In this document: in pieces, positions 1 to 64,000 of the stretch
Layout: every line of letters begins with the position of its first letter
Numbering within the stretch: position 1 is the first letter of the stretch
Assembly: GCF_000189275.1 (NCBI RefSeq)
Contig: NZ_AEVT01000006.1
Coordinates: 1-64,000 of the forward strand
Source: Vibrio sinaloensis DSM 21326
GTDB taxonomy: Bacteria; Pseudomonadota; Gammaproteobacteria; Enterobacterales; Vibrionaceae
Direction of reading: 5' to 3'
DNA: 64,000 nucleotides
Notes under the pieces: model-generated
Told to the model about the DNA's origin: nothing
Seen by the model: the letters and a program-made list of their open reading frames with translations, nothing else
The model's database searches: none
Translations under genes and position numbers: made by a program

Positions 1-42
1 AAAAATAAAATGATAGAAGTGTTTATAAGAGCTTTGTTTAAT

Positions 43-88
43 ATGAAATTGCAATGATTTGCAAAATGCAATTTTCATATTGCATATT
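43..88 (+). promoter_or_regulatory. LuxO-type activator sites upstream of Qrr RNA
   Basis: TTGCAAAATGCAA at 59-71 has the TTGCA-N3-TGCAA form known for LuxO sites upstream of Vibrio qrr genes. It sits inside a larger imperfect inverted repeat, with ATGAAATTGCA at 43-53 opposite TGCAATTTTCAT at 67-78. A further TTGCAT half-site lies near 80-85. The distance to the sigma-54 promoter (about 85 bp) suits an enhancer-binding activator. The site is read directly; assignment to LuxO rests on the motif and the Qrr gene downstream. Confidence 0.75.
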
Positions 89-145
89 GGTAATCTGATT
101 TGAGTAAAAAATGCGGTTCAGCCTTCATAAATGATGGTTTTAAAG

Positions 146-162
146 TTGGCACGCATACTGCA
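146..162 (+). promoter_or_regulatory. Sigma-54 (-24/-12) promoter of Qrr RNA
   Basis: TTGGCACGCATACTGCA contains the invariant GG and GC dinucleotides ten bases apart, as in the RpoN consensus TTGGCACG-N4-TTGCA. A start about 12 bases after the -12 GC falls at about 172, where the Qrr homology begins. Sigma-54 promoters need an enhancer-binding ATPase, here presumably LuxO bound to the site upstream. Confidence 0.85.
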
Positions 163-171
163 TTAGTAAGA

Positions 172-281
172 GTGACCCTTCTTAAGCCGAGGGTCACCTA
201 GCCAACTGACGTTGTTAGTGAATGAATTTTGTTCACACAATATATAAGCCAATCGCCCTTTTTGCGATTGGCTATTTTTTT
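172..281 (+). ncRNA. qrr: Qrr family quorum-regulatory small RNA
   Basis: About 110 nt. It starts with a hairpin (GTGACCCT at 172-179 pairing with AGGGTCAC at 190-197), followed by the near-invariant Qrr core that includes CTAGCCAACTGACGTTG and TTAGTGAA at about 197-224, and ends in a GC-rich terminator at 248-281. In Vibrio, LuxO~P and sigma-54 make Qrr RNAs at low cell density. With Hfq they repress the master regulator LuxR/HapR and activate AphA. This copy is followed by gltS rather than luxO, so it is one of the dispersed paralogs; which number cannot be told here. Confidence 0.93.
248..281 (+). terminator. Intrinsic terminator of Qrr RNA
   Basis: GCCAATCGC (248-256) pairs with GCGATTGGC (264-272), followed by a T-rich tail to 281. 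This stem is itself conserved in Qrr RNAs and would supply the Hfq-binding U tail. Confidence 0.93.
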
Positions 282-426
282 GCCTAAAAATTGGTAAAAC
301 TTAACTCTCTTCTTATGTTCGAGACATCTCAACTGCGAGACGTTTACAGCGAAACCTATCATCAATATCAGTCAACACTCGACAAATCGCCCCATTTTTA
401 TTAATAATGTGCGCTTTCTTTTCGTC

Positions 427-611
427 ACCCTAAGCAAAACTTAGGGTTCAACTGTTGAAATAGAGTGGAATTCACCACTGTTTAGAGGAAGTTTTTCAAT
501 AGAGAAATGTGATTAGTTCTGTTCGCACCAGCCGCCGAGAGGCGACGATAGGTTCGAACGTTGAGCCAAGGGCTCTTAACTCGTTAGGGAAGATGAGTGA
601 CACACAATAAA
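427..611 (+). other. Structured, gene-free leader before gltS
   Basis: The stretch 282-619 holds no gene. Within it several short hairpins follow one another: ACCCTAAG/CTTAGGGT (427-447), AGTGG/CCACT (464-479), a nested GTTCG...CGAAC element enclosing CGCC/GGCG (521-559), and GTTGAGCC/GGCTCTTAAC (560-580). The density of inverted repeats suggests a structured 5' untranslated region, but it matches no riboswitch class I recognise. Confidence 0.35.
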
Positions 612-619
612 GAGGTTAT

Positions 620-1846
620 ATGAATCAGATAATTTCAATTGGACCACTAGAATCTTTCTTAATCGCGATTAGCGTATTGTTCTTGGGTCACTTTGTTAAT
701 TCTAAGCTACCAATCCTGAAGAAATTCAACATTCCTGAGCCTATCGTGGGCGGTCTTATCGTGGCCATTTTCATTACGGTAATGCACTTCCAAGGTGTGG
801 ATCTTGAGTTTTCTCTTCCGTTACAAAACACCTTTATGCTGATGTTCTTTAGCACGGTTGGCCTTGCTGCGAACTACACTCAGCTAATGAAAGGTGGCGC
901 TAAAGTGTTTCTGTTCCTCGCTGTGGCTTCGTTTTATATCATCATTCAAAACGGCGTAGGGGTTTCTTTAGCAACGGCATTGGGGTTAGACCCGTTAATG
1001 GGTCTGATTGCTGGCTCGATCACTCTGTCTGGTGGTCACGGTACTGGCGCAGCTTGGTCGCAGACGTTCTCTGATACATATGGTATGAGCAATACGTTAG
1101 AAATCGCGATGGCGTCGGCAACATTCGGTCTTATCATCGGCGGTATCATCGGTAGTCCGGTTGCGCAAAAGCTGATCGACAAAAATGGTTTTGAGTCAGA
1201 GTATGGCCGTGGCACGCAAACCCATGAAAAATTCCCCGAAGTTGTCACGTACAACGAATACGAAGAAGACAAGGTAACAGCGAAGAAAGTGATCGAAGTG
1301 CTGTTCATTCTGCTGATTTGTGTGACGGGTGCTAAGTATCTAGAGCAATGGGTGTCTGGGTTTGAGATCAGCTGGTTGATGATTCCTGATTTTGTTTACG
1401 CACTGTTTATTGGCGTGTTTATCACTAATATTCTCGAAGTGACTAAGGTAAGTAAGGTCGATACAGAGACGGTCGATATTCTGGGCACGGTTTCGTTGTC
1501 GCTGTTTTTGGCAATGGCGCTCATGAGCCTTAAACTGTGGAATATTTTTGACCTTGCTATTCCGTTCTTGGTGATCTTGGCGGTGCAATCTGTAGTGCTG
1601 GGTATCTTTGCTTACTTTGTCACCTTTAAGGTGATGGGTTCAAACTATGATGCGGCTGTGATTGCAGGCGGTCACTGTGGATTTGGTCTAGGTGCGACGC
1701 CGACCGCGGTCATGAACATGGGCTCTTTGGTTAATAAATTCGGTCCATCACCGCAAGCCTTTATGGTGGTTCCGATCGTTGGGGCATTCTTTATCGATAT
1801 CGTTAACCTGATAATCCTCCAAGGTTATATCTCGTTTATCGGCTAA
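620..1846 (+). CDS. gltS: Sodium/glutamate symporter GltS
   Basis: 408 residues, the usual GltS length (about 400), almost entirely hydrophobic, with two halves that each carry a glycine-rich re-entrant segment: GSITLSGGHGTGAAW in the first half and GGHCGFGLGATPTAVMNM in the second. These paired loops form the substrate and sodium site in the ESS family. The protein imports glutamate with sodium across the inner membrane. The start has a good AGAGG ribosome site 5 bases upstream. It stands alone, with a terminator just behind it and a structured leader and Qrr gene in front; whether the RNA touches its expression is not shown by the sequence. Confidence 0.93.
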   Translation: MNQIISIGPLESFLIAISVLFLGHFVNSKLPILKKFNIPEPIVGGLIVAIFITVMHFQGVDLEFSLPLQNTFMLMFFSTVGLAANYTQLMKGGAKVFLFLAVASFYIIIQNGVGVSLATALGLDPLMGLIAGSITLSGGHGTGAAWSQTFSDTYGMSNTLEIAMASATFGLIIGGIIGSPVAQKLIDKNGFESEYGRGTQTHEKFPEVVTYNEYEEDKVTAKKVIEVLFILLICVTGAKYLEQWVSGFEISWLMIPDFVYALFIGVFITNILEVTKVSKVDTETVDILGTVSLSLFLAMALMSLKLWNIFDLAIPFLVILAVQSVVLGIFAYFVTFKVMGSNYDAAVIAGGHCGFGLGATPTAVMNMGSLVNKFGPSPQAFMVVPIVGAFFIDIVNLIILQGYISFIG

Positions 1847-1856
1847 TTAAATTACA

Positions 1857-1882
1857 ACGCCCTGCAAATGCAGGGCGTTTTT
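1857..1882 (+). terminator. Intrinsic terminator of gltS
   Basis: ACGCCCTGC/GCAGGGCGT stem with a short AAAT loop and a T5 tail, ten bases after the gltS stop. Confidence 0.88.
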
Positions 1883-1921
1883 GTATTGTTTGCAATGAGC
1901 GACATTCTCAATCGTAAGGGG

Positions 1922-2659
1922 TTAGCGAAGAGCCAGCTTCGTACCATCAAATTTCAAATTAGCTAACAAGATTTTAGCGTTGTTCTTGCCCATGTCGTTG
2001 AACTGCACACCGTATCTCGCGTAGTGCATTGAACGTTGTAGGTTGCAAATTGTACCGAATAAAGGTTCAAACTGAATCTGCTTCCCATTATGTATTTGCA
2101 CAACGAGGGCGACTTCTTCGCCAACTTGAAACGGTCTACTCAACGGTGGGGCAATAAAACGACAACCGCTTTTCGACAAGTCACGAATCTCACAGTCTAA
2201 CTTACGAGTTTCAGTGGTCGCCTTAGCGTTGAGATTGACGTCAAATCTTGGCTCTTTACGTAACTGAGACACTTGCATGTCTTTGGGGATTGATAGCATT
2301 ACTATAGGCAGCGGCTCTTTGACGATGTGCTGCAGCTGCGTCCTAAAGTGGATAATCGCTCCTTCACCACGTGGTGAAATGGCTCTTACCGTTGCCCAAA
2401 ACCCTTCTTGAAAATAGAAGGCCAAATCGTCATCAGAGATCTTCGGTAACTCAGCTAATATGATGCTATCGGAGTGAGTACCTATAAACGCAGTTTTACA
2501 ACGGAAAGTACGTCCGACAGGGGTGGTAATGCTCATGGTGAACTCACCACCGTGTTCAACCATCGCGAGAGCGTCAATACTGTTTAATGTAACGACATTC
2601 CTCTGCTTATTGTATGGACTGGAACTTTGTTCTTTCATCGCTGCTGCCTGAGTACTCAT
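1922..2659 (-). CDS. PilZ-domain c-di-GMP receptor, VCA0042/PlzD type
   Basis: 245 residues, cytoplasmic, no signal or membrane segment. An N-terminal YcgR-N-like beta-barrel (about 1-130) is followed by a PilZ domain. The c-di-GMP contacts are visible: the RKEPR segment (RxxxR switch) near residue 135 and the downstream DLSKSGCRF (D/NxSxxG). The order and length match the V. cholerae protein VCA0042, whose structure with c-di-GMP is known. Proteins of this class link c-di-GMP to motility and biofilm. Single gene, divergent from the GNAT/kinase pair. Its exact target is not deducible. Confidence 0.88.
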   Translation of the reverse strand: MSTQAAAMKEQSSSPYNKQRNVVTLNSIDALAMVEHGGEFTMSITTPVGRTFRCKTAFIGTHSDSIILAELPKISDDDLAFYFQEGFWATVRAISPRGEGAIIHFRTQLQHIVKEPLPIVMLSIPKDMQVSQLRKEPRFDVNLNAKATTETRKLDCEIRDLSKSGCRFIAPPLSRPFQVGEEVALVVQIHNGKQIQFEPLFGTICNLQRSMHYARYGVQFNDMGKNNAKILLANLKFDGTKLALR

Positions 2660-2816
2660 CTAGCCTCCGTTGCCCGCGCATGATAAATTCACGCACGTTA
2701 TTATTCTTTTTCCGTCTAAATGCTCAGACTGGTATAAATTCTAAGTATGCGAAAGAATTTGTTCAAATACCAATAGTTAGATTTATTTGAGCTATGTATC
2801 AATTTAGGAGTTAATT

Positions 2817-3095
2817 ATGGCCAATACGGTACTTTTTGAGCCGGAGTTGCAGCAATTCCGCGTCCATTTAGAGCAGGAGCACTACGCTGTGGTTAAGTTC
2901 ACCGTTGAAGATAATACCTATTCGATTACCTCAACCAGAGTGCCAGACGAACTGCAAGGCAAAGGCTATGGCAAAGTGATGATGGAAGCGGTGTTACCAG
3001 AATTGGAAAAGATGCAGGTCAAAGTTGTTCCAATCTGCTCTTACGTGGTTCACTATCTCAATCGTCACCCTGAATGGGCACACCTAAAAGCGTAA
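2817..3095 (+). CDS. YjdJ-like small GNAT-fold acetyltransferase
   Basis: 92 residues, typical for the truncated GNAT family COG2388. It shows the acyl-CoA pyrophosphate loop LQGKGYGKVM and the family signature PICSYVVHYLNRHPEW near the C-terminus; the cysteine there is characteristic of YjdJ-like proteins. The substrate is unknown in this family. A TAGGAG ribosome site precedes the ATG. Its stop codon overlaps the start of the next gene (TAATG), indicating translational coupling with the kinase-like protein. Confidence 0.85.
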   Translation: MANTVLFEPELQQFRVHLEQEHYAVVKFTVEDNTYSITSTRVPDELQGKGYGKVMMEAVLPELEKMQVKVVPICSYVVHYLNRHPEWAHLKA

Positions 3096-4069
3096 TGATG
3101 CAAGAGTCTAATTACCTACCGTTAGTTCAAGAGCTGGGTTTCACTACCCTCCATTCCAAGCAGGTGTTACAGACCCTTTGGGGAGGGTATGGTGAACTGG
3201 TGAGGCTTTATGTTGATGACAGCAGTGTTGTTGTTAAGCATGTAAGACTACCAAAACCTGAGCACCACCCGCGGGGTTGGAATACCGATCTTGCTCATCA
3301 AAGAAAGCTCAAATCTTATCAGGTAGAGTTAGCCTTCTATCAAGACTATGCTGAGCAACATTTGCAATCATCACCCGTACCACAGCCACTCAAGGTAAAG
3401 CTGCAAAATGATGAGATGCTACTTGTAATGCAAGATTTGCAGTTCCTAGGTTACCCCGCCGTTGTTAAAGAGGCATCCTTGGAACAGCTAAGTGCCTGCT
3501 TAGAGTGGCTTGCTTACTTTCATGCGCAACATATAGGCACGGGAGGGGAACGACTTTGGCCGACTGGCACATACTGGCACTTGGCAACGAGACCCGATGA
3601 GTTGGCGGCTCTGAACGACCAGCGTTTAAGTGCGGCGGCCAGCATAATTGATGAGGTACTGACTCAGGCTCCGTATCAGACACTGGTACACGGGGACGCC
3701 AAACTTGCAAACTTCTGTTTTTCTGTTGATGGTCAGCGCGCGGCTGCGGTTGACTTCCAATATGTTGGCAAAGGATGTGCGATGAAAGATGTCGCTCTGT
3801 TTATGAGCAGCGCGGTTCTACCTAAGCAATGTGCCAAGATGGAAGCTTGGCTTCTTGACTGCTACTTTGGGCACCTTCGTAGAGCGTTAAATCAGCATCA
3901 ACCCGATATTGACCGAGAGGATGTTGAGCGTAAGTGGAGACCTTTATTTGCGATTGCTTGGGCAGACTTCCAACGTTCTGTAAAAGGGTGGAGCCCAGAG
4001 CACTGGAAAATCAATCCTTATACTGAGCGACTTACCGAAAGAGCGCTCAATGAATTGGGTGTGAGATAA
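3095..4069 (+). CDS. APH/choline-kinase-fold phosphotransferase
   Basis: 324 residues from the ATG that overlaps the preceding stop codon (TAATG); an in-frame ATG 21 bases earlier lies inside the upstream gene and is less likely. The fold is an aminoglycoside-phosphotransferase/EcKinase type: a catalytic-loop HGDAKLANF (Brenner motif HGDxxxxN) and the metal-binding DFQYVGKG segment that replaces the DFG motif. Family members phosphorylate small molecules such as choline, ecdysteroids or aminoglycosides. No substrate can be assigned. Pairing with a small GNAT protein suggests joint handling of one metabolite. Confidence 0.75.
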   Translation: MMQESNYLPLVQELGFTTLHSKQVLQTLWGGYGELVRLYVDDSSVVVKHVRLPKPEHHPRGWNTDLAHQRKLKSYQVELAFYQDYAEQHLQSSPVPQPLKVKLQNDEMLLVMQDLQFLGYPAVVKEASLEQLSACLEWLAYFHAQHIGTGGERLWPTGTYWHLATRPDELAALNDQRLSAAASIIDEVLTQAPYQTLVHGDAKLANFCFSVDGQRAAAVDFQYVGKGCAMKDVALFMSSAVLPKQCAKMEAWLLDCYFGHLRRALNQHQPDIDREDVERKWRPLFAIAWADFQRSVKGWSPEHWKINPYTERLTERALNELGVR

Positions 4070-4072
4070 GCT

Positions 4073-4106
4073 TAACCCCAGCCAAGCTTTTAGGCGTGGT
4101 TGGGGC
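4073..4106. terminator. Probable bidirectional terminator
   Basis: CCCCAGCCA (4076-4084) pairs with TGGTTGGGG (4097-4105), one G-T wobble, between two convergent genes. The T tracts on both sides are weak. Confidence 0.5.
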
Positions 4107-4111
4107 TGTTT

Positions 4112-4603
4112 CTAGATGATGACTCTGGCCATTGAATAGGTGTTTATGTACTTCCCTTCTCGGAATGAAGCGGCTTTAAACTCACCTTCGATCTCGAAGC
4201 CAAATTTTTTGTAGCACGCGATGGCTTTTTCATTATCGACGTTCACTTCTAAATGTATTCGCTTCACCTGAAGCCAGTTGTCAGCGAGATCGATAACGGT
4301 TTGAATCAGTTTGCTACCGATGCCTAGACCGTGGTAGTCGTCGTGAACACCGATCCCAAACGTAGCGCAGTGGCTGATCCTAGGTCGTTGAGCCTGTTCA
4401 AAACCTATGTTACCCACGACCTTACCATCTACTTCTGCAACGAAGCTATAGACACCGGTCGGTATGTTTTCCAGTCGTTGGGTCCACATGGTCACTGATG
4501 GCATTGGCAGCTGGAGGGTCTCGCGTTGAGCACTAGGTTGCGAGTAAATTTCACTTAAAGCGGCAGCATCGCTGACTAGAGTAGGGCGGATGACAATTTC
4601 CAT
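4112..4603 (-). CDS. GNAT N-acetyltransferase, AaaT/YhhY-like
   Basis: 163 residues from the inner ATG (an ATG two codons upstream is possible). The sequence starts MEIVIRP, carries the QP...LQLPMPS and W..RL segments, the CoA loop GLGIGSKLIQ and the C-terminal NEKAIACYKKFGFEIEGE block. This arrangement closely follows E. coli YhhY (AaaT), which acetylates L-phenylalanine and L-methionine. The amino acid substrate is inferred from that likeness only. It converges on the kinase gene with a shared terminator between them. Confidence 0.8.
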   Translation of the reverse strand: MEIVIRPTLVSDAAALSEIYSQPSAQRETLQLPMPSVTMWTQRLENIPTGVYSFVAEVDGKVVGNIGFEQAQRPRISHCATFGIGVHDDYHGLGIGSKLIQTVIDLADNWLQVKRIHLEVNVDNEKAIACYKKFGFEIEGEFKAASFREGKYINTYSMARVII

Positions 4604-4769
4604 AAACATCTCTCTGACTGGTTAAACATTGCTCCACATTAGCGTGAAAGTAAGAATTGTTAAAGCATTGTTTTAAAATTAATTTACAGACGTTATTTTG
4701 GATTTTGGCGGGTTGATGGGAACAGAGGTTGTTATGGCTGGTTATTTACTTATTTATTGATTGGCTATG

Positions 4770-4793
4770 AAAAAGGGAGCCGTGACTCCCTTT
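4770..4793 (-). terminator. Terminator of trhO
   Basis: AAAGGGAG/CTCCCTTT stem. Read on the minus strand it ends in a run of T, downstream of the trhO stop. The rest of 4604-4837 shows no gene. Confidence 0.8.
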
Positions 4794-4837
4794 GAAAACC
4801 AGCAGGTCTGAATACTGAGTAGCAAAGTTAATTGAGG

Positions 4838-5818
4838 TTATTTTGCTTTTCGCTGCTGCTCTTTGCGGGCTAGTTTCTCTTGACGACGCTTGGCGATAAC
4901 GTTATCGGCTTCACCACCTACGTGGGTTTCACCACGTGCATTTGCCAGTTGTACTTGTTTCTCACGTTCTCGGAAACGTGCTTTTTGTTCGTCGGTGTGC
5001 TTATCTATGCATTTCGGACAACTTACGCCTTTCTCGTAGGCCTCAGATTCCATGTCTTGCTGAGTAATCGGTAAGCGACAAGCATTACACATTTCATAGT
5101 CACTTTTCTGTAGCTGGTGGTTAACTGCGACGCGTCCATCAAACACGTAACAGTCGCCGTTCCACATACTTTCTTCTTCAGGCACTTCTTCCAAGTACTT
5201 CAAGATCCCACCTTCTAGATGGTAAACCTCTTCAAATCCTTGTTCTTTCATGTAAGCCGTCGATTTTTCACAACGAATTCCACCCGTACAGAACATGGCG
5301 ACTTTCTTGTGTTTCGTCGGGTCCATGTTTTCAGCGACGTAGTCAGGAAATTCACGAAATGTGTCAGTCTTAGGGTTGACGGCATTTTCAAATGTACCGA
5401 TCTCAATCTCGTAATCGTTGCGCGTATCAACAACGAAAACCTCTGGGTCGGAGATGAGTTCGTTCCAATCGGCTGGTTTTACATAAGTGCCTACCACGTG
5501 GCGTGGATCAATGCCTTCAACACCCAATGTCACAATCTCTTTTTTGAGTTTCACTTTCGTGCGATTGAATGGTTGGCTTGCTTCAAAGGATTCTTTATAA
5601 ACAATATCCGCTAGACGCTCATCTTGCTTAAACCATGCGAGTAGCGCGTCGACCCCTTCACGAGTCGCGGCAACGGTACCATTGATCCCTTCATTAGCGA
5701 GGAGCAGAGTTCCACGAATCTCATGTTGCTCCATCAAGGTTTTAAGCGGCGTTTGTAGGTCTACATAATCTTCAAGTCGCACAAATTTATACAGTGCGCA
5801 TACTACATAATTAGTCAT
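4838..5818 (-). CDS. trhO: tRNA U34 hydroxylase TrhO (YceA family)
   Basis: 326 residues, normal for the family. An N-terminal acylphosphatase-like domain (ANEGINGTV) leads into a rhodanese domain whose active loop is [10 protein letters not shown], with the catalytic cysteine in place. A C-terminal Cys-rich segment (CNAC...CPKC) and a basic tail follow. TrhO makes 5-hydroxyuridine at position 34 of tRNAs using oxygen, the precursor of mo5U/cmo5U wobble bases. Cytoplasmic, single gene with its own terminator. Confidence 0.93.
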
Positions 5819-6102
5819 TGTCTTTCCTGTTAGCGAGCTGAATCGTAAATCCAGAGCTTTAATTTAAATCGCGGCGAGTATAACCAAGTGTAGGGCGGAC
5901 AAATACCGACAGTTAATAGGGTTAACGATACGAGTGAGTTTTGTGAAATCTGTGTAACCCTACTTTTCACAACAACAGCAAGGCATTACGTGTTACAGTC
6001 GGAATTATTATGCGCATTGCTTCTTACATAGCCGCTTTGTCATCATCTTGGCTTCGTATGCAGCGCATAGGATTCGCCCTCGTCAGGACAAGGAAAGGAA
6101 CC

Positions 6103-7284
6103 ATGACCCGCTCTGATTCATCTTGGAAAACCCCACAAAACTTTTTATTGATCATCTCAATCGTTGTACCTATTGCGTTCTCAAGTTGGATGGCGCTGTT
6201 GAACAACTTTGTTATCGAACGGGCTAACTTTGATGGTTCAGATATCGGCTTGTTACAGAGCGTACGTGAAATTCCAGGGTTTCTGGCTTTTACCGCCGTT
6301 TTTGTTCTGCTCTTTATTCGTGAGCAACGCTTTATGCTGTTGTCATTAGCAGCACTGACCTTGGGCACTGCGATTACCGGTTTTTTCCCTAGTCTATTCG
6401 GATTGTTGATGACCACATTGCTGATGTCGACAGGCTTTCACTATTTCGAAACGCTAAAACAGTCGCTGTCTTTACAGTGGCTGACCAAAGATGAAGCGCC
6501 AGAAATGTTAGGTAAGTTTATTTCTGTTGGAGCATTGGCTTCGTTATGTACCTATGGAGCTCTTTGGGTTTGTCTCGAAGTGTTCAAAATGGACTTTGAG
6601 TGGGTTTACCTGACTTTTGGTGGTATTGGTTTTGCGCTGGTTGTTTGGATGACGTTTGCCTTTCCTCAGTTCAAATCAGATGTACCGCAGAACAAAAAAT
6701 TGGTGCTGAGAAAGCGCTACTGGCTCTACTACGCTCTGACCTTCATGAGTGGAGCACGTCGACAAATTTTTACCGTCTTTGCTGGTTTTTTGATGGTTGA
6801 AAAATTTGGTTATTCAGCCGCTGATATTACCGTACTGTTTTTGATTAACTATCTGTTTAACTTCTTGTTTGCGAAAAAGATTGGTCGCTTTATCGGTAAA
6901 GTTGGTGAACGTAAGGCGCTGATGTTTGAATACGTGGGTTTGATTGGGGTGTTTGTCGGGTACGCAATGGTGCAAACTGCGGAGTGGGCAGCGGCGCTGT
7001 ATGTGATTGATCACCTGTTCTTCGCACTGGCTTTAGCGATTAAAACTTACTTCCAGAAAATTGCAGACCCTGCTGACATGGCTTCAACAGCAGGCGTCTC
7101 ATTTACGATTAACCATATTGCAGCGGTGTTTATCCCGGTAAGCTTTGGGTTCATTTGGTTAATCTCGCCTGCGGCTGTGTTTTACATCGGTGCAGCGATG
7201 GCTTGCGTCTCACTGCTGCTCTCTCTCAATATTCCTCGCCAGCCAGACGAGGGTAACGAAGTTCGTATTTTAAAGTGGAGCTAA
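6103..7284 (+). CDS. MFS transporter
   Basis: 393 residues from the ATG preceded by AGGAAAGGAACC, a strong ribosome site. An upstream in-frame ATG at 6010 adds 31 basic, non-conserved-looking residues and is rejected. Eleven to twelve hydrophobic helices and a central cytoplasmic basic loop (KKLVLRKR) fit the major facilitator superfamily. No substrate motif is recognised. It overlaps in function with the next gene, an MviM-like oxidoreductase starting 4 bases after its stop, so the two form an operon; the transporter may import or export the sugar-like substrate of that enzyme. Confidence 0.85.
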   Translation: MTRSDSSWKTPQNFLLIISIVVPIAFSSWMALLNNFVIERANFDGSDIGLLQSVREIPGFLAFTAVFVLLFIREQRFMLLSLAALTLGTAITGFFPSLFGLLMTTLLMSTGFHYFETLKQSLSLQWLTKDEAPEMLGKFISVGALASLCTYGALWVCLEVFKMDFEWVYLTFGGIGFALVVWMTFAFPQFKSDVPQNKKLVLRKRYWLYYALTFMSGARRQIFTVFAGFLMVEKFGYSAADITVLFLINYLFNFLFAKKIGRFIGKVGERKALMFEYVGLIGVFVGYAMVQTAEWAAALYVIDHLFFALALAIKTYFQKIADPADMASTAGVSFTINHIAAVFIPVSFGFIWLISPAAVFYIGAAMACVSLLLSLNIPRQPDEGNEVRILKWS

Positions 7285-7288
7285 CGAC

Positions 7289-8218
7289 ATGCTGACAATT
7301 GGCATTATCGGTTTGGGGGATATTGCTCAGAAAGCATATTTGCCTGTTATCACTCAACTCGTCGACGTTGAACCTGTGTTTTGTACGCGAAATCGTGAAA
7401 CGCTTGAGGCACTTGCACAGCAATATCGGGTAGATAAATACTGTGTAGATTATCGCCAATTGCTTGAGTTGGGTGTTGACGCCGTTATGATTCATGCGGC
7501 GACCTTTGCTCATACCGAAATCGCGAGCTTTTTCTTACAGCATGGCGTTGCAACCTTTGTGGATAAACCTTTAGCCGACAGCGCGGCGGATGTTGAAAGG
7601 CTTTACGAGTTGTCCGTTAAATATCATTGCCCCTTGTACGTGGGTTTTAATCGACGTCACATTCCACTGTATAACGACCATATTCCTGAGCTAGCGAATG
7701 GCGACCTTGGTCAGTTGACCTCATTGCGTTGGGAGAAGCATCGTTTTGATCATGCAGGAGAAATACGCACTTTCGTTTTTGATGATTTCATTCACCCGCT
7801 TGATAGCATCAACTTAAACCGAAAATCGGATCTGTCTGATGTGTATGTAACGCATCAAATGAGTGGAAGGTTACTTTCGAGATTGGATGTTCAGTGGCAA
7901 GCTGGTGGGGCGTTGTTGCACGCCTCAATGAACCGACAGTTTGGTATTACCCGCGAGCGGGTATCGGCAAGCTATCAAAACGTGGCGCTTGAGTTTGATT
8001 CATTTGTTGGCGGTAAAAAGTGGCAACAAGCGGGCGAGCAATCATTGATGCTCAAGGACTGGACACCTATGTTAGCAAGCAAAGGTTTTGAGAATATGAT
8101 TGCTGACTGGTTAAGGGTTGTTGAATGTGGTCAAGTGGCCTCATCGGTGATCGATAGAAACATAGCGACTCACCAGTTAGCTGAAGCGCTTACCAGCAAG
8201 TTAGAGGCGTTGTTGTAA
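7289..8218 (+). CDS. Gfo/Idh/MocA-family oxidoreductase, MviM/YceM-like
   Basis: 309 residues. The N-terminal Rossmann fold opens with IGIIGLGDIAQKAYLPV (GxGxxA-type NAD(P) loop); VDKPLADS carries the EKP/DKP motif typical of this superfamily, and VGFNRRH follows. The closest pattern I know is E. coli YceM (MviM), of unproven substrate. Family enzymes oxidise or reduce cyclic polyols and sugars. Second gene of a pair with the MFS transporter; the ribosome site GGAG lies within the end of that gene. Confidence 0.88.
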   Translation: MLTIGIIGLGDIAQKAYLPVITQLVDVEPVFCTRNRETLEALAQQYRVDKYCVDYRQLLELGVDAVMIHAATFAHTEIASFFLQHGVATFVDKPLADSAADVERLYELSVKYHCPLYVGFNRRHIPLYNDHIPELANGDLGQLTSLRWEKHRFDHAGEIRTFVFDDFIHPLDSINLNRKSDLSDVYVTHQMSGRLLSRLDVQWQAGGALLHASMNRQFGITRERVSASYQNVALEFDSFVGGKKWQQAGEQSLMLKDWTPMLASKGFENMIADWLRVVECGQVASSVIDRNIATHQLAEALTSKLEALL

Positions 8219-8223
8219 GGAGG

Positions 8224-8253
8224 AAAAAGCGAAGTGAATACTTCGCTTTTTTT
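8224..8253. terminator. Bidirectional terminator
   Basis: AAAAAGCGAAGT/ACTTCGCTTTTT-like stem with A and T runs on both sides, between the convergent oxidoreductase and LysR genes. Confidence 0.85.
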
Positions 8254-8260
8254 AGAATGA

Positions 8261-9169
8261 TTACACTAACCTGTTTTGGATATATTCAATGAAGGTCTTG
8301 ATTTGACTAGGAATATATTTAGATTGTGCATACTGCGCAATAATTTTTCCTTGATAGTTGCCACCTACATGCCAATCGCGCAGCACTTCGATAACCTGGC
8401 CTGAATCGATGTACGATTGAATGGCGAATTCAGGGAATACGGAGAGACCGACCCCTCTCAATACCGCTTCGCGCCGAATTTCACTGTGATTGACGATAAA
8501 TGACCCATTGACGTTTATCGATACCTTCTTGTTATTATTAGTAAATTCCCATACACGGTCACGTGGGTTCTCACCTAAACATAAGCAATTGTGCCCAGAA
8601 ATATCCTGTGGGTGAATCGGCATTCCATATTGCTCAATGTACTCTGGACTCGCACACAAAACGAGCCGACAGTGTCCGAGTGGCTTTGCAATTAACCCTT
8701 CCATCGGTTTGTCGGTGATCATGATAATGATGTCAACCTCATCGCCAATTGGATCAATGTAATGATCCGCCACTTTTAGTTGGAGAGAAACGTTAGGATA
8801 ATCATCGATAAAGTCGAGGATGAACGGCATTAATACCTGCCTAGACAAGGCTTTAGGTGCCGCTACTCGTAATGAGCCTGAGACATCTGTCTTATCCACT
8901 TGGGCAGCAGAAACGGCCATTTTCGCTGAGTTCATCATGTCACTGCATAGGCTGTAGACCTCTTGCCCTGTCGAACTCAACCGCATTTGTCGCGTGGTTC
9001 GCTCCAACAGTTTTTCTTCTAACGCACTTTCAAGACGCGTTATTGAACGGCTGACTGAGGAGGGAGAAACGCCCAATTTCTTCGCGGTTTGGGAGAAACT
9101 CCCAGACTCAACCACGTTAACGAAGATTGCCATCTCAGAAAGAAGAGGAATAAGCCTATTTGTGTCCAT
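8261..9169 (-). CDS. LysR-family transcriptional regulator of the ligase cluster
   Basis: 302 residues. Winged helix-turn-helix at about 10-70 (FVNVVESGSFSQTAKKLGVSPSSVSRSITRLE), then a periplasmic-binding-like effector domain. The sequence style (TTRQMRLSSTGQEVY) is that of the CrgA/AaeR subgroup. It is divergent from the ArgG-like gene with about 105 bp between the start codons, the classic layout for a LysR regulator controlling its neighbour. The intergenic AATTAAGTCAATTGAC stretch is AT-rich and could hold the T-N11-A site, but I cannot fix it. The ligand is probably the product or substrate of the adjacent pathway. Confidence 0.9.
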   Translation of the reverse strand: MDTNRLIPLLSEMAIFVNVVESGSFSQTAKKLGVSPSSVSRSITRLESALEEKLLERTTRQMRLSSTGQEVYSLCSDMMNSAKMAVSAAQVDKTDVSGSLRVAAPKALSRQVLMPFILDFIDDYPNVSLQLKVADHYIDPIGDEVDIIIMITDKPMEGLIAKPLGHCRLVLCASPEYIEQYGMPIHPQDISGHNCLCLGENPRDRVWEFTNNNKKVSINVNGSFIVNHSEIRREAVLRGVGLSVFPEFAIQSYIDSGQVIEVLRDWHVGGNYQGKIIAQYAQSKYIPSQIKTFIEYIQNRLV

Positions 9170-9274
9170 GGCGCAATTATCCTTTGCATTATGGCTGTAT
9201 TGTTTCGTTTAAGTTACTTATGGATACTAATTAAGTCAATTGACAACAACAAAAAAGAATAAAGGACGTGAAGC

Positions 9275-10492
9275 ATGAAGAAGATCAGAAGTATCGAGGA
9301 TGTGATGGCTGTTGCCAGCGTTTCGAAGCACATTTTGACCTTATTCAGTGGAGGACTCGATAGCTCTTATGTATTGGAGTTACTAAAGAACAGCCAAGCT
9401 AAGGTGACTGCATTGGCGGTTGACTTGGGTGATGGTATAGAAGAATCAAGCTTAAGGCTGATCACTGACCATTATGGGTTTGATTTGAAAATCATCGATG
9501 CTAGGCAGGAATTTGTAGAACACAGTTTAGTCTCTGCTATTCAAGCGCAAGCTCTGTATCTTGGCGATTACCCCGTTAGTTCTTCGCTCTCACGGCCTAT
9601 CATAGTTAAAAAAGCACTAGAACTTGCAGAGATACTGGAGTGTGACGCCATTATTCATACGGCTAATCAATCACAAAACAGTTTAAGACGCCTTAACGGT
9701 GCCATTGAAAAAGCCGGATTTACAGGATATTACGGCTCTCCTTACGAATACTCTGCATTACCCAGAGAAGACAAGGCCAAAGCATTGTTTCATTCTGGGT
9801 TAGTCGGCTTTAAAAGCCGCAATGTGAGTGGCGATTCCAATTTATGGTGCCGCGAATTTGAATCTGGTGTTTTGGACAATCCAGAACAGTTCACGGTGTC
9901 CGAATCACTGTTTACTTGGTCTCGTTGGCAGACGGAGAAACAGTTAGAAAACGATCAAATCAAGATAGGTTTTCTTCAAGGTTATCCAGTTACTTTGAAC
10001 GACAATCCTATCAATTTACTCGAGTTAATTGCCTTCATTAACAACCACGTTGGCGCGTATGAGATCGGTCGATTTGTAGGGTTTGACCATCTCGATCAGG
10101 ACGAAAAGGTATTAGAAGTGCGAGAAGCACCTGCCGCTGCTCTCCTGATGAAGGCTTATAAGCTGCTGGAAACAGCGGTTTTACCTACCGATGTACTCAA
10201 GGCTAAAGCGATACATAACGACATGTGGACTCAAGAGGCTGTTGAAGGCCGCTTTGGCAGCATGTTGCAAAAAGCTAGCTATGCGTTCATTGCTCACACT
10301 GCCGAATTCGTTTCTGGCAGTGTCCTATTCAACTTAAGCCGAGGTAATGCTCTGGCAACAAGCATAGTTGCTGAGAATCCAAGGTACTTGTGTGACCGAG
10401 ATGCTTGGGAAGTGGAGGTTGCACATCAGCGTAGCCTACGTTCACTTGCTCTCGATAACACATCAGAGCATGCCCAACAGGTCGTATCATAG
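9275..10492 (+). CDS. Divergent argininosuccinate-synthase-like ATP-dependent ligase
   Basis: 405 residues, the length of bacterial ArgG. The PP-loop SGGLDSS (25-31) and SLSRPII (near 105-111) place it in the ArgG fold, which adenylates a substrate and couples an amine. Substrate-binding positions differ from true ArgG by my manual alignment. The stretch equivalent to TGKGNDQVRF reads NQSQNSLRRL (131-140), the YETP motif reads REAP, and HISxEGG reads CREFESG. It is therefore unlikely to be the arginine-pathway enzyme and probably joins different substrates. First gene of a three-gene operon with a dioxygenase and an exporter. AAGGA ribosome site. Confidence 0.8.
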   Translation: MKKIRSIEDVMAVASVSKHILTLFSGGLDSSYVLELLKNSQAKVTALAVDLGDGIEESSLRLITDHYGFDLKIIDARQEFVEHSLVSAIQAQALYLGDYPVSSSLSRPIIVKKALELAEILECDAIIHTANQSQNSLRRLNGAIEKAGFTGYYGSPYEYSALPREDKAKALFHSGLVGFKSRNVSGDSNLWCREFESGVLDNPEQFTVSESLFTWSRWQTEKQLENDQIKIGFLQGYPVTLNDNPINLLELIAFINNHVGAYEIGRFVGFDHLDQDEKVLEVREAPAAALLMKAYKLLETAVLPTDVLKAKAIHNDMWTQEAVEGRFGSMLQKASYAFIAHTAEFVSGSVLFNLSRGNALATSIVAENPRYLCDRDAWEVEVAHQRSLRSLALDNTSEHAQQVVS

Positions 10493-10505
10493 GGAGGAAC
10501 ATTCC

Positions 10506-11249
10506 ATGCAGAATGTTATGCACACGACAAGCAAAAATAAATCGGTGATCACTGAGATCCTCAAGCAGAACCAATACGTTTTTGTTGGAGGTAAACAGAT
10601 GACTTCATTGCTGCAAACCAATGTCGATGAAGTGGTCAGATTTAAACATTGCTGGAGTCAACTGGAGCGGGATCAGTATATGGCGGATGGTGGCACATAT
10701 CGCTATCGTCGCTACGGACAATTTATGAAGCTTCCCGGTAGCCACGAGATCACCATGTTGCCTCACGAACCCTATGTTCAGCCTTCTTACATCAATAACC
10801 TAAATGGTGACATTGAGCGTCATTTTGAACCTCTAACAGACCGGTTTGTCACCTCACCAATTCTGGAACGTCTGCTTTGTTTGATGAGCGATATTTATGA
10901 CGGTGCAGAAGGGCAAGCAACCAAATGGAATATACGTTTACATCCCTATCGCATTATTGCGGATGACTTTGAAGCGGGGCAACCGACACCTGAAGGGTTA
11001 CATCGGGATGGAGTCACTTATATTGCTTCAATGATGATCAACAGAAACAACGTTATGGGCGGAATGACGACCATAACGGATGCAAACCAAAACGAACTTG
11101 AGCGCTTAATGCTTGATAAGACCTTTGACATCGTCATGGCCGACGATTCGGAGACAATGCACGAAGTGTCGGCCATTCGGCCAGAAAGTTCGGAAAAATG
11201 CGCGTACAGGGATGTACTCGTGATCGCTTTTACAAAAATGGAGGAATGA
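10506..11249 (+). CDS. 2-oxoglutarate/Fe(II) dioxygenase (PF10014-like amino acid hydroxylase)
   Basis: 247 residues from the ATG behind AGGGAGGAAC, a strong ribosome site; a longer reading frame upstream overlaps the ligase gene and is rejected. The iron ligands appear as H166-x-D168 (LHRDG) with the distal His219 (ETMHEVSAI), and Arg235 (YRDVL) could bind 2-oxoglutarate. The layout matches the 2OG-Fe dioxygenase family whose studied Bacillus members hydroxylate free L-amino acids such as isoleucine. Here it probably hydroxylates an amino acid used or made by the adjacent ligase. Its stop lies one base before the exporter start. Confidence 0.82.
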   Translation: MQNVMHTTSKNKSVITEILKQNQYVFVGGKQMTSLLQTNVDEVVRFKHCWSQLERDQYMADGGTYRYRRYGQFMKLPGSHEITMLPHEPYVQPSYINNLNGDIERHFEPLTDRFVTSPILERLLCLMSDIYDGAEGQATKWNIRLHPYRIIADDFEAGQPTPEGLHRDGVTYIASMMINRNNVMGGMTTITDANQNELERLMLDKTFDIVMADDSETMHEVSAIRPESSEKCAYRDVLVIAFTKMEE

Positions 11250-11250
11250 C

Positions 11251-12156
11251 ATGACGACGGCAACGAGTTCGTTAAAAAAAGGGAGTTTTAAGTTTCCCGT
11301 AACAGAGTCACTACTACTATTAGTGGCCGTGTTTTGGGGAACGAGTTACGGGCTCACCAAAAGTGCCTTGGTTTACACCAGTGTTTTACTCTTCATTTCC
11401 ATACGTTTCTCAATCACTTTTTTATGTATGCTACCTGTAGTGATTCGAGACTTTCGCCGAGGGCTCAATAAAGACTGGAAGATTGCGATTCCGACAGGCT
11501 TTATTCTATCGGCGATTTTTTTCTGCGAAGTGTTTGGGGTTTCGCAAACCTCAGCATCCAATGCAGCATTTCTCATCAGTTTGACCGTGATCCTGACGGC
11601 ATTCGCTGAGTTAATCATCAACAAAAAACGTGTCAGTAATATGTTGTTGGGGCTGACGGTGTGCAGTGTGGTTGGTGTGCTGCTACTTACCAGTGAGCAA
11701 GGCATTGAGTTTTCGCTCAATACTGGGGACTACTTTATCCTTACCGCAGCGCTATTACGTGCGCTTATGGTGACACTCACTAAGCGTTTTACGGAAGGAA
11801 AGGAGATAACAACATCGACTTTGACATCGCTTCAATCGTTAGTGGTGGCATCTTGTGCGATCGTTGGAGCGTTGGTTTACTTGCCTGCTTCTGAGTTTGT
11901 ACTACCGACATCGACAGAGTTTTGGATTACCGTGGCTTACTTGGTTTTGTTTTGCACTTTGTTTGCTTTCTATGTCCAAAACTATGCCGTCCGCAGAACA
12001 TCACCGACCCGAGTGTCGTTGCTGATGGGAAGTGAGCCTCTGTTTGGTGCTATTTTTGCCATGGTCTGGTTGCAAGAATCACTGAGCTTAATTCAGTTGG
12101 CTGGTGGGGCGCTGATATTGTTTAGTGTCGTTGTTACCTCAACCAGAGAAACTTAA
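11251..12156 (+). CDS. EamA/DMT-family exporter
   Basis: 301 residues with ten hydrophobic helices in two EamA repeats; the second repeat ends in the usual ...GSEPLFGAIFAMVWLQESLS...GGALILFSV pattern. Members such as RhtA and YdeD export amino acids and their derivatives. It is the last gene of the operon, starting one base after the dioxygenase stop, and so most likely exports the product of the ligase and hydroxylase. A GGAGGA ribosome site lies in the end of the preceding gene. An inverted repeat follows. Confidence 0.87.
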   Translation: MTTATSSLKKGSFKFPVTESLLLLVAVFWGTSYGLTKSALVYTSVLLFISIRFSITFLCMLPVVIRDFRRGLNKDWKIAIPTGFILSAIFFCEVFGVSQTSASNAAFLISLTVILTAFAELIINKKRVSNMLLGLTVCSVVGVLLLTSEQGIEFSLNTGDYFILTAALLRALMVTLTKRFTEGKEITTSTLTSLQSLVVASCAIVGALVYLPASEFVLPTSTEFWITVAYLVLFCTLFAFYVQNYAVRRTSPTRVSLLMGSEPLFGAIFAMVWLQESLSLIQLAGGALILFSVVVTSTRET

Positions 12157-12162
12157 AAACAG

Positions 12163-12193
12163 TCGGGTCACAGAAATGTGGCCCGATTGCTTT
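12163..12193 (+). terminator. Probable terminator of the ligase operon
   Basis: TCGGGTCAC (12163-12171) pairs with GTGGCCCGA (12178-12186), one G-T wobble, followed by TTGCTTT, a weak T tract. Confidence 0.55.
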
Positions 12194-12209
12194 CCGCTGC
12201 GGGTTGCTT

Positions 12210-12686
12210 TTATGATGCGCGTTCACCAAATAACTTTGGCTTAAAGGAGCCAAGCAATAACTCCAGTATCAATGGAAGTGCATTAGATGCTCCTATCAAC
12301 TGCTCTAAGCTGGCTCTCTCTACATAGTCACGGCTTAGTTCTCCATTAACCATTGATGTTTGGGCTAGCGTTACTAGCTCCGGCATCATAGGTACCAAGA
12401 AAACGAAGGCGTTCACGGCTAAAAAAGCGATGCAAGCTAACTTCATTTTTAACCAGTTCGGTACACGTTCATAGTGAGTGAACAGGTATAAATCTACACA
12501 CACTTTTAGTGCTAGACCTGGCAGGATTAAAATGTAGGCGCTTAGCTCTTTATAGACCCCAACATGATACGCCGTTACTGGATCTTCGTGGCCTAATACC
12601 GCTCCAATTACAATGTGTGAGAATATTCCTCCGACATACATGATCGTAGCGATTTCGTTGATAAAGTGGATTAGTTTATCTCTCAT
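12210..12686 (-). CDS. Small integral membrane protein (DUF2269-like)
   Basis: 158 residues with four probable membrane helices and histidines near helix ends (FSHIVIGAVLGHEDP, AYHVGVYK). It resembles predicted membrane proteins of the DUF2269 type, but this is a weak match by eye. Last gene of the minus-strand arm after cytochrome c' and the two-repeat periplasmic protein. The histidines and the cytochrome context make a haem- or quinone-linked role conceivable, not shown. Confidence 0.6.
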   Translation of the reverse strand: MRDKLIHFINEIATIMYVGGIFSHIVIGAVLGHEDPVTAYHVGVYKELSAYILILPGLALKVCVDLYLFTHYERVPNWLKMKLACIAFLAVNAFVFLVPMMPELVTLAQTSMVNGELSRDYVERASLEQLIGASNALPLILELLLGSFKPKLFGERAS

Positions 12687-12716
12687 GTTCAGCTCTGATG
12701 TCGATGTAAGAGGGGG

Positions 12717-13382
12717 TTATCGGTTAAGGTCGAGTTTGTGACCGAGATGAATGACTTCGATTGTTGCGTAGCCCAAAGTTACGGCTTCAAACTGCTTGCT
12801 TAGTTCTGCCGCGTGATTGGCATCTTCGGCAAGAAAAGACACCGAGTATATTGGACGAACCAATCCATTTTCCAAGGTCTGAGTATTTAAGTAGGAAGAC
12901 GTCACAAGCCCCGCTTGATTCAAGCTGATCACACGCTGAAGATCGATCCCGAGTACGCGATCCATTTCTAATGCTTCTACACCTTGCTTCCAGGTAAAAG
13001 TCACACCGTAGTTGTTATAGACCGGAGTGTTATCTAGCCATTTTGAACCCATGGGTTGGACGTTGGCGATATTGACTAGCTCTTTTTGGTATAACGGTAA
13101 CTGTTTGAGCTTGGTAGAGACGTGCTCTTCACTGTCTGCTTCAATAACGAAACGCAGCATTTGCAAGGGCTTACCATCAATTTGGCTCCGAGAAACAAAC
13201 ATATCTTTGATCTCACCTTCTTCCACCAATTTTCCAAATGCGGCTCTTTGTTCTGCCATGGTATCCAGTACTTGTTGAGCATTGTCGGTGTTCCATTCGA
13301 GCTCAACAGCAAAGTCAGCAGCGAAGGCGGATGCTGTGGTGAAAAGTGTCGTGATAAGAGCGATGTAGGCTAATTTTTTCAT
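12717..13382 (-). CDS. Periplasmic protein of two alpha-beta barrel repeats
   Basis: 221 residues with a clear signal peptide (MKKLAYIALITTLFTTASAFA, cut before ADFAVELEW). The mature part seems to hold two copies of a ferredoxin-like half-barrel: FAVELEWN...RFVIEADSEEH (about 22-115) and YGVTFTWK...VSFLAEDANHAAEL (about 122-215). This is the pattern of muconolactone-isomerase/YCII-like proteins fused in tandem. I do not recognise a named family. It sits between cytochrome c' and a membrane protein, so a periplasmic binding or redox-partner role is possible. Confidence 0.65.
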   Translation of the reverse strand: MKKLAYIALITTLFTTASAFAADFAVELEWNTDNAQQVLDTMAEQRAAFGKLVEEGEIKDMFVSRSQIDGKPLQMLRFVIEADSEEHVSTKLKQLPLYQKELVNIANVQPMGSKWLDNTPVYNNYGVTFTWKQGVEALEMDRVLGIDLQRVISLNQAGLVTSSYLNTQTLENGLVRPIYSVSFLAEDANHAAELSKQFEAVTLGYATIEVIHLGHKLDLNR

Positions 13383-13412
13383 GTTATTTTCCTTTGGATC
13401 AATGAGTAGGGT

Positions 13413-13844
13413 TTACCAGCGTGAGCGGTAACTGCGATGGCAATTGCGACAAGTTTGCTCAGCAGAATCTAAGCCTTGCTGAGCTCGTTTGTAGTCTTGA
13501 TTCTTACTGGCGAAGTAAAGTGCTTCGAACCCTTCATCCATCTGAGCAAGCAGTTGTTCAAATTTCTCTGGCTTGAGCCAAATGTCGCTTTTTGCCTTAC
13601 TTCCCGTATCGCTCCCTTCTGGGAACAGTGAGCTCAATGTGTGGCTATTTTTGTAGAGAGTTTCACTCTGCTCGATGAGTAAAGCCCAGTCGGTAGATGC
13701 ACCATTAAGTGTTTTGTTTGCTTGTTTCGCGACGTCTTCAATTTGACTGAATGCTTTTTGGCGCTGATCTATTGGATCAATATTGGTCTGAGCGACAGCA
13801 AGAGCGGGCAGAGCAAACAGTAAGCTGACGATAGTTACTTTCAT
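13413..13844 (-). CDS. Cytochrome c' (class II c-type cytochrome)
   Basis: 143 residues with a signal peptide (MKVTIVSLLFALPALAVA). A four-helix-bundle type sequence carries a single haem motif CRNCH close to the C-terminus, followed by RSYRSRW, which is the arrangement of cytochrome c'. Such proteins bind NO or CO and are tied to nitric oxide tolerance. Divergent from a cytochrome b561 gene with a perfect palindrome between them. It leads a three-gene minus-strand unit. Confidence 0.85.
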   Translation of the reverse strand: MKVTIVSLLFALPALAVAQTNIDPIDQRQKAFSQIEDVAKQANKTLNGASTDWALLIEQSETLYKNSHTLSSLFPEGSDTGSKAKSDIWLKPEKFEQLLAQMDEGFEALYFASKNQDYKRAQQGLDSAEQTCRNCHRSYRSRW

Positions 13845-13902
13845 ATTTCGATCTCTTTCTAGTAGTGAGTCACGACAGGATCATTTCTTGTCGATGTGGA
13901 TC

Positions 13903-13948
13903 AATTTACACAGCAATAGTTGCAATTGCAACTATTGCTGTGTAAATT
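13903..13948. promoter_or_regulatory. Perfect 46-bp palindrome, probable MarR operator
   Basis: Two 23-base arms are exact reverse complements with no spacer. The left arm begins AATTTACACAGCAATAG and the centre reads TTGCAATTGCAA. It lies in the 146-bp gap between the divergent cytochrome c' and b561 genes. A MarR-family gene is two genes away, and MarR proteins bind palindromes of this kind with a TTGC-type core. A terminator is unlikely because there are no T tracts and it lies between two 5' ends. The exact repressor is inferred. Confidence 0.75.
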
Positions 13949-13990
13949 AATGCAAATGAAATGATTGTTACGAAATAAACTGGAGCAAAT

Positions 13991-14617
13991 ATGAAAGTTT
14001 GGGACTTAGCGACACGCGTCTATCACTGGCTACAGGCCTTGTTGTTTATTGGCTTAATGGCGAGTGGTTTCTCAGGAAGTGGTCCACACATACAGTTAGG
14101 ACTTGCATTGTTCACTTTACTAATCTGGCGACTTATCTGGGGGCAAGTGGGGAGCGAAACCAGTCGCTTCAAGCAATTTCTCCGTTCGCCCAAAGTCGTT
14201 TTGCGTTACCTCTTGGGTAACGAACCAACGAAACCCGGGCATAATCCTGCGGGAGGTTGGATGGTCGTAGCCATGATCTCCGCGTTACTACTCCAATGTA
14301 TATCAGGGTTGGCGTTAGCGGGAATGCTGGATAACCTACCCTTTTCGGAGTTGTGGTTAACAGACACTCTTTTTGCCGCACTTGAATCGATGCATTTGGG
14401 TTTGGTCAATGTTCTTCCTGCGCTGATTGGTTTACATGTCGCGGCAATTGTCTATTACAAATTGCGCTCCAAACCGCTGACTTGGGCGATGATCTCTGGG
14501 GTTCAGAAAAACGGTCACGCTCAGCTCGGTCTATTCTTTGCTTCACATCGACGTGCTTTAGGCGTGCTTGTGGTGGCGACATCAGTTACCATGGCAATAG
14601 TTGCGCTTTCAGCCTAA
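13991..14617 (+). CDS. Cytochrome b561-family membrane protein
   Basis: 208 residues with about five membrane helices. Histidines at the expected places (YHWLQALLF in helix 1, HLGLVN and GLHVAAIVYY later) can ligate two b haems, as in the PF01292 family that includes b561 and Ni-hydrogenase b subunits. It would move electrons between membrane quinol and a periplasmic acceptor. The divergent cytochrome c' is a natural partner. Followed by a MarR regulator after 25 bases, so the two are probably co-transcribed from the palindrome promoter. Confidence 0.87.
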   Translation: MKVWDLATRVYHWLQALLFIGLMASGFSGSGPHIQLGLALFTLLIWRLIWGQVGSETSRFKQFLRSPKVVLRYLLGNEPTKPGHNPAGGWMVVAMISALLLQCISGLALAGMLDNLPFSELWLTDTLFAALESMHLGLVNVLPALIGLHVAAIVYYKLRSKPLTWAMISGVQKNGHAQLGLFFASHRRALGVLVVATSVTMAIVALSA

Positions 14618-14642
14618 TTTGAGAGAAAGGTAAATCACCTCT

Positions 14643-15071
14643 ATGAGCCCGGAATTTGACCGACAAACCAGTTTTGGCTGGTTAATCAATGTACTTGCTA
14701 ATGATGCTGCCAAATCGTTTGATGCTGAGCTAAAACAACACGGCTTAACCATTGCGCTTTGGCCAACACTCATGTGTTTATGGGAAGAGGAAGGGGTGAC
14801 TCAACGAGATATCGCTAGAAAATCGAAAGTTGAGAACTCTACGACCACTCGAACTTTGGATAAACTAGAAAACCTTGGTTTGGTTGAACGACGTGCGGAT
14901 CCAACAAGCCGTCGCTCGTTCCGTATTTACTTGACAGAACAAGGCCGAGCGTTAGAGAAACAGCTTATTCCGATTCCCGCCGGAATCAACCAATCATACT
15001 TAAGCGCATTGGATGACGCTGAACAAAAAGAACTTATTCGTTTGTTGCAAAAACTTGTCGCCAACGTCTAA
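14643..15071 (+). CDS. MarR-family transcriptional regulator
   Basis: 142 residues with the winged helix-turn-helix signature GVTQRDIARKSKVENSTTTRTLDKLENLGLVERRADPTSRRS, ending in the dimerisation helices. MarR proteins usually repress their own operon and release DNA when they bind phenolics, oxidants or, in some members, on cysteine oxidation. No cysteine lies in the N-terminal helix apart from LMCLWEEE, so either route is possible. It is the best candidate to bind the 46-bp palindrome upstream. Confidence 0.93.
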   Translation: MSPEFDRQTSFGWLINVLANDAAKSFDAELKQHGLTIALWPTLMCLWEEEGVTQRDIARKSKVENSTTTRTLDKLENLGLVERRADPTSRRSFRIYLTEQGRALEKQLIPIPAGINQSYLSALDDAEQKELIRLLQKLVANV

Positions 15072-15105
15072 CTGATAGCAATAGACAGTTTTACCGGAGA
15101 GTAAA

Positions 15106-16104
15106 ATGACCAAATCACTAAATGAATGCATCGTTCCCACTTATCCAACCATTCAAGCGTTAGATGTTAATGCACTCGAGCCCGGTGAGCATAAGTTTTG
15201 GTTTGCAGTGGCAACGGATGCGATTGGTCATCCGCAAACCCTCCCTGTCAGAGTTTTCAAAGGAAAACAAGCGGGTAAGCGAGTGGTGATCACGGCTGGC
15301 GTTCACGGTGACGAGCAAAATGGCATATTGACTGCGCAGAAACTGGCGCGAGAACTGACCAAAAAAGAGATAGCCGGAGCGGTCACGATTATCCCAACTG
15401 TCAACTTGTCAGGGATTGCGCGCCACAGTCGAGATTTCCATTCTGCCGCGCCAGACAGCTCTTCAGCCAATTTAAACCGCGTGTTTCCCGGCAGTCCTGA
15501 CGGCGATGATGCCAGTCGTTATGCCAATAGTCTGTGGCAGAATCTGCTTAAACCTAATGCGGATTTAGCAATCGATTTGCATTCGCAAACCAGTGGCAGT
15601 GCCTACCCGCTGTATGTGTTTGCCGATTATCGTTTGCCTGATGCGATTCGAATGGCGAGGTTGGTGAACCCAGATGTGATTCTCAATGACCCGGGTGATC
15701 CAGGTATCTTAGAAACCGTTTACAACCGAGCAGATATCCCTTCGATTACCATCGAAGTTGGTATTGGTCGCTATACTGACTTGACGATGATTGACCGAGC
15801 AACGCAAGGGTTACTCAATATACTGTCCGCTTATGAGGTGATTTCTGGCGAGAGTAACCATCAGCAGCGTGAGTGTGTGGAAGGCAATCATATCGTGAGT
15901 GTCCGTGCAAAGCAGGGGGGCTTCGTTATCTGCCATGTTGAGCTGATGCAAAAGGTGACCAAAGGCCAAGTTCTGGCAACGCAGTACAACAGCTTTGGTG
16001 ACGAAGTTGAAGTCTACACGGCGCCATTAGAGGCAACGGTGATTAGCCATAACGTAGAGTCTGTACGAGCACCGGGTTCTCTGGTTGTTAGGCTTATTCA
16101 CTAA
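15106..16104 (+). CDS. M14-type succinylglutamate desuccinylase/aspartoacylase family protein
   Basis: 332 residues. Zinc ligands are visible as H67 and E70 (GVHGDE) and H159 (DLHSQ), and the catalytic Glu217 lies in ITIEVGIG. An extra C-terminal beta domain (VRAKQGGFVICHVELMQKV...GQVLATQYN) is typical of the DoeB/RimK-associated subgroup of zinc amidohydrolases that deacylate N-acyl amino acids. It follows MarR by 34 bases with a GGAGA ribosome site, so it may belong to the MarR operon. Substrate unknown. Confidence 0.85.
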   Translation: MTKSLNECIVPTYPTIQALDVNALEPGEHKFWFAVATDAIGHPQTLPVRVFKGKQAGKRVVITAGVHGDEQNGILTAQKLARELTKKEIAGAVTIIPTVNLSGIARHSRDFHSAAPDSSSANLNRVFPGSPDGDDASRYANSLWQNLLKPNADLAIDLHSQTSGSAYPLYVFADYRLPDAIRMARLVNPDVILNDPGDPGILETVYNRADIPSITIEVGIGRYTDLTMIDRATQGLLNILSAYEVISGESNHQQRECVEGNHIVSVRAKQGGFVICHVELMQKVTKGQVLATQYNSFGDEVEVYTAPLEATVISHNVESVRAPGSLVVRLIH

Positions 16105-16301
16105 CCTGACTTGAGAGTCAAGAAAGCAACCGTTTGCTTGGCTCTCTTATTTTCTTCTGAATACTCCCCTTCTGTTTGCTGAAATCTAGATACTCTCGCT
16201 GAATTTCCCTGTCTTTTAGTCTCTTCATCTATCTCCATATCGTGTAATTACTCTATTTATTATTGAATTTTGAGTGATCAGTATCACACAAATGGGTAAA
16301 C

Positions 16302-16320
16302 GATAATTGATCTCATTACC
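16302..16320. promoter_or_regulatory. Fur-box-like site before the peptidase/TonB operon
   Basis: GATAATTGATCTCATTACC agrees with 13 of 19 bases of the Fur consensus GATAATGATAATCATTATC, keeping both outer half-sites. It stands about 55 bp before the S9 peptidase start. A TonB receptor in the operon makes iron control sensible. The rest of 16105-16374 shows no gene. Confidence 0.6.
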
Positions 16321-16374
16321 ATTCTCATGCATCATTCGCGCCCTATTTATATTTTATATATTGCGTCAGATCTT

Positions 16375-18411
16375 ATGAAGCTGCTGAATGTTGTCCTGCT
16401 ATCGATCTCCTCGATAGTGGTAAGTGCTAATTGTGAAGAGTTATCTGGTGATAGTACCCAGTCGTACGAGTGGCTTCGTGACGACTCGCGTACCCGTTCC
16501 CAGGTCATTCAGTACCTAGAGCAGCAGAATGTAGAGTCGCAACAAGCTTTACTTGCTCTTCAACCCTTAGCGGATAAGCTACTGCAAGAGTGGCAAGCCA
16601 ATCGTCCTCAGCGTGCTGAACAACCCTGGACCATCAAAGCGGGGAGCGAGTTTCAGGTTTCCAGCTTCGAAGGCCAGCGTTGGTTAGTGACGCGTAAAAA
16701 AGGGGACCAATCGGTTCGTAAACTGCTGAATCTCTCTCAGCGGGAATCTCACCATCAATATTACGATCTCGGTAACTGGGCTTTGAGCCCGGATGGCACC
16801 TTAATTGCGCTTGCTGAAGATGTAGTGGGTGATGAGCAGTACCAAATCAGCGTTGTTAACCTAGCAACAGGAGAGAGTCACCTTGTTGCTAAACAAAGCG
16901 ATACGGGGATTTTGTGGTCGACTGATAACCAAAGCGTTTATGTGATTAAAAAAGCGCTATCGGACTCTCGTCCAGCTAAATTGGTCAAACATGTGATTCG
17001 CTCAGCTCAATCATCAGAAACGTACATTGAGTCCGATGTGGCTTGGTTAGTTTCCGCTTACCTTGCAAGTGATGAGCGATACGCGGTGATTCAAGTTAAC
17101 TCAGAATCGGCGACTGAACAGCGAATTCTGGACTTATCAACGGGTGAATTGTCAAAGCCGCTCGCTACGCGTAAAGATGGCAATGAATATTATGCGGATA
17201 TAGCTGGTGGTGAGCTGTACATCAATAGCAATCATCAAGGTAAGTTCTCACTTTACAAAGCAAAACTCGCTCAAGTGGCTTTGCCAGAGCAATCCAAATG
17301 GCAGCAAGTCTATGAATCTGATGAGCAAGCTAATCTTGAAAACTTTTACTTGTTTGAAGCAGGTATTGCGCTCGTGGAGCAAAGCAAAGGGCGACAGAGC
17401 ATTGTTGTTCTAAATCATCAAGGAAAAGAGATTCACCGTGAACCACTTTCGGCTGAAGGTAGCGTCGGTTGGGTAAGTCGAGTGGGTGATTATAACAGTA
17501 ATGTTGTGCGGATTCGCTCTATGTCTATGGTGCAACCGGCTAAATGGGAAGAGTTGAACCTTGTCTCGATGAGCCGCATCCAGCTCAGCCAAGATGTTTA
17601 CCCAAATTATCGTCAATCAGAGTACAAAACCGAGCGTATTTTTGTTGATTCCAACGGTGCCAAAGTTCCGGTCACTTTGGCGTACAAACCGCAGTTATTG
17701 ACCAAAGAGTCGCCAGTTATTCTTTATGGTTACGGCGCGTATGCATTCACCATGAAACCGTATTTTATGCCACAAACAGTGTCGCTTCTTGAGCGCGGTG
17801 TGATCTATGCGATTGCTCATGTGCGTGGTAGTGGTTATTACGGCGCTCAGTGGCATGAACAAGGTCGCGGCACCAACAAGATGAACGGCATTAAAGACTT
17901 TGTCGCCAGTGCAAAATACCTCAGTCAGTTTAATGGAGGCCAACGCAACGTTGCCGTTATCGGCTCTAGCGCCGGAGGTACCTTAGTCGCGGGGGCGATT
18001 AATCAACAACCTGACCTATTTACCGCAGCGAGCCTAAACGTGCCATTTGTCGATGTGGTTGCCAGCATGTCAGATACCAGCCTTCCTCTAACAGCGCAGC
18101 AATACCAAGAGTGGGGCAATCCAAATGTGGCCAACGAGCTGACTAAAATGGCGCAGTACGATCCCATTAATAACATTAGCCATGCCGATTACCCAGCCAC
18201 CTTGGTGCGAATTGGTTGGCAAGATCGTCGAGTGCCTTATTGGGAAGGGGCTAAATATCACGCCAAGCTGAAGGCAATGAGCAGCGGAACAGGCCCGTAC
18301 CTGCTCGATACAGATTTTACCAGTGGACACGCTACGGATAGGCGTAAGTCATCACAACGACAAGCAATGGACTATGCATTTCTAATTCATCAATTACAAC
18401 AATCGGAATAA
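16375..18411 (+). CDS. Periplasmic prolyl-oligopeptidase-family (S9) serine peptidase
   Basis: 678 residues from the ATG that gives a signal peptide (MKLLNVVLLSISSIVVSA); an upstream ATG at 16327 lies against the Fur-like site and is less likely. An N-terminal beta-propeller is followed by the alpha/beta hydrolase domain with Ser532 (GSSAGG), Asp617 (GWQDRRVPYWEG) and His652 (SGHATD), all present. S9A enzymes cut short peptides, often after proline or basic residues. It leads an operon with a TonB receptor 13 bases downstream, which suggests it degrades peptides that the receptor brings into the periplasm. Confidence 0.88.
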   Translation: MKLLNVVLLSISSIVVSANCEELSGDSTQSYEWLRDDSRTRSQVIQYLEQQNVESQQALLALQPLADKLLQEWQANRPQRAEQPWTIKAGSEFQVSSFEGQRWLVTRKKGDQSVRKLLNLSQRESHHQYYDLGNWALSPDGTLIALAEDVVGDEQYQISVVNLATGESHLVAKQSDTGILWSTDNQSVYVIKKALSDSRPAKLVKHVIRSAQSSETYIESDVAWLVSAYLASDERYAVIQVNSESATEQRILDLSTGELSKPLATRKDGNEYYADIAGGELYINSNHQGKFSLYKAKLAQVALPEQSKWQQVYESDEQANLENFYLFEAGIALVEQSKGRQSIVVLNHQGKEIHREPLSAEGSVGWVSRVGDYNSNVVRIRSMSMVQPAKWEELNLVSMSRIQLSQDVYPNYRQSEYKTERIFVDSNGAKVPVTLAYKPQLLTKESPVILYGYGAYAFTMKPYFMPQTVSLLERGVIYAIAHVRGSGYYGAQWHEQGRGTNKMNGIKDFVASAKYLSQFNGGQRNVAVIGSSAGGTLVAGAINQQPDLFTAASLNVPFVDVVASMSDTSLPLTAQQYQEWGNPNVANELTKMAQYDPINNISHADYPATLVRIGWQDRRVPYWEGAKYHAKLKAMSSGTGPYLLDTDFTSGHATDRRKSSQRQAMDYAFLIHQLQQSE

Positions 18412-18424
18412 ACCGGAGCCGTTC

Positions 18425-20578
18425 ATGAAACTTTCACGAGTCAATGTCGCTGTGCTGTCTGCATTAGCGGCGGGTCTTGTACACGCTGAATCTGACGTTA
18501 GCACGTTTGAAGAAGTCGTCGTAACAGCAAATAAGTACGAAGAATCACTATCGAAAACCGCGGGCTCAGTCTCGGTGATTGATGGTGAAGAACTCCGTAA
18601 AAGTGGTGCGACTGAGTTGTACGAAGTGTTCAAAGATGAGCCGGGCGTCAGTGTGACAGGCTCTGCGGGTACGGCGCAAAATATCGCGATTCGCGGTATG
18701 ACAGGTAACCGTATTTCGATTGTTAAAGATGGCATTGCAACGTCAGATGGTTACGGTGCGAGCGACATTAACGATATCGCTGGCCACAACTCGTTTGATC
18801 TTGCATCGGCAAAAGAAATTCAAGTGGTTAAAGGTGCCAGTTCGACCAGTTTTGGTTCGGGTGCAATTGGTGGTGTCGTGATCATTAAATCTCTTGCTCC
18901 GGAAGATTACCTTCAAGGCGAGGCATTTTATGTTGATGCGAGCACCAACTATGCAAGTAACAGTAATCGCTATCGTTTTGACTCCAACCTGGCGTTTGCG
19001 CTGGGTGATACTGAGTCTCTAGTACAAGCGGCATACTGGAGTGGCGACGAGACCAAATCTTACGACGAAAACAAATGGAGTCGTGAGTTAGAGGGGGTTA
19101 GTGCGGCTTATACCATCAACCACTACCTCAATGAAGCATGGCTTCTTAAAGCGAAAGCGGACTTCTATACCGAAGTTATGGAGCGAAAGGAAGGTCAGGC
19201 TTTGCCTCAGTTCGATGGCAAAATGGAAGCTGAGACTTTCTTTGAAGAAAATACGACCTCAACTTACCTGTTCTGGTTGGGAGCGGAGTACGAAGCGGAA
19301 TCTATGCTACTGGATACGTTGGACACTAAGATTTACTACCGCTCGACTGAATTTAATAACGACAAAAACGTCTTAATGTACCGCGATCAAGGCAATAGTC
19401 GAGTTTGGCGTCGTGAGATAGAAAACCGTGTGTTTAATGATCGATTAATCGGTTGGTCGGCTGATTTAACCAAAGAAACTTACTTTGGTGATGTGAAGAA
19501 TACTTTCGTATACGGAGCAAAATTCGAAACGACTTACCATGATCGTCCCGTCGATGAAAAGAAAGCAGAAGGACAGACCACACAAGAAGCGGATAAGAAT
19601 TCATTTGCGCCAGCGACAAGCTACTCTATCGGCGCATTTATGCAAGACTCTATCGAGTTTGGTAAATGGCGAGGGATGCTTGGTCTACGCTATGACTCTT
19701 ATCGCTTGAGCTCAGACGATGCTGATTCAATCACTGAAGAGGGTATTTTTGAAGAAGAATCTCTACCAGACAACAATAGCTACGAAATTTCTCCTAGCGC
19801 GTCTCTGGCATACCAGTTTACTCCTGCTTTTAACACCTACCTGAGCTATCGCCATGGCTATCGTGCACCTGAATACTCAAAAACTTATGGCTTGGTAGAC
19901 CACAGCGCCATTGCGTTAAGCGGGTTTATTTTGATGCCTAATTTCGATCTCGAAGCTGAAACCAGCGACAGTTTTGAGCTTGGTGCCAAGTATGACGACG
20001 GAAAGCTTCGTCTCTATGGTGCAGCTTTCTACAACATATTCGAAAACTTTATCGACGTAAAAGTAACAGGTAAAGATGACCAACGATTAGTGACAATCCA
20101 AACCTATGAAAACCTTGATGGCGTAAGAACTTATGGTGCAGAAGCCTCGCTAGAGTATTTGCTAACAAACGCTATTACGGCAAAAACCAGCATAGGTATT
20201 GTTGATGGCAAGGACAAAGATGGTGAATACGTTCGCGTGATTACACCTTTGGAAGGTAACGCGTCGCTTAACTATGACGATGGCTCGCTTAACAGTTATC
20301 TGCGCATTAACTGGGCAGGCAACATGACACGCACAACGACGTGTGAGGTCCGATCTGGAGTCGAAGGCGACTGTGCTGAAACAGCAGGCTGGGCGACGCT
20401 TGATGCGGGGGTTGGTTATAACTTTGATAAACGTACGCGTATCAACTTTAACGTACTCAACTTACTGGATCGCGAATACGTGATGTACCAGGACATTGCA
20501 GGACAAACAAGTGAACAAAAGAAATGGCTTTATGCCAGTGGTCGCTACTTCACTGTTAACGCGCGTTACGCGTTTTAA
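18425..20578 (+). CDS. TonB-dependent outer membrane receptor
   Basis: 717 residues. Signal peptide to about residue 21, then the TonB box EEVVVTA (29-35), a plug domain (ELYEVFKDEPGVSV...IAIRGM...VVKGASSTSFGSGAIGGVV) and a 22-strand barrel ending in ...NARYAF. The plug reads most like the haem/haemoglobin receptor class, but the FRAP/NPNL haem motifs are not seen, so the ligand is open. A cysteine pair lies in an outer loop (TCEVRSGVEGDCAE). Second gene of the probable iron-regulated peptidase operon. Confidence 0.9.
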   Translation: MKLSRVNVAVLSALAAGLVHAESDVSTFEEVVVTANKYEESLSKTAGSVSVIDGEELRKSGATELYEVFKDEPGVSVTGSAGTAQNIAIRGMTGNRISIVKDGIATSDGYGASDINDIAGHNSFDLASAKEIQVVKGASSTSFGSGAIGGVVIIKSLAPEDYLQGEAFYVDASTNYASNSNRYRFDSNLAFALGDTESLVQAAYWSGDETKSYDENKWSRELEGVSAAYTINHYLNEAWLLKAKADFYTEVMERKEGQALPQFDGKMEAETFFEENTTSTYLFWLGAEYEAESMLLDTLDTKIYYRSTEFNNDKNVLMYRDQGNSRVWRREIENRVFNDRLIGWSADLTKETYFGDVKNTFVYGAKFETTYHDRPVDEKKAEGQTTQEADKNSFAPATSYSIGAFMQDSIEFGKWRGMLGLRYDSYRLSSDDADSITEEGIFEEESLPDNNSYEISPSASLAYQFTPAFNTYLSYRHGYRAPEYSKTYGLVDHSAIALSGFILMPNFDLEAETSDSFELGAKYDDGKLRLYGAAFYNIFENFIDVKVTGKDDQRLVTIQTYENLDGVRTYGAEASLEYLLTNAITAKTSIGIVDGKDKDGEYVRVITPLEGNASLNYDDGSLNSYLRINWAGNMTRTTTCEVRSGVEGDCAETAGWATLDAGVGYNFDKRTRINFNVLNLLDREYVMYQDIAGQTSEQKKWLYASGRYFTVNARYAF

Positions 20579-20587
20579 GGGGGTGGT

Positions 20588-22864
20588 ATGCAATCTCGAT
20601 ACTCACTGCTTGCGCTCGCTATTGTCTACTCATCCGCATTTGCGGGTGAGTGGGATTACCCCGCTGGAAATGAAGTCGTAGCGGACTCGGCAGCAGCGCA
20701 GACCTATTTGCAAGCCCGTTACCCAGAGGTTGGAGCGGTATCTCTGCGTTATCAGACCGAAAGTAAGCTTGGTCATCAGTACAATTTCAACATTACTCTT
20801 GATGGCGAGTACCAAGCGCAACGAACTTTGGTTGTCCACACAGACAAAGATGGTCTAGTACGACGAGTCTTTAAGAGTTTGGAAGACACACTGATTGTCG
20901 ATGGAAAGCCAGCGACAGCCGCGGAACTAGAAGCCCCACGACGTCTAAAAGCCGAGCGCCCACCAGAGTTAGCCTCAGGCAATATGGTGACAGCGACCGT
21001 CAATATCGTTGACCCAGATCTTCGTACCATGGATAGACAAGCGCCACCTGCGAGTCCATGGCTGAATGTGGAAGACTACCCGAACGCCCCACGTTTTGTA
21101 GAGCGCGAGGTGGAAGTGTTAAATAGTGGTGGTCGTTACTATTTGTCCAATTCACGAGTCACTCAAGTAGATGCTGAATATCTCGAAGAATATCAGGTGG
21201 GTAGCGATAGTTGGCAACAAAGTGGTAGTGCATCGTTTCTTGATCAAGAAGGCATCACCGAATTTAGTCAGCTAAATGATTTAGGTAATCTGACTTTTGC
21301 TAGCAATGATTTTACTCAAGTTATGGCGTTCTACCATATTGATGAATCTCTGCGCTATGTCGAGTCACTTGGTTATTCACTATTCGATGAACCTGTTGAA
21401 GTAGACGCACGTGGTTTATCAAACAACAACTCTAGCTACTTTTATGGCCCCAAAGCTGCCATGTTCGGTGTTAGCGGTTCGCCTGACGCGATCGACGCGG
21501 ATGTTGTAATTCATGAGCTCGGACACGGTGTTCATTATCAGATTGTCCCTGACTGGGGTTATGGCCACACTGGTGCAATGGCTGAGGGCTTTGCCGACTA
21601 CTGGGCGGGTTCTGCTAGCTATCGAAAGCTGTTTAAACAAGGCAGTGATTTTGAGATTGATACCGTATTTAACTGGGATGGTTATTTTGGCACTCGCGTT
21701 TCCACTCGCAGTTTATGGAATCAGCGCGCTCGCTATTTCGAATCCAGTGAATACAGAGCGCACGTCAGTGTTGGCGGAGAGCTTGGCGACGAACTTTGGT
21801 CAACACCACTATTCCAAACGCTCAAGCAAGGCGTCGAGAAATACGGCGAACAGGCTTTTACTGAGATCGATACCATAGTATTGGAGTCGATGTTCGGTTT
21901 AGGTCGTGGAATGAAAATGCACGATCTTGTTGAGAGCATGCTATACGTTGCTGATAGGCTTTACCCGTCACGTGGTTACAGTGAGATACTTAAGCAAAAC
22001 TTTGCGGTGCATGGTTTAGAAAAGCAGCCTTTCCGTATCGAGTTGGATAGTCGTTATGTCGACAATGCTGAAGCAATGTCTGTTCGCCTTATTACCAATG
22101 GGCGTCAGGCTAATGTTGATGGCAAGATAACAACATCAAACGGCGTAGACCTGCCCGTGAAGCAAGCAAAATTTGCCGTGATGACCAAAGACATTCAGCT
22201 ATCAAAAGTCGAGTCATGTGGTGTGCCATTTGAGCTGGAAGCAGACATCAATTACCAGTATGAATCAAACTTGCAAACGCTAAACTGGAACAATTCACAA
22301 ACACTGGTACTCGGTGTCCCCAAAATTTCTCAAGCGGTGAAAGTTCAAAACTCACTTTTACCTGATGCATCTATCACTAACACGGGAAGTTTTAGCGCAG
22401 GGTTCAAGATCTTTAACTTCAATATTAATGACTCGTCGCTCATTGATGAAAACTTCGGTGTCTATATCAAACTTAACCACCCAGAATTCAGCGATTTACA
22501 AGTTGAACTGATTTCACCAACTGGTTCAAGGCAGATGCTCATTGCCAATCAGACTTACTCTCAAAGTGAAAAGAGCATTTACTGGGTTGCAAAACATGAC
22601 GAACTGCTTGCTCCATTTGTGGGTGAGCAGCTCGCAGGAACTTGGCGTCTTGAAGTGTCAGATGTGGCAATTGGAGACTCAGGACAACTGGTCGAATGGG
22701 CGGTTGGCCAAGTAGAGCAGTATAGCTGCAGTGACTTAACTGATAACTCAGCGACTAATAATACCAATAATAATTCCGGCTCAGGAGGAGGCGCTCTCGG
22801 ATGGGGGCTTTGGCTTCTAGGTGGGCTTTTATTCTGGCGCCGTGAGCGTATTCAAACACACTAA
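20588..22864 (+). CDS. Secreted zinc metallopeptidase with P-domain and GlyGly-CTERM anchor
   Basis: 758 residues. Signal peptide, a propeptide of PepSY/FTP style (about 30-110), then a gluzincin core with HELGH at 309-313 and the third ligand Glu333 (AEGFADYW), like M36/M4 peptidases. A proprotein-convertase P-domain-like region (about 590-715) and an Asn/Gly linker lead to the GlyGly-CTERM tail (GGGALGWGLWLLGGLLFWRRER), which rhombosortase trims after type II secretion. It should act outside the cell. Start 9 bases after the receptor stop. Confidence 0.9.
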   Translation: MQSRYSLLALAIVYSSAFAGEWDYPAGNEVVADSAAAQTYLQARYPEVGAVSLRYQTESKLGHQYNFNITLDGEYQAQRTLVVHTDKDGLVRRVFKSLEDTLIVDGKPATAAELEAPRRLKAERPPELASGNMVTATVNIVDPDLRTMDRQAPPASPWLNVEDYPNAPRFVEREVEVLNSGGRYYLSNSRVTQVDAEYLEEYQVGSDSWQQSGSASFLDQEGITEFSQLNDLGNLTFASNDFTQVMAFYHIDESLRYVESLGYSLFDEPVEVDARGLSNNNSSYFYGPKAAMFGVSGSPDAIDADVVIHELGHGVHYQIVPDWGYGHTGAMAEGFADYWAGSASYRKLFKQGSDFEIDTVFNWDGYFGTRVSTRSLWNQRARYFESSEYRAHVSVGGELGDELWSTPLFQTLKQGVEKYGEQAFTEIDTIVLESMFGLGRGMKMHDLVESMLYVADRLYPSRGYSEILKQNFAVHGLEKQPFRIELDSRYVDNAEAMSVRLITNGRQANVDGKITTSNGVDLPVKQAKFAVMTKDIQLSKVESCGVPFELEADINYQYESNLQTLNWNNSQTLVLGVPKISQAVKVQNSLLPDASITNTGSFSAGFKIFNFNINDSSLIDENFGVYIKLNHPEFSDLQVELISPTGSRQMLIANQTYSQSEKSIYWVAKHDELLAPFVGEQLAGTWRLEVSDVAIGDSGQLVEWAVGQVEQYSCSDLTDNSATNNTNNNSGSGGGALGWGLWLLGGLLFWRRERIQTH

Positions 22865-22878
22865 TTAAGAAAAAGACT

Positions 22879-24336
22879 ATGAAAACTCAACTCACTTTGC
22901 TTGCCACAGCAGTAATGCTTGCTGGTTGTGGTGGCTCTGGTGGTGGTTCTGATGAGAGCCTACCTACTTACACCATTTCTGGCACGGTAAATGCTCATGC
23001 TGCTCAAGGCAACGAGAAAGTATGTATCGATTTAAGCCAAGATTTCGTTTGTGACTCTGGCGAACCGAGCACAACGGCGAATAACGGTTCTTATTCGATC
23101 ACCACTACTAACCGAGCTATTCTGAATGCGCCTATAGTGGTGGAACTTGAAACTGGTGTCACGTCGCTTAGCAGCCGTGCGGCAGCATCAAATGATACCG
23201 CTGTCTTGATCGCACCTGCACAAGGTAACTCTTCAGGGAATGACGTGAACGTGGTATCGACTCTGATAGCCGGTTACATTGCGTCAGGTGAGACATTAGA
23301 GACTGCAACGGGTTATGTTGAAACTCAGCTCCAGGCGTTAGGCCTGCCATCTGATGATCTTCTTAATCAAGGTGATCGTTCTGAATACCAAGTGTTAGAG
23401 CAAAATGTTTTAACTTTGACCAGCGCGATGGAAGCCTCTAAGCGCAACGAGCAAATTTTTGCACTTGCCTTCCAACTAGATGAGTATCGCGATTTCGTGC
23501 TTAAGTCGGCGCCAACTGACCAAGAGGCAACGGATGCACTGACTAAAATTGAACAGAATTTGACTCTGTCTCAGGTTGCTTATCGTGAACAAAACGATAC
23601 GGGTCTGACTAAGTATATTGGTGACGGTGCTATCGTCGACAGCTCACCAGCAGATTTCCCTGGTCAAGATGCTGATTACGGCAGTGATAAAAACGACGGT
23701 GGATTTAAGTTCGTTAAACTTGACGCGAATGGTCAACCACTCGCAGCAGATGCGACAGAATGGTCTTGTGTTCAAGATGAGCGCAGTGGTTTGATTTGGG
23801 AAACAAAGCTCGATGATGCAGCCTCGCCTCGTCATTTTGAACGCCTATTTGCTTACCAAGAATCAGGCGTAATCGAACCGTTTATAGAAGATATTAATTA
23901 TCTTGGTTGCCGTGATGGTGACAACATCTGTACCACAGAAGAATACGTAGAGTACCTAAATACACAAAATGTTTGTGGTATTAACAATTGGCGCCTGCCG
24001 ACTTCGGGTGAAGTTTATAACTTGATCGACTTTGCTGAAACGCAACTTGATGGTGATGAAGAAGCGTATGGCTTTACTTACGCTTACTTCCCACTTCAAG
24101 GTAACAGCAGTTACTTAGAAGAAGGGGTAATTTGGACCAAGCTAAACATGTTTACTGAGTACTCGATTAATGCAGAAAAGTACTTTGCAGGATATTCGTT
24201 TGCAGCACTCCAGACTAGAGGACCTCAGCGTGGCGAAACCTCGTTTGTGGATATCTACACCGACAAAACGGCTGCTGATAACTCTGATTCTTACCAATTT
24301 GCAATTCGACTAGTCGCTCAAGTGGAGGCTAAATAA
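22879..24336 (+). CDS. Lipoprotein with Lcl/DUF1566 domain
   Basis: 485 residues. A lipobox LAGC at about residues 14-17 is followed by a Gly/Ser linker. The N-terminal half has an Ig-like start (YTISGTVNAHAAQGNEKVCIDL), and the C-terminal part carries the DUF1566 signature: a SGLIWETK strand, C...INNWRLPTSGEVYNLIDF and a final QFAIRLV. Lcl domains fold like C-type-lectin or FGE-like modules and bind glycans or other ligands in some adhesins. Fourth gene of the peptidase operon. Function unknown; probably outer-membrane anchored. Confidence 0.78.
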   Translation: MKTQLTLLATAVMLAGCGGSGGGSDESLPTYTISGTVNAHAAQGNEKVCIDLSQDFVCDSGEPSTTANNGSYSITTTNRAILNAPIVVELETGVTSLSSRAAASNDTAVLIAPAQGNSSGNDVNVVSTLIAGYIASGETLETATGYVETQLQALGLPSDDLLNQGDRSEYQVLEQNVLTLTSAMEASKRNEQIFALAFQLDEYRDFVLKSAPTDQEATDALTKIEQNLTLSQVAYREQNDTGLTKYIGDGAIVDSSPADFPGQDADYGSDKNDGGFKFVKLDANGQPLAADATEWSCVQDERSGLIWETKLDDAASPRHFERLFAYQESGVIEPFIEDINYLGCRDGDNICTTEEYVEYLNTQNVCGINNWRLPTSGEVYNLIDFAETQLDGDEEAYGFTYAYFPLQGNSSYLEEGVIWTKLNMFTEYSINAEKYFAGYSFAALQTRGPQRGETSFVDIYTDKTAADNSDSYQFAIRLVAQVEAK

Positions 24337-24896
24337 TGAAAAAGTTTACTCTAGGCCTCGCGCTAACACTGGTTTCTTCTGTATCGATCGCGGCTCAAGA
24401 ATGCAGCATTGATATTGCTAAAACAGCGCCTAACATTCGTTACGTTTTCAATGATAATGGCACAGTAAAGGATAAGGTTACTGGCTTAACTTGGATGCGT
24501 TGTCCGTTAGGGCAAACTTGGAACTCAGCTCAAAGTACTTGTACTGGAGAGGCTGATGGCATGTTCTGGCAATCAGCGTTAAGTGCCGCGCAAGATATCA
24601 ATACAAGCGCTACTAACCCGCTACACCAATTTGCTGGCGTAGCAAAATGGCGTCTACCGAATATCAAAGAAGTGTATAGCTTGAGTGAGTTTGCTTGTTA
24701 CACACCAGCATTGAACTCGAAAGCATTCAGTGGCGCATTTTTGCAACCATCTGGTGATCTCCGTACATTTGTTTGGAGTAACACGCACGATGCAGCAACG
24801 ATGAATGTGTATGCGATGGACACACGTAACTCTGAAATCTACTCGTATGCACCGTCTGGGCACAAATTCGGTGTGCTACTTGTTGCCGACCAATAA
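24336..24896 (+). CDS. Secreted Lcl/DUF1566 protein
   Basis: 186 residues. Signal peptide MKKFTLGLALTLVSSVSIAA, no lipobox. A single DUF1566 module: VKDKVTGLTWMRCPLGQTW, WRLPNIKEVYSLSEFACY, FVWSNTHD and a final GVLLVADQ. It overlaps the preceding stop codon (TAATG), so the two Lcl proteins are translationally coupled and probably act together. Five cysteines may form disulfides. Last gene of the operon before a terminator. Confidence 0.8.
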   Translation: MKKFTLGLALTLVSSVSIAAQECSIDIAKTAPNIRYVFNDNGTVKDKVTGLTWMRCPLGQTWNSAQSTCTGEADGMFWQSALSAAQDINTSATNPLHQFAGVAKWRLPNIKEVYSLSEFACYTPALNSKAFSGAFLQPSGDLRTFVWSNTHDAATMNVYAMDTRNSEIYSYAPSGHKFGVLLVADQ

Positions 24897-24903
24897 TTAA
24901 ACC

Positions 24904-24934
24904 AAAAAGCGAGCCTTCGGGTTCGCTTTTTTTA
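24904..24934 (+). terminator. Terminator of the peptidase/TonB operon
   Basis: AAAAAGCGAGCC TTCG GGTTCGCTTTTTTT: stable tetraloop stem with a T7 tail just after the last gene. Confidence 0.92.
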
Positions 24935-24999
24935 TATCCGGAGATCGATTGTTGCAGCAAAATGGTAAAACTAAGCGCGTTTACTAAAGATAAGGCGCT

Positions 25000-25167
25000 A
25001 TGAAATCAGAACGTGTTTTAAAAGGGTTTAAAAGCCAGCTAGACACTAAGCAATGTCCCGTTTGCTCGCGCACGTTCAGTTGGCGCAAGAAGTGGAAGCG
25101 GAATTGGCATGAGGTAGTGTATTGTTCAGAGCGATGCCGGCGCAATAAAAATAAGGGAGCGAATTAA
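25000..25167 (+). CDS. DUF2256 zinc-ribbon mini-protein
   Basis: 55 residues, ATG to TAA. It carries the family pattern CPVCSRTFSWRKKWKRNW followed by VYCSERCR, that is two Cys pairs likely to bind zinc and a conserved tryptophan cluster. The DUF2256 family is widespread in gammaproteobacteria and often lies near photolyase genes, which are not seen here. Basic and cytoplasmic; nucleic acid binding is plausible. Its stop codon lies inside the following hairpin. Confidence 0.87.
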   Translation: MKSERVLKGFKSQLDTKQCPVCSRTFSWRKKWKRNWHEVVYCSERCRRNKNKGAN

Positions 25168-25177
25168 GCTCCCTTAT
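25147..25177. terminator. Terminator shared by DUF2256 and the debranching gene
   Basis: ATAAGGGAGC (25151-25160) pairs perfectly with GCTCCCTTAT (25168-25177). On the minus strand it ends in a T run, so it mainly serves the debranching enzyme gene. Confidence 0.78.
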
Positions 25178-25181
25178 CTGG

Positions 25182-27956
25182 TTAGAGAGTGTCTCTCTCA
25201 GCGTGAAGAGGTTGCTGATTACGCTTGGTAAGTAAGAAGTGATTCTGCTGCAAACAGTTAAATGTGCGATGCCTGTCTGGCTTAGCAAACATCACATTAT
25301 CCAGAACAGGGTAGCGAGCGAGCGGATGACGAGTTAACGATAGAGGCTCTAGGCTGCACGTTACCTCTCCACTTTGACTGTCTAATGCAATCGTGAATGG
25401 TGTAGTCAGTGCAAATACCATTTCAATCGTGTCATGCTCACTTCGAAGCGATAGATTCAAACGCACTTTTTCTGTTTGGCTTACTGGAGAAATTTGGTAT
25501 CGCTCAATGTGGTTGTCTCGTTCAAATGTCACCTCAAGGGCGTTGCATTCCCCAAAAGGCAATCTGGTCACGAACTGATGCCATTGTGCGGGCAGTTTAG
25601 GTTCAAGCCTTATCTGGTTTCGAATCAGTTGCGGCTTAAAACCGAGGTAGTCTTGTTGTGTGTTGCGAGCGTATTCAGACACCGACCAAGCTTGTGCGTA
25701 AGTTCCCGTTTCAATAAGAGCGTTTGGATCTTGCTGGAAAGCATCCAAGTTCTCACTCATGCTGCCTCTGTGGCCTTGCTCCAATATTTGCTTCGCTAGG
25801 TTCTTACTCAGCTGATAAGCAAAGTCTTGTTGGTCAAACTTGTTCAATGATGAGACCGTGAAGCCAGCGTTCCATCCCCAAATGGTGCCGTTATGATAGG
25901 CCGCATCTTTATGGTACTCACTGCGATTATCGTGATAAGGGTGAAAATCTTCATGTGATTGATTCAATGAGCATATACCCCATGGGAACAGCAGTTGTTC
26001 AACACTGTTCTTGACGATGTACTGACCAATCTCATGATCGACTAAAGGTTCGGATTGAGGAATGGTCAGAGTCATCAGTTGATTTGGTCTAACGCTTAAG
26101 TCAGGTTGGTCTTGATCGGTTAATCGATCGGCCATTGATTGGCGCTCTGCACACCAAAACTTGTCAATAAAGCTTTGTTTCGCCTGTTGAGCTAACGAGA
26201 CGACGTGATCAGCATAGACATCGTCCTGGTTTAGCTGCGCGAGTGTTTGTGCAACGTGTAATGCGTCAAACCAGAGCGCTTGGATATCGTTGGCCTTCGG
26301 CCCTCTTGGAGACCAAGGGATTTGGCCATCAATTTTAGCGTCCATCCAAGTGTCCGGGTGACGATGTTTAATCAGTCCATCTTGGTCGAGGTAGTTGCGT
26401 TCTACACCTGCAATAAAGCGTTGTACAACGGGATAAATGCGTTTGGCAAAATCAATGTCTCCGCTGTAGTTAATGTACTCCAGGATTTCTCGGATCATCC
26501 AAGGGGTGCCATCGGTTGTATTGTAGATGATGTTAGTCTTGCTGGTGACACGGTTAGGTATGCGACCGTCATTGAGAGAGGTGTCGTCTTGCAGTTGCAT
26601 AGAAGCAAAATTCTCAATGATGGCTTTTGCCTCGGAAAATTCACCATTAATCAAACTGGTGCCAGAGAGTGCGATGAAGGTGTCGCGACCCCAGCAATCT
26701 TTAAACCAAGGTAAACCAGCCCAGATCCCCGTCCCAAATTCGTGGCTGACAAACACTCGGCTGGATAAACGTGCCCACAGGGTGGCACGGTTGTATTCAA
26801 TGTCGTCGCTCCAAAAATAGTAGTGAGTGAGGAAGTCATACACCGACTGACGATGTTGGGTATTGGCGTCTTCTTGAGCGGCTTTGCGAGCGGACTCTAT
26901 CGCCAAGTTTTTATCATGTTCAAAGCTTAGATATACAGAGAGTTGGTCGATGGGCGTTTCACTGGTGATTGACAGCGTCATGTTGCTAGGCGACAACAGC
27001 ATCTTATCTGAGATGTCTCTATGCTCCGCTAAGTTGAGCTCTTTAATAGTGACAGCATGATTCGCGCTTATAGCAATGAACTGCGGGCAGCCTTCAGGGC
27101 ACAATGTAGGCTCTACCTCGATAAGCAGTACGTCTGCAAAGTGTTCAATCTGAAAATCACCATGCGCTAAGTTAAGCTCTGGAATAATAGAAAGTATGGT
27201 GGCTGAAGTCGCATTGACCGACAGGCATGCCATGCGTTTGTTTTGCAACAAAGATAGGCAATCGCTGCCTTGAGCAAAATGGTGCTCTATTCCGTAGGGC
27301 ATGAGCCGGGCGTGCCTTGCCTTCGTTCTATCATTGAGCTCGCCATCGATAAGCGAACCAAAACCGCCAAGATACCAACCTTGATGGTGTCGGTAACGAC
27401 CTGCACACGCAAAATTGTGGGTTTGCCCTTCATAATATCCATCAACATTGTCACCAAACACATACGGAAAGGCTTGCTTTGATTCAATGGCTAACTGGTC
27501 AAATAGAGCTTCGGCACCCATCGCCCACTTATGGTTGTGAATGTGAAGCGGATCAGAATGAGTATTGGTTATGCGATAATTGACCAAGTCGCCTCGCTGT
27601 GGCAACGACAGCGTGTTCATCTCTAGTTCAATCGTTAGCGATGGTGTTTCATTGGTCAGGTCGAGTGTCAGCTGGAATCGCCCGGTTTTATTTGGTGTAA
27701 AGGTAAGGTCATTACCTATACCTTGAGTGCTCATGAGAGCTGTCGAACTGGCCAAGTCTAATGCGACGGATTGAGTTGCATGAGCGGCGAGTGTCCAGCG
27801 TTCACTGCCATCCATATCGGCGATTTTAAACTGGTGCTTGTCGGCAGAGAACACAACATGAGTCGTGTAGATAAGCGGTGATTGCTCAACAAATGGGGTG
27901 TCGAGTCCCCATCCATTAAAGGTGCCCTTCAGATAAAGTGTTGGTACGTTTTGCAT
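25182..27956 (-). CDS. Amylo-alpha-1,6-glucosidase/glycogen debranching-type enzyme
   Basis: About 924 residues from the ATG giving MQNVPTLYLKGTFNGWG; an in-frame ATG 114 bases upstream would add a non-signal extension. The N-terminus has a CBM48/AMPK-like module (YLKGTFNGWG...KHQFKIAD), then an aminohistidine-poor beta domain, and the C-terminal (alpha/alpha)6 barrel of GDE type: WFKDCWGRDTFIALSG, DGRIPNRV, DTWMDAK and AYHNGTIWGWNAGF, which hold the acidic catalytic residues. No signal peptide, so it should trim branches of imported dextrins in the cytoplasm. Next to pullulanase and a porin, forming a starch-use locus. Confidence 0.82.
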   Translation of the reverse strand: MQNVPTLYLKGTFNGWGLDTPFVEQSPLIYTTHVVFSADKHQFKIADMDGSERWTLAAHATQSVALDLASSTALMSTQGIGNDLTFTPNKTGRFQLTLDLTNETPSLTIELEMNTLSLPQRGDLVNYRITNTHSDPLHIHNHKWAMGAEALFDQLAIESKQAFPYVFGDNVDGYYEGQTHNFACAGRYRHHQGWYLGGFGSLIDGELNDRTKARHARLMPYGIEHHFAQGSDCLSLLQNKRMACLSVNATSATILSIIPELNLAHGDFQIEHFADVLLIEVEPTLCPEGCPQFIAISANHAVTIKELNLAEHRDISDKMLLSPSNMTLSITSETPIDQLSVYLSFEHDKNLAIESARKAAQEDANTQHRQSVYDFLTHYYFWSDDIEYNRATLWARLSSRVFVSHEFGTGIWAGLPWFKDCWGRDTFIALSGTSLINGEFSEAKAIIENFASMQLQDDTSLNDGRIPNRVTSKTNIIYNTTDGTPWMIREILEYINYSGDIDFAKRIYPVVQRFIAGVERNYLDQDGLIKHRHPDTWMDAKIDGQIPWSPRGPKANDIQALWFDALHVAQTLAQLNQDDVYADHVVSLAQQAKQSFIDKFWCAERQSMADRLTDQDQPDLSVRPNQLMTLTIPQSEPLVDHEIGQYIVKNSVEQLLFPWGICSLNQSHEDFHPYHDNRSEYHKDAAYHNGTIWGWNAGFTVSSLNKFDQQDFAYQLSKNLAKQILEQGHRGSMSENLDAFQQDPNALIETGTYAQAWSVSEYARNTQQDYLGFKPQLIRNQIRLEPKLPAQWHQFVTRLPFGECNALEVTFERDNHIERYQISPVSQTEKVRLNLSLRSEHDTIEMVFALTTPFTIALDSQSGEVTCSLEPLSLTRHPLARYPVLDNVMFAKPDRHRTFNCLQQNHFLLTKRNQQPLHAERDTL

Positions 27957-28184
27957 AGTCGATGCTCTAGATGTCGTGGCGTTTGGCGAATAGATGTTAT
28001 TCAGTGTGACTGATTCTGTGCTCAATTTTATTATTTTCGTTCTATGCGGGAAAATTGATTTGCTCTTCAATGATATAGGCTTTTTCTATATCAAACCCTT
28101 AATGGCCGTTTTTAACTCAGATTGATGGTGGTGATTGCTGACGTGATAAGTAGTTTTTGTGAGGTGAATGCGTAGGACGAGGAT

Positions 28185-28211
28185 AAAAAAGGGAAGCCGA
28201 AGCTTCCCTTT
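28185..28211 (-). terminator. Terminator of the pullulanase gene
   Basis: AAAGGGAAGC/GCTTCCCTTT, 10-bp stem with a 4-base loop and, on the minus strand, a T6 tail, 24 bases past the pullulanase stop. Confidence 0.9.
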
Positions 28212-28234
28212 AACTGTTACCTCAACAGACAAGG

Positions 28235-31200
28235 TTATTTCTTAGCTACAGTAACCTCTTTGGACAAGATGTTAAATGTGACTGTGTAAACCGCTGTCTC
28301 TTCTGGAGTAAAGCTGATGTTGCCTTCCCCCGTCAAAGGTAATGAATCTTCAGCGGTTACCACATTCGCAGCGCCATGCTCGCACTCACCCCACGCTCCG
28401 CACGTAAACTTGAACTCATAAGCTTCATTTGCGGTTAGCTCCGGCGTTTCGAAGCTCACGTTGTGGTTTTCGCCAGCCAACATTTTTTGCGCATCGCTAT
28501 GATCCCAGCCACCGGAGATCGAGCCTGGAATGTACCAGGTTTTACCCACGTAACTTTCAACCAGTTTGGAATCAAGAACGACGGGATTGTCAGAGTCTGA
28601 GGCATCAAGCGTCAGTTCATACATACCCAATTCAGAGAAGTCGACGCTGCAGTTTTCATTGCTGTCTTTGCCACAGCCCCACGTTGTATCCCAGTTACCT
28701 GCGGTAAATTTATACTCGGCGGATTCAGCTAAACCAACTTTGGCTTTGTAAAGCCCTTCATTGGCGTATTCGGCTGTCGTGCTATGATCCCAACCATTGA
28801 ATGCACCTGCAACACGGACAACTTTCAACGGCGGTAAGTCAGAGGCTTTTTCACTGACTGGAAGACCTAGTCCGCGAGCGTTGCCACGAGGTTGAACAAA
28901 GACTGCCACAGACCATGCAGGTACCGTGAACTTGCCATCGCTAAAGCTGGCACCGTTAGCGATACCATCTTGTCGATGACCCAGCTCGAAGCCAGACAGG
29001 CTGATCTCTTTACCTTGATGATCAACAAAACCGTAGATGCTTTGTTCTGCTGGATTCGCGTTGATGATCACCACCATGGCATCCAGGTTTTCATCCAGAT
29101 CGGTCGCTTGAGTTGAGCCGTTGTCGATGGTCATCACAATCAAACCAGGCGTTTGATGCTTACCAGTATTACGAAAATCAACTCGATTGATGATTTCTTG
29201 TGCGCTCGGCAAGGTCATCAGTTCTGTTGCCTTACGCAGCTGTAGCATCTCTTTGTAGTTTTCAAACATGGTATCAATGTCTGAAGATGACGGTTGAGAA
29301 TTTACATCTTGTACGGCGCGAGTGATTTGATCGTAGTTGCTTAGATCTTTGTCTTTTGTTGGCAGGCCTTTGTTCCAGTTGTTTGAATCACGAGTGAAGT
29401 CAACCACGTTGTACCAGTCACCATAGTCGTAAGAATCTCGCTGCATGGATTTTGAGCGTAGTAGTTCTCCACCCATGTGGTTGAACGGGATTGCTTGACC
29501 TAGTAACACAGTCGCGATACCCACCGTCTGCATTTTAACTCGTACTTCTGGGCTGGCATCTTCAGCCACCTTGTACATGTTGTTATCCCAGAACGTTTGG
29601 TTATCGTGCTTAGATATGTAGTTTTGAATTTCCCAAGGTTGTTCAGCGTAACCTGCATTCTGACCGTTATAGTCAACGTTCTCGCCAAGAAGTGTTGAGC
29701 CTTTAGCGTCAATTAGCTTGAACTTCTTAAGGTTACCAGCCATTCCTAAGCGGGTGAGATCCGCTTGTTCTAATGCTCGAGCTAACTCAGCATCAGCGAC
29801 CGTGCCATCCTCTTTGGCGTTTAACTCGTTTGGTAATACTGCTGCACCTGTCGCAAAGCCTTGGGTTTTGCGTATCGCGTCACCACTATCAAATGGTGTA
29901 CCGCCACGTACGGCATCACGCAATCTATCTGAGAAGGAGCCGATGCCAGTACCACCTAAGTTTGGTTGGGTTGCTTGAATGAATCGTTTGTTGTTTTCAA
30001 CTTCACCGAAGTTCCAACCTTCACCATAGAAATAGACTTCAGGGTTCGCTTCACGTGCGGTTGTCAACGTGCCTTGAATTTGTGCAAGAGGGTGGTGGCC
30101 CATCAAATCCCAGCGGAACGCATCGATCTTGTAAGCTTCGACCCAAGTTTTAACTGAGTCGTCGATCAACTTAGCAAACATCGCATGTTCTGGAGCGGTG
30201 TTCTCACAGCAGGTCGAGGTTTCAACATTACCCGTATCAGGCACTAAGCGGTGATAATAGAGAGGGACCACTTTATCAAGCACAGATTTTTCGTTGAGGC
30301 CTGACGCATTGGTGTGGTTATACACAACATCGACCACGACGTTCATGCCGATATCTTGTTTTACCGATTGAACCATTTGACGGAACTCAAGGATACGTTG
30401 GCTACCTTCGGCGTCTGTCGCGTATGAACCCTCAGGAACCGTGTAGTGATAAGGATCGTAGCCCCAGTTGTAGCTATCAACTGAACGCACGTAATCATTC
30501 AAGTCTTGAACGATTGGATTGTCTTTGCTGTCATTAGGCAGAATAGTTTCGAACACTTCGGCAATAGTGTCAGAACCCGCACAGTAACCGCTAAAGTTAG
30601 CATCGTCTTTCACCGCCTGGTTAAGTTCGCAAAGCTTACTAAAAGGTTGGTCGATGTTGGCGACTTGCTCTGGATCTTCATTGATTGTCGCAATATCGAA
30701 TACTGGCATGAGATGAAGGTGGGTCATGCCTGCGTCGCTCAGTTCCTTAAGGTGGTTAACTGGAACGGAGCCGTCTTCGGTAAAGGCTAAGTATTTACCA
30801 CGGTTATCCGATGACGTGCTTTGGTCGAGTGCCGAAAAATCACGTACATGGGATTCATAGATGACCATGTCAGATAAGCTGCCATCACTTTCAACCTGAG
30901 AGTGAGGTGCGGTGAGCGCGTCCCAGCCAGATGGTTTTAGATCATCAGAGTCTAAATCGATTGCCTGACTGTAAGTCGAATTCATCGACAAGCTGACAGA
31001 GTAAGGGTCGGTCACTTCGTACTGGGTGGATTCTTGACTGCGAGGCTGGAAGACTGTCATCGCGTAACGATAGTATTTGCCATCTACTGCGTCTTTTTCC
31101 AGTTCAACGCTCCAGCTACCAGACTCGGTATCCTCGACTAATGGGTGTTTACCAGCGAGTGATTTATCTGCGTTGTAAACCACTAACTCAACGTTTTGAG

Positions 31201-32593
31201 CGGTTGGTGCCCACAAACGGAATGTCACGCCATTGTCACCATATACCGCACCATAATCCAGTTGCGTGGCTTCCTCAGCAAAAATTGCGTCTAGGGCGCC
31301 TGCATATTGAACCGCTGTCGATGAGCGCAGTTCGCCGTAGTTTTCGCCTTCAATGTTGTTCGAGGCTAAGGCAATTAAGCTGGATTTCAGTAGTTCGTTT
31401 AACGCGATGTTTGGAATCTCAAATGCAGGGTAGCCTGCCAGATGAGGGAACTTCGCGACTTGGGCTTTGCTCAGGTTGGTTGCTTTCAATTTAATGGATG
31501 AACCGCTCACAACACCATTATCGTCAACCTTGTAATTACCATCATCTGAGAACATCAACTGGACAAGATCAGCATTGGCGGCGGCATTCCAAACCAAAGT
31601 TTGGTCATCAAGTAGTATTGCGCCAACAGTGTCGATACTGAATTCGCTTGATGGCCCATCTTGTGAGAAGGCTTCGATACGACTCGCGTAAGAGCGAGTT
31701 TTTCCTGGCATGTATGTGACGGCCGGATTGGTTTCTCGATCAGAAATATTGACCTTTAAATCGGCATTGATCGCTTTGTCTTTGTTGCCGTTACGAATGA
31801 TAACGTTGAAACATTGGCTGGCATCATCCGTGATAGGCACGTACCACACTGGGCCAAATTCATCCGCTGCATCAGGTGTGACTGAGGTATCTTCCCAGTT
31901 TTTGTTAAAGCCAGCAGGGTTACCGGCGTTACAGTCAGCATTGTTCCATAGGTGCAGGTTGTAATTACCGTAGCCGTTTAAATCCGCGCCATCCTCTTTG
32001 TAGTCACCCAATGGATCGTAAAACTGAATCGCGAAATGGCCGTCAGGTGTGTTGGCAAGTTCGGTTGGCTCAGACACTTTTTTCAGTTTTACATCAGTAC
32101 CTGTTTGGTCTATCCCTATGCTGGTTAAATAAGCATCATTACGGCTGCCTTCGATCACTTTACCCGATTGAGTGATACCCAAGCTTTCACCCTGTGAGGC
32201 ATCGAGTGATACCGATACAACTTGCTGGTCGTCTTTGGATATTGCACAACTGCCTAATGTACTGGCCTTAGGCAGAACCCAATATGGGCCGAATTCATCC
32301 GAACCGTTGGCAGCATAGCTATCTTCACCACAGGCTAAGCTCCAACCATTACTTACTGAAAGCGCGCGTGTGCTATTCGTGCTGGTGGAGATGTAGCTAA
32401 TCAGGATCTCATCGTCAGCGACTGCCGGTTCAGTCGGCATGTTGGTTGGAGATACAAGGATCTTATCTTCTTTGGTGTCGGTCGCAGGCGTGGTTGAACT
32501 GCTGCTATCGTTATCATTACATGCCACTAGCATGCTCACCGATAAGAGCGGTATGACCGCTTTGGCTAAAGGAGACAGCTTAAAAGTTTTCAT
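28235..32593 (-). CDS. pulA: Very large pullulanase lipoprotein with tandem C-terminal carbohydrate modules
   Basis: 1452 residues. Signal peptide with lipobox LVAC (Cys25), so surface or outer membrane lipoprotein. Order: N-terminal pullulanase-associated/CBM41-like repeats with NYNLHLWNNADCN, a CBM48-like module (YGDNGVTFRLWAPTAQNVEL), the GH13 barrel with VVDVVYNHT, nucleophile Asp in DAFRWDLMGHH (near 826), acid/base Glu in YFYGEGWNFG (near 856) and KHDNQ (near 995), then DUF3372-like and two similar tail modules (AGAFNGWDH, PGSISGGWDH) with Cys pairs. It hydrolyses alpha-1,6 branches of pullulan and starch outside the cell. MalT-like boxes lie upstream. Confidence 0.93.
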   Translation of the reverse strand: MKTFKLSPLAKAVIPLLSVSMLVACNDNDSSSSTTPATDTKEDKILVSPTNMPTEPAVADDEILISYISTSTNSTRALSVSNGWSLACGEDSYAANGSDEFGPYWVLPKASTLGSCAISKDDQQVVSVSLDASQGESLGITQSGKVIEGSRNDAYLTSIGIDQTGTDVKLKKVSEPTELANTPDGHFAIQFYDPLGDYKEDGADLNGYGNYNLHLWNNADCNAGNPAGFNKNWEDTSVTPDAADEFGPVWYVPITDDASQCFNVIIRNGNKDKAINADLKVNISDRETNPAVTYMPGKTRSYASRIEAFSQDGPSSEFSIDTVGAILLDDQTLVWNAAANADLVQLMFSDDGNYKVDDNGVVSGSSIKLKATNLSKAQVAKFPHLAGYPAFEIPNIALNELLKSSLIALASNNIEGENYGELRSSTAVQYAGALDAIFAEEATQLDYGAVYGDNGVTFRLWAPTAQNVELVVYNADKSLAGKHPLVEDTESGSWSVELEKDAVDGKYYRYAMTVFQPRSQESTQYEVTDPYSVSLSMNSTYSQAIDLDSDDLKPSGWDALTAPHSQVESDGSLSDMVIYESHVRDFSALDQSTSSDNRGKYLAFTEDGSVPVNHLKELSDAGMTHLHLMPVFDIATINEDPEQVANIDQPFSKLCELNQAVKDDANFSGYCAGSDTIAEVFETILPNDSKDNPIVQDLNDYVRSVDSYNWGYDPYHYTVPEGSYATDAEGSQRILEFRQMVQSVKQDIGMNVVVDVVYNHTNASGLNEKSVLDKVVPLYYHRLVPDTGNVETSTCCENTAPEHAMFAKLIDDSVKTWVEAYKIDAFRWDLMGHHPLAQIQGTLTTAREANPEVYFYGEGWNFGEVENNKRFIQATQPNLGGTGIGSFSDRLRDAVRGGTPFDSGDAIRKTQGFATGAAVLPNELNAKEDGTVADAELARALEQADLTRLGMAGNLKKFKLIDAKGSTLLGENVDYNGQNAGYAEQPWEIQNYISKHDNQTFWDNNMYKVAEDASPEVRVKMQTVGIATVLLGQAIPFNHMGGELLRSKSMQRDSYDYGDWYNVVDFTRDSNNWNKGLPTKDKDLSNYDQITRAVQDVNSQPSSSDIDTMFENYKEMLQLRKATELMTLPSAQEIINRVDFRNTGKHQTPGLIVMTIDNGSTQATDLDENLDAMVVIINANPAEQSIYGFVDHQGKEISLSGFELGHRQDGIANGASFSDGKFTVPAWSVAVFVQPRGNARGLGLPVSEKASDLPPLKVVRVAGAFNGWDHSTTAEYANEGLYKAKVGLAESAEYKFTAGNWDTTWGCGKDSNENCSVDFSELGMYELTLDASDSDNPVVLDSKLVESYVGKTWYIPGSISGGWDHSDAQKMLAGENHNVSFETPELTANEAYEFKFTCGAWGECEHGAANVVTAEDSLPLTGEGNISFTPEETAVYTVTFNILSKEVTVAKK

Positions 32594-32782
32594 TATTTTT
32601 TGTTTCCATACGTAGGTTATTGGATAAAAAAAATCATAGAGTTAGCTAGGGTCAGCACGCTGTGAGTTGAATAAGTAAAGTTAATTTTGCTGAATAAATA
32701 ATCGGCTGCTTATATGAGAATCACATTGCGTAGGGTGAAAATTGCCGTGCCACGAGGTGCAGGTCACATTGGTATGGGATCT

Positions 32783-32804
32783 GGATGAGGGAGGAGGGAT
32801 GAGC
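32783..32804 (+). promoter_or_regulatory. MalT-like boxes between pullulanase and porin
   Basis: Two direct copies of the MalT core GGATGAG occur at 32783-32790 (GGATGAGG) and 32796-32804 (GGGATGAGC), 14 bases apart, close to the consensus GGGGATGAGG. They lie in the 674-bp gene-free gap 32594-33267 between divergent pullulanase and porin genes, which are natural MalT targets. Nothing else in that gap is recognised apart from a purine run and a GAGAA/TTCTC hairpin near 32825-32843. Confidence 0.6.
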
Positions 32805-33267
32805 CCAAATAGCGCTGAGGAGGAGGAGAATTTTTGTTCTCAGCCCTAAGTTTGTGACATCACACCAGCTCAAGTGGAATGATATTTTGAACAACTAAAA
32901 ATCTTTATCACTTTACTCTGCTATGTAGCTGTTTCTATCTGTTGTCCTTTGTATTTGCTCTGCTTACCATTTTCGGTATTGATACAATTCATTTTTATGT
33001 TTTTATAAAAGTTCCCCATTAATATTGAAAAACGTGACATTGATCGATTTTTAGTTGAGCTGTGAACATCCGAGTTAAACCAACTAATTTTCAGATAGTT
33101 ACATCTCTTCCCTTATTTTTCCTGCTCTGGATTGGCTGTAGAGTTGATTAATAGACAAATAGTTGCACTAGATAAGTCATTAATTCGTACTACGGTATAA
33201 GTGTTCGTGATGTTTTGGCCGTCAGGCCTTATCGGACAAGGTGTTATCCCTTATACGGACATGAATT

Positions 33268-34308
33268 ATGAAAATGAAATTACTCGCCGCAGCAATCGCG
33301 GCAACAGCATGTGGTACATCAGCTTTCGCAGCCGAAATATACAATGGAGAGGGGTCGACGATCTCTCTTGGGGGCTATGTTGATGTAGGTATCGGTGAAT
33401 ATGACTCCAGTGAGGAGATCGAAGTTCACTCAGTCTCACCTAGAATCAATATTGCAGGCACACAAGAGTTGCCAAACGATATTACAGTTGATGCGAAAGG
33501 CGAATGGCAACTTAATTATCTCGACGGTGGGGAAGAGTCCTTTACCACTCGTCTAGGTTATATTGGCGTCACGCATGATCAAATGGGGCGATTGGTGGTT
33601 GGTACTCAGTGGACGCCTTACTACGACGTCGCTGGTGTGGCCGATTTGCCTATCGCTTTTGCTAACAATTTCCTCTATGACGATCACAACAATCTAGGTA
33701 CTGCCCGTGGTAAAGACATGGTCAGTTACCGCAAAGCATTTGATATTCCTGATCTTGGTACCTTCAATCTGGGTCTAGGCTGGCAAGGTAAACACTCGGA
33801 TGCGACAGAAGAGCCATCCAAAGGCGACGGCGTGGTCACGGTCACGCGTTCGACCAAAGAGTATGAGTCTCGTGGACAAATCGCGCTTCAGGCTGACGTG
33901 TATGGTTTTGGCCTAGGTTACACCTACACAGGTGGTGATGTGACAGGCACCAGTAAAGTCGATGCTCATTCGCATGCGATTTCATTTAAATCGGGAAGTT
34001 ATGGTGATGGTTTATATTCCGCCGTGGTCTACGCCATGAATGAAAATATGAATGGACCAGAAGAGAGTGACCAATTTGAAATTTTACTTGCCTATAGCTT
34101 AGGCAATGGGGTGAATTTGAGTGTCAACTATGAAGCGGAGATTGATAGCAAAAACGAACTGACGCAATTTAGTCAAAGTGCGTTGCAAGCCGAATACAAC
34201 TTTTCACCAAACCTTGTTGGCTTCGCCGGTTATCAGTTCGATCTCGGCAATGATCTCGATCTGGATGAAGAGGACTTCTGGACATTTGGTGCCCGCTATT
34301 TCCTATAA
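33268..34308 (+). CDS. General (Porin_4-type) outer membrane porin
   Basis: 346 residues. Signal peptide MKMKLLAAAIAATACGTSAFA, then alternating amphipathic strands and a C-terminal FWTFGARYFL with terminal-type aromatic Leu ending. RLVVGTQWTPYYDVAGVADLP, a loop-3-like element, marks the gram-negative general porin family, not the 18-strand LamB maltoporin. Being divergent from the pullulanase and next to MalT-like boxes, it may pass maltodextrins. This substrate is inferred from position only. Confidence 0.85.
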   Translation: MKMKLLAAAIAATACGTSAFAAEIYNGEGSTISLGGYVDVGIGEYDSSEEIEVHSVSPRINIAGTQELPNDITVDAKGEWQLNYLDGGEESFTTRLGYIGVTHDQMGRLVVGTQWTPYYDVAGVADLPIAFANNFLYDDHNNLGTARGKDMVSYRKAFDIPDLGTFNLGLGWQGKHSDATEEPSKGDGVVTVTRSTKEYESRGQIALQADVYGFGLGYTYTGGDVTGTSKVDAHSHAISFKSGSYGDGLYSAVVYAMNENMNGPEESDQFEILLAYSLGNGVNLSVNYEAEIDSKNELTQFSQSALQAEYNFSPNLVGFAGYQFDLGNDLDLDEEDFWTFGARYFL

Positions 34309-34353
34309 CTATGAGTAACCAACAACCACTGTCTCAACACACTTTTGTGTTAG

Positions 34354-34383
34354 CGCCTGCTCTTATTTGAGTAGGCGTTTTTC
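34354..34383 (+). terminator. Terminator of the porin gene
   Basis: CGCCTGCTC/GAGTAGGCG stem (one G-T pair) with a T5 tail. Confidence 0.85.
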
Positions 34384-34513
34384 TACGTTGCTAAGTTAAT
34401 GTTTATTGTATAAATATTGGGCATTGGATCCGATTTTCAGGCTATGGCAGGTTTCAACAACTAAGGCTTCGATTAAAATGCCTCTCCCAAACAAATCATT
34501 CAAGGAAGAGGAT

Positions 34514-35128
34514 ATGTATTCAGTTAAGCTTGGCGAAGAGCTCATTCATCCATCGAAAGTATTGTGTATTGGCCGCAACTACTTGGAGCATATTCATGAA
34601 CTTAACAATGCAATTCCCGATGATATGGTGGTGTTCAATAAACCCGCGACAGCGATAAGCTCTGTACTAAAAGCTTTTCAACAAGAACGCATACACTATG
34701 AAGCAGAAATTTGTTTCTTGGTTAAAGAGGGGAAATATCAGGCCGTCGGACTTGGACTCGATTTGACTAAGCGTGGATTACAAAGCCAGCTTAAGGAGAA
34801 AGGCTTACCTTGGGAACGTGCCAAAGCTTTCGATGGCTCAGCCTTGTTTAGCCGCTTTATTCCTGTCGCAGGCCTCGACATGAATAGCCTTGAACTCGAA
34901 CTGTTCATCAACTGTGTGCGGGTGCAAAAAGGCGATGTGTCGCAGATGATGTATTCTCCGCAAATGATTTTGAACGAGTTAAAAAGCTATACCACCTTAT
35001 GTGATGGTGACATCGTGATGACAGGTACGCCAAAGGGTGTTGGAGAAGTGCATGCAGGCGATGTGTTTCTTGCGCGATTAAAATGCGCAGAAGCGAGCTT
35101 GATAGAAATTGAATGGGTTGCTGAGTAG
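34514..35128 (+). CDS. Fumarylacetoacetate hydrolase family protein (YcgM-like)
   Basis: 204 residues from the ATG behind AAGGAAGAGGAT; an upstream ATG at 34406 is rejected because it lacks a ribosome site and adds unrelated residues. The family pattern is clear: CIGRNYLEHIHE, then HYEAEICFLV with the metal-binding Glu residues, KAFDGSALFSRFIP and TGTPKGVGEV. FAH-fold enzymes split or decarboxylate oxo-acids (acylpyruvase, oxaloacetate decarboxylase). No pathway partners are adjacent. The next feature is a hairpin that may end it. Confidence 0.88.
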   Translation: MYSVKLGEELIHPSKVLCIGRNYLEHIHELNNAIPDDMVVFNKPATAISSVLKAFQQERIHYEAEICFLVKEGKYQAVGLGLDLTKRGLQSQLKEKGLPWERAKAFDGSALFSRFIPVAGLDMNSLELELFINCVRVQKGDVSQMMYSPQMILNELKSYTTLCDGDIVMTGTPKGVGEVHAGDVFLARLKCAEASLIEIEWVAE

Positions 35129-35160
35129 TCAGCCCTTTACATTACCCTAAGGGCAGCGTT

Positions 35161-35192
35161 TAACCTCTGATGGTGAAAGTCATCAGAGGTTA
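35161..35192 (+). other. Perfect hairpin holding the ribosome site of a mini-gene
   Basis: TAACCTCTGATG (35161-35172) pairs exactly with CATCAGAGGTTA (35181-35192). The only purine-rich ribosome site for the next small gene, AGAGG at 35184-35188, lies in the descending arm, so folding would hide it. It also could serve as a terminator for the FAH gene, though the T tract is interrupted. Confidence 0.6.
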
Positions 35193-35198
35193 TTTATT

Positions 35199-35312
35199 AT
35201 GGGATGTTGTAATCAGTCGCCAAACGGTGGCAGCACTCAGCTCGGAATACTGGTTAAGTCGATTTGCGTTGCTGCGGTTTGTCTTTTATTGTTAGCTTGG
35301 CTGTTTGGCTAG
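35199..35312 (+). CDS. 37-residue membrane mini-protein
   Basis: ATG to TAG, 37 residues: MGCCNQSPNGGSTQ head with two cysteines, then a single hydrophobic helix (about 17-36) ending LLLAWLFG. Too short for most gene finders. The Cys-Cys-Asn head and a tidy membrane helix look protein-like rather than random. It lies 10 bases after a GAGG in a hairpin and its last bases overlap the end of azlD on the other strand. Function unknown. Confidence 0.55.
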   Translation: MGCCNQSPNGGSTQLGILVKSICVAAVCLLLLAWLFG

Positions 35313-35617
35313 ACAAGCTTTAGCACTAAAAAAATCACCATACTCACAATGGTGGTGAGCAGTACATTACCTGTTTTCCAAGCGATCAATGCGGCAATCA
35401 CGGCAGCGACTAAATAGGGATTCTCTGGGGTAACCCAAAGCTCTTTTTCGGGCATAAACACGATCGGTGCCCAAATCGCAGTTAAAACCGCGGGACTTGA
35501 GTAGCTTAATAATCTTTGCGCTTGCGGGTTTAACCTTAAAGGAAGTTTAGGCTCTAAAAACAGGTAGCGGCTTACAAAGACCAAGACAGTCATAGCAAGA
35601 ATGGATAGTATCACCAT
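35309..35617 (-). CDS. azlD: Branched-chain amino acid exporter small subunit AzlD
   Basis: 102 residues with four hydrophobic helices (LVFVSRYLFLEP, YSSPAVLTAIWAPIVF), fitting the AzlD family. AzlD works with AzlC to export branched-chain amino acids across the inner membrane. Its start overlaps the azlC stop (TAATG on the minus strand), so the two are translationally coupled. Confidence 0.88.
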   Translation of the reverse strand: MVILSILAMTVLVFVSRYLFLEPKLPLRLNPQAQRLLSYSSPAVLTAIWAPIVFMPEKELWVTPENPYLVAAVIAALIAWKTGNVLLTTIVSMVIFLVLKLV

Positions 35618-36333
35618 TATTGAGCTCCTTTCATTGTTTCCGCCAAGTATCCAGCAAGCATGCCGCCGATACTCGCAATCATGAGCCCGGACTCAATCCC
35701 CAGATAGTGGCATAAGACAGACAATAACAGTGACACCACCACGGCGAGCAACACAGGTGAGCTCTTTACATTGGGAACGACGATAGCAATAAAGGTCGCC
35801 GCTACCGCAAACTCAAGTCCTAATTCGTTCATTGCTGGGATATAGCTGCCAGCAACGATGCCAATCAGAGTGGCGAAGTTCCAACACAGATAAAAGCTTA
35901 GGCCAGCGCCTAGGGCATACCATCGATTGAACTGCTTTTCAGATTGTTGGCCGCAGATCGCGAACAGTTCATCTGTGAGTAAAAAACCCAATGCGACACG
36001 CCATTTGAGAGGGAGCGGACTGATTTTACTGCGCATAGAAACGCTATAGAGCAGATGACGTGAGGTAATAAAAAAGGTGGCGAGCAACATGGTAGTCAAG
36101 CTTGCCCCCGCTTTGAGCATACCGGTGGCGACTAGCTGTGCTGAACCGGCGAACAAAATGGCGGATAGGGCTTGGCTTTCCCAAACATTTAGGCCCGCTT
36201 CTATGGCGAAGGAGCCGGCTAAAAGCCCCCAAGGAATGACAGCAATACTTAGTGGTACCATCGCAAGTGTCCCTTGGAGAAAAAGTTGCCCTTTGCTGGG
36301 CTGATCGATTGAAGTCAAACTAATACTACTCAT
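35617..36333 (-). CDS. azlC: Branched-chain amino acid exporter large subunit AzlC
   Basis: 238 residues from the inner ATG (MSSISLTS); a GTG nine codons upstream is also open. AzlC family pattern: GLLAGSFAIEAGLNVWESQALSAILFAGSAQLVA and a FLLTDELFAI segment. With AzlD it forms an exporter for leucine, isoleucine and valine analogues. Downstream of an AraC-type regulator on the same strand with a short gap, so it is probably under that control. Confidence 0.9.
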   Translation of the reverse strand: MSSISLTSIDQPSKGQLFLQGTLAMVPLSIAVIPWGLLAGSFAIEAGLNVWESQALSAILFAGSAQLVATGMLKAGASLTTMLLATFFITSRHLLYSVSMRSKISPLPLKWRVALGFLLTDELFAICGQQSEKQFNRWYALGAGLSFYLCWNFATLIGIVAGSYIPAMNELGLEFAVAATFIAIVVPNVKSSPVLLAVVVSLLLSVLCHYLGIESGLMIASIGGMLAGYLAETMKGAQ

Positions 36334-36411
36334 TGCTGTATCTAATAAATGAAAGGTCACACTATTAAGGCATGCATAAAGAAAACAAACTTGTACGTTC
36401 TTGCTCTATAT

Positions 36412-37239
36412 TCAACTGCCGTCAACAAACTGTTTTGGTGTGACGCCAAGGGCACGTTTGAAATGTCTATGCAGATGGCTTTGGTCGTGAAACCCACACT
36501 CTTGTGCGACATCAGAAATCTTAATTCCTTGCCGTAACAGTTGCTTAGCGACTCTGAGCTTAGCTTGTATCTGGTAGGCGTGCGGTGGTAAGCCGAACTC
36601 TTTTTGAAAACTACGGGCCAAGTAGTACGGGCTCAATCCAGCGAGCTTAGAGAGATCTTCTAAGCTGACATCAGCCTGAGGAAAGTCATCGAGAAACTCT
36701 TTGACGAGCTTGAGTTGGCGCTGACTTTTGCTTTTAGGTTCCCACTGCGCTCTGCTTTTACTGTGTTTGCTGGCTAGTTTTACTAACGTGCCGTAGACCA
36801 ATGTCTCGCGCAGTAGGCGATTGTCTGATTGAGCTAGCGTATCAAACACTAAGCGCAGTTGCTGAGCAAGCTCAGGATCATAAACCACCGGCTCAGGAAA
36901 ATATGGCACAGAGTTCGCCGCGTTCAAGCCCTCTGTCATTTGAGCGAACTGTGCAGGAAGAGGGTACATGGCTTTGTATTCCCAGCCACCTTCGGTCGCC
37001 GTTTGACCATTGTGTACTTCGTCAGCATTCACCAAGATGATGCTGTCTTGCGGTGCAATGTGATTGCCGCCTGTGCGGTAGAATCGTTGTGCCCCTTTTT
37101 CAATCACACCAATGGTATAGCCTTCATGACTATGGCGAGAGAAGTTCTGGTTGGTGTACTTAGCGTCGAGTAGCTCTAAACCGCCTAACTCATTGGCGAG
37201 TTGGAAAGTAGCCGTCTCTTTGCCGTTACGCAGTGTCAT
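36412..37239 (-). CDS. AraC-family transcriptional regulator
   Basis: 275 residues. N-terminal cupin-like sensor (HSHEGYTIGVIEKGAQRF...ILVNADEVHNG) and two C-terminal helix-turn-helix units (LEDLSKLAGLSPYYLARSFQKEFGLPPHAYQ and KISDVAQECGFHDQSHLHRHFKRALGVTPKQF). This is the type often paired with AzlCD or LysE exporters, and both flank it here. The inducer is probably an amino acid. Confidence 0.92.
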   Translation of the reverse strand: MTLRNGKETATFQLANELGGLELLDAKYTNQNFSRHSHEGYTIGVIEKGAQRFYRTGGNHIAPQDSIILVNADEVHNGQTATEGGWEYKAMYPLPAQFAQMTEGLNAANSVPYFPEPVVYDPELAQQLRLVFDTLAQSDNRLLRETLVYGTLVKLASKHSKSRAQWEPKSKSQRQLKLVKEFLDDFPQADVSLEDLSKLAGLSPYYLARSFQKEFGLPPHAYQIQAKLRVAKQLLRQGIKISDVAQECGFHDQSHLHRHFKRALGVTPKQFVDGS

Positions 37240-37448
37240 CGATTGTCCTTATTGATACCTCTGCAATCAGTCTAGCCTAACTGGCTATTGAATTTTTGTA
37301 CAAAATTGCTTTTTTTGTTTTAAGACTCTTATAACCATTGATCGAATGATAGGCTGGTTTAATCGCTGTAAGTTATAATTTTATTATGGATCGGTGTTAT
37401 TGGTTGGTATAAAATCCTGCGCATCGCGGTTTTTATAATACGAACAAA

Positions 37449-38081
37449 ATGATTGATATTTCTGTTTTGCCTGTCTATTTGACGGCTGTGGTTGCTCTAT
37501 TACTACTCCCAGGTCCCGATATGTTGCTTATTGCAAGCTCTAGTATGAGTTATGGTCGCCGAGTTGGCGTGTTTGCCAGCCTAGGAAACGCAACATCAGG
37601 AATCATTCTTACTTTCTTAGCCGCTTTAGGTGTCTCAGCGCTTATTGCCATGAGTCCATTTGCCCTTAAAGCTCTGCATCTACTCGGTGGTGCTTATCTG
37701 CTAAAAATGGGCTGGGATTGTTTGCGTGCAAGCGCGGCGGACGCACCGGAGTTATCTGGTGAGCGAACTGTGGCCACCACCTTCTATCAGCGCGCATTGG
37801 TTAGTAATTTGCTTAATCCAAAGGCACTGGTCTTCTTTGTTATGTTTTTGCCGCAGTTTGTTTCTAGCAATATTACCGCGACCTCTGGTGAGCAGATGCT
37901 TGCTTTAGGGCTGCTGCTGAACGTTTTAGGTTTAGCATTCAACCTACTTTTGGTCGCGCTGGTCGGAACGCTGGGCAAACCACTGTTAGAAAACGCGAAA
38001 TTTCGCACCTATCAACATAAGTTTATGGGGGCGATCTTTGTGATTCTAGCGATTTGGATGTTAAGCTCGTTTGTAGGCTAA
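37449..38081 (+). CDS. LysE/RhtB-family amino acid exporter
   Basis: 210 residues, six helices. The family signature LLLPGPDMLLIASSSMSYGRRVGVFASLGNATSG is complete, and NLLNPKALVFFVMFLPQFV follows. It exports amino acids or their derivatives. Divergent from the AraC regulator, so it may be co-regulated with azlCD on the other side. Confidence 0.92.
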   Translation: MIDISVLPVYLTAVVALLLLPGPDMLLIASSSMSYGRRVGVFASLGNATSGIILTFLAALGVSALIAMSPFALKALHLLGGAYLLKMGWDCLRASAADAPELSGERTVATTFYQRALVSNLLNPKALVFFVMFLPQFVSSNITATSGEQMLALGLLLNVLGLAFNLLLVALVGTLGKPLLENAKFRTYQHKFMGAIFVILAIWMLSSFVG

Positions 38082-38145
38082 CCCAAATTTGCAGTTGTTA
38101 AGGTCAGCGTTTGCTGGCCTTTTTGCTTTATAGAGGAAGGAATCG

Positions 38146-38565
38146 ATGCGCGTTAACTTTTTACTCAATCCACCTAAAGATCTTAAAGACCGGATTTACA
38201 ATGGCTTAAAGGCGTTTAACTTACAGCATTTTCCGGATGAAGATATTCAGTCTTTAGCGTGTATTGCAGAAGATGATGAAGGGCACTTTCTTGGCGGTCT
38301 GACGGGGGAAATCTTTACCAATACTTTGTTTGTTGAGTTTTTATGGCTTGATGAAGAAAACCGCAGTGCGGGAACGGGTCGTAAGCTAATGCAAGCAATA
38401 GAGCAGGAAGCCAAAGCGAGAGGGGTAACGGATCTTTATTTAGATACGTACAGTTTTCAGGCACCTGGTTTTTACGCTAAGTTAGGTTTTAAGGAAGTGG
38501 GTCGTTACACTGGCTTTCCGACAAAAGGCATTGATAAGATCTTCTTACAAAAGAAAGTGCTATAA
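38146..38565 (+). CDS. GNAT N-acetyltransferase
   Basis: 139 residues. The CoA loop is ENRSAGTGRKLMQAIEQEAKARG, followed by LDTYSFQAPGFYAKLGFKEVGRY, the usual GNAT end. Strong AGAGGAAGG ribosome site. Substrate unknown. Confidence 0.88.
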   Translation: MRVNFLLNPPKDLKDRIYNGLKAFNLQHFPDEDIQSLACIAEDDEGHFLGGLTGEIFTNTLFVEFLWLDEENRSAGTGRKLMQAIEQEAKARGVTDLYLDTYSFQAPGFYAKLGFKEVGRYTGFPTKGIDKIFLQKKVL

Positions 38566-38636
38566 CTCTTACTTACCGCTAACACTTAACCAGCGCGCTC
38601 TAGCATAATAGCGCGTTGGATGACTAAGATGCACAT

Positions 38637-39017
38637 ATGATGAAAACAGCCAAGCAATCACAATCTGCAAAGCTTACCCTGCTACTCGTTGGTTGGGTGT
38701 TCGTGGTGTGTCTGCTGCAAAACTCGGCATTGTTCAACGTATGTTCATTTAAACATTCAGCGTTAGATAAAGGCACTGCTGAGGCTTGGGTGATGAGCGG
38801 GGAGAGTACGCAAGACCTTAGCGAACCTTGCGATCTGACCGAGAAACTACTGGCGAGTGGTCAGTTGAGCCTCGACCATATTATGGTGTTTAGCTTTCTC
38901 ATCGTTCTTGCCATTGTTACTTGGTTAATCCAAACTCGGCCAGCATTTTCTGCGTTTACGGAGCCCATCCTACCGAAAGGTAGAGTTCACCTACGGATAT
39001 GTGTATTTCGAGAGTAA
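38637..39017 (+). CDS. Small membrane protein before the scs operon (ScsA-position)
   Basis: 126 residues (ATG doubled at the start). One N-terminal and one central membrane helix with a periplasmic loop holding two cysteines (FNVCSFKH, SEPCDL). The C-terminal LPKGRVHLRICVFRE is a motif I associate with small copper-related membrane proteins. It lies 92 bases before scsB, in the place occupied by ScsA in enteric bacteria. Identity with ScsA is not shown. Confidence 0.55.
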   Translation: MMKTAKQSQSAKLTLLLVGWVFVVCLLQNSALFNVCSFKHSALDKGTAEAWVMSGESTQDLSEPCDLTEKLLASGQLSLDHIMVFSFLIVLAIVTWLIQTRPAFSAFTEPILPKGRVHLRICVFRE

Positions 39018-39109
39018 CGAGTACTTTGTTGACATAACGTCTTATAAACAAAGTCACTTGTTATTACGTCACATCTAGCCAGTTTAGGTGTGAGCAGCAT
39101 GGAATACAC

Positions 39110-41209
39110 ATGAATACACGACACAGAACCACTTTCATGAGCGCGGTACTTAGTATCGTCGCTTTTATCTACCTATTGTTCGCCGCACCAGTTTATGCGG
39201 CGGTAGATACAGGTTGGTTAACCAACCCTCAGCACCCGCCGGTCAAAACTCGTTTTGTTCTAACGGGTCAAACCGATCCTCAACGTAAACTTGTCGAAGG
39301 GTTTCTCGAAGTTGATCTTAGCGGCGATTGGAAAACCTATTGGCGAAGTCCTGGTGAAGGAGGCGTAGCTCCGAGCATCGATTGGCAGCAATCAGAAAAT
39401 CTCGTTCAAGCGGATTGGCATTGGCCCTATCCGCAGCAATTTGAGTTACTAGGAATTCACACTTTGGGCTATAAAGGTGACACGCTTATCCCGATAACGC
39501 TTCAAGTCGAGGACTGGAGCCAACCGGTTAATATCGATGCCACCTTGACTCTGTCTTCTTGTACGACAATTTGCGTTCTGACTGATTATCCGATTCAGTT
39601 TACTTTTACGCCGTCGCAGTTGGAAGTTAGCGAGTCCGCGGTTTACCAGCATGCCAAAGCGATCAGCCTAGTACCTAAAGAATCACCATTAATCGTTTTA
39701 ACTCAAGCTATCTGGGATCAAGAAAATAAGCTCCTAGAGCTAACGCTAGAAAATGTTCAAGGTTGGTCAAAACCCGAGTTTATCGTTGATGGTAAATCGG
39801 CGCAAAGCCAAGAGTACAGTTACAAACACCAGCACACGCGCGTGGAAGGCACAACGGCCTATGCCACCTTTGAAGTGTCCAGTTGGCTGGGAGATATCGA
39901 CCTTGTTCAACAACAGCTATTTGTATCCATAAAAGATGACAACTTGTTAGCGCAGCAGACTGTTCCTGTATCAGTCGGTTTGGTTGAAGCTTCTTCAAAC
40001 TCGTTGTTAACTATGGTTGGCTTTGCTCTATTGGGTGGACTGATCCTGAATATCATGCCGTGTGTATTGCCTGTTCTAGGCATGAAATTGAGTGGGGTTC
40101 TGCTCGCTCAGGGGACTGAACGACGTCAGATTCGTTGGCAATTTCTTGCTTCTTCGGCAGGTATTTTAGCGTCTTTCTGGTTGATTGCAGGTCTGCTATT
40201 GGGGTTAAAACTCACGGGCAATGCCATTGGTTGGGGCATTCAATTTCAAACACCTTGGTTTATCGGCTTTATGGTGTTGGTTACCGTGTTGTTTGGTGCC
40301 AATATGCTCGGATTGTTCTCTATCCGACTGTCTGTGAATACCAACACATGGCTGGCGAGCAAAGGCGATAATTCTTACCTAGGGCATTTCACCCAAGGCA
40401 TGTTTGCGACCTTACTTGCAACGCCTTGCTCAGCCCCTTTCTTGGGCACTGCAGTCGCTTTTGCATTGGCGACGGGAAACCTAGAAATGTTCGCCATTTT
40501 TACCGCGCTTGCGTTCGGTATGGCAACGCCTTGGTTGCTGGTTGCCACCTTTCCTGGACTCGCTTCTTTACTGCCCAAACCGGGTGCTTGGATGAACAGA
40601 GTCAAAATACTGTTTGGCTTGATGATGCTGGTAACCAGTATCTGGTTGCTGTCTCTTCTGAGTAATCACATTCCACTATTCTGGGTATTACTGGTGGCGA
40701 TCCTAGTACTGGTCGGGCTATTAAAAGGGACAAAGCGAGCATACGGAGATAAGGCGATGGCGATTGCTGGCGCTGCGACGTTAGTCCTGACCGCGGGATC
40801 TTTCTTGGTTGCGAGTGTGACGACTGAACACTGGGCAACGCCGTTACCACAAGATCTTGCGTGGAAGCCGCTTTCAAACAATCTGATAGAGAAATCGGTC
40901 AGTGAAGGAAAAGTGGTGTTTGTTAATGTCACGGCGGATTGGTGTGTCACTTGTAAGGCAAACAAGATTGGGGTGATTCTCCAAGACCCAGTTTACAGTG
41001 CGCTGCAGAGTGACAATGTGGTTAACGTTCAAGGTGATTGGACCCACCCTGACGGTGCCGTTACCGATTACTTACGAGCTCACGGCCGTTATGGTGTCCC
41101 TTTTAACATTGTTTACGGCCCTCATGTGCCGCAAGGTATTCCACTGCCCGTTATTTTAACGGAAGAAGTGGTGCTGAAAGCGCTCGACATTGCTGACGGG
41201 GAGGCGTGA
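39110..41209 (+). CDS. scsB: ScsB, DsbD-like membrane thiol reductase
   Basis: 699 residues. Signal peptide, a long periplasmic N-domain with one cysteine pair (SSCTTICVLT), a CcdA-like eight-helix domain with NIMPCVLPVLGMKL and LATPCSAPFLGT, and a C-terminal thioredoxin domain with C612-V-T-C615 (DWCVTC). It carries electrons from cytoplasmic thioredoxin to periplasmic thiol proteins. First of three overlapping genes; its partner here is ScsC. Known scs operons give copper tolerance. Confidence 0.92.
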   Translation: MNTRHRTTFMSAVLSIVAFIYLLFAAPVYAAVDTGWLTNPQHPPVKTRFVLTGQTDPQRKLVEGFLEVDLSGDWKTYWRSPGEGGVAPSIDWQQSENLVQADWHWPYPQQFELLGIHTLGYKGDTLIPITLQVEDWSQPVNIDATLTLSSCTTICVLTDYPIQFTFTPSQLEVSESAVYQHAKAISLVPKESPLIVLTQAIWDQENKLLELTLENVQGWSKPEFIVDGKSAQSQEYSYKHQHTRVEGTTAYATFEVSSWLGDIDLVQQQLFVSIKDDNLLAQQTVPVSVGLVEASSNSLLTMVGFALLGGLILNIMPCVLPVLGMKLSGVLLAQGTERRQIRWQFLASSAGILASFWLIAGLLLGLKLTGNAIGWGIQFQTPWFIGFMVLVTVLFGANMLGLFSIRLSVNTNTWLASKGDNSYLGHFTQGMFATLLATPCSAPFLGTAVAFALATGNLEMFAIFTALAFGMATPWLLVATFPGLASLLPKPGAWMNRVKILFGLMMLVTSIWLLSLLSNHIPLFWVLLVAILVLVGLLKGTKRAYGDKAMAIAGAATLVLTAGSFLVASVTTEHWATPLPQDLAWKPLSNNLIEKSVSEGKVVFVNVTADWCVTCKANKIGVILQDPVYSALQSDNVVNVQGDWTHPDGAVTDYLRAHGRYGVPFNIVYGPHVPQGIPLPVILTEEVVLKALDIADGEA

Positions 41210-41709
41210 TGAAAAAGCGTTTAATCCGGTTTGTGAAAGAGTTGCTTATCTATGTTTTGATAGCCATCACCATCGCGCTGCTGGTTGATTGGTATCGCAC
41301 CAAAGATATCCCTAAGCAAGTTGCGCCAGAGCTATACGGCCAAACGCTATCGGGTGACCAAATCGATGTGATAGAACTTAGCCATCAGCAGCCCGTTGTA
41401 GTCTATTTTTGGGCTACTTGGTGTCCTGCGTGCAAATTTGTCAGCCCAAGTGTCGATTGGTTGAGCCAGTACTATCCGGTGGTAACGGTGGCGGGTGCAT
41501 CCGGCCCCAATGAACGTGTCACCGCATTTATGCAACACAGTGATTATCAATTTGACACCATCAATGATCCGAAGAGCGCGCTCTTTCAGCAATGGTCTAT
41601 TCAAGTGACACCGACCATTGCCATCATCCGTGATGGTCAAGTTGCCAGTATTACAACCGGGATAACCACGCCTCCCGGCCTTTTAGCCCGAGTATGGCTA
41701 AACCAATAG
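41206..41709 (+). CDS. scsD: ScsD, membrane-anchored TlpA-like thioredoxin
   Basis: 167 residues. One N-terminal membrane anchor (LLIYVLIAITIALLVDW), then a thioredoxin fold with the active site W-C73-P-A-C76-K and the cis-proline loop VTPTIAII. Its ATG overlaps the scsB stop. A periplasmic thiol-disulfide protein working with ScsB and ScsC. Confidence 0.88.
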   Translation: MMKKRLIRFVKELLIYVLIAITIALLVDWYRTKDIPKQVAPELYGQTLSGDQIDVIELSHQQPVVVYFWATWCPACKFVSPSVDWLSQYYPVVTVAGASGPNERVTAFMQHSDYQFDTINDPKSALFQQWSIQVTPTIAIIRDGQVASITTGITTPPGLLARVWLNQ

Positions 41710-41720
41710 GAATTGAATGT

Positions 41721-42428
41721 ATGTTTAACAAGTTATTTATGTTGATGATGGTTAGTGCTGTCGTCTTTGCTCCTGCTACCTACGCACAAACTCAGCAGCA
41801 AAAAATTGAAGAGATTAAAGTGATGTTGGAAGCCAACCCTGAAGTGGTGGATACCCTGCATCAGAGCTTGTCTGCTTATATTGAACAGCAGCGAGAGTTT
41901 GGCAAGTTACTTGAATCGAGCCAGTCTTACATTAAAGATCCGAGTCATTCGTTTATCGGTTCAGAAACGCCTGAGCTCACTGTGATCAATGTGACAGATT
42001 ATAGCTGTCCTTTTTGTAAAAAGTTGGAAGGTGAGTTAGCCAAGTTAGTAGAGGCGTTTCCGCAGATTAAAGTGGTCAACTTGTATGTACCACTCAAGGA
42101 AGGGAATACCGATCTCAACTCGGCAGCTTATGCGCTCAATGTATGGCAGAACGATCGTGAAAAATACGCTCAAGTACACGATTTGTTGGTTAAAAAGCCC
42201 GGCTCACATAACCCGATGTCATTAACAATGGTGGCCAAAAAAACGGGTACGGAATCTTGGCTTAATAGTAACGAGCAGATACATCAGCACCTAGAAAAGA
42301 ACTACCAATTGTTTGAAGGTTTTGGTTTAAGGGGAACACCTGCACTCATCATCGATAGCGAAGTGATTCCTGGCTATGTGCCTTTTGAGCAACTTGAGAA
42401 AGTGATTGAAGAAAAGCTGGCGAAGTAA
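41721..42428 (+). CDS. scsC: ScsC, DsbA-like periplasmic thiol protein
   Basis: 235 residues from the ATG behind AGGAATTGAATGT; an upstream ATG within scsD is rejected. Signal peptide MFNKLFMLMMVSAVVFAPATYA, an N-terminal helix that in known ScsC proteins drives trimer formation (EEIKVMLEANPEVVDTLHQSL), then a DsbA fold with C96-P-F-C99 and RGTPALIID. ScsC isomerises or shuffles disulfides and binds copper in Salmonella and Proteus. The gene order B-D-C differs from the enteric A-B-C-D order. Confidence 0.9.
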   Translation: MFNKLFMLMMVSAVVFAPATYAQTQQQKIEEIKVMLEANPEVVDTLHQSLSAYIEQQREFGKLLESSQSYIKDPSHSFIGSETPELTVINVTDYSCPFCKKLEGELAKLVEAFPQIKVVNLYVPLKEGNTDLNSAAYALNVWQNDREKYAQVHDLLVKKPGSHNPMSLTMVAKKTGTESWLNSNEQIHQHLEKNYQLFEGFGLRGTPALIIDSEVIPGYVPFEQLEKVIEEKLAK

Positions 42429-42454
42429 TTCGCATCAGTTTGTATTTAATCACT

Positions 42455-42483
42455 AAAAAAAGCCTCCAGATGGAGGCTTTTTT
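42455..42483. terminator. Bidirectional terminator between scsC and phosphohexomutase
   Basis: AAAAAAGCCTCCA/TGGAGGCTTTTTT, 13-bp stem with A and T tracts on both sides, between convergent genes. Confidence 0.93.
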
Positions 42484-42501
42484 CGTCATAGTGGCGTTAC
42501 T

Positions 42502-44205
42502 TTAGATTGTGTGCTGGTGCTCTGCAATCAACATATCCATCGCCAGTTCGGCTTTTTCGTAAGCTTGTTCGAAGGAGTCTTGCTCATCAAACGCTTCCAC
42601 CACTTCGTAGTAGCACTTGAGCTTAGGCTCTGTCCCTGACGGACGAACAATCACGCGCGCGCCACCAGACAGATGATAAATAAGCACATCGCTTGCTGGT
42701 AGATCAATGTTCTCTACGCGGCCATCAGCGAACGTTCTTGTCAACGCCTTTAAATCTTCGAGAACTTCTACCTTTCTTCCCGCGATTTGGACAGGTTGCG
42801 CCGCTCGTAGTTTATCTCCAACAGGGGGAGCTTTAGGGTCGAGTGCGGTACTGTGTTGCACATTCACCACCATACCGTGTTGACGATAGATGGCTTCAAG
42901 TTGGTCCCAAACCGTCTTGCCTTGTGCTTTGAGCTCTGCGGTAAGTTGAGCGAAAGCTACGATTGCTGACAAGCCATCTTTATCCCAAACTTTGTTTCCT
43001 ACCGTGTAACCAAGCGCCTCTTCGTAAGCGAACAAGAATTGCTTCGCGTCGCTTTGTTTTTGCATAGCAATGTTGGTTAGCCATTTGAAGCCAGTCAGCG
43101 TCTGATAATATTCAGCGCCAAATGACTGGGCAATTTTCTTCAGTAGCGTTGAAGAGACAATGGTGTTGCCGACCAATTGGCCTGACGCGTCAGTGCGGCT
43201 AAGCAAGTAGTGACCAAACAGCGTGCCTACTTGGTCGCCAGATAACATTTGGAACTCGCCATTTGGCTGACGTGCGGCGACGGCAAATCGGTCTGCATCA
43301 GGGTCATTGGCACAGGCGATGTCGGCATTATTTTCTTTTGCCAGTGCAACAACCATATCCATAGCGCCTGCTTCTTCAGGGTTAGGGAAGTTCACGGTTG
43401 GGAAGGTACCGTCTGGTTCACGTTGCTCTTTTACACTGTAAACTTGGGTGAAGCCAGCATCGGCAAGTAGGGTTTCAGCCATATTCGCACCAACACCATG
43501 CATTGCGGTGTACGCGATACCGACCTGTTCTGGTTGATTGTGGTTAGCCAGAAGAGGGTTGTTGTTCATTGTCTGACGGTAAGTCTGGTAATAATCATCG
43601 TTAAGCCAGATGAGCAAGTCATGCTTCTCGGCGTCGTCAAGATTCATCAGAGGGATTGGTTTTTCAGCAGCAATATCGATTTGCTCAGCAATTCCTGAAT
43701 CATGAGGAGGAATGATTTGTGCGCCGTTCTCCCAGTAGACCTTAAAGCCATTGTATTCTGGTGGGTTGTGGCTTGCCGTAACGACCACGGCTGCCGCAGC
43801 GTTGAAATGGCGAACCCCAAACGCAACGATCGGCGTCGCTGCAACATCATGAGTCAGGTAAACTTTGATCCCCAAAGATGTCAGAACTGACGCGGTGTCA
43901 TGAGCGAACTGTTTTGAATCTGGACGACCATCATAGCCGACCACGACGCCACGGCTAGCCGCGCCGCTGATTTGCTCAATAAGATAATGGCCAAGGCCAG
44001 TTGCCGTCTCTTGAATTACAAGACGATTCATTCGGTTAGGTCCACAGCCCACTTTGCCACGCAGGCCTGCGGTACCAAATTCTAAACGTTGACTAAAACG
44101 GTCTTCTAACTCGTCATATTGTTTTTCATCAATTAGGTGTTGAAGCTCTTCGCGTGTGCGAGGATCTGGATCTTTTTCTAACCAATGAGTCACTTGTTCC
44201 ATCAT
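42502..44205 (-). CDS. Alpha-D-phosphohexomutase (phosphoglucomutase/phosphomannomutase)
   Basis: 567 residues, the length of the PgcA/Pgm2-type subgroup. The phosphoserine loop TASHNPPEYNGFKVYW, the magnesium loop DPDADRFAV, the sugar loop AYEEALGYTVG and the phosphate-binding RPSGTEPKLKCYYE are all present. It interconverts hexose 1- and 6-phosphates for glycogen or surface sugar synthesis. Single gene. A Fur-like site lies about 60 bp before its start. Confidence 0.92.
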   Translation of the reverse strand: MMEQVTHWLEKDPDPRTREELQHLIDEKQYDELEDRFSQRLEFGTAGLRGKVGCGPNRMNRLVIQETATGLGHYLIEQISGAASRGVVVGYDGRPDSKQFAHDTASVLTSLGIKVYLTHDVAATPIVAFGVRHFNAAAAVVVTASHNPPEYNGFKVYWENGAQIIPPHDSGIAEQIDIAAEKPIPLMNLDDAEKHDLLIWLNDDYYQTYRQTMNNNPLLANHNQPEQVGIAYTAMHGVGANMAETLLADAGFTQVYSVKEQREPDGTFPTVNFPNPEEAGAMDMVVALAKENNADIACANDPDADRFAVAARQPNGEFQMLSGDQVGTLFGHYLLSRTDASGQLVGNTIVSSTLLKKIAQSFGAEYYQTLTGFKWLTNIAMQKQSDAKQFLFAYEEALGYTVGNKVWDKDGLSAIVAFAQLTAELKAQGKTVWDQLEAIYRQHGMVVNVQHSTALDPKAPPVGDKLRAAQPVQIAGRKVEVLEDLKALTRTFADGRVENIDLPASDVLIYHLSGGARVIVRPSGTEPKLKCYYEVVEAFDEQDSFEQAYEKAELAMDMLIAEHQHTI

Positions 44206-44263
44206 AGTTTACTTACCTTTTTTAATCGTTATCCCAAGTGTATGACATTTGGGAGATTATGAC

Positions 44264-44283
44264 TGATAACGATTATCATTTGC
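44264..44283. promoter_or_regulatory. Fur-box-like palindrome
   Basis: TGATAACGATTATCA (44264-44278) differs from the 7-1-7 Fur core TGATAATNATTATCA at one position; extended to 44283 it matches 15 of 19 bases of the long consensus. It lies about 60 bp from the phosphohexomutase start and about 235 bp from coxB, so which gene it controls is open. GATAACGATTA recurs inverted at 44223-44233, making an 11-bp inverted repeat pair. Confidence 0.65.
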
Positions 44284-44516
44284 GAGAGCGCAATCGCTAA
44301 ACTACGCTCATTCCTTTTAAATAGCACTAGCACTTTCTTGCACAATCGAAAAACGCCAACTAGTTTTTATTAACATAAATATAACAAATTACATCAATTT
44401 TGCTGTTTACACGGAATTTTCAAAGCCTAAAGACTCGCTTGGACTTTTTTGTTAATCAATCCGAGTGAGGTCTCAAAGCGGCCATCGAGGGGTGGTAAAG
44501 GCAGAGGAGAGGTCTT

Positions 44517-45704
44517 TTGAAAGCAATACAGGACACAGTGTGGCGTTCGACCAAAGGGATGTTTGTTGGCCTAGCGACCTCCTGTTATCTCACCGCAAGT
44601 GTCTCTGCGGAAGAAAGCAACTACAACATGACCAAGGGTGTGACGAACATCAGTGGTCAAGTTTACGATTTGCACATGCTGATTTTTTACATCTGCTGCG
44701 CTATTGCTGTGGTTGTATTTGGAGCCATGTTCTATTCCATGTACCACCACAGAAAGTCCAAGGGTGCTGTTGCAGCTAATTTCCATGAGAGCACCAAAGT
44801 TGAAGTTATTTGGACTGTCATCCCTATTATCATTCTGGTTTTAATGGCGATTCCGGCGACTAAGACTCTCGTTGCCATGGAAGACACGTCTCAATCTGAC
44901 CTGACTATCAAGATCACTGGCTCGCAGTGGAAATGGCATTACAGCTATTTCGGAGAAGATGTCGAGTTTTTTAGTTTGCTCGCGACCAGTCAAAAAGCGA
45001 TAGATGGTATCGAAGAAAAGGGCGCCAATTATCTTCTTGAAGTGGATAACCCGCTGGTCCTGCCAATCAATCGAAAAGTCCGTTTTTTGATGACCTCTGA
45101 TGATGTTATTCATTCTTGGTGGGTGCCCGCTTTTGCGGTGAAGAAAGACACCATTCCCGGATTTATCAACGAAGCGTGGACCAAGATCGATGAGCCAGGG
45201 GTTTACCGAGGTCAGTGTGCGGAGTTGTGTGGCCGGGCTCACGGCTTTATGCCAGTTGTCGTTCATGCGATGGAAGAAGAAAAATACGATCAATGGCTGC
45301 TCGACAAAAAAGCCGAGTTAGCCAGAGCGCAACAAGAAGCAGCCGCCTCTTTAACGGCAACACTTTCGAAGCAAGAGTTAATTGAAATCGGAACTCAAGT
45401 GTATGTTGAACGATGTGCTGTTTGCCACCAAGCAAATGGTGCGGGTATCCCAGGTGCTTTCCCTGCCATTACAGGAAGTAAGATCGCGACAGGTGATATT
45501 AATGTTCACATAGATACCATCGTCAATGGTCGTCCGGGTACCGCTATGCAGGCGTTTGCAAATCAATTAACTGACAAAGAAATCGCCGCTGTCGTCACTT
45601 ACCAGCGTAACGGACTAGGCAATGATACTGGTGAGCTCGTTCAAGCTGCCGATGTGAATGCCTTTAAGTCAGCGCAATCTGGAACATCGGAGGAGGGACA
45701 ATGA
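44517..45704 (+). CDS. coxB: Cytochrome c oxidase subunit II with fused cytochrome c
   Basis: 395 residues, starting at a TTG codon placed 4 bases after GAGGAGAGG. Signal peptide, two membrane helices, the cupredoxin CuA site (HSWWVPAF and GQCAELCGRAHGFM), and a C-terminal cytochrome c domain with C300-AV-C303-H304. The fused haem marks a caa3-type oxidase. It passes electrons from periplasmic cytochrome c to subunit I. The adjacent coxA overlaps by 4 bases. Confidence 0.93.
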   Translation: MKAIQDTVWRSTKGMFVGLATSCYLTASVSAEESNYNMTKGVTNISGQVYDLHMLIFYICCAIAVVVFGAMFYSMYHHRKSKGAVAANFHESTKVEVIWTVIPIIILVLMAIPATKTLVAMEDTSQSDLTIKITGSQWKWHYSYFGEDVEFFSLLATSQKAIDGIEEKGANYLLEVDNPLVLPINRKVRFLMTSDDVIHSWWVPAFAVKKDTIPGFINEAWTKIDEPGVYRGQCAELCGRAHGFMPVVVHAMEEEKYDQWLLDKKAELARAQQEAAASLTATLSKQELIEIGTQVYVERCAVCHQANGAGIPGAFPAITGSKIATGDINVHIDTIVNGRPGTAMQAFANQLTDKEIAAVVTYQRNGLGNDTGELVQAADVNAFKSAQSGTSEEGQ

Positions 45705-47353
45705 AAACGTCCAAACCTGATTCAGCAGAGCATGTGAAGTCTGCACCCGCTACAGACGCAGAGATCAGCCGAGCAAACAGTGCCATCGCGATTGATGAAC
45801 ATGAGCATCATGATGCGCCGAAAGGAATCACTCGCTGGTTGTATTCTACCAACCATAAAGACATCGGGACGCTTTACTTGTGGTTCAGTTTTATTATGTT
45901 CCTGACGGGTGGGGCGATGGCGATGGTGATTCGCGCCGAACTGTTTCAACCTGGCCTACAGTTGGTTGAGCCGCAGTTTTTTAACCAGATGACCACTGTC
46001 CACGGCTTAGTCATGGTGTTTGGTGCTGTGATGCCCGCGTTTACCGGCCTTGCCAATTGGATGATCCCAATGATGATTGGCGCACCCGATATGGCGCTAC
46101 CAAGAATGAACAACTTGAGTTTTTGGATTCTACCGTTTGCGTTCCTTATTCTGATTGGGTCACTGTTTACCGAAGGGGGCGGGCCTGACTTCGGGTGGAC
46201 CTTTTACGCGCCGCTTTCAACTACATACGGACCTGACAGTACCGCGTTGTTTGTGTTCTCGGTGCATATCATGGGGATCAGCTCAATTATGGGGGCGATT
46301 AATGTCATCGTCACCATCGTTAACATGCGCGCGCCAGGTATGACGTGGTTCAAAATGCCAATGTTCGTTTGGACTTGGCTTATCACAGCATTCTTGTTGA
46401 TCGCGGTGATGCCCGTGTTGGCTGGGGCTGTGACCATGGTCTTGACTGATAAATACTTCGGCACATCTTTCTTTGATGCGGCTGGAGGTGGCGATCCGGT
46501 TATGTTCCAACACATATTCTGGTTCTTTGGCCATCCCGAAGTGTACATCATGATATTACCGTCGTTCGGCATCGTTTCTGCCATTATTCCAGCATTCAGT
46601 GGCAAAAAGCTGTTTGGTTACCATTCGATGGTGTATGCGACATGCAGTATTGCCTTGCTGTCGTTTCTTGTTTGGGCGCATCACATGTTTACCACCGGCA
46701 TGCCCGTATTCGCCGAACTCTTCTTTATGTATTGCACCATGCTCATCGCGGTTCCTACTGGGGTTAAAGTGTTTAACTGGGTTGCGACCATGTGGCGCGG
46801 GGCAATGACGTTTGAGACTCCAATGCTGTTTGCAATCGCCTTTATCATTTTATTTACCATAGGCGGGTTCTCTGGCTTAATGTTGGCGATTGTCCCTGCC
46901 GATTTCCAATACCATGACACTTACTTTGTTGTAGCACATTTCCACTATGTGCTTGTCTCTGGAGCGGTGTTCTCGATTATGGCTGCCGCATACTATTGGC
47001 TGCCTAAGTGGACCGGCAATATGTATGACCATAAGCTCAGCTTGTGGCACTTCTGGTGCTCAGTGATTTCGGTAAATGTGCTGTTCTTCCCAATGCATTT
47101 TCTTGGGTTGGCGGGTATGCCTCGGCGTATTCCTGACTATGCAATCCAGTTTGCTGACGTCAATCAAATTGTCTCGATTGGTGGTTTTGCCTTTGGATTA
47201 TCGCAGTTGATCTTCCTTTGGTTGGTGATTAAGTGCATCCGCGGTGGTGAAAAAGCGACATCTCAAGTTTGGGAACGAGCAGAAGGGCTTGAATGGACAG
47301 TACCGAGCCCAGCACCACACCATACCTTTTCTACGCCACCCAAAGTTGATTAG
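45701..47353 (+). CDS. coxA: Cytochrome c oxidase subunit I
   Basis: 550 residues, twelve membrane helices. Haem and CuB ligands appear in TTVHGLVMVFGAVMP, WFFGHPEVYIMILP (His-Tyr cross-link pair), WAHHMFTTG and DTYFVVAHFHYVL. Proton-pumping core of the caa3 oxidase reducing oxygen to water. Its N-terminal 30 residues are an extra hydrophilic stretch. Second gene of the operon. Confidence 0.96.
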   Translation: MKTSKPDSAEHVKSAPATDAEISRANSAIAIDEHEHHDAPKGITRWLYSTNHKDIGTLYLWFSFIMFLTGGAMAMVIRAELFQPGLQLVEPQFFNQMTTVHGLVMVFGAVMPAFTGLANWMIPMMIGAPDMALPRMNNLSFWILPFAFLILIGSLFTEGGGPDFGWTFYAPLSTTYGPDSTALFVFSVHIMGISSIMGAINVIVTIVNMRAPGMTWFKMPMFVWTWLITAFLLIAVMPVLAGAVTMVLTDKYFGTSFFDAAGGGDPVMFQHIFWFFGHPEVYIMILPSFGIVSAIIPAFSGKKLFGYHSMVYATCSIALLSFLVWAHHMFTTGMPVFAELFFMYCTMLIAVPTGVKVFNWVATMWRGAMTFETPMLFAIAFIILFTIGGFSGLMLAIVPADFQYHDTYFVVAHFHYVLVSGAVFSIMAAAYYWLPKWTGNMYDHKLSLWHFWCSVISVNVLFFPMHFLGLAGMPRRIPDYAIQFADVNQIVSIGGFAFGLSQLIFLWLVIKCIRGGEKATSQVWERAEGLEWTVPSPAPHHTFSTPPKVD

Positions 47354-47363
47354 GGGGGGAGGC

Positions 47364-47972
47364 ATGCAAGGACCCGCTAGCTCAAACCAAAAACTCACGC
47401 TGAAGTTGCTTGCGGCAACGCTGGCCATGTTTGGTTTTGGCTTTGCGCTGGTCCCACTTTATGACGTGATGTGTGAAGCTTTAGGAATCAATGGAAAAAC
47501 CAATACCGAGTCTGCGCTACAGCCTCAAGGCATGGTTCCTGACACATCACGTCTCATTCGCGTTGAGTTTATGGCCCATCGCAATCAAGGTATTCCATGG
47601 CAGTTTGAACCGGAAAAAACGACCATGGAAGTGCATCCTGGCGAAGTCATTCAAACCGCGTATTTAGCGAAAAATTTGTCAAATCAAGAAATTATTGGCC
47701 AAGCAGTCCCCTCGATTTCTCCCGGACAGGGCGCAACCTACTTCAATAAAATAGAGTGCTTTTGCTTTAATCAGCAACCCTTGGTGGGGCAAGGGCAAGC
47801 CAAAATGCCGCTAATCTTTTATATCGAACCAGACATTCCTCAATCGATACATACACTCACCCTTTCTTACACCTTATACGACATCACGCAATCGTCTGAG
47901 GAGAAGATCGAGGTGGCCAATTTGGCAAAATCTGAGCGTTTGGAGCGTGTTACGCAAGGAGCAAATCAATGA
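47364..47972 (+). CDS. ctaG: Cytochrome oxidase copper-insertion protein CtaG/Cox11
   Basis: 202 residues from the ATG behind AGGGGGGAGGC; a longer frame overlapping coxA is rejected. One N-terminal membrane helix (ATLAMFGFGFALVPLYDVMCEALGING) and a periplasmic Ig-like domain with the copper-binding C-F-C pair in KIECFCFNQQPL. Delivers copper to the CuB site of subunit I. coxC follows with a 4-base overlap. Confidence 0.93.
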   Translation: MQGPASSNQKLTLKLLAATLAMFGFGFALVPLYDVMCEALGINGKTNTESALQPQGMVPDTSRLIRVEFMAHRNQGIPWQFEPEKTTMEVHPGEVIQTAYLAKNLSNQEIIGQAVPSISPGQGATYFNKIECFCFNQQPLVGQGQAKMPLIFYIEPDIPQSIHTLTLSYTLYDITQSSEEKIEVANLAKSERLERVTQGANQ

Positions 47973-48853
47973 GCTCAAAACATCAACCTTATTATGTCCC
48001 GGCTCAAAGTAGTTGGCCTATCGTTGGCGCCGTTTCTTTATTCCTAATTGCGGTTGGCGCCGGCCTTACTGTGCAGAACATGGCCGACGGCGGTGATGGC
48101 AGTGTGTTCGGCAAACTGATCTTATTGGCTGGCTTTTTATTCCTCCTTTATATGTTTGCAGGTTGGTTTAGCAATGTGATCACTGAGTCAATGAGCGGTA
48201 AGTATTCCGCCCAGTTATCGCGTTCCTTTAGGCAGGGGATGAGCTGGTTTATCTTCTCAGAGATCATGTTCTTTGGCGCGTTTTTCGGTGCCTTGTTTTA
48301 TGCTCGTGTTGTCGCGATACCTTGGCTCGGTGGTGCAAGTAACAATGCCATGACTCATGAGGTGTTGTGGCCAACGTTTGAAGCCTTGTGGCCTTTGACC
48401 TTGACGCCCGGTGGAACAGAAACGCAGGCCATGGGATGGCAAGGTATTCCTCTTATCAATACGCTGATACTGTTGACCTCTTCCATCACTCTTCATATGG
48501 CGCATACCAGCTTAGAGCAGAACAAGCGCATGGCTTTGATTGTGTGGTTAGAGATAACCATAGTGTTGGCTGGCTTTTTCTTATACTACCAAGGTGTGGA
48601 ATATGCTCATGCATATCAAGATCTTGGACTCACACTGCAGTCGGGTATTTACGGCAATACGTTCTTCTTGCTCACTGGTTTTCACGGCATGCACGTTTTA
48701 CTAGGGACAATATTCTTAATCGTCTTGCTGGCACGCGTTGCTAAAGATCACTTTACACCAAAAGAACACTTCGGCTTTCAGGCGGGTAGCTGGTACTGGC
48801 ATTTTGTCGATGTCGTTTGGCTCTGTTTGTTCGTTTTCGTTTATGTACTTTGA
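47969..48853 (+). CDS. coxC: Cytochrome c oxidase subunit III
   Basis: 294 residues, seven helices. The family segments FIFSEIMFFGAFFGALFYAR, HMAHTSLEQNKR and FHGMHVLLGTIFLIVLLARV are present, with the final GSWYWHFVDVVWLCLFVFVYVL. Structural subunit of the oxidase; ATG overlaps the ctaG stop. Confidence 0.95.
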   Translation: MSSKHQPYYVPAQSSWPIVGAVSLFLIAVGAGLTVQNMADGGDGSVFGKLILLAGFLFLLYMFAGWFSNVITESMSGKYSAQLSRSFRQGMSWFIFSEIMFFGAFFGALFYARVVAIPWLGGASNNAMTHEVLWPTFEALWPLTLTPGGTETQAMGWQGIPLINTLILLTSSITLHMAHTSLEQNKRMALIVWLEITIVLAGFFLYYQGVEYAHAYQDLGLTLQSGIYGNTFFLLTGFHGMHVLLGTIFLIVLLARVAKDHFTPKEHFGFQAGSWYWHFVDVVWLCLFVFVYVL

Positions 48854-48875
48854 GTAAAGCCTAATAGAGAAGCGA

Positions 48876-49112
48876 TCAATAAGGGCGAGTGTTTGGGTCG
48901 ATAAACCCGCTAAGTAATGCCGCAACCATAAGGATGACAGCCAATGCAGAAAGAAAAACACGGCGACCCAAATAGAAACTCATGGGTTTATCTTGTTCGT
49001 TGCCTTCTTGGTCATCTTTAGGGTCTTTGACCATTTCGATCATAGCTCGACCTAGGTTAACGATGATGAATAGCAATAATACGACCAGCAATAACTTGAA
49101 GATGAATACCAT
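48876..49112 (-). CDS. DUF2909 twin-helix membrane protein, antisense in the cox locus
   Basis: 78 residues: two membrane helices joined by an acidic linker (KDPKDDQEGNEQDKPMSFYLGRR), the pattern of DUF2909 proteins found beside oxidase genes. It runs opposite to the cox genes. Its ATG shares the CATG palindrome with the SURF1 start, and AAAGGA stands 8 bases upstream. Probably a small assembly or stability factor of the oxidase. Confidence 0.85.
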   Translation of the reverse strand: MVFIFKLLLVVLLLFIIVNLGRAMIEMVKDPKDDQEGNEQDKPMSFYLGRRVFLSALAVILMVAALLSGFIDPNTRPY

Positions 49113-49854
49113 GAGGTTGTCCTTTGGTTATCTGTTGCAGCGCCCTAGTTTTTGGTTGGCGCTCGTATTAACTGTGGTTGGCTTTTCACTATTGATCAAC
49201 TTGGGTTTGTGGCAGTTATCAAGAGCAGAAGAGAAAGTACAATTGGAGCAGGCGCTTAGCGCGCGCGAAAACGCGTCTCCAATTTCACTTGATGCGGTAT
49301 CTAGCCTTGGTGAAGCGTATTTGACTGGGGTTTATGTCGAGGCAAACCTTGCCCCCCAGGCGGGGAAATACCTGCTTTTGGATAACCAGACGTATTTAGG
49401 TCAGGTCGGGTATCTGGCGTTTCAACTAGTGACAAGTGAGCAGCAGCAGAGTCTGTTGCTTGAGAGAGGCTTTATCGCTCATAAAGGTTCGCGCACCGAG
49501 TTGCCGCAAGTATCTTGGCTCGATGAGTCGATGGAGATAACCGGGCGTCTTTATCAACGCTCATTAAATCCTTTAAGTAATGATTTGATGCCAGAGTTTG
49601 GCCTCTCCGCGATACGTGTACAGAACGTCAATATTGAGCAACTAGAACAGCTATGGGAACAGGACATCGCCCCATACATCCTACAGCCTCAACTTGATGA
49701 GTGGCCTTACCCGCAGCCTTGGCAACCTCTGCCAATGGCTTCTGCGAAGCACTATGGCTACGCTGTTCAGTGGTTTGCAATGGCGGCTGCTTTATTGGCA
49801 CTCAGTTGTTGGGTGTTTTACCGGTCATTGAGACAAGGAGAAGCAAATGACTAA
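49111..49854 (+). CDS. SURF1-family oxidase assembly protein
   Basis: 247 residues from the ATG at 49111. Two membrane helices at the ends (LALVLTVVGFSLLINLGLWQLSRAEEK and a C-terminal YGYAVQWFAMAAALLALSCWVFY), separated by a periplasmic domain. LGLWQLSRAEEK and the C-terminal HYGYAVQWFAMA motif are SURF1 signatures. It helps haem a insertion into subunit I. The start lies in the same CATG as the antisense DUF2909 start, and its ribosome site is weak (TTGAAGATGAA). Confidence 0.9.
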   Translation: MRLSFGYLLQRPSFWLALVLTVVGFSLLINLGLWQLSRAEEKVQLEQALSARENASPISLDAVSSLGEAYLTGVYVEANLAPQAGKYLLLDNQTYLGQVGYLAFQLVTSEQQQSLLLERGFIAHKGSRTELPQVSWLDESMEITGRLYQRSLNPLSNDLMPEFGLSAIRVQNVNIEQLEQLWEQDIAPYILQPQLDEWPYPQPWQPLPMASAKHYGYAVQWFAMAAALLALSCWVFYRSLRQGEAND

Positions 49855-50392
49855 TCCCGTATTAAGAGGTCGAATCATCTTTGTCGCTCTGGTGCTGGCC
49901 TTTGCCTTGCCTGCAATCGTTGCCAAAACGGTTTTGGTCAACGACTGGTATCAATCAGGAGTAACCAATCGTGGGGTATTGATTGAACCAGCAGTAACTT
50001 TTGAGTCTCTTGGCCTCACAAATCCTCATCAAGGGGAGCAGTGGCAGTTGGCTTACGTAGTACCAAAAGAGTGCAACGAGTTCTGCCAACAGCAGATCCA
50101 TTTGTTGGGACAAAGCCATTTGGCATTGGGGAAATATCAAAACCGCGTCTCGCCTGTGTTAATAACCACAAATGTAAACTCTCCGGTGATGGAGCGAGCA
50201 GGGTTCCCGGTACTCAGCGTCGATGAACAGTTTCACAATGTTGTGCATGACTTTGAGTACGTCATTGTCGACCCTCTCGGCCAGTTGGTGATGCGCTACC
50301 CTAAAGTAGCTTCCGCAGAGCTGTTAGTCGGGCAAAGTAAAGATGTATTGGCGGACTTACGCAAACTACTCAAGCTGTCGCGAGTGGGCTAA
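49847..50392 (+). CDS. SCO-like membrane-anchored thioredoxin-fold protein
   Basis: 181 residues: N-terminal anchor (FVALVLAFALPAIVAKTVLV), then a domain with C76-NEF-C80 and VVHDFEYVIVDPLGQLVMRYP. A CxxxC pair plus a His shortly before a strand-DPxG turn is the copper-site layout of SCO1/SenC, though the usual TxCPDVCP context is missing. Located between SURF1 and ctaA, with an 8-base overlap, it could supply copper to CuA. I am moderately sure of the fold, less so of the function. Confidence 0.65.
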   Translation: MTNPVLRGRIIFVALVLAFALPAIVAKTVLVNDWYQSGVTNRGVLIEPAVTFESLGLTNPHQGEQWQLAYVVPKECNEFCQQQIHLLGQSHLALGKYQNRVSPVLITTNVNSPVMERAGFPVLSVDEQFHNVVHDFEYVIVDPLGQLVMRYPKVASAELLVGQSKDVLADLRKLLKLSRVG

Positions 50393-50413
50393 AACGCGAC
50401 TAGGAGGCTAAAC

Positions 50414-51472
50414 ATGGAGAAGCTGGGAGGAGTATCGATGGGAATAACGAATCTAGTGCGGCTTAGCTTGGTGTTAACCTTTGTCGTTATTATGCTAGGC
50501 GCCTACACAAGACTGGCTGATGCTGGTCTGGGGTGTCCTGATTGGCCGGGGTGTTATGGTCACTTAACCGTACCCAGTGAACAGCATGAAATCGCTTTGG
50601 CAAAAGCGCTGTATCCTTCTTTAACGGTTGAGGCCAATAAGGCGTGGCTTGAGATGATTCATCGCTACTTTGCTGGCACCTTAGGTCTTATTGTCTTTCT
50701 CATCACCTTTCGCTGTATTCGTGAAAAACAGCTTGGCTATTTATTACCCGTCTCTCTGTCTTTGGTTGTTGTCTTTCAAGCATTACTTGGCATGTGGACG
50801 GTAACCATGAAGCTGATGCCGATTGTCGTGATGGGGCACTTACTTGGTGGTTTTACCTTGTTCTGTCTGCTGTCTATTTTGTATTGGCGATTAAAAGAGG
50901 CCAAGCTCAACCTGCCTGCGCAGATCAGTAGCTCTTGGGGGGTGAAATGCTTGGCTGTGGTGACGTTGATAGTGCTCGGTTTTCAGATCGCTTTGGGTGG
51001 TTGGACATCATCGAACTATGCCGCCTTAATGTGTACTAGCTTGCCTATTTGCCAAGGCGACTGGGTGAGTTATCTCGACTTTCGCACCGCCTTCGACTTG
51101 ATACAACCTGAACGTGAAAGTTATGAGTTTGGCACCTTAGATTATGGAGCCAGAATGACTATTCATGTCACGCATCGATTTGGAGCCCTGTTGGTGACCT
51201 TACTCTGCTTATGGCTCATCTATCGCCTCCTTGCTGAAAACAATAAATTTCTCGCTAAAGCGGCGTCTTGGATAGGACTTTTTCTCATTGTTCAATTGCT
51301 TCTTGGCGTGAGTAACGTGCTGTTCAGCCTTCCACTTGTAATAGCGGTCGGCCATAACCTTGGTGCGGCCCTGCTGCTCATATCTGTGTTGCACGTGAAC
51401 TATCTATTGCTCAAAAGGGTGGCTAGCCCAAATAAGCATCCTAATTTTGTCGGTAAGGAGACCATCAGATGA
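50414..51472 (+). CDS. ctaA: Haem A synthase CtaA/Cox15
   Basis: 352 residues (a second good start lies at 50438). Eight helices with the conserved haem histidines ([47 protein letters not shown]) and the cysteine-bearing loops [11 protein letters not shown] and [11 protein letters not shown]. Oxidises haem O to haem A for the oxidase. AGGAGG ribosome site; the end overlaps ctaB. Confidence 0.95.
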
Positions 51473-52365
51473 GTAAAACAATCAGCTATTCGTCATCCGC
51501 CGAGCGTCCAACTTGGCAAGTCTATCTCACACTGACTAAGCCGAAAGTGGTGGCGCTAATGTTACTGACCGCATTGGTCGGTATGTGTTTAGCGGTACCG
51601 GGAGCCTTGCCTGTGCAGCAAAGTGTGATTGGACTGGTTGGCATTGCCTTAATGGCAGGCTCGGCAGCTGCTTATAACCACCTGATTGATCGCCGGATCG
51701 ACGCGATAATGGCTCGTACATACAAGCGGCCATTGCCTTCAGGTGATATTAATCCTGTTAAGGTGTTTGCTTTTGCCACAAGCATTGGCGTACTCGGGTT
51801 TGCTCTCTTGTTGGTTTGGGTCAATGCCCTCACCGCTTGGTTAACATTTGCTAGTCTGATTGGTTATGCCGTGGTTTACACAATGTACTTAAAGCGTGCG
51901 ACGCCACAGAATATTGTTATTGCAGGGATCGCGGGTGCGATGCCGCCATTGCTAGGTTGGACTGCTGTAACTGGTGAGTTGCATGCTCATGCTTGGTTGC
52001 TGGTGATGATCATTTTCATCTGGACGCCACCTCATTTTTGGGCATTAGCGGTGCATCGCAAAGAAGATTACGCCAAGGCCGACATCCCCATGCTGCCGGT
52101 TACTCATGGCGAGGAATACACCAAAACTTCCATCTTGCTCTACACGGTTTTACTGGCTTTAGTCTGTTTAATGCCAGCTCTAGTTGGTATGAGTGGTGCC
52201 CTATACTGGGTAGGTTCTGTGGTACTTAGCCTAGGGTTTATTGGTTATGCGTGGAAGCTGAAATACAACCCCGAGCAAAAAACGGCCATCGACACCTTTA
52301 AGTTTTCTATTTACCACCTGATGCTGCTGTTTGTACTTTTGCTGGTGGACCACTATTGGGTTTGA
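51469..52365 (+). CDS. ctaB: Protohaem IX farnesyltransferase CtaB/CyoE
   Basis: 298 residues, nine helices. The prenyltransferase motifs [20 protein letters not shown] (NDxxDxxxD type) and [26 protein letters not shown] are present. Makes haem O from haem B; works with ctaA in the same operon. The GTP/TAA overlaps show tight coupling. Confidence 0.95.
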
Positions 52366-52422
52366 TACTTCCAACCGGAGACGACATCGGGTAACCTTTC
52401 TGCCCAATTAGGAGAGTATTCG

Positions 52423-52842
52423 ATGTCAATGTTATCTAGGTCAGATTTTTTTAGTAAGCGACTGTTTTTGCTTGCCGTTGTGATTGGTATTGGTGGGATG
52501 GCCTCTTTGGCTAAATCGTTCGATTTTTACGGCCATGCTGTGATTGATGTCGAGCATCTTGTTGGCGGTGACAGAGTGCTTCATATGATCGTGTCGACTA
52601 CTTTAGGCTTTGTTGCCGCTTGGGCTACACCTAAGACCTTTTATCAATACGCGAAAGTGCCAATCTCCCCATGGGTTTGGTTACTGTTGGTTGCCGTGAG
52701 TATCGACGAGTTTTCTCAAGCTTATTTTCCGCTACGTGAGTTCTCTTTGGTCGATTTAGCCATCAATTTGAGTGGCGTTACCATAGGAAGTCTAACTTAC
52801 CTTCTCTACGCAACGATACGTTATCCAAGTTATTTGCGTTGA
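52423..52842 (+). CDS. VanZ-like membrane protein
   Basis: 139 residues, four helices, with VLHMIVSTTLGFVAAW and VAVSIDEFSQAYFPLREFSLVDLAINLSGVTIGS, the VanZ-family pattern. Follows ctaB after 57 bases with a GGAG ribosome site. Its end overlaps the 3' end of the ABC permease gene on the other strand by 13 bases. Function in Vibrio unknown. Confidence 0.85.
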   Translation: MSMLSRSDFFSKRLFLLAVVIGIGGMASLAKSFDFYGHAVIDVEHLVGGDRVLHMIVSTTLGFVAAWATPKTFYQYAKVPISPWVWLLLVAVSIDEFSQAYFPLREFSLVDLAINLSGVTIGSLTYLLYATIRYPSYLR

Positions 52843-53741
52843 TGGCGCAAAGTGCGCAGCTCTAGCTTTCTAAAAAACAGCGATAGTGCAAGACACACCG
52901 CTAGGTAAGTGAGCCCAACGATAAGCCAAATTTCAAAGATCAACCCAGAAGAGTTCGCAATTTCAGTACCAACGAAGGTCATTTCTTGAATAGAGATGAG
53001 CGATACGATGGACGTATCTTTCACCAAAGATATCGCTTGGCCAGCAAGAGCAGGTGTAATCGTCGCCAGAACTTGCGGTGCAATAACATAGCGATATTTT
53101 ACCCATAGCGAAAGGCCGAGTGAGTCTGCCGCTTCCCATTGCCCTTTCTCAATGTTGTTCAAGCCAGAGCGAACGATCTCTGCGACATAGGCTGAAGATA
53201 AAATACCAATACAAAGCACACCTGAGAGTAAATTTTCCCATAAGGCAGCTGGGCCGAATAAAAACGATTGAGCCGCATTGAGCTCGCCTGAATGGTTTCT
53301 TAGGAGATCACTGAGACCAAGTAAAGGGATAAGCTGGTTAGAAATGAAAAAGTAGAATATGAACACGAAGACCAATGGTGGAATATTTCGCACCAATTGG
53401 ACGAATGCATTGATCGGTGCTCGAACGAAGCTAAAACGAGACACTCGAGCAATCCCCATTGCGGTTCCAAGCGTGAACGCGAGAAGCATTCCCCAAACGC
53501 TTAGTCTCAGTGTTGCAATGAGGCCTTGGAAAAAATAGGGCAGTGAGCCGTCGGCTCTGGGGGTGACTAGCAGAGAGAAAGCTTCCTGCCAGCGCCATTG
53601 GTAATTCACGCCGATAGAAGAACGGTAGTAAAGCCAAGTCGCGACTAGCGCGATGACAATAAGTAGGATCGCATCTAACTTATTGAGACTGAGCGAGCTA
53701 GAAGGCTTGCTAACGAATACTGCTGTTTCTGTCTTATTCAC
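52830..53741 (-). CDS. Polar amino acid ABC transporter permease (distal)
   Basis: 303 residues. The HisM/GlnP type permease segment is complete: FVQLVRNIPPLVFVFIFYFFIS and the EAA loop EAADSLGLSLWVKYRYVIAPQVLATITPALAGQ. About six helices with an extended N-terminus. Last gene of the importer operon, 34 bases after the binding protein gene. Confidence 0.9.
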   Translation of the reverse strand: MNKTETAVFVSKPSSSLSLNKLDAILLIVIALVATWLYYRSSIGVNYQWRWQEAFSLLVTPRADGSLPYFFQGLIATLRLSVWGMLLAFTLGTAMGIARVSRFSFVRAPINAFVQLVRNIPPLVFVFIFYFFISNQLIPLLGLSDLLRNHSGELNAAQSFLFGPAALWENLLSGVLCIGILSSAYVAEIVRSGLNNIEKGQWEAADSLGLSLWVKYRYVIAPQVLATITPALAGQAISLVKDTSIVSLISIQEMTFVGTEIANSSGLIFEIWLIVGLTYLAVCLALSLFFRKLELRTLRHQRK

Positions 53742-53775
53742 TTTACTACCGTGCGCTTATTTAAATGTTAATGAG

Positions 53776-54612
53776 TTACTGGCCAGTGGCGACTTGGTTT
53801 TGCCAATCTAAGGTAGAGAACCAATATTCGTAGCGTTCTTCTAACCAACCATCGTCTGTACGAGCTTGGATCCATTTATTGAAAAAGGCTTTTTTGTCAT
53901 CTTCGCCTAAACGAACCGCAAATGCCTCATTGCCTTTAGATAAGCGCTCAGAGAATGGAATAAATAGCTTATCTGCGTTTTTAACGGCTTCGTGTTCGGG
54001 TTTTGGGCTCGAAGCGATGACTGCGTGCGCATTGCCATTGAGTACTTCTTGAAATGCTTGCGCGTCGTCATCAAACTGGAGAATTTTGGCTTTCGGGAAA
54101 GTCTCTCGAGCGACTTGCACCGTAAAGGCACCACGGCGAGCAGCGATTTTTACTCGTCTCGAATCGAAATCGCTAAACTCAGAGAACCCCGCTGCCAACT
54201 CTTTATTGGCGGCGACTTGAACGCCAGAGTGGGAGTAAGGTGTTGAGAAAAGAACGCTCTTTGAACGTTCTGGTGTGACACTCATGCCACCGATAATGAC
54301 ATCAAACTTTTGTGCTAACAGAGCAGGGATAATGCCATCCCAAGCTGTGGGGACAAACTCGACTTTCCATCCGGAGTCAGCAGCTAGACGTTTGGCCACA
54401 TCAATTTCAAAGCCAATCAGCTCCCCTTGAGTATTACGCATTGCCCAAGGCACGAATGTTGACATGCCTACTCGTAGGGTTCCGCGCTCATTGATCTTGT
54501 CTAAATTAGGAGTCTCTTGAGCCATTGAAGGCAGCGCGACAGCCAAACCAAGGAATGCGGTAATGGCGCTTTTGAAACATTTGTTTTTGAAGTATCTTCC
54601 GATGTTTTTCAT
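53776..54612 (-). CDS. Amino acid ABC transporter substrate-binding protein
   Basis: 278 residues from the ATG behind AAAAGGAAAAAGT. Signal peptide MKNIGRYFKNKCFKSAITAFLGLAVALPSMA and a type-II periplasmic binding fold: RGTLRVGMSTFVPWAM, GFEIDVAKRLAADSGWKVEFVP, WDGIIPALLAQKFDVIIGGMSVTPERSKSVLFSTPY, and an RRGAFTV loop. The ligand is a polar amino acid by family, not further defined. Confidence 0.9.
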   Translation of the reverse strand: MKNIGRYFKNKCFKSAITAFLGLAVALPSMAQETPNLDKINERGTLRVGMSTFVPWAMRNTQGELIGFEIDVAKRLAADSGWKVEFVPTAWDGIIPALLAQKFDVIIGGMSVTPERSKSVLFSTPYSHSGVQVAANKELAAGFSEFSDFDSRRVKIAARRGAFTVQVARETFPKAKILQFDDDAQAFQEVLNGNAHAVIASSPKPEHEAVKNADKLFIPFSERLSKGNEAFAVRLGEDDKKAFFNKWIQARTDDGWLEERYEYWFSTLDWQNQVATGQ

Positions 54613-54623
54613 ACTTTTTCCTT

Positions 54624-55421
54624 TTATTGAGTTCGCCAACTTGCGCCAAGCCTATGCTCTAACAAGGCAGAAAGCGCAGATAAGGATAGGGTGACCAGCA
54701 GATAAATAGCGGCAACGGTAAACCAAATCTCAAAAGGCATTGCTGTTTCCGCTACGATGTTTCTTCCTTCCGTTGTCAGATCGAAAATCGCCATCACTGA
54801 CACGATGGAAGAGTTTTTGACCAGCGACACCACTTCATTGGTGAGCGGAGGTAAGGTACGTTGTATTAGCTGAGGAAGGATCACGTCGTAATAGGTGAAA
54901 AAGCGATTAAGCCCTAAAGACTTGGCTGCTTCAAATTGCCCTTTGTCGATGCTGTTTAAGCCACCACGGAAAATCTCAGCCGTATAGGCTCCCTGAAACA
55001 GTGATAACGCCAAGACTGCCGTTGAAAACCGGTCCAAGCCGATGACTGGACCAAACACAAAGTAAAGCAAGTAAATCTGCACAAGCAATGGCGTGTTCCG
55101 AATGAGTTCAATGTAGGTGTTGGCTATTGCTCTACCTATAATGGAATTTGATAGTTTAAGCAGTGCGGTAGTGAGACCGATCGCTAAGGTAAAAGCCAGA
55201 CTGATCACTGAGATCTTTATCGTGACAAACAGACCTTCAACTAGCTCTGCAGGCCACCATTCACCATCTTCATAAAAAGCGATGTAGTCAGGTACACGTT
55301 CCCATTGCCATTGGTAGCCCATGGTCTTGGCACCCGAGTCTAGTAGCCACCAAAGACCCACTCCAAGAATGGTGATTTGCAATAGAGCGGATAACGTTGG
55401 TTTAAGTATTTTCGCAATCAT
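54624..55421 (-). CDS. Polar amino acid ABC transporter permease (proximal)
   Basis: 265 residues from the ATG overlapping the ATPase stop (TAATG); a longer frame overlapping the ATPase gene is rejected. Segments NTYIELIRNTPLLVQIYLLYFVFG and EAAKSLGLNRFFTYYDVILPQLIQRTLPPLTNE mark the family. An extended N-terminal part resembles the other permease, so the two arose by duplication and form a heterodimer. Confidence 0.9.
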   Translation of the reverse strand: MIAKILKPTLSALLQITILGVGLWWLLDSGAKTMGYQWQWERVPDYIAFYEDGEWWPAELVEGLFVTIKISVISLAFTLAIGLTTALLKLSNSIIGRAIANTYIELIRNTPLLVQIYLLYFVFGPVIGLDRFSTAVLALSLFQGAYTAEIFRGGLNSIDKGQFEAAKSLGLNRFFTYYDVILPQLIQRTLPPLTNEVVSLVKNSSIVSVMAIFDLTTEGRNIVAETAMPFEIWFTVAAIYLLVTLSLSALSALLEHRLGASWRTQ

Positions 55422-56137
55422 TAATGACTCAGGATTTTCTCTAGAAATTGTTGAGTTCGCGGGTGCTGAGGGGCAGAGAAAATTTGCTCTGGGGTGGCCA
55501 TTTCCAATATCTCCCCACCATCCATAAAGATGACACGGTGAGCCACTTTGCGTGCAAACCCCATTTCGTGCGTGACACACATCATGGTGATGCCATCATT
55601 GGCAAGGTCGATCATAACGTCCAATACCTCTTGGATAGTTTCAGGATCGAGGGCCGAGGTTGGCTCATCAAAGAGTAGAATTTCTGGTTGCATACATAAA
55701 GAACGAGCGATCGCAACGCGCTGTTGTTGACCTCCTGACAGTTGAATCGGGTACTTGTTCGCTTGTTCTTCAATGTTTACTCGCTTTAGAAAGTGCATTG
55801 CCCGCTCTGTGGCTTCTTGCTTAGAAAGCTTCAAAGTGCGGATTGGTGCTAGGGTTAGGTTGTCTAATACGGTGAGATGAGGAAAAAGATTAAAGTGCTG
55901 AAAAACCATCCCAACTTTCCCCGCACTACTTGAGGAGAAGTCTTGCCCAAGCACTTTGATCTGGCCATCCGAGATGACTTCGAGCTGATTGACCGTTCGA
56001 ATCAGAGTGGACTTCCCTGAGCCCGAGGGCCCACATACGACAAGAATTTCGCCTTTGCTGACGGAAAGGTTGATGTTTTTTAGGGCTTGGAATTGACCAT
56101 ACCACTTACTGACGTTCGAAAATTCGATGGCGTTCAT
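55421..56137 (-). CDS. Polar amino acid ABC transporter ATPase
   Basis: 238 residues from MNAIEFSN (an ATG 14 codons upstream is unlikely). Walker A GPSGSGKST, Q-loop MVFQHFNLFPHLTV, signature LSGGQQQRVAIARSL, Walker B ILLFDEPTSALDPE and H-loop CVTHEMGFA are intact. Closest in kind to GlnQ/HisP. First gene of the four-gene importer. Confidence 0.95.
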   Translation of the reverse strand: MNAIEFSNVSKWYGQFQALKNINLSVSKGEILVVCGPSGSGKSTLIRTVNQLEVISDGQIKVLGQDFSSSSAGKVGMVFQHFNLFPHLTVLDNLTLAPIRTLKLSKQEATERAMHFLKRVNIEEQANKYPIQLSGGQQQRVAIARSLCMQPEILLFDEPTSALDPETIQEVLDVMIDLANDGITMMCVTHEMGFARKVAHRVIFMDGGEILEMATPEQIFSAPQHPRTQQFLEKILSH

Positions 56138-56254
56138 GCCGACACTACTTTGATTTTTATAATGTTCATACCATAGCAATATCAGGTAGATATTTCATCT
56201 TATGCATGCAATTTCTCATTGGTTTTTGTTGGTTTTGCAGGTACTCACTGAGGG

Positions 56255-56292
56255 TGTATTTATAAATTTACACTTCATGTAAAGTGTAAATT
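56255..56292. promoter_or_regulatory. TyrR-box-like sites before aroG
   Basis: TGTATT-N6-TTTACA (56255-56272) differs from the TyrR consensus TGTAAA-N6-TTTACA at two bases. A second inverted repeat follows, AATTTACACTT (56265-56275) with AAGTGTAAATT (56282-56292), overlapping the first. They lie about 155-190 bp before aroG. TyrR control of DAHP synthase is known in enteric bacteria. The rest of 56138-56444 shows no gene. Confidence 0.65.
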
Positions 56293-56444
56293 TGGCAAAA
56301 ATATTGCCTTTTAATAAAAATAGTGGTTGCAACCTTGGTTTTTGATAGATAAGTTACAGGGAACGGGAATAAAGAAGTTGAGCATTTATGCACCAGTTAG
56401 TTGGGGGCGGGCGCTCAAGCCAAGAAAAATAGGAAGACGTAGCA

Positions 56445-57500
56445 ATGTTCCAAACAGATGATGTTCGAATTAGCAAAGTAAAAGAATTATTACCACCAGT
56501 TGCAGTTTTAGAGAAGTTTCCTGCGACAGAAACGGCTTCCTCGACGACGTTTCGTTCGCGTGAAGCGATCTCTAACATTCTTAAAGGCGATGATGACCGC
56601 TTACTAGTGATTGTGGGTCCATGTTCTATCCATGATCCAGAAGCAGCGATTGAGTATGGCAAGCGTCTAAAAGTATTGCGTGATGAGCTAGGCGATCGTC
56701 TAGAAGTCGTAATGCGTGTTTACTTTGAAAAACCTCGCACCACAGTAGGTTGGAAAGGTCTCATCAATGACCCTTACCTAAATGATACGTTCAAGATCAA
56801 TGATGGTCTGCGTATGGGGCGTAAACTTCTGCTTGATTTGACTGACATGGGTTTACCAACGGCAAGTGAGTTCTTAGATATGATCACGCCGCAGTACGTA
56901 GCAGATTTAATCAGCTGGGGCGCTATCGGTGCTCGCACAACAGAATCTCAAGTCCACCGTGAGCTTGCATCTGGTATTTCTTGTCCAGTAGGTTTTAAAA
57001 ACGGTACCGACGGTAACATCAAGATTGCTTCAGATGCGATTCGCAGTGCGAGTGCATCTCACCACTTCCTTTCGGTAACGAAGTACGGCCATTCAGCTAT
57101 CGTTGAAACAGCAGGTAACCCTGATTGCCACATCATCTTACGTGGTGGTAAAGAGCCTAACTACAGTGCTGATCACGTGGGTACTATCAAGTCAGAGCTC
57201 GAAGCATCAGGTCTACCACAAAAGGTAATGATCGACTTCAGCCATGCGAACAGCTCTAAGCAATACCAACGTCAAATGGTTGTTTCTGACGATGTTGCGG
57301 GTCAAATCTCTGCGGGTGAGGACGCGATTTTCGGTGTGATGATTGAGTCTCACTTGGTGGAAGGTCGCCAAGATTTAGTTGACGGTGTGGCGCCAACTTA
57401 TGGTCAGTCAATCACTGATGCCTGTATTGGTTGGGCAGATACTGAAAAAGTTCTACGTCAGTTAGCCGATGCTGTCGAAACGCGTCGAGCGAACAAATAG
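56445..57500 (+). CDS. aroG: 3-deoxy-7-phosphoheptulonate (DAHP) synthase, AroG type
   Basis: 351 residues, type I-alpha length. Key stretches: VIVGPCSIHD, VMRVYFEKPRTTVGWKGLINDP, WGAIGARTTESQVHRELASG, GFKNGTDG and MIDFSHANSSK. It joins PEP and erythrose 4-phosphate, first step of the shikimate pathway. The sequence looks like the Phe-sensitive AroG form, but the isoform is not certain. Terminator follows. Confidence 0.94.
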   Translation: MFQTDDVRISKVKELLPPVAVLEKFPATETASSTTFRSREAISNILKGDDDRLLVIVGPCSIHDPEAAIEYGKRLKVLRDELGDRLEVVMRVYFEKPRTTVGWKGLINDPYLNDTFKINDGLRMGRKLLLDLTDMGLPTASEFLDMITPQYVADLISWGAIGARTTESQVHRELASGISCPVGFKNGTDGNIKIASDAIRSASASHHFLSVTKYGHSAIVETAGNPDCHIILRGGKEPNYSADHVGTIKSELEASGLPQKVMIDFSHANSSKQYQRQMVVSDDVAGQISAGEDAIFGVMIESHLVEGRQDLVDGVAPTYGQSITDACIGWADTEKVLRQLADAVETRRANK

Positions 57501-57516
57501 CAATACAGTCCGTATG

Positions 57517-57541
57517 AAAAGCTCCTTCGGGAGCTTTTTTT
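57517..57541 (+). terminator. Terminator of aroG
   Basis: AAAAGCTCC TTCG GGAGCTTTTTTT: tetraloop stem with T7. Confidence 0.95.
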
Positions 57542-57607
57542 ATTTGAGGCTATGTGTTCTGCAGGGCTATAATCTTGGTGAATGTCATTAACCAAAACCC
57601 ATACCCC

Positions 57608-57925
57608 ATGACCAGACTTACAACTTCGTTGATCTTGTTCCTAACCACGTTTGCGGGAGTGCCATCGGCATTGGCTCAGGAAAGTTCGTTGTTTTTATTT
57701 GCTCTTCCTGAACAGAGAAGTGAAAATTTGCACCAGACGATGCAAGAGTACGATCTGGAAAGTGAACGACAAACATCGTTTCTTGATGGAGTTGAATACC
57801 AGCCTGCATGTGAAGTGAAGTGTGGGGTGCGTAATACCAGCCTGTTTTTACTGCACATGGTCGCCGAGGCGAAGGTAGATCAAGAGTATCGAACCAGTTT
57901 GATATTGCCTAACTATGAACCATAA
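57608..57925 (+). CDS. Small periplasmic protein of unknown function
   Basis: 105 residues from the ATG giving a signal peptide (MTRLTTSLILFLTTFAGVPSALA); an upstream ATG at 57554 overlaps no ribosome site and is less likely, but the chosen start also lacks one. The mature part is acidic with one C-xxx-C pair (ACEVKCGV). I do not recognise a family. Placed between aroG and the amylase gene. Confidence 0.6.
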   Translation: MTRLTTSLILFLTTFAGVPSALAQESSLFLFALPEQRSENLHQTMQEYDLESERQTSFLDGVEYQPACEVKCGVRNTSLFLLHMVAEAKVDQEYRTSLILPNYEP

Positions 57926-57951
57926 AAAACGAGCTCAATATGAGCTCGTTT
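57924..57951. terminator. Bidirectional terminator
   Basis: AAACGAGCTCA/TGAGCTCGTTT with A and T tracts on the two sides, between convergent genes. Confidence 0.88.
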
Positions 57952-57961
57952 CTGTTTGTGG

Positions 57962-60019
57962 TTATTTCCCTAAAAAACCCACCACGACTTTGTCATTACC
58001 TAAGGTACGACTGAACACGTAGCCACTGTTATCACTCAGCTGCTGGTGAACGCCCGCACCAATTGCAGGGTGCTGCTGTCTAAATTGCCCCAGTGTTTGC
58101 CAGTGTTGCAACAGCGCTTGTCGCTGCTTGTCTAGTTTCCAAATCATATCTGAGCGAGTGCCTTGGTGGAAATCATCGGCGTAAGGCCCCAACTCACGGG
58201 CGACTTCGTCACCATAGTAAACTTGAATCGCCCCCGGGCTGAGCAGCAGGGCGCTCGCCGCATCACGCTGCATTTCAAACGATTTGAAGCGATCGAAGAA
58301 CAGTTCAGTATCGTGAGATGACATGTAGCTAACGGGTGTGAAGTCAGGTGTCTCTAACATCGCGCTAGAGTAGTTTTGATAAGTGTCTTGCATTTCGCTC
58401 AAACAGGCAGCGCCTTTATCGAGTTTTTTCTGCATATCAAAGTTGATCAGTGCATCAAACCCATCATCGACATAAGGTGAACGATAAGCTGAATGTCCCC
58501 AGACTTCACCCATCATCCAGAAAGGCTGGCCTTGTTTATTGTTGGCAGCTCGCCACTGCTCTAAGCTATCTGAAGCGGACTCTTTTAGTCGTTTCCATAC
58601 ATTCCCTTCCACGTGTTTAACGGTGTCCACTCTGAAGCCATCAATACCAAACCGTTTCACCCAATCGGATTGCCACTCAATCAAATAATCCGATACTGTG
58701 TAGCTATCTTTTGCAACCACACGTGTTCCTGGGTTATCCAATAGCCACTGGGGTGGACGAACGTGCTTGTCGGATTCGGTTAGAAAGTCAGGTAAACCTG
58801 CTAATGCCATGGTGATATCGCTTGAACCTGGCTGCAGATAACCAGGCAGACCCGTTCGAACCCAGTCAGGTCCCCACCAGTTGACCCACTCTTCGCTTTG
58901 GTAGTCGATAGCCTGATGATAGCTGTGCCATGTTTCTCCTTGTTTCGGAGCCCAAGTCGCCCATTTAGCGGGCAGTTTATTGGCGTCTACCACATCAATG
59001 TTATCAAATTGAAGGTCTGCCAGAGTGGAGTATCCGGAATGATTGATGACGGCATCTAAGAAGATCTTAATACCTCGTTTATGTGCCTCTTCGATCAAGC
59101 GTTTGAGATCTTCATCAGAGCCAAAGTTTTGGTCGATCTTGGTAAAGTCTCGCGTCCAATAGCCGTGGTAAGCATAAAATGGGAAGCTGCCTTTCTCGCC
59201 CCCACCAACAAAGCCGTGTACTTGTTCGACAATGGGTGATAGCCATATGACGTCTGTACCTAGGCTTTTAATGTAATCAAGCTTGGCGATGACACCTTTT
59301 AGATCACCACCATGGAAAGTACCAACTTCTTGCTTACCATCCTTTTGACGGCCATAGCTTTGATCATTGGTACTATCGCCATTTTTAAAGCGGTCAACCA
59401 TTACAAAGTAGATATTGGCGTTGTGGTAATTGAATGCTTGTTGAGTCGCTTTAGACTCGACAGGAGCGAGCAGCACTAAACCGCCGCTTTTTTCTGAGCT
59501 CTCTATAGTGACCTTACCCTCTTTTACCGTAACGATTTGGTCAGAGAAGGCCTCATGCAATTGAGTGCCATCAGGATAAGTAGAGGCTAAGTTAAGGGTT
59601 TTAGGGCCTGCGCTATGTACTTCACACTGCACTTTGGGGATAGGGCGTTTAAATTCTGTTTTGGTGCTTTTTTTCGCCTCTCGAGCGATGGAAAGAGTTT
59701 GGTTGTTAGGATCAAAGGTGAATGAGTAATCCCCAGCAAAGCGCACTTTCAAATCGAGTAAAGTGTCGCTGTCGCAGTTAAGTTGTAATGGTTTTCTAAA
59801 CTTTACCTTCTGCGTTTCTGGGGCGGAACAATCTCCAGCGACATCACTAATTTTGAGCTGATAGGTCTGTTTTGTTAAAGGCAGTATCACGGGGCTTGAG
59901 CCATCGAGTGGAAAATCTCGACTCGTAGTTGTCGTTGATACTGAAAGAGTAGGTTGCGCTAGCGCTGAGGAGCTTGCGGCGATTAAGCCTAAAGCGGTCA
60001 GGAGTGTTGAATGTTTCAC
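57962..60019 (-). CDS. malS: Periplasmic alpha-amylase, MalS-like
   Basis: 685 residues. Signal peptide MKHSTLLTALGLIAASSSALA, an N-terminal beta-rich region with cysteines, then the GH13 barrel: YFVMVDRFKNGD, DAVINHSG, GFRVDTVKH (nucleophile Asp), MMGEVWGH (acid/base Glu) and SSHDTE. Length and layout fit E. coli MalS (676), which cuts maltodextrins in the periplasm. Far from the pullulanase locus but in the same metabolic role. Single gene. Confidence 0.9.
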   Translation of the reverse strand: MKHSTLLTALGLIAASSSALAQPTLSVSTTTTSRDFPLDGSSPVILPLTKQTYQLKISDVAGDCSAPETQKVKFRKPLQLNCDSDTLLDLKVRFAGDYSFTFDPNNQTLSIAREAKKSTKTEFKRPIPKVQCEVHSAGPKTLNLASTYPDGTQLHEAFSDQIVTVKEGKVTIESSEKSGGLVLLAPVESKATQQAFNYHNANIYFVMVDRFKNGDSTNDQSYGRQKDGKQEVGTFHGGDLKGVIAKLDYIKSLGTDVIWLSPIVEQVHGFVGGGEKGSFPFYAYHGYWTRDFTKIDQNFGSDEDLKRLIEEAHKRGIKIFLDAVINHSGYSTLADLQFDNIDVVDANKLPAKWATWAPKQGETWHSYHQAIDYQSEEWVNWWGPDWVRTGLPGYLQPGSSDITMALAGLPDFLTESDKHVRPPQWLLDNPGTRVVAKDSYTVSDYLIEWQSDWVKRFGIDGFRVDTVKHVEGNVWKRLKESASDSLEQWRAANNKQGQPFWMMGEVWGHSAYRSPYVDDGFDALINFDMQKKLDKGAACLSEMQDTYQNYSSAMLETPDFTPVSYMSSHDTELFFDRFKSFEMQRDAASALLLSPGAIQVYYGDEVARELGPYADDFHQGTRSDMIWKLDKQRQALLQHWQTLGQFRQQHPAIGAGVHQQLSDNSGYVFSRTLGNDKVVVGFLGK

Positions 60020-60199
60020 GGCTCATCCTTGGTTATTATGATATTTTTTCGATCATAATTTGAACAAGCAAGCTTGACATCATTCCTCCCATCTACGCCC
60101 TAAATATTGAACTTCATCACTTTTTAATCGCTCTGTTTTGCCAATGAAATAAAGCTAAGCCGATCACGAATATATCGAATAAAGTTTTGTATGTAATTA

Positions 60200-60304
60200 A
60201 TGGTATGATATTTTGTATATCGTAATGGTTCTTAGCATAACGGACTATGCAATTCAGTTTTTGGTCAATGATGACATTTCGGGCATGATAGCCCGATTTT
60301 TTTT
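60200..60304 (+). ncRNA. Candidate small RNA ending at an orphan terminator
   Basis: No gene on the plus strand lies upstream, yet 60279-60304 is a plus-strand intrinsic terminator. The region 60020-60311 has no coding gene. TATGAT near 60202 could be a -10 box. The 5' end is unknown, so the start given is only indicative. It could also end an antisense transcript of malS. Confidence 0.3.
60279..60304 (+). terminator. Orphan plus-strand terminator
   Basis: TCGGGC/GCCCGA stem, loop ATGATA, T8 tail. Read on the minus strand there is no T tract, so it does not serve the minus-strand EAL gene next to it. Confidence 0.8.
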
Positions 60305-60311
60305 CTATTTT

Positions 60312-61919
60312 CTAGCTTTTCCAGCGAGGAATTGGTAGAGACATCACGATCGCTTCGTCGGCTATTTTGTAATACAAAGCGAGATGTTCTGGGGTTATTG
60401 GTCTTGCGTAATAGAACCCTTGGATATAGCTGACACCGAGCTTCTCAAGCTGATCTATTTGGTAATTGGTTTCTACCCCTTCTGCGATAACTCTCATTCC
60501 TAAATCCGTTGCAAGTTGGATCATAGATTTAAGTACAGGCGTTATATTTGAATCAGAATGAAGGCTCTTAATGAAGACTTGGTCGATTTTAACCACGTCA
60601 AAATTCATCAGTCGGATTAAGTTAAGGCCAGAATACCCCGTCCCAAAGTCATCAATTGCTATCTCAAAGCCCAAGGTTTGTATTTGTTTAAGGTGGTTAA
60701 GCGCTATTTCCAACTGCTCAGCATTGAGGTCGACGTTCTCAGTGAGTTCTAGGAGGATACTTTTTGTGTAATCTGGGTACTTTTGGGCGTAGCCCTCTAA
60801 GTAGTTAACAAAGTCAGGGTCGATAATCTGATAACGGCTTATGTTGATGCTAATGTAACTGGTTCGGTAGTATTCTGGGTTGTTTTTAAAAAAATAAGTG
60901 ACTTGTCTAAACGCGTATTGAGTGACTTGGTTGATCACCCCTAACTTTTCTGCCAGTGGAATAAATTGTTCGGGTGATATTTGCCCTTTAGTGGGATGAT
61001 TCCAGCGGACCAGAGCTTCACTGCCAACCACCTTACGGGATTGGATATCGACAATTGGTTGCAAATAAAGCTCAATTTGTTCGCGCTGAATAGCATTGAC
61101 TAGCGCGTATTCAACGGAGCGTTTTGCAAGCGTCTGGTAGCGGATAATTAGATAAACCAAAGAGAGCATAAGTGCGATCAGCGTGGTCTCGCCGACGTGG
61201 CCCAAATAGTGAGTCTGATATGCTTCGTTGGTTAAATAGATGGTGATTGAAAACGGATAGAGATGTGAGGAGAAGCTATACAGATTCTTCTTTTCTACTT
61301 CTTGATTGTTGTGACTTTGAATGACTTTATGCAGCACTTGAATTTGATATCCGTATCTACGGTGTTCAAATAGCGGTGAAACGAGCTCTAAAAATTGCTG
61401 AGGATGAAGTAATGCATTGACGCCGCGACGAGTATCGCTGGAAGAGTAGATGAAAATCGTCTTTAACTGGCTTTTTGATTTTGCTAATGAAATTGTGACA
61501 TGTTTAGGCGATGCTTCAATTCTTTGCAGCGTCGAGTTAAACAATCGGATTTGTGCACGCCCCTCATTGCTGGTGCAATAGACAACCCCATCTTTGTATA
61601 AGCCAATCTCTTTAATCATTCGAGAATTGAACACTTTCGCTCTTAAATCCAATTTATCCTGTCGGCTACAGTCCTCTCCAACACTCAATTTTAATTGCTG
61701 TAAGTCTTCTGCTACGAGGTCGATATATTGCTCTAATTTAGCGATTGACTGCTTACCATCATCAATAACATGTTGGCGTAGAAGCTGATGGTTGATCGCT
61801 GCAGCTAATAAGAAAACAGAGGCGAATATGACAGTAATGGGGACGATAACAGGAAAATGATGACAAACCGTATCAACCCATTTTGGAATGTTTAGAAGTG
61901 GTCGTTTCATATCTCGCAT
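60312..61919 (-). CDS. CSS-motif EAL-domain c-di-GMP phosphodiesterase
   Basis: 535 residues. Two membrane helices (about 24-44 and 243-260) enclose a periplasmic CSS domain with Cys84 and Cys115 (VYCTSN). The EAL domain from about 275 is intact: EALVRW at 301, NIS, LELTEN, DDFGTGYSG, VKIDQVF, AEGVETN. It breaks c-di-GMP to pGpG. In known CSS-PDEs an open cysteine pair activates the enzyme, so it senses periplasmic thiol redox. Divergent from a large adhesin gene, 344 bp apart. Confidence 0.93.
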   Translation of the reverse strand: MRDMKRPLLNIPKWVDTVCHHFPVIVPITVIFASVFLLAAAINHQLLRQHVIDDGKQSIAKLEQYIDLVAEDLQQLKLSVGEDCSRQDKLDLRAKVFNSRMIKEIGLYKDGVVYCTSNEGRAQIRLFNSTLQRIEASPKHVTISLAKSKSQLKTIFIYSSSDTRRGVNALLHPQQFLELVSPLFEHRRYGYQIQVLHKVIQSHNNQEVEKKNLYSFSSHLYPFSITIYLTNEAYQTHYLGHVGETTLIALMLSLVYLIIRYQTLAKRSVEYALVNAIQREQIELYLQPIVDIQSRKVVGSEALVRWNHPTKGQISPEQFIPLAEKLGVINQVTQYAFRQVTYFFKNNPEYYRTSYISINISRYQIIDPDFVNYLEGYAQKYPDYTKSILLELTENVDLNAEQLEIALNHLKQIQTLGFEIAIDDFGTGYSGLNLIRLMNFDVVKIDQVFIKSLHSDSNITPVLKSMIQLATDLGMRVIAEGVETNYQIDQLEKLGVSYIQGFYYARPITPEHLALYYKIADEAIVMSLPIPRWKS

Positions 61920-62263
61920 GCTTTCTTTTTAACGTTGTCTGCTAAATAGCGGTTGTTTGAAAAGATGCGATAAAAACGAGCATGTTACCAATGCAAATAG
62001 TGTCATTCAGCGCTTTTGTATTCTAAATTCTCATTTTTGAAACGACGTTGTAGGTTTGAGATTTTTATCAATATCTCAATGGTTTAGCAAAAGGCGTGTT
62101 TTTTAGTAAGCTTCTATAATTAATAAATAAGAAATTAAATGTGGCAGAAAGCCCGCCAAATTCGCATTTAATTATAAATTTGGTACCTTTAGCACTAACT
62201 ATCGAAAAAATAATAATTAATAGTGACTCGTATTAGTCTTTGCCGCGAGTAAAAGGAGAAGTT
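61920..62263. other. AT-rich divergent promoter region, no gene
   Basis: 344 bp between the EAL gene and the adhesin. It is rich in A and T, with repeats like AATTAATAAATAAGAAATTAAAT near 62120 and AATAATAATTAATAG near 62208, so an H-NS or c-di-GMP-responsive activator site is likely. No named motif could be identified. Confidence 0.4.
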
Positions 62264-64000
62264 ATGGACGTTGAAGTTTTGCGTCAAGCTGCTGACATCA
62301 AACAAGTGACTGGTGACGTTGTCATCGTGAATTCGACTGGGGAAGCCAGAAAAGCGCAAGTGGGCGATGTCGTCGCACCCAATGAGATCATTATTACTTC
62401 TCAAGGCTCTACTCTGGTGTTATCAGATATCACATTCAAAGAGAATTGTGTCGCTTGTTTAGATGAGGCTGCTGGCTGGGGATTTGCTGAAGTAGACGGC
62501 GATATTTCAGTAGACTCTGAACAACTTGACCCCTCGCTGCAAACCGCTTTAGATGTTGACGTGATCCAGGAAGCCATTTTAGGCGGAGCTGACCCAACAG
62601 AGATCTTAGAAGCAACGGCCGCTGGTGGTGTGGGTTCAGGCTCGGCTAATGCGGGTTTTGTCACTATTGATTACAACGGCGCCGAAGTACTCGCGAGCAC
62701 GTTTTTTGAAACTCAAGGCTTCGCTAATGCAACCGACATTGACGATGATGAAGAGCAAAGACCGCTGATTTTTGCTGCGGGTGGTGAATCGATCACTGAG
62801 TCTTTAGTTGAAGGCTCGATAAGTCTAGGTACGTACCCTCAGTCCATCACTTCAAGTATCACGGTGTCAGCGGGTGACCTGAGTTTAGATGCCAGCTCGT
62901 TTACCCCTACCACGGAATCTCTTACCGCATTGATTAACGAGTTGAACACCGATATTACCTCCGGTGGGCAAGCGGTTTCGTTTAGCTACGACGCATCAGA
63001 GAACGCTATCGTTGGTGTTATTGGCTCTAACGAGGTGCTTCGTGTTGATATTGATACCAGCAACGTTGGTAAAGATATTAACTTGGATCTAACGACGACA
63101 ATTTCACAACCAATTGACCATCTTTCGTCAGTAGGTTCAGGGCTGGTCACAATTAATGACGACCAAATTTCCCTTACCTTTGAAATTACTGGCAGCGATG
63201 CGGGCGGGAATTCAATCCAAGCACCAATCATAGCTCAAGTATCTATCGCAGATGGTGGTGATCCCGTCATTGACTCAATACCGAGTGCTGAGGTCAAAGA
63301 ATCACAGCTAGCAGACGGTTCAACCCCAATTGCGGGAGACGTCCAGTTTAGTGGAGATATCACTTATAGCGAAGGCAGTGACATCATTGAGCGTTTCCAA
63401 ATTGACGTTGATGAATTTAATGCCAACTCGACGCTAACTTCTAAGGGGCTTGATGTTGAGCTACGAGAAGAGCCGGCTGACTCGGGTCAATACATTGGCT
63501 TCACGACCAGTTCAAATGGCACCGAAACTCCAGTCTTTGCTCTAGAGTTCGATAGCAATGTAAAAGGACGTTATACCTTTACTCTACTAGAAGCGGTTGA
63601 TCATACTGATGGGCAAGGCTCTAATGATCTCTCGTTTACGTTGCCGGTTTATACCATAGACAACGATGGCGACCGATCGGCCGAGTTGCCTCTCTCAGTC
63701 ACAATTAACGATGACGTGCAGCGAATGCAAGATGGCTCTTGGGCCATCGTAGAACCTAACACGGGTGAATCAGCGACAACGGCGGTTATTGACGTCACAC
63801 CGGGTGTAAGTGCTGATGGGGTGACTGTTACTGAGGTCAAATTTGGGGATTATCCAAGTTCGCAACTTGATCAAGATGTGGCGGGTGAGCAAAAATTCGA
63901 TTTTGAAGAAGGTTCTCTCTATGTCACGTTAGATGGGGCGATGCGCTTCGAGCCTAATCGTAACCTTGACAACTCTGCTGGTGATATTGTTAGACAAATC
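62264..64000 (+). CDS. LapA-like retention-module adhesin, 5' part (runs off window)
   Basis: 579 codons, open to the window end. It starts MDVEVLRQAADIKQVTGDVVIVN behind AAAAGGAG. Residues 1 to about 120 form the retention module, ending in the TAAG motif (118-121, ILEATAAGG) that LapG-type proteases cut in LapA. An Ig-like tandem repeat region with DNDGD and ITGSDAGG motifs begins after about 190. Such giant adhesins are held in the outer membrane until c-di-GMP falls and LapG cuts. The divergent phosphodiesterase fits this control. Repeats and secretion signal lie outside. Confidence 0.88.
   Translation, partial: MDVEVLRQAADIKQVTGDVVIVNSTGEARKAQVGDVVAPNEIIITSQGSTLVLSDITFKENCVACLDEAAGWGFAEVDGDISVDSEQLDPSLQTALDVDVIQEAILGGADPTEILEATAAGGVGSGSANAGFVTIDYNGAEVLASTFFETQGFANATDIDDDEEQRPLIFAAGGESITESLVEGSISLGTYPQSITSSITVSAGDLSLDASSFTPTTESLTALINELNTDITSGGQAVSFSYDASENAIVGVIGSNEVLRVDIDTSNVGKDINLDLTTTISQPIDHLSSVGSGLVTINDDQISLTFEITGSDAGGNSIQAPIIAQVSIADGGDPVIDSIPSAEVKESQLADGSTPIAGDVQFSGDITYSEGSDIIERFQIDVDEFNANSTLTSKGLDVELREEPADSGQYIGFTTSSNGTETPVFALEFDSNVKGRYTFTLLEAVDHTDGQGSNDLSFTLPVYTIDNDGDRSAELPLSVTINDDVQRMQDGSWAIVEPNTGESATTAVIDVTPGVSADGVTVTEVKFGDYPSSQLDQDVAGEQKFDFEEGSLYVTLDGAMRFEPNRNLDNSAGDIVRQI

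What the first reader, a model, noticed from the sequence alone, without database searches (positions are those of the whole stretch)
9275..12156. Uncharacterised ligase, dioxygenase and exporter cluster
Three tightly spaced genes form a likely pathway: an ArgG-fold ligase with altered substrate residues, a 2OG-Fe amino acid hydroxylase-like enzyme, and an EamA exporter, with a divergent LysR. Seen: gene order, intact PP-loop and iron motif. Known: ArgG makes argininosuccinate; PF10014-like dioxygenases hydroxylate free amino acids; EamA proteins export amino acids. Inferred: the cell makes and secretes a modified amino acid conjugate. I know of no described pathway with this set.
Basis: partly seen in the sequence, partly recalled or inferred. 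Interest (0 to 1): 0.75.

Follow-up and report, generated by a model that had tools for sequence, protein, structure and literature searches.

The report
Operon for a secreted nitrile amino acid
Three linked genes and a divergent regulator in this probable Vibrio look like an undescribed small pathway that turns the amide of an amino acid into a nitrile, oxidises it and pumps it out of the cell; the same gene set recurs in very different bacteria.

Summary
At 9275-12156 three tightly packed genes (ligase, PF10014 Fe/2OG dioxygenase, EamA exporter) lie next to a divergent LysR gene. The ligase is not ArgG. It belongs to NCBIfam NF038212 (argG_rel, 609.9 bits, cut-off 425); its nearest solved relative is 'nitrile synthetase ArtA' (9leh, 42% identity, Z 48.7), and the genome has a separate ArgG. 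The three residues reported to interact with the amide in ArtA are identical here (window Q134, S185, D187), while ArgG's aspartate-site motif is lost. In a tree, ArtA nests inside the bacterial family beside rhizobial loci with the same exporter-ligase-dioxygenase set. All 23 genomes of the genus (227 searched) with the ligase over the cut-off have the four-gene set. Of 86 loci, 55 have dioxygenase and EamA within 4 kb, none of them with an NRPS adenylation motif in the stretch held; 17 of the other 31 have one. Best explanation: an exported, free, oxidised nitrile amino acid, probably derived from Gln or Asn. Activity, substrate, order of steps and role were not tested. I found no description of this gene set in the papers searched.

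The parts
8261..9169 (-). LysR-family regulator, divergent from the operon
   Evidence: Pfam HTH_1 and LysR_substrate; divergent partner in 23 of 23 genus genomes with the ligase over the cut-off
9170..9274 (.). Divergent intergenic region; block AAGTTACTTATGGATACTAATTAAGTCAAT at 9211-9240 is largely conserved among Vibrio; probable operator and promoter (inferred)
   Evidence: MAFFT of window plus 12 Vibrio loci; no sigma-70 consensus hit here
9275..10492 (+). ArgG-fold PP-loop enzyme of the argG_rel / ArtA family; proposed amide-to-nitrile synthetase
   Evidence: NF038212 609.9 bits over cut-off 425; best PDB match 9leh, nitrile synthetase, E 7.3e-93; model vs ArtA Z 48.7, 2.0 A; tree
9347..9364 (+). 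PP-loop SGGLDS (residues 25-30)
   Evidence: S25, G26, L28, D29 invariant in 27 members, G27 and S30 nearly so
9665..9682 (+). N131-Q-S-Q134-N-S136, replacing the ArgG TGKGND motif; Q134 aligns with ArtA Q146
   Evidence: Q in 85 of 86 family rows, Gly in the 4 ArgGs aligned; ArtA residue named in PMC13060819
9827..9835 (+). S185-G-D187, aligned with ArtA S197 and D199 (also S and D in ArgG)
   Evidence: S and D in 86 of 86 rows
10506..11249 (+). PF10014 Fe(II)/2-oxoglutarate dioxygenase; proposed amino acid hydroxylase or cyclase
   Evidence: PF10014 5.9e-61; model (pLDDT 92.2) vs 3pl0 Z 30.3, IDO 25.8, HrmJ 25.1-25.6
11001..11009 (+). Iron ligands H166-x-D168
   Evidence: H and D in 59 of 60 rows
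11160..11162 (+). Iron ligand H219
   Evidence: H in 59 of 60 rows
11251..12156 (+). EamA/DMT transporter, proposed exporter
   Evidence: EamA 116.1 bits, two stretches; TIGR00950 79.3 bits, below its cut-off 230.2

Best explanation
This is a self-contained operon that makes and secretes a small non-protein amino acid carrying a nitrile. The ligase (9275-10492) activates the side-chain amide of a free amino acid, probably Gln, Asn or an oxidised form of one, with ATP and expels AMP to leave a nitrile, as is reported for ArtA. The PF10014 dioxygenase (10506-11249) oxidises the same amino acid at a side-chain carbon, before or after nitrile formation. The EamA protein exports the product, and the divergent LysR controls the operon. 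Shown by sequence: gene set, family memberships, conserved catalytic and amide-site residues, kinship with ArtA, wide conservation of the set. Inferred: the reaction in this organism, the substrate, the order of steps, export, and a role as an antimetabolite.
For: (1) Nearest solved relative is 'nitrile synthetase' 9leh (E 7.3e-93) against 3e-33 for the best ArgG; model vs ArtA Z 48.7, 2.0 A over 380 residues, ArgGs Z 37.9-41.4. (2) ArtA Q146, S197 and D199 align with identical residues here; Q146 is specific to the family (85 of 86 rows; Gly in the 4 ArgGs aligned), S and D are shared with ArgG (residues named in PMC13060819, from docking and mutants). (3) In a tree of 92 rows rooted on 4 ArgGs (branch support 99), ArtA nests inside the bacterial family, in a 4-row clade (support 100) with Microvirga, Rhizobium and A. 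vitis loci that carry EamA, ligase and dioxygenase. (4) A separate ArgG exists in the genome. (5) The four genes are together in 23 of 23 genus genomes with the ligase over the cut-off. (6) Of 86 loci, 55 have dioxygenase plus EamA within 4 kb and 0 of 55 show an NRPS adenylation motif in the stretch held, against 17 of the other 31: this suggests a free product in one context and a peptide building block in the other. (7) PF10014 enzymes act on free amino acids, and the B. thuringiensis IDO operon pairs one with an RhtA-family exporter (PMC3684760, passages).
Against: No activity was tested. Window and ArtA are only 42% identical and ArtA sits in a distant subclade, so the reaction or substrate may differ. 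Two of the three ArtA residues are also present in ArgG. I did not see the ArtA paper itself (only its citation and a summary in PMC13060819); that the auranthine nitrile comes from glutamine is recalled. 26 of 86 loci lack both partners, so the ligase is not bound to this pathway. The dioxygenase tracks the ligase more loosely (rho 0.47 against 0.80 for ligase and EamA), so its substrate may vary. The plain glutamine nitrile hardly slows E. coli (PMC13320846), which speaks against a simple antimetabolite role for it.
Confidence: 0.6

Rival explanations
1. The ligase still joins two molecules, as ArgG does: it activates an amide or ureido group and an amine attacks, giving an amidine or conjugate that is oxidised and exported.
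For: ArgG fold and PP-loop; several positions that contact citrulline in ArgG (recalled assignment) are kept in the window, among them Y99, R139, S185 and E284.
Against: The ArgG TGKGND motif is N-x-S-Q-N-S/T in the family: the T is lost in 84 of 86 rows and the D in 86 of 86; the closest characterised relative is reported to make a nitrile.
Confidence: 0.15
2. The ligase activates the side-chain amide but the substrate's own amine or hydroxyl attacks, giving a cyclic amidine or imidate instead of a nitrile.
For: The AMP-imidate intermediate proposed for PesC (PMC13060819) could in principle be trapped within the molecule, and an oxidising enzyme is co-encoded.
Against: ArtA, which nests inside this family, is reported to make a nitrile; no direct test here.
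Confidence: 0.12
3. A second true argininosuccinate synthase that serves arginine supply or export.
For: Belongs to the ArgG superfamily.
Against: Separated from ArgG in the tree, below the cut-offs of the five argininosuccinate synthase equivalog models it matches, another ArgG elsewhere in the genome, no argH-like gene among the four.
Confidence: 0.03
4. In this subclade ligase and dioxygenase make some other modification of an amino acid, not a nitrile, and EamA exports that.
For: The Vibrio subclade is far from ArtA in the tree, and the dioxygenase distances follow the ligase's only loosely.
Against: Amide-site residues are unchanged across nearly the whole family.
Confidence: 0.1

Closest known systems
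ArtA/NitB nitrile synthetase (PDB 9leh, 9lei; cited in PMC13060819)
   Same: Same family and fold, 42% identity, identical reported amide-site residues, same replacement of the ArgG aspartate motif
   Different: Here the enzyme sits in a LysR-flanked operon with a dioxygenase and an exporter; the ArtA paper could not be read and ArtA's organism was not checked
Argininosuccinate synthase (ArgG)
   Same: Fold, PP-loop, several substrate-site positions
   Different: 21% identity to the genome's own ArgG, aspartate-site motif replaced, separate clade, below equivalog cut-offs
IDO operon of Bacillus thuringiensis and Hil operon of Pantoea (PMC3684760)
   Same: Small operon: PF10014 dioxygenase on a free amino acid, a second enzyme, and in IDO an RhtA-family exporter; LysR regulator in Hil
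   Different: Second enzyme there is a short-chain dehydrogenase/reductase, not an ArgG-like ligase; dioxygenase only distantly alike in sequence (IDO 4.3e-7; HilB model 38 bits against 350)
HrmJ / BelL (hormaomycin, belactosin)
   Same: Same PF10014 fold and nearer in sequence than IDO (HrmJ 9dqp 3.6e-31 and 9dq0 2.5e-15, BelL 2.8e-15); they act after another enzyme has put an electron-withdrawing group on the amino acid (PMC10764440)
   Different: That group is a nitro group made from lysine by a diiron enzyme; the product goes into peptides. By fold score HrmJ and IDO are tied
QueC/ToyM, PesC, CalN
   Same: ATP-dependent nitrile formation (PMC13060819)
   Different: Other protein families and other substrates (a 7-deazaguanine base, a peptide C-terminus, and for CalN a polyketide, the last by inference)

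Membership tests
NF038212 argG_rel / ArtA-type family | Curated model score over cut-off | tested here: met
   609.9 bits against 425
NF038212 argG_rel / ArtA-type family | Same clade as ArtA, apart from ArgG | tested here: met
   Tree of 92 rows rooted on 4 ArgGs (branch support 99); ArtA and window both lie among 87 rows (support 98). Quick search, SH-aLRT only, long-branch warnings
NF038212 argG_rel / ArtA-type family | ArtA amide-interacting residues Q146, S197, D199 | tested here: met
   Window Q134, S185, D187. The printed chain counts 29 higher than the paper's numbers; the entry's own numbers (model 1..383 on 12..393) agree with that shift
NF038212 argG_rel / ArtA-type family | ATP-dependent amide-to-nitrile activity | not testable with these tools
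   Needs an enzyme assay
Argininosuccinate synthase (ArgG) | TGKGND aspartate-site motif (role recalled) | tested here: not met
   N131-Q-S-Q-N-S136 in window
Argininosuccinate synthase (ArgG) | Equivalog score over cut-off | tested here: not met
   TIGR00032 177.3 bits against 268.2; the four other ArgG models listed are also below theirs
PF10014 Fe/2OG dioxygenase | Family score and HxD...H, R motif | tested here: met
   206 bits against 23.1; H166, D168, H219, R235 each in 59 of 60 rows
PF10014 Fe/2OG dioxygenase | Oxidises a free amino acid | not testable with these tools
   Needs an enzyme assay
EamA exporter | EamA domains | tested here: met
   116.1 bits, two stretches
EamA exporter | Export of this product | not testable with these tools
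   Needs transport or culture work
IDO/Hil-type operon | PF10014 enzyme with a second enzyme and an exporter in one operon | tested here: met
   Gene order
IDO/Hil-type operon | Short-chain dehydrogenase HilC/AR partner | tested here: not met
   No such gene in the three-gene unit
IDO/Hil-type operon | Dioxygenase scores as HilB | tested here: not met
   NF042428 38 bits against 350

The most novel reading that the evidence does not exclude
Several characterised PF10014 enzymes hydroxylate free amino acids at C4 (PMC3684760, PMC9951290). If this one does so on glutamine, or on its nitrile, the combined product is 2-amino-4-cyano-4-hydroxybutanoate, the cyanohydrin of aspartate semialdehyde: a secreted, latent cyanide-releasing amino acid made without hydrogen cyanide synthase. 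An alternative of the same kind is a cyano-activated ring closure, by analogy with HrmJ and BelL. Both are chemical inference only.
Probability: 0.13. Interest if true: 0.85.

Novelty: new variant of a known kind. Interest (0 to 1): 0.6.

Why it matters
Nitriles are uncommon in natural products, and PMC13060819 counts only a small number of ATP-dependent nitrile-forming enzymes, with ArtA/NitB as the ArgG-like ones. A compact three-gene unit, often with its own regulator, found in Vibrio, other proteobacteria, actinomycetes, a cyanobacterium and a myxobacterium, would make nitrile amino acids a fairly common bacterial secretion instead of a curiosity. It gives a simple system for testing the substrate and the order of steps, and a source of enzymes for making nitriles under mild conditions.

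Tried and rejected
Papers: the 3pl0 structure paper and the auranthine NitB paper are not held; for the ArtA paper I saw only the citation and did not look it up by id. PDB codes 9DQP, 9DQ0, 8JMS, 9LEH and 8W8H as paper search terms: no paper. EamA against solved structures: no match up to E 0.1. Megablast of the Salmonella diarizonae ligase-dioxygenase stretch in E. coli genomes: no match.

Second true ArgG: rejected. MFS (6010-7284) and Gfo/Idh/MocA (7289-8218) as pathway members: not adopted. They run convergent with LysR; their ORF clusters occur in 10 and 6 of the 86 loci, each of them a Vibrio. Serine hydroxymethyltransferase near L007 and a similar ORF in L055 as pathway genes: not adopted; in L055 the genes behind it look by eye like an ordinary chromosomal neighbourhood. 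NRPS adenylation codes as evidence for the substrate: read by eye against recalled GrsA positions; the domain in L007 looks threonine-like, one in L059 serine-like and one glycine-like, none clearly Gln or Asn. Too weak to use. Consensus promoter scan: no hit in the intergenic region, fewer hits than in shuffles overall.

Limits of the counts: the genome-contig scan kept the best 80 of 148 relatives, so nearer relatives are over-represented. The 86 loci are these 80 plus 6 plasmid loci chosen by me from 49 records with a match. L006 and L027 are the same V. halioticoli sequence. L011 is an outgroup, left out of the 86-row residue counts (85 loci plus the window) but included in the 86-locus context counts. 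One search left out L006 and L011. 'Nearby' means within 4 kb and over a score limit: L008, counted as dioxygenase only, has an annotated EamA gene about 8 kb away. The adenylation count is a regular expression over stretches of unequal length. The tree is a quick one (SH-aLRT only) and the program warned of long branches, among them ArtA's group with L090.
Full report
What is there. The window holds, at 9275-12156, three genes on the + strand with gaps of 13 and 1 base, and a divergent LysR gene at 8261-9169. Pfam names them as an ArgG-superfamily enzyme, a PF10014 Fe/2OG dioxygenase, an EamA transporter and a LysR regulator. The organism is probably a Vibrio: the closest named relative found is Vibrio sinaloensis (ligase 90% identical). 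In the window's genus the ligase is present over the family cut-off in 23 of 227 genomes searched, the window's own included.

The ligase is not ArgG. It scores 609.9 bits with NCBIfam NF038212 'argininosuccinate synthase-related protein' (cut-off 425) and lies below the cut-off of each of the five argininosuccinate synthase models listed. The genome has another ArgG of 404 aa on contig C63, 21% identical to this protein; a third, weak PF00764 match on C77 is under the family cut-off. The best solved relative is 9leh, named nitrile synthetase, E 7.3e-93, against 3e-33 for the best ArgG. An AlphaFold2 model (27 sequences, mean pLDDT 90.9) fits ArtA with Z 48.7 and 2.0 A over 380 residues, and ArgGs with Z 37.9-41.4.

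Residues. PMC13060819 (a preprint; [quoted passage not shown] The chain printed counts 29 higher than these numbers; with that shift the three letters fit, and the entry's own residue numbers (model 1..383 on 12..393) agree. They align with window Q134, S185 and D187. Among 86 family rows (85 loci and the window, L011 left out) Q is kept in 85, S and D in all 86. S and D are also found in the four ArgGs aligned; Q is Gly there. The ArgG motif TGKGND is N-x-S-Q-N-S/T in the family: its T is lost in 84 of 86 rows and its D in 86 of 86 (these hold aspartate in ArgG; role recalled). R283 replaces an ArgG tyrosine, and R283, C192 and E194 are invariant in 86 of 86 rows.

Tree. With 92 rows rooted on four ArgGs (branch support 99), ArtA lies inside the bacterial family, beside Microvirga lupini L087 (support 96, 69% identity) and with Rhizobium L009 and Agrobacterium vitis L010 (support 100). 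Those three loci carry EamA, ligase and dioxygenase in that order; the dioxygenase match in L087 covers only part of the protein. So the characterised enzyme comes from a branch whose bacterial members have the same three kinds of gene. The organism of ArtA was not checked. The tree was a quick one and the program warned of long branches.

Context elsewhere. In the genus, 23 of 23 genomes with the ligase over the cut-off have LysR, ligase, dioxygenase and EamA in the same order (10 loci, the window, and 12 regions); in L112 the dioxygenase match is in two pieces. Of 86 loci (80, the best of 148 relatives, and 6 plasmid loci), 40 have dioxygenase, EamA and LysR within 4 kb, 15 dioxygenase and EamA, 5 dioxygenase only, 26 none. 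An adenylation-domain motif occurs in the stretch held for 0 of the 55 loci with dioxygenase and EamA and for 17 of the other 31. Pfam confirms NRPS genes in a Burkholderia cenocepacia plasmid (L007) and in Salmonella enterica diarizonae (L059), and an ATP-grasp protein in Streptomyces (L063). The pattern suggests a free exported amino acid in one context and a peptide building block in the other. Pairwise identities correlate: ligase with EamA rho 0.80 and with LysR 0.82, ligase with dioxygenase 0.47; the largest value in 200 permutations was 0.26 over all six pairs tested.

The dioxygenase. The iron ligands H166, D168 and H219 and R235 are each kept in 59 of 60 rows. The nearest solved proteins by sequence are 3pl0 (8.9e-36) and HrmJ 9dqp (3.6e-31); IDO is far behind (4.3e-7). 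By fold the model (pLDDT 92.2) fits 3pl0 with Z 30.3, 8w8h 28.9, IDO 25.8 and HrmJ 25.1-25.6, so IDO and HrmJ are tied. PF10014 enzymes hydroxylate free amino acids: Ile, Leu, Thr (PMC3684760, passages) and Lys by GlbB (PMC9951290, passages). HrmJ and BelL instead close a cyclopropane on 6-nitronorleucine, after a partner enzyme has made the nitro group, and HrmJ only hydroxylates a carboxylate analogue (PMC10764440, passages). By analogy the dioxygenase here may act after the nitrile is made; this is inference.

How it most likely works. ATP activates the side-chain amide of a free amino acid; loss of AMP gives the nitrile; the dioxygenase oxidises the side chain; EamA exports the product, as RhtA is presumed to do for the antimicrobial AMKP in the IDO operon (PMC3684760). 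Glutamine is the favoured substrate because ArtA/NitB is cited together with auranthine (PMC13060819), whose nitrile comes from glutamine (recalled). The glutamine nitrile, 2-amino-4-cyanobutanoate, is accepted by E. coli methionyl-tRNA synthetase at low efficiency, did not slow E. coli at 40 or 200 ug/mL and did so only marginally at 800, and is said to be made by Chromobacteria (PMC13320846; part 1 of 4 of the text and passages). That speaks against a simple toxic role for the unoxidised nitrile; if the product is toxic, the oxidation may matter. This last point is speculation.

What is new. The ligase family and its chemistry are known; the LysR/ligase/dioxygenase/EamA unit, its breadth and a free exported nitrile amino acid made this way were not found described in the papers searched (open-licence PubMed Central only). 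I rate it a new variant of a known kind.

What is not shown. No enzyme activity, substrate, product, transport or biological role was tested. Two of the three ArtA residues are shared with ArgG, the ArtA paper was not read, and the dioxygenase is the loosest member of the set.

Noticed in passing
L116 (unnamed genus genome), 2239-6159: A second ArgG-like gene that keeps TGKGND (217.1 bits to argG_rel, under its cut-off) lies with a weakly matching EamA gene, an ORF that looks by eye like ArgH and one that looks like a LuxI-type autoinducer synthase.
   Followed up: partly
L059, 33-11374: Salmonella enterica diarizonae: NRPS, ligase, PF10014 dioxygenase and a seryl-tRNA synthetase-like gene in a row; the last could be self-resistance or a biosynthetic enzyme.
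   Followed up: partly
L007, 7983-16480: Burkholderia cenocepacia plasmid: ligase, TauD-like enzyme, PF10014 dioxygenase, AMP-binding protein and a C-A-T NRPS in a row.
   Followed up: partly
L061, 6280-10070: Streptantibioticus ferralitis: the ligase is flanked by a gene that looks by eye like fused LeuD/LeuB homologues and by one that looks like a PhyH-type dioxygenase, perhaps a hint at an extended amino acid substrate.
   Followed up: no
L026, 9286-9978 and L112, 3299-4017: The dioxygenase translation has an internal stop in Photobacterium aquimaris and is matched in two pieces in another genus genome; decay or assembly error.
   Followed up: no
L005, 1426-2088 (genome contig C76): The genome has a second PF10014 protein (220 aa), next to an ORF that resembles by eye a cysteine desulfurase and near one that resembles thioredoxin reductase.
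   Followed up: no
window 6010-8218: An MFS transporter and a Gfo/Idh/MocA oxidoreductase lie upstream, convergent with LysR; similar genes recur at some Vibrio loci.
   Followed up: partly
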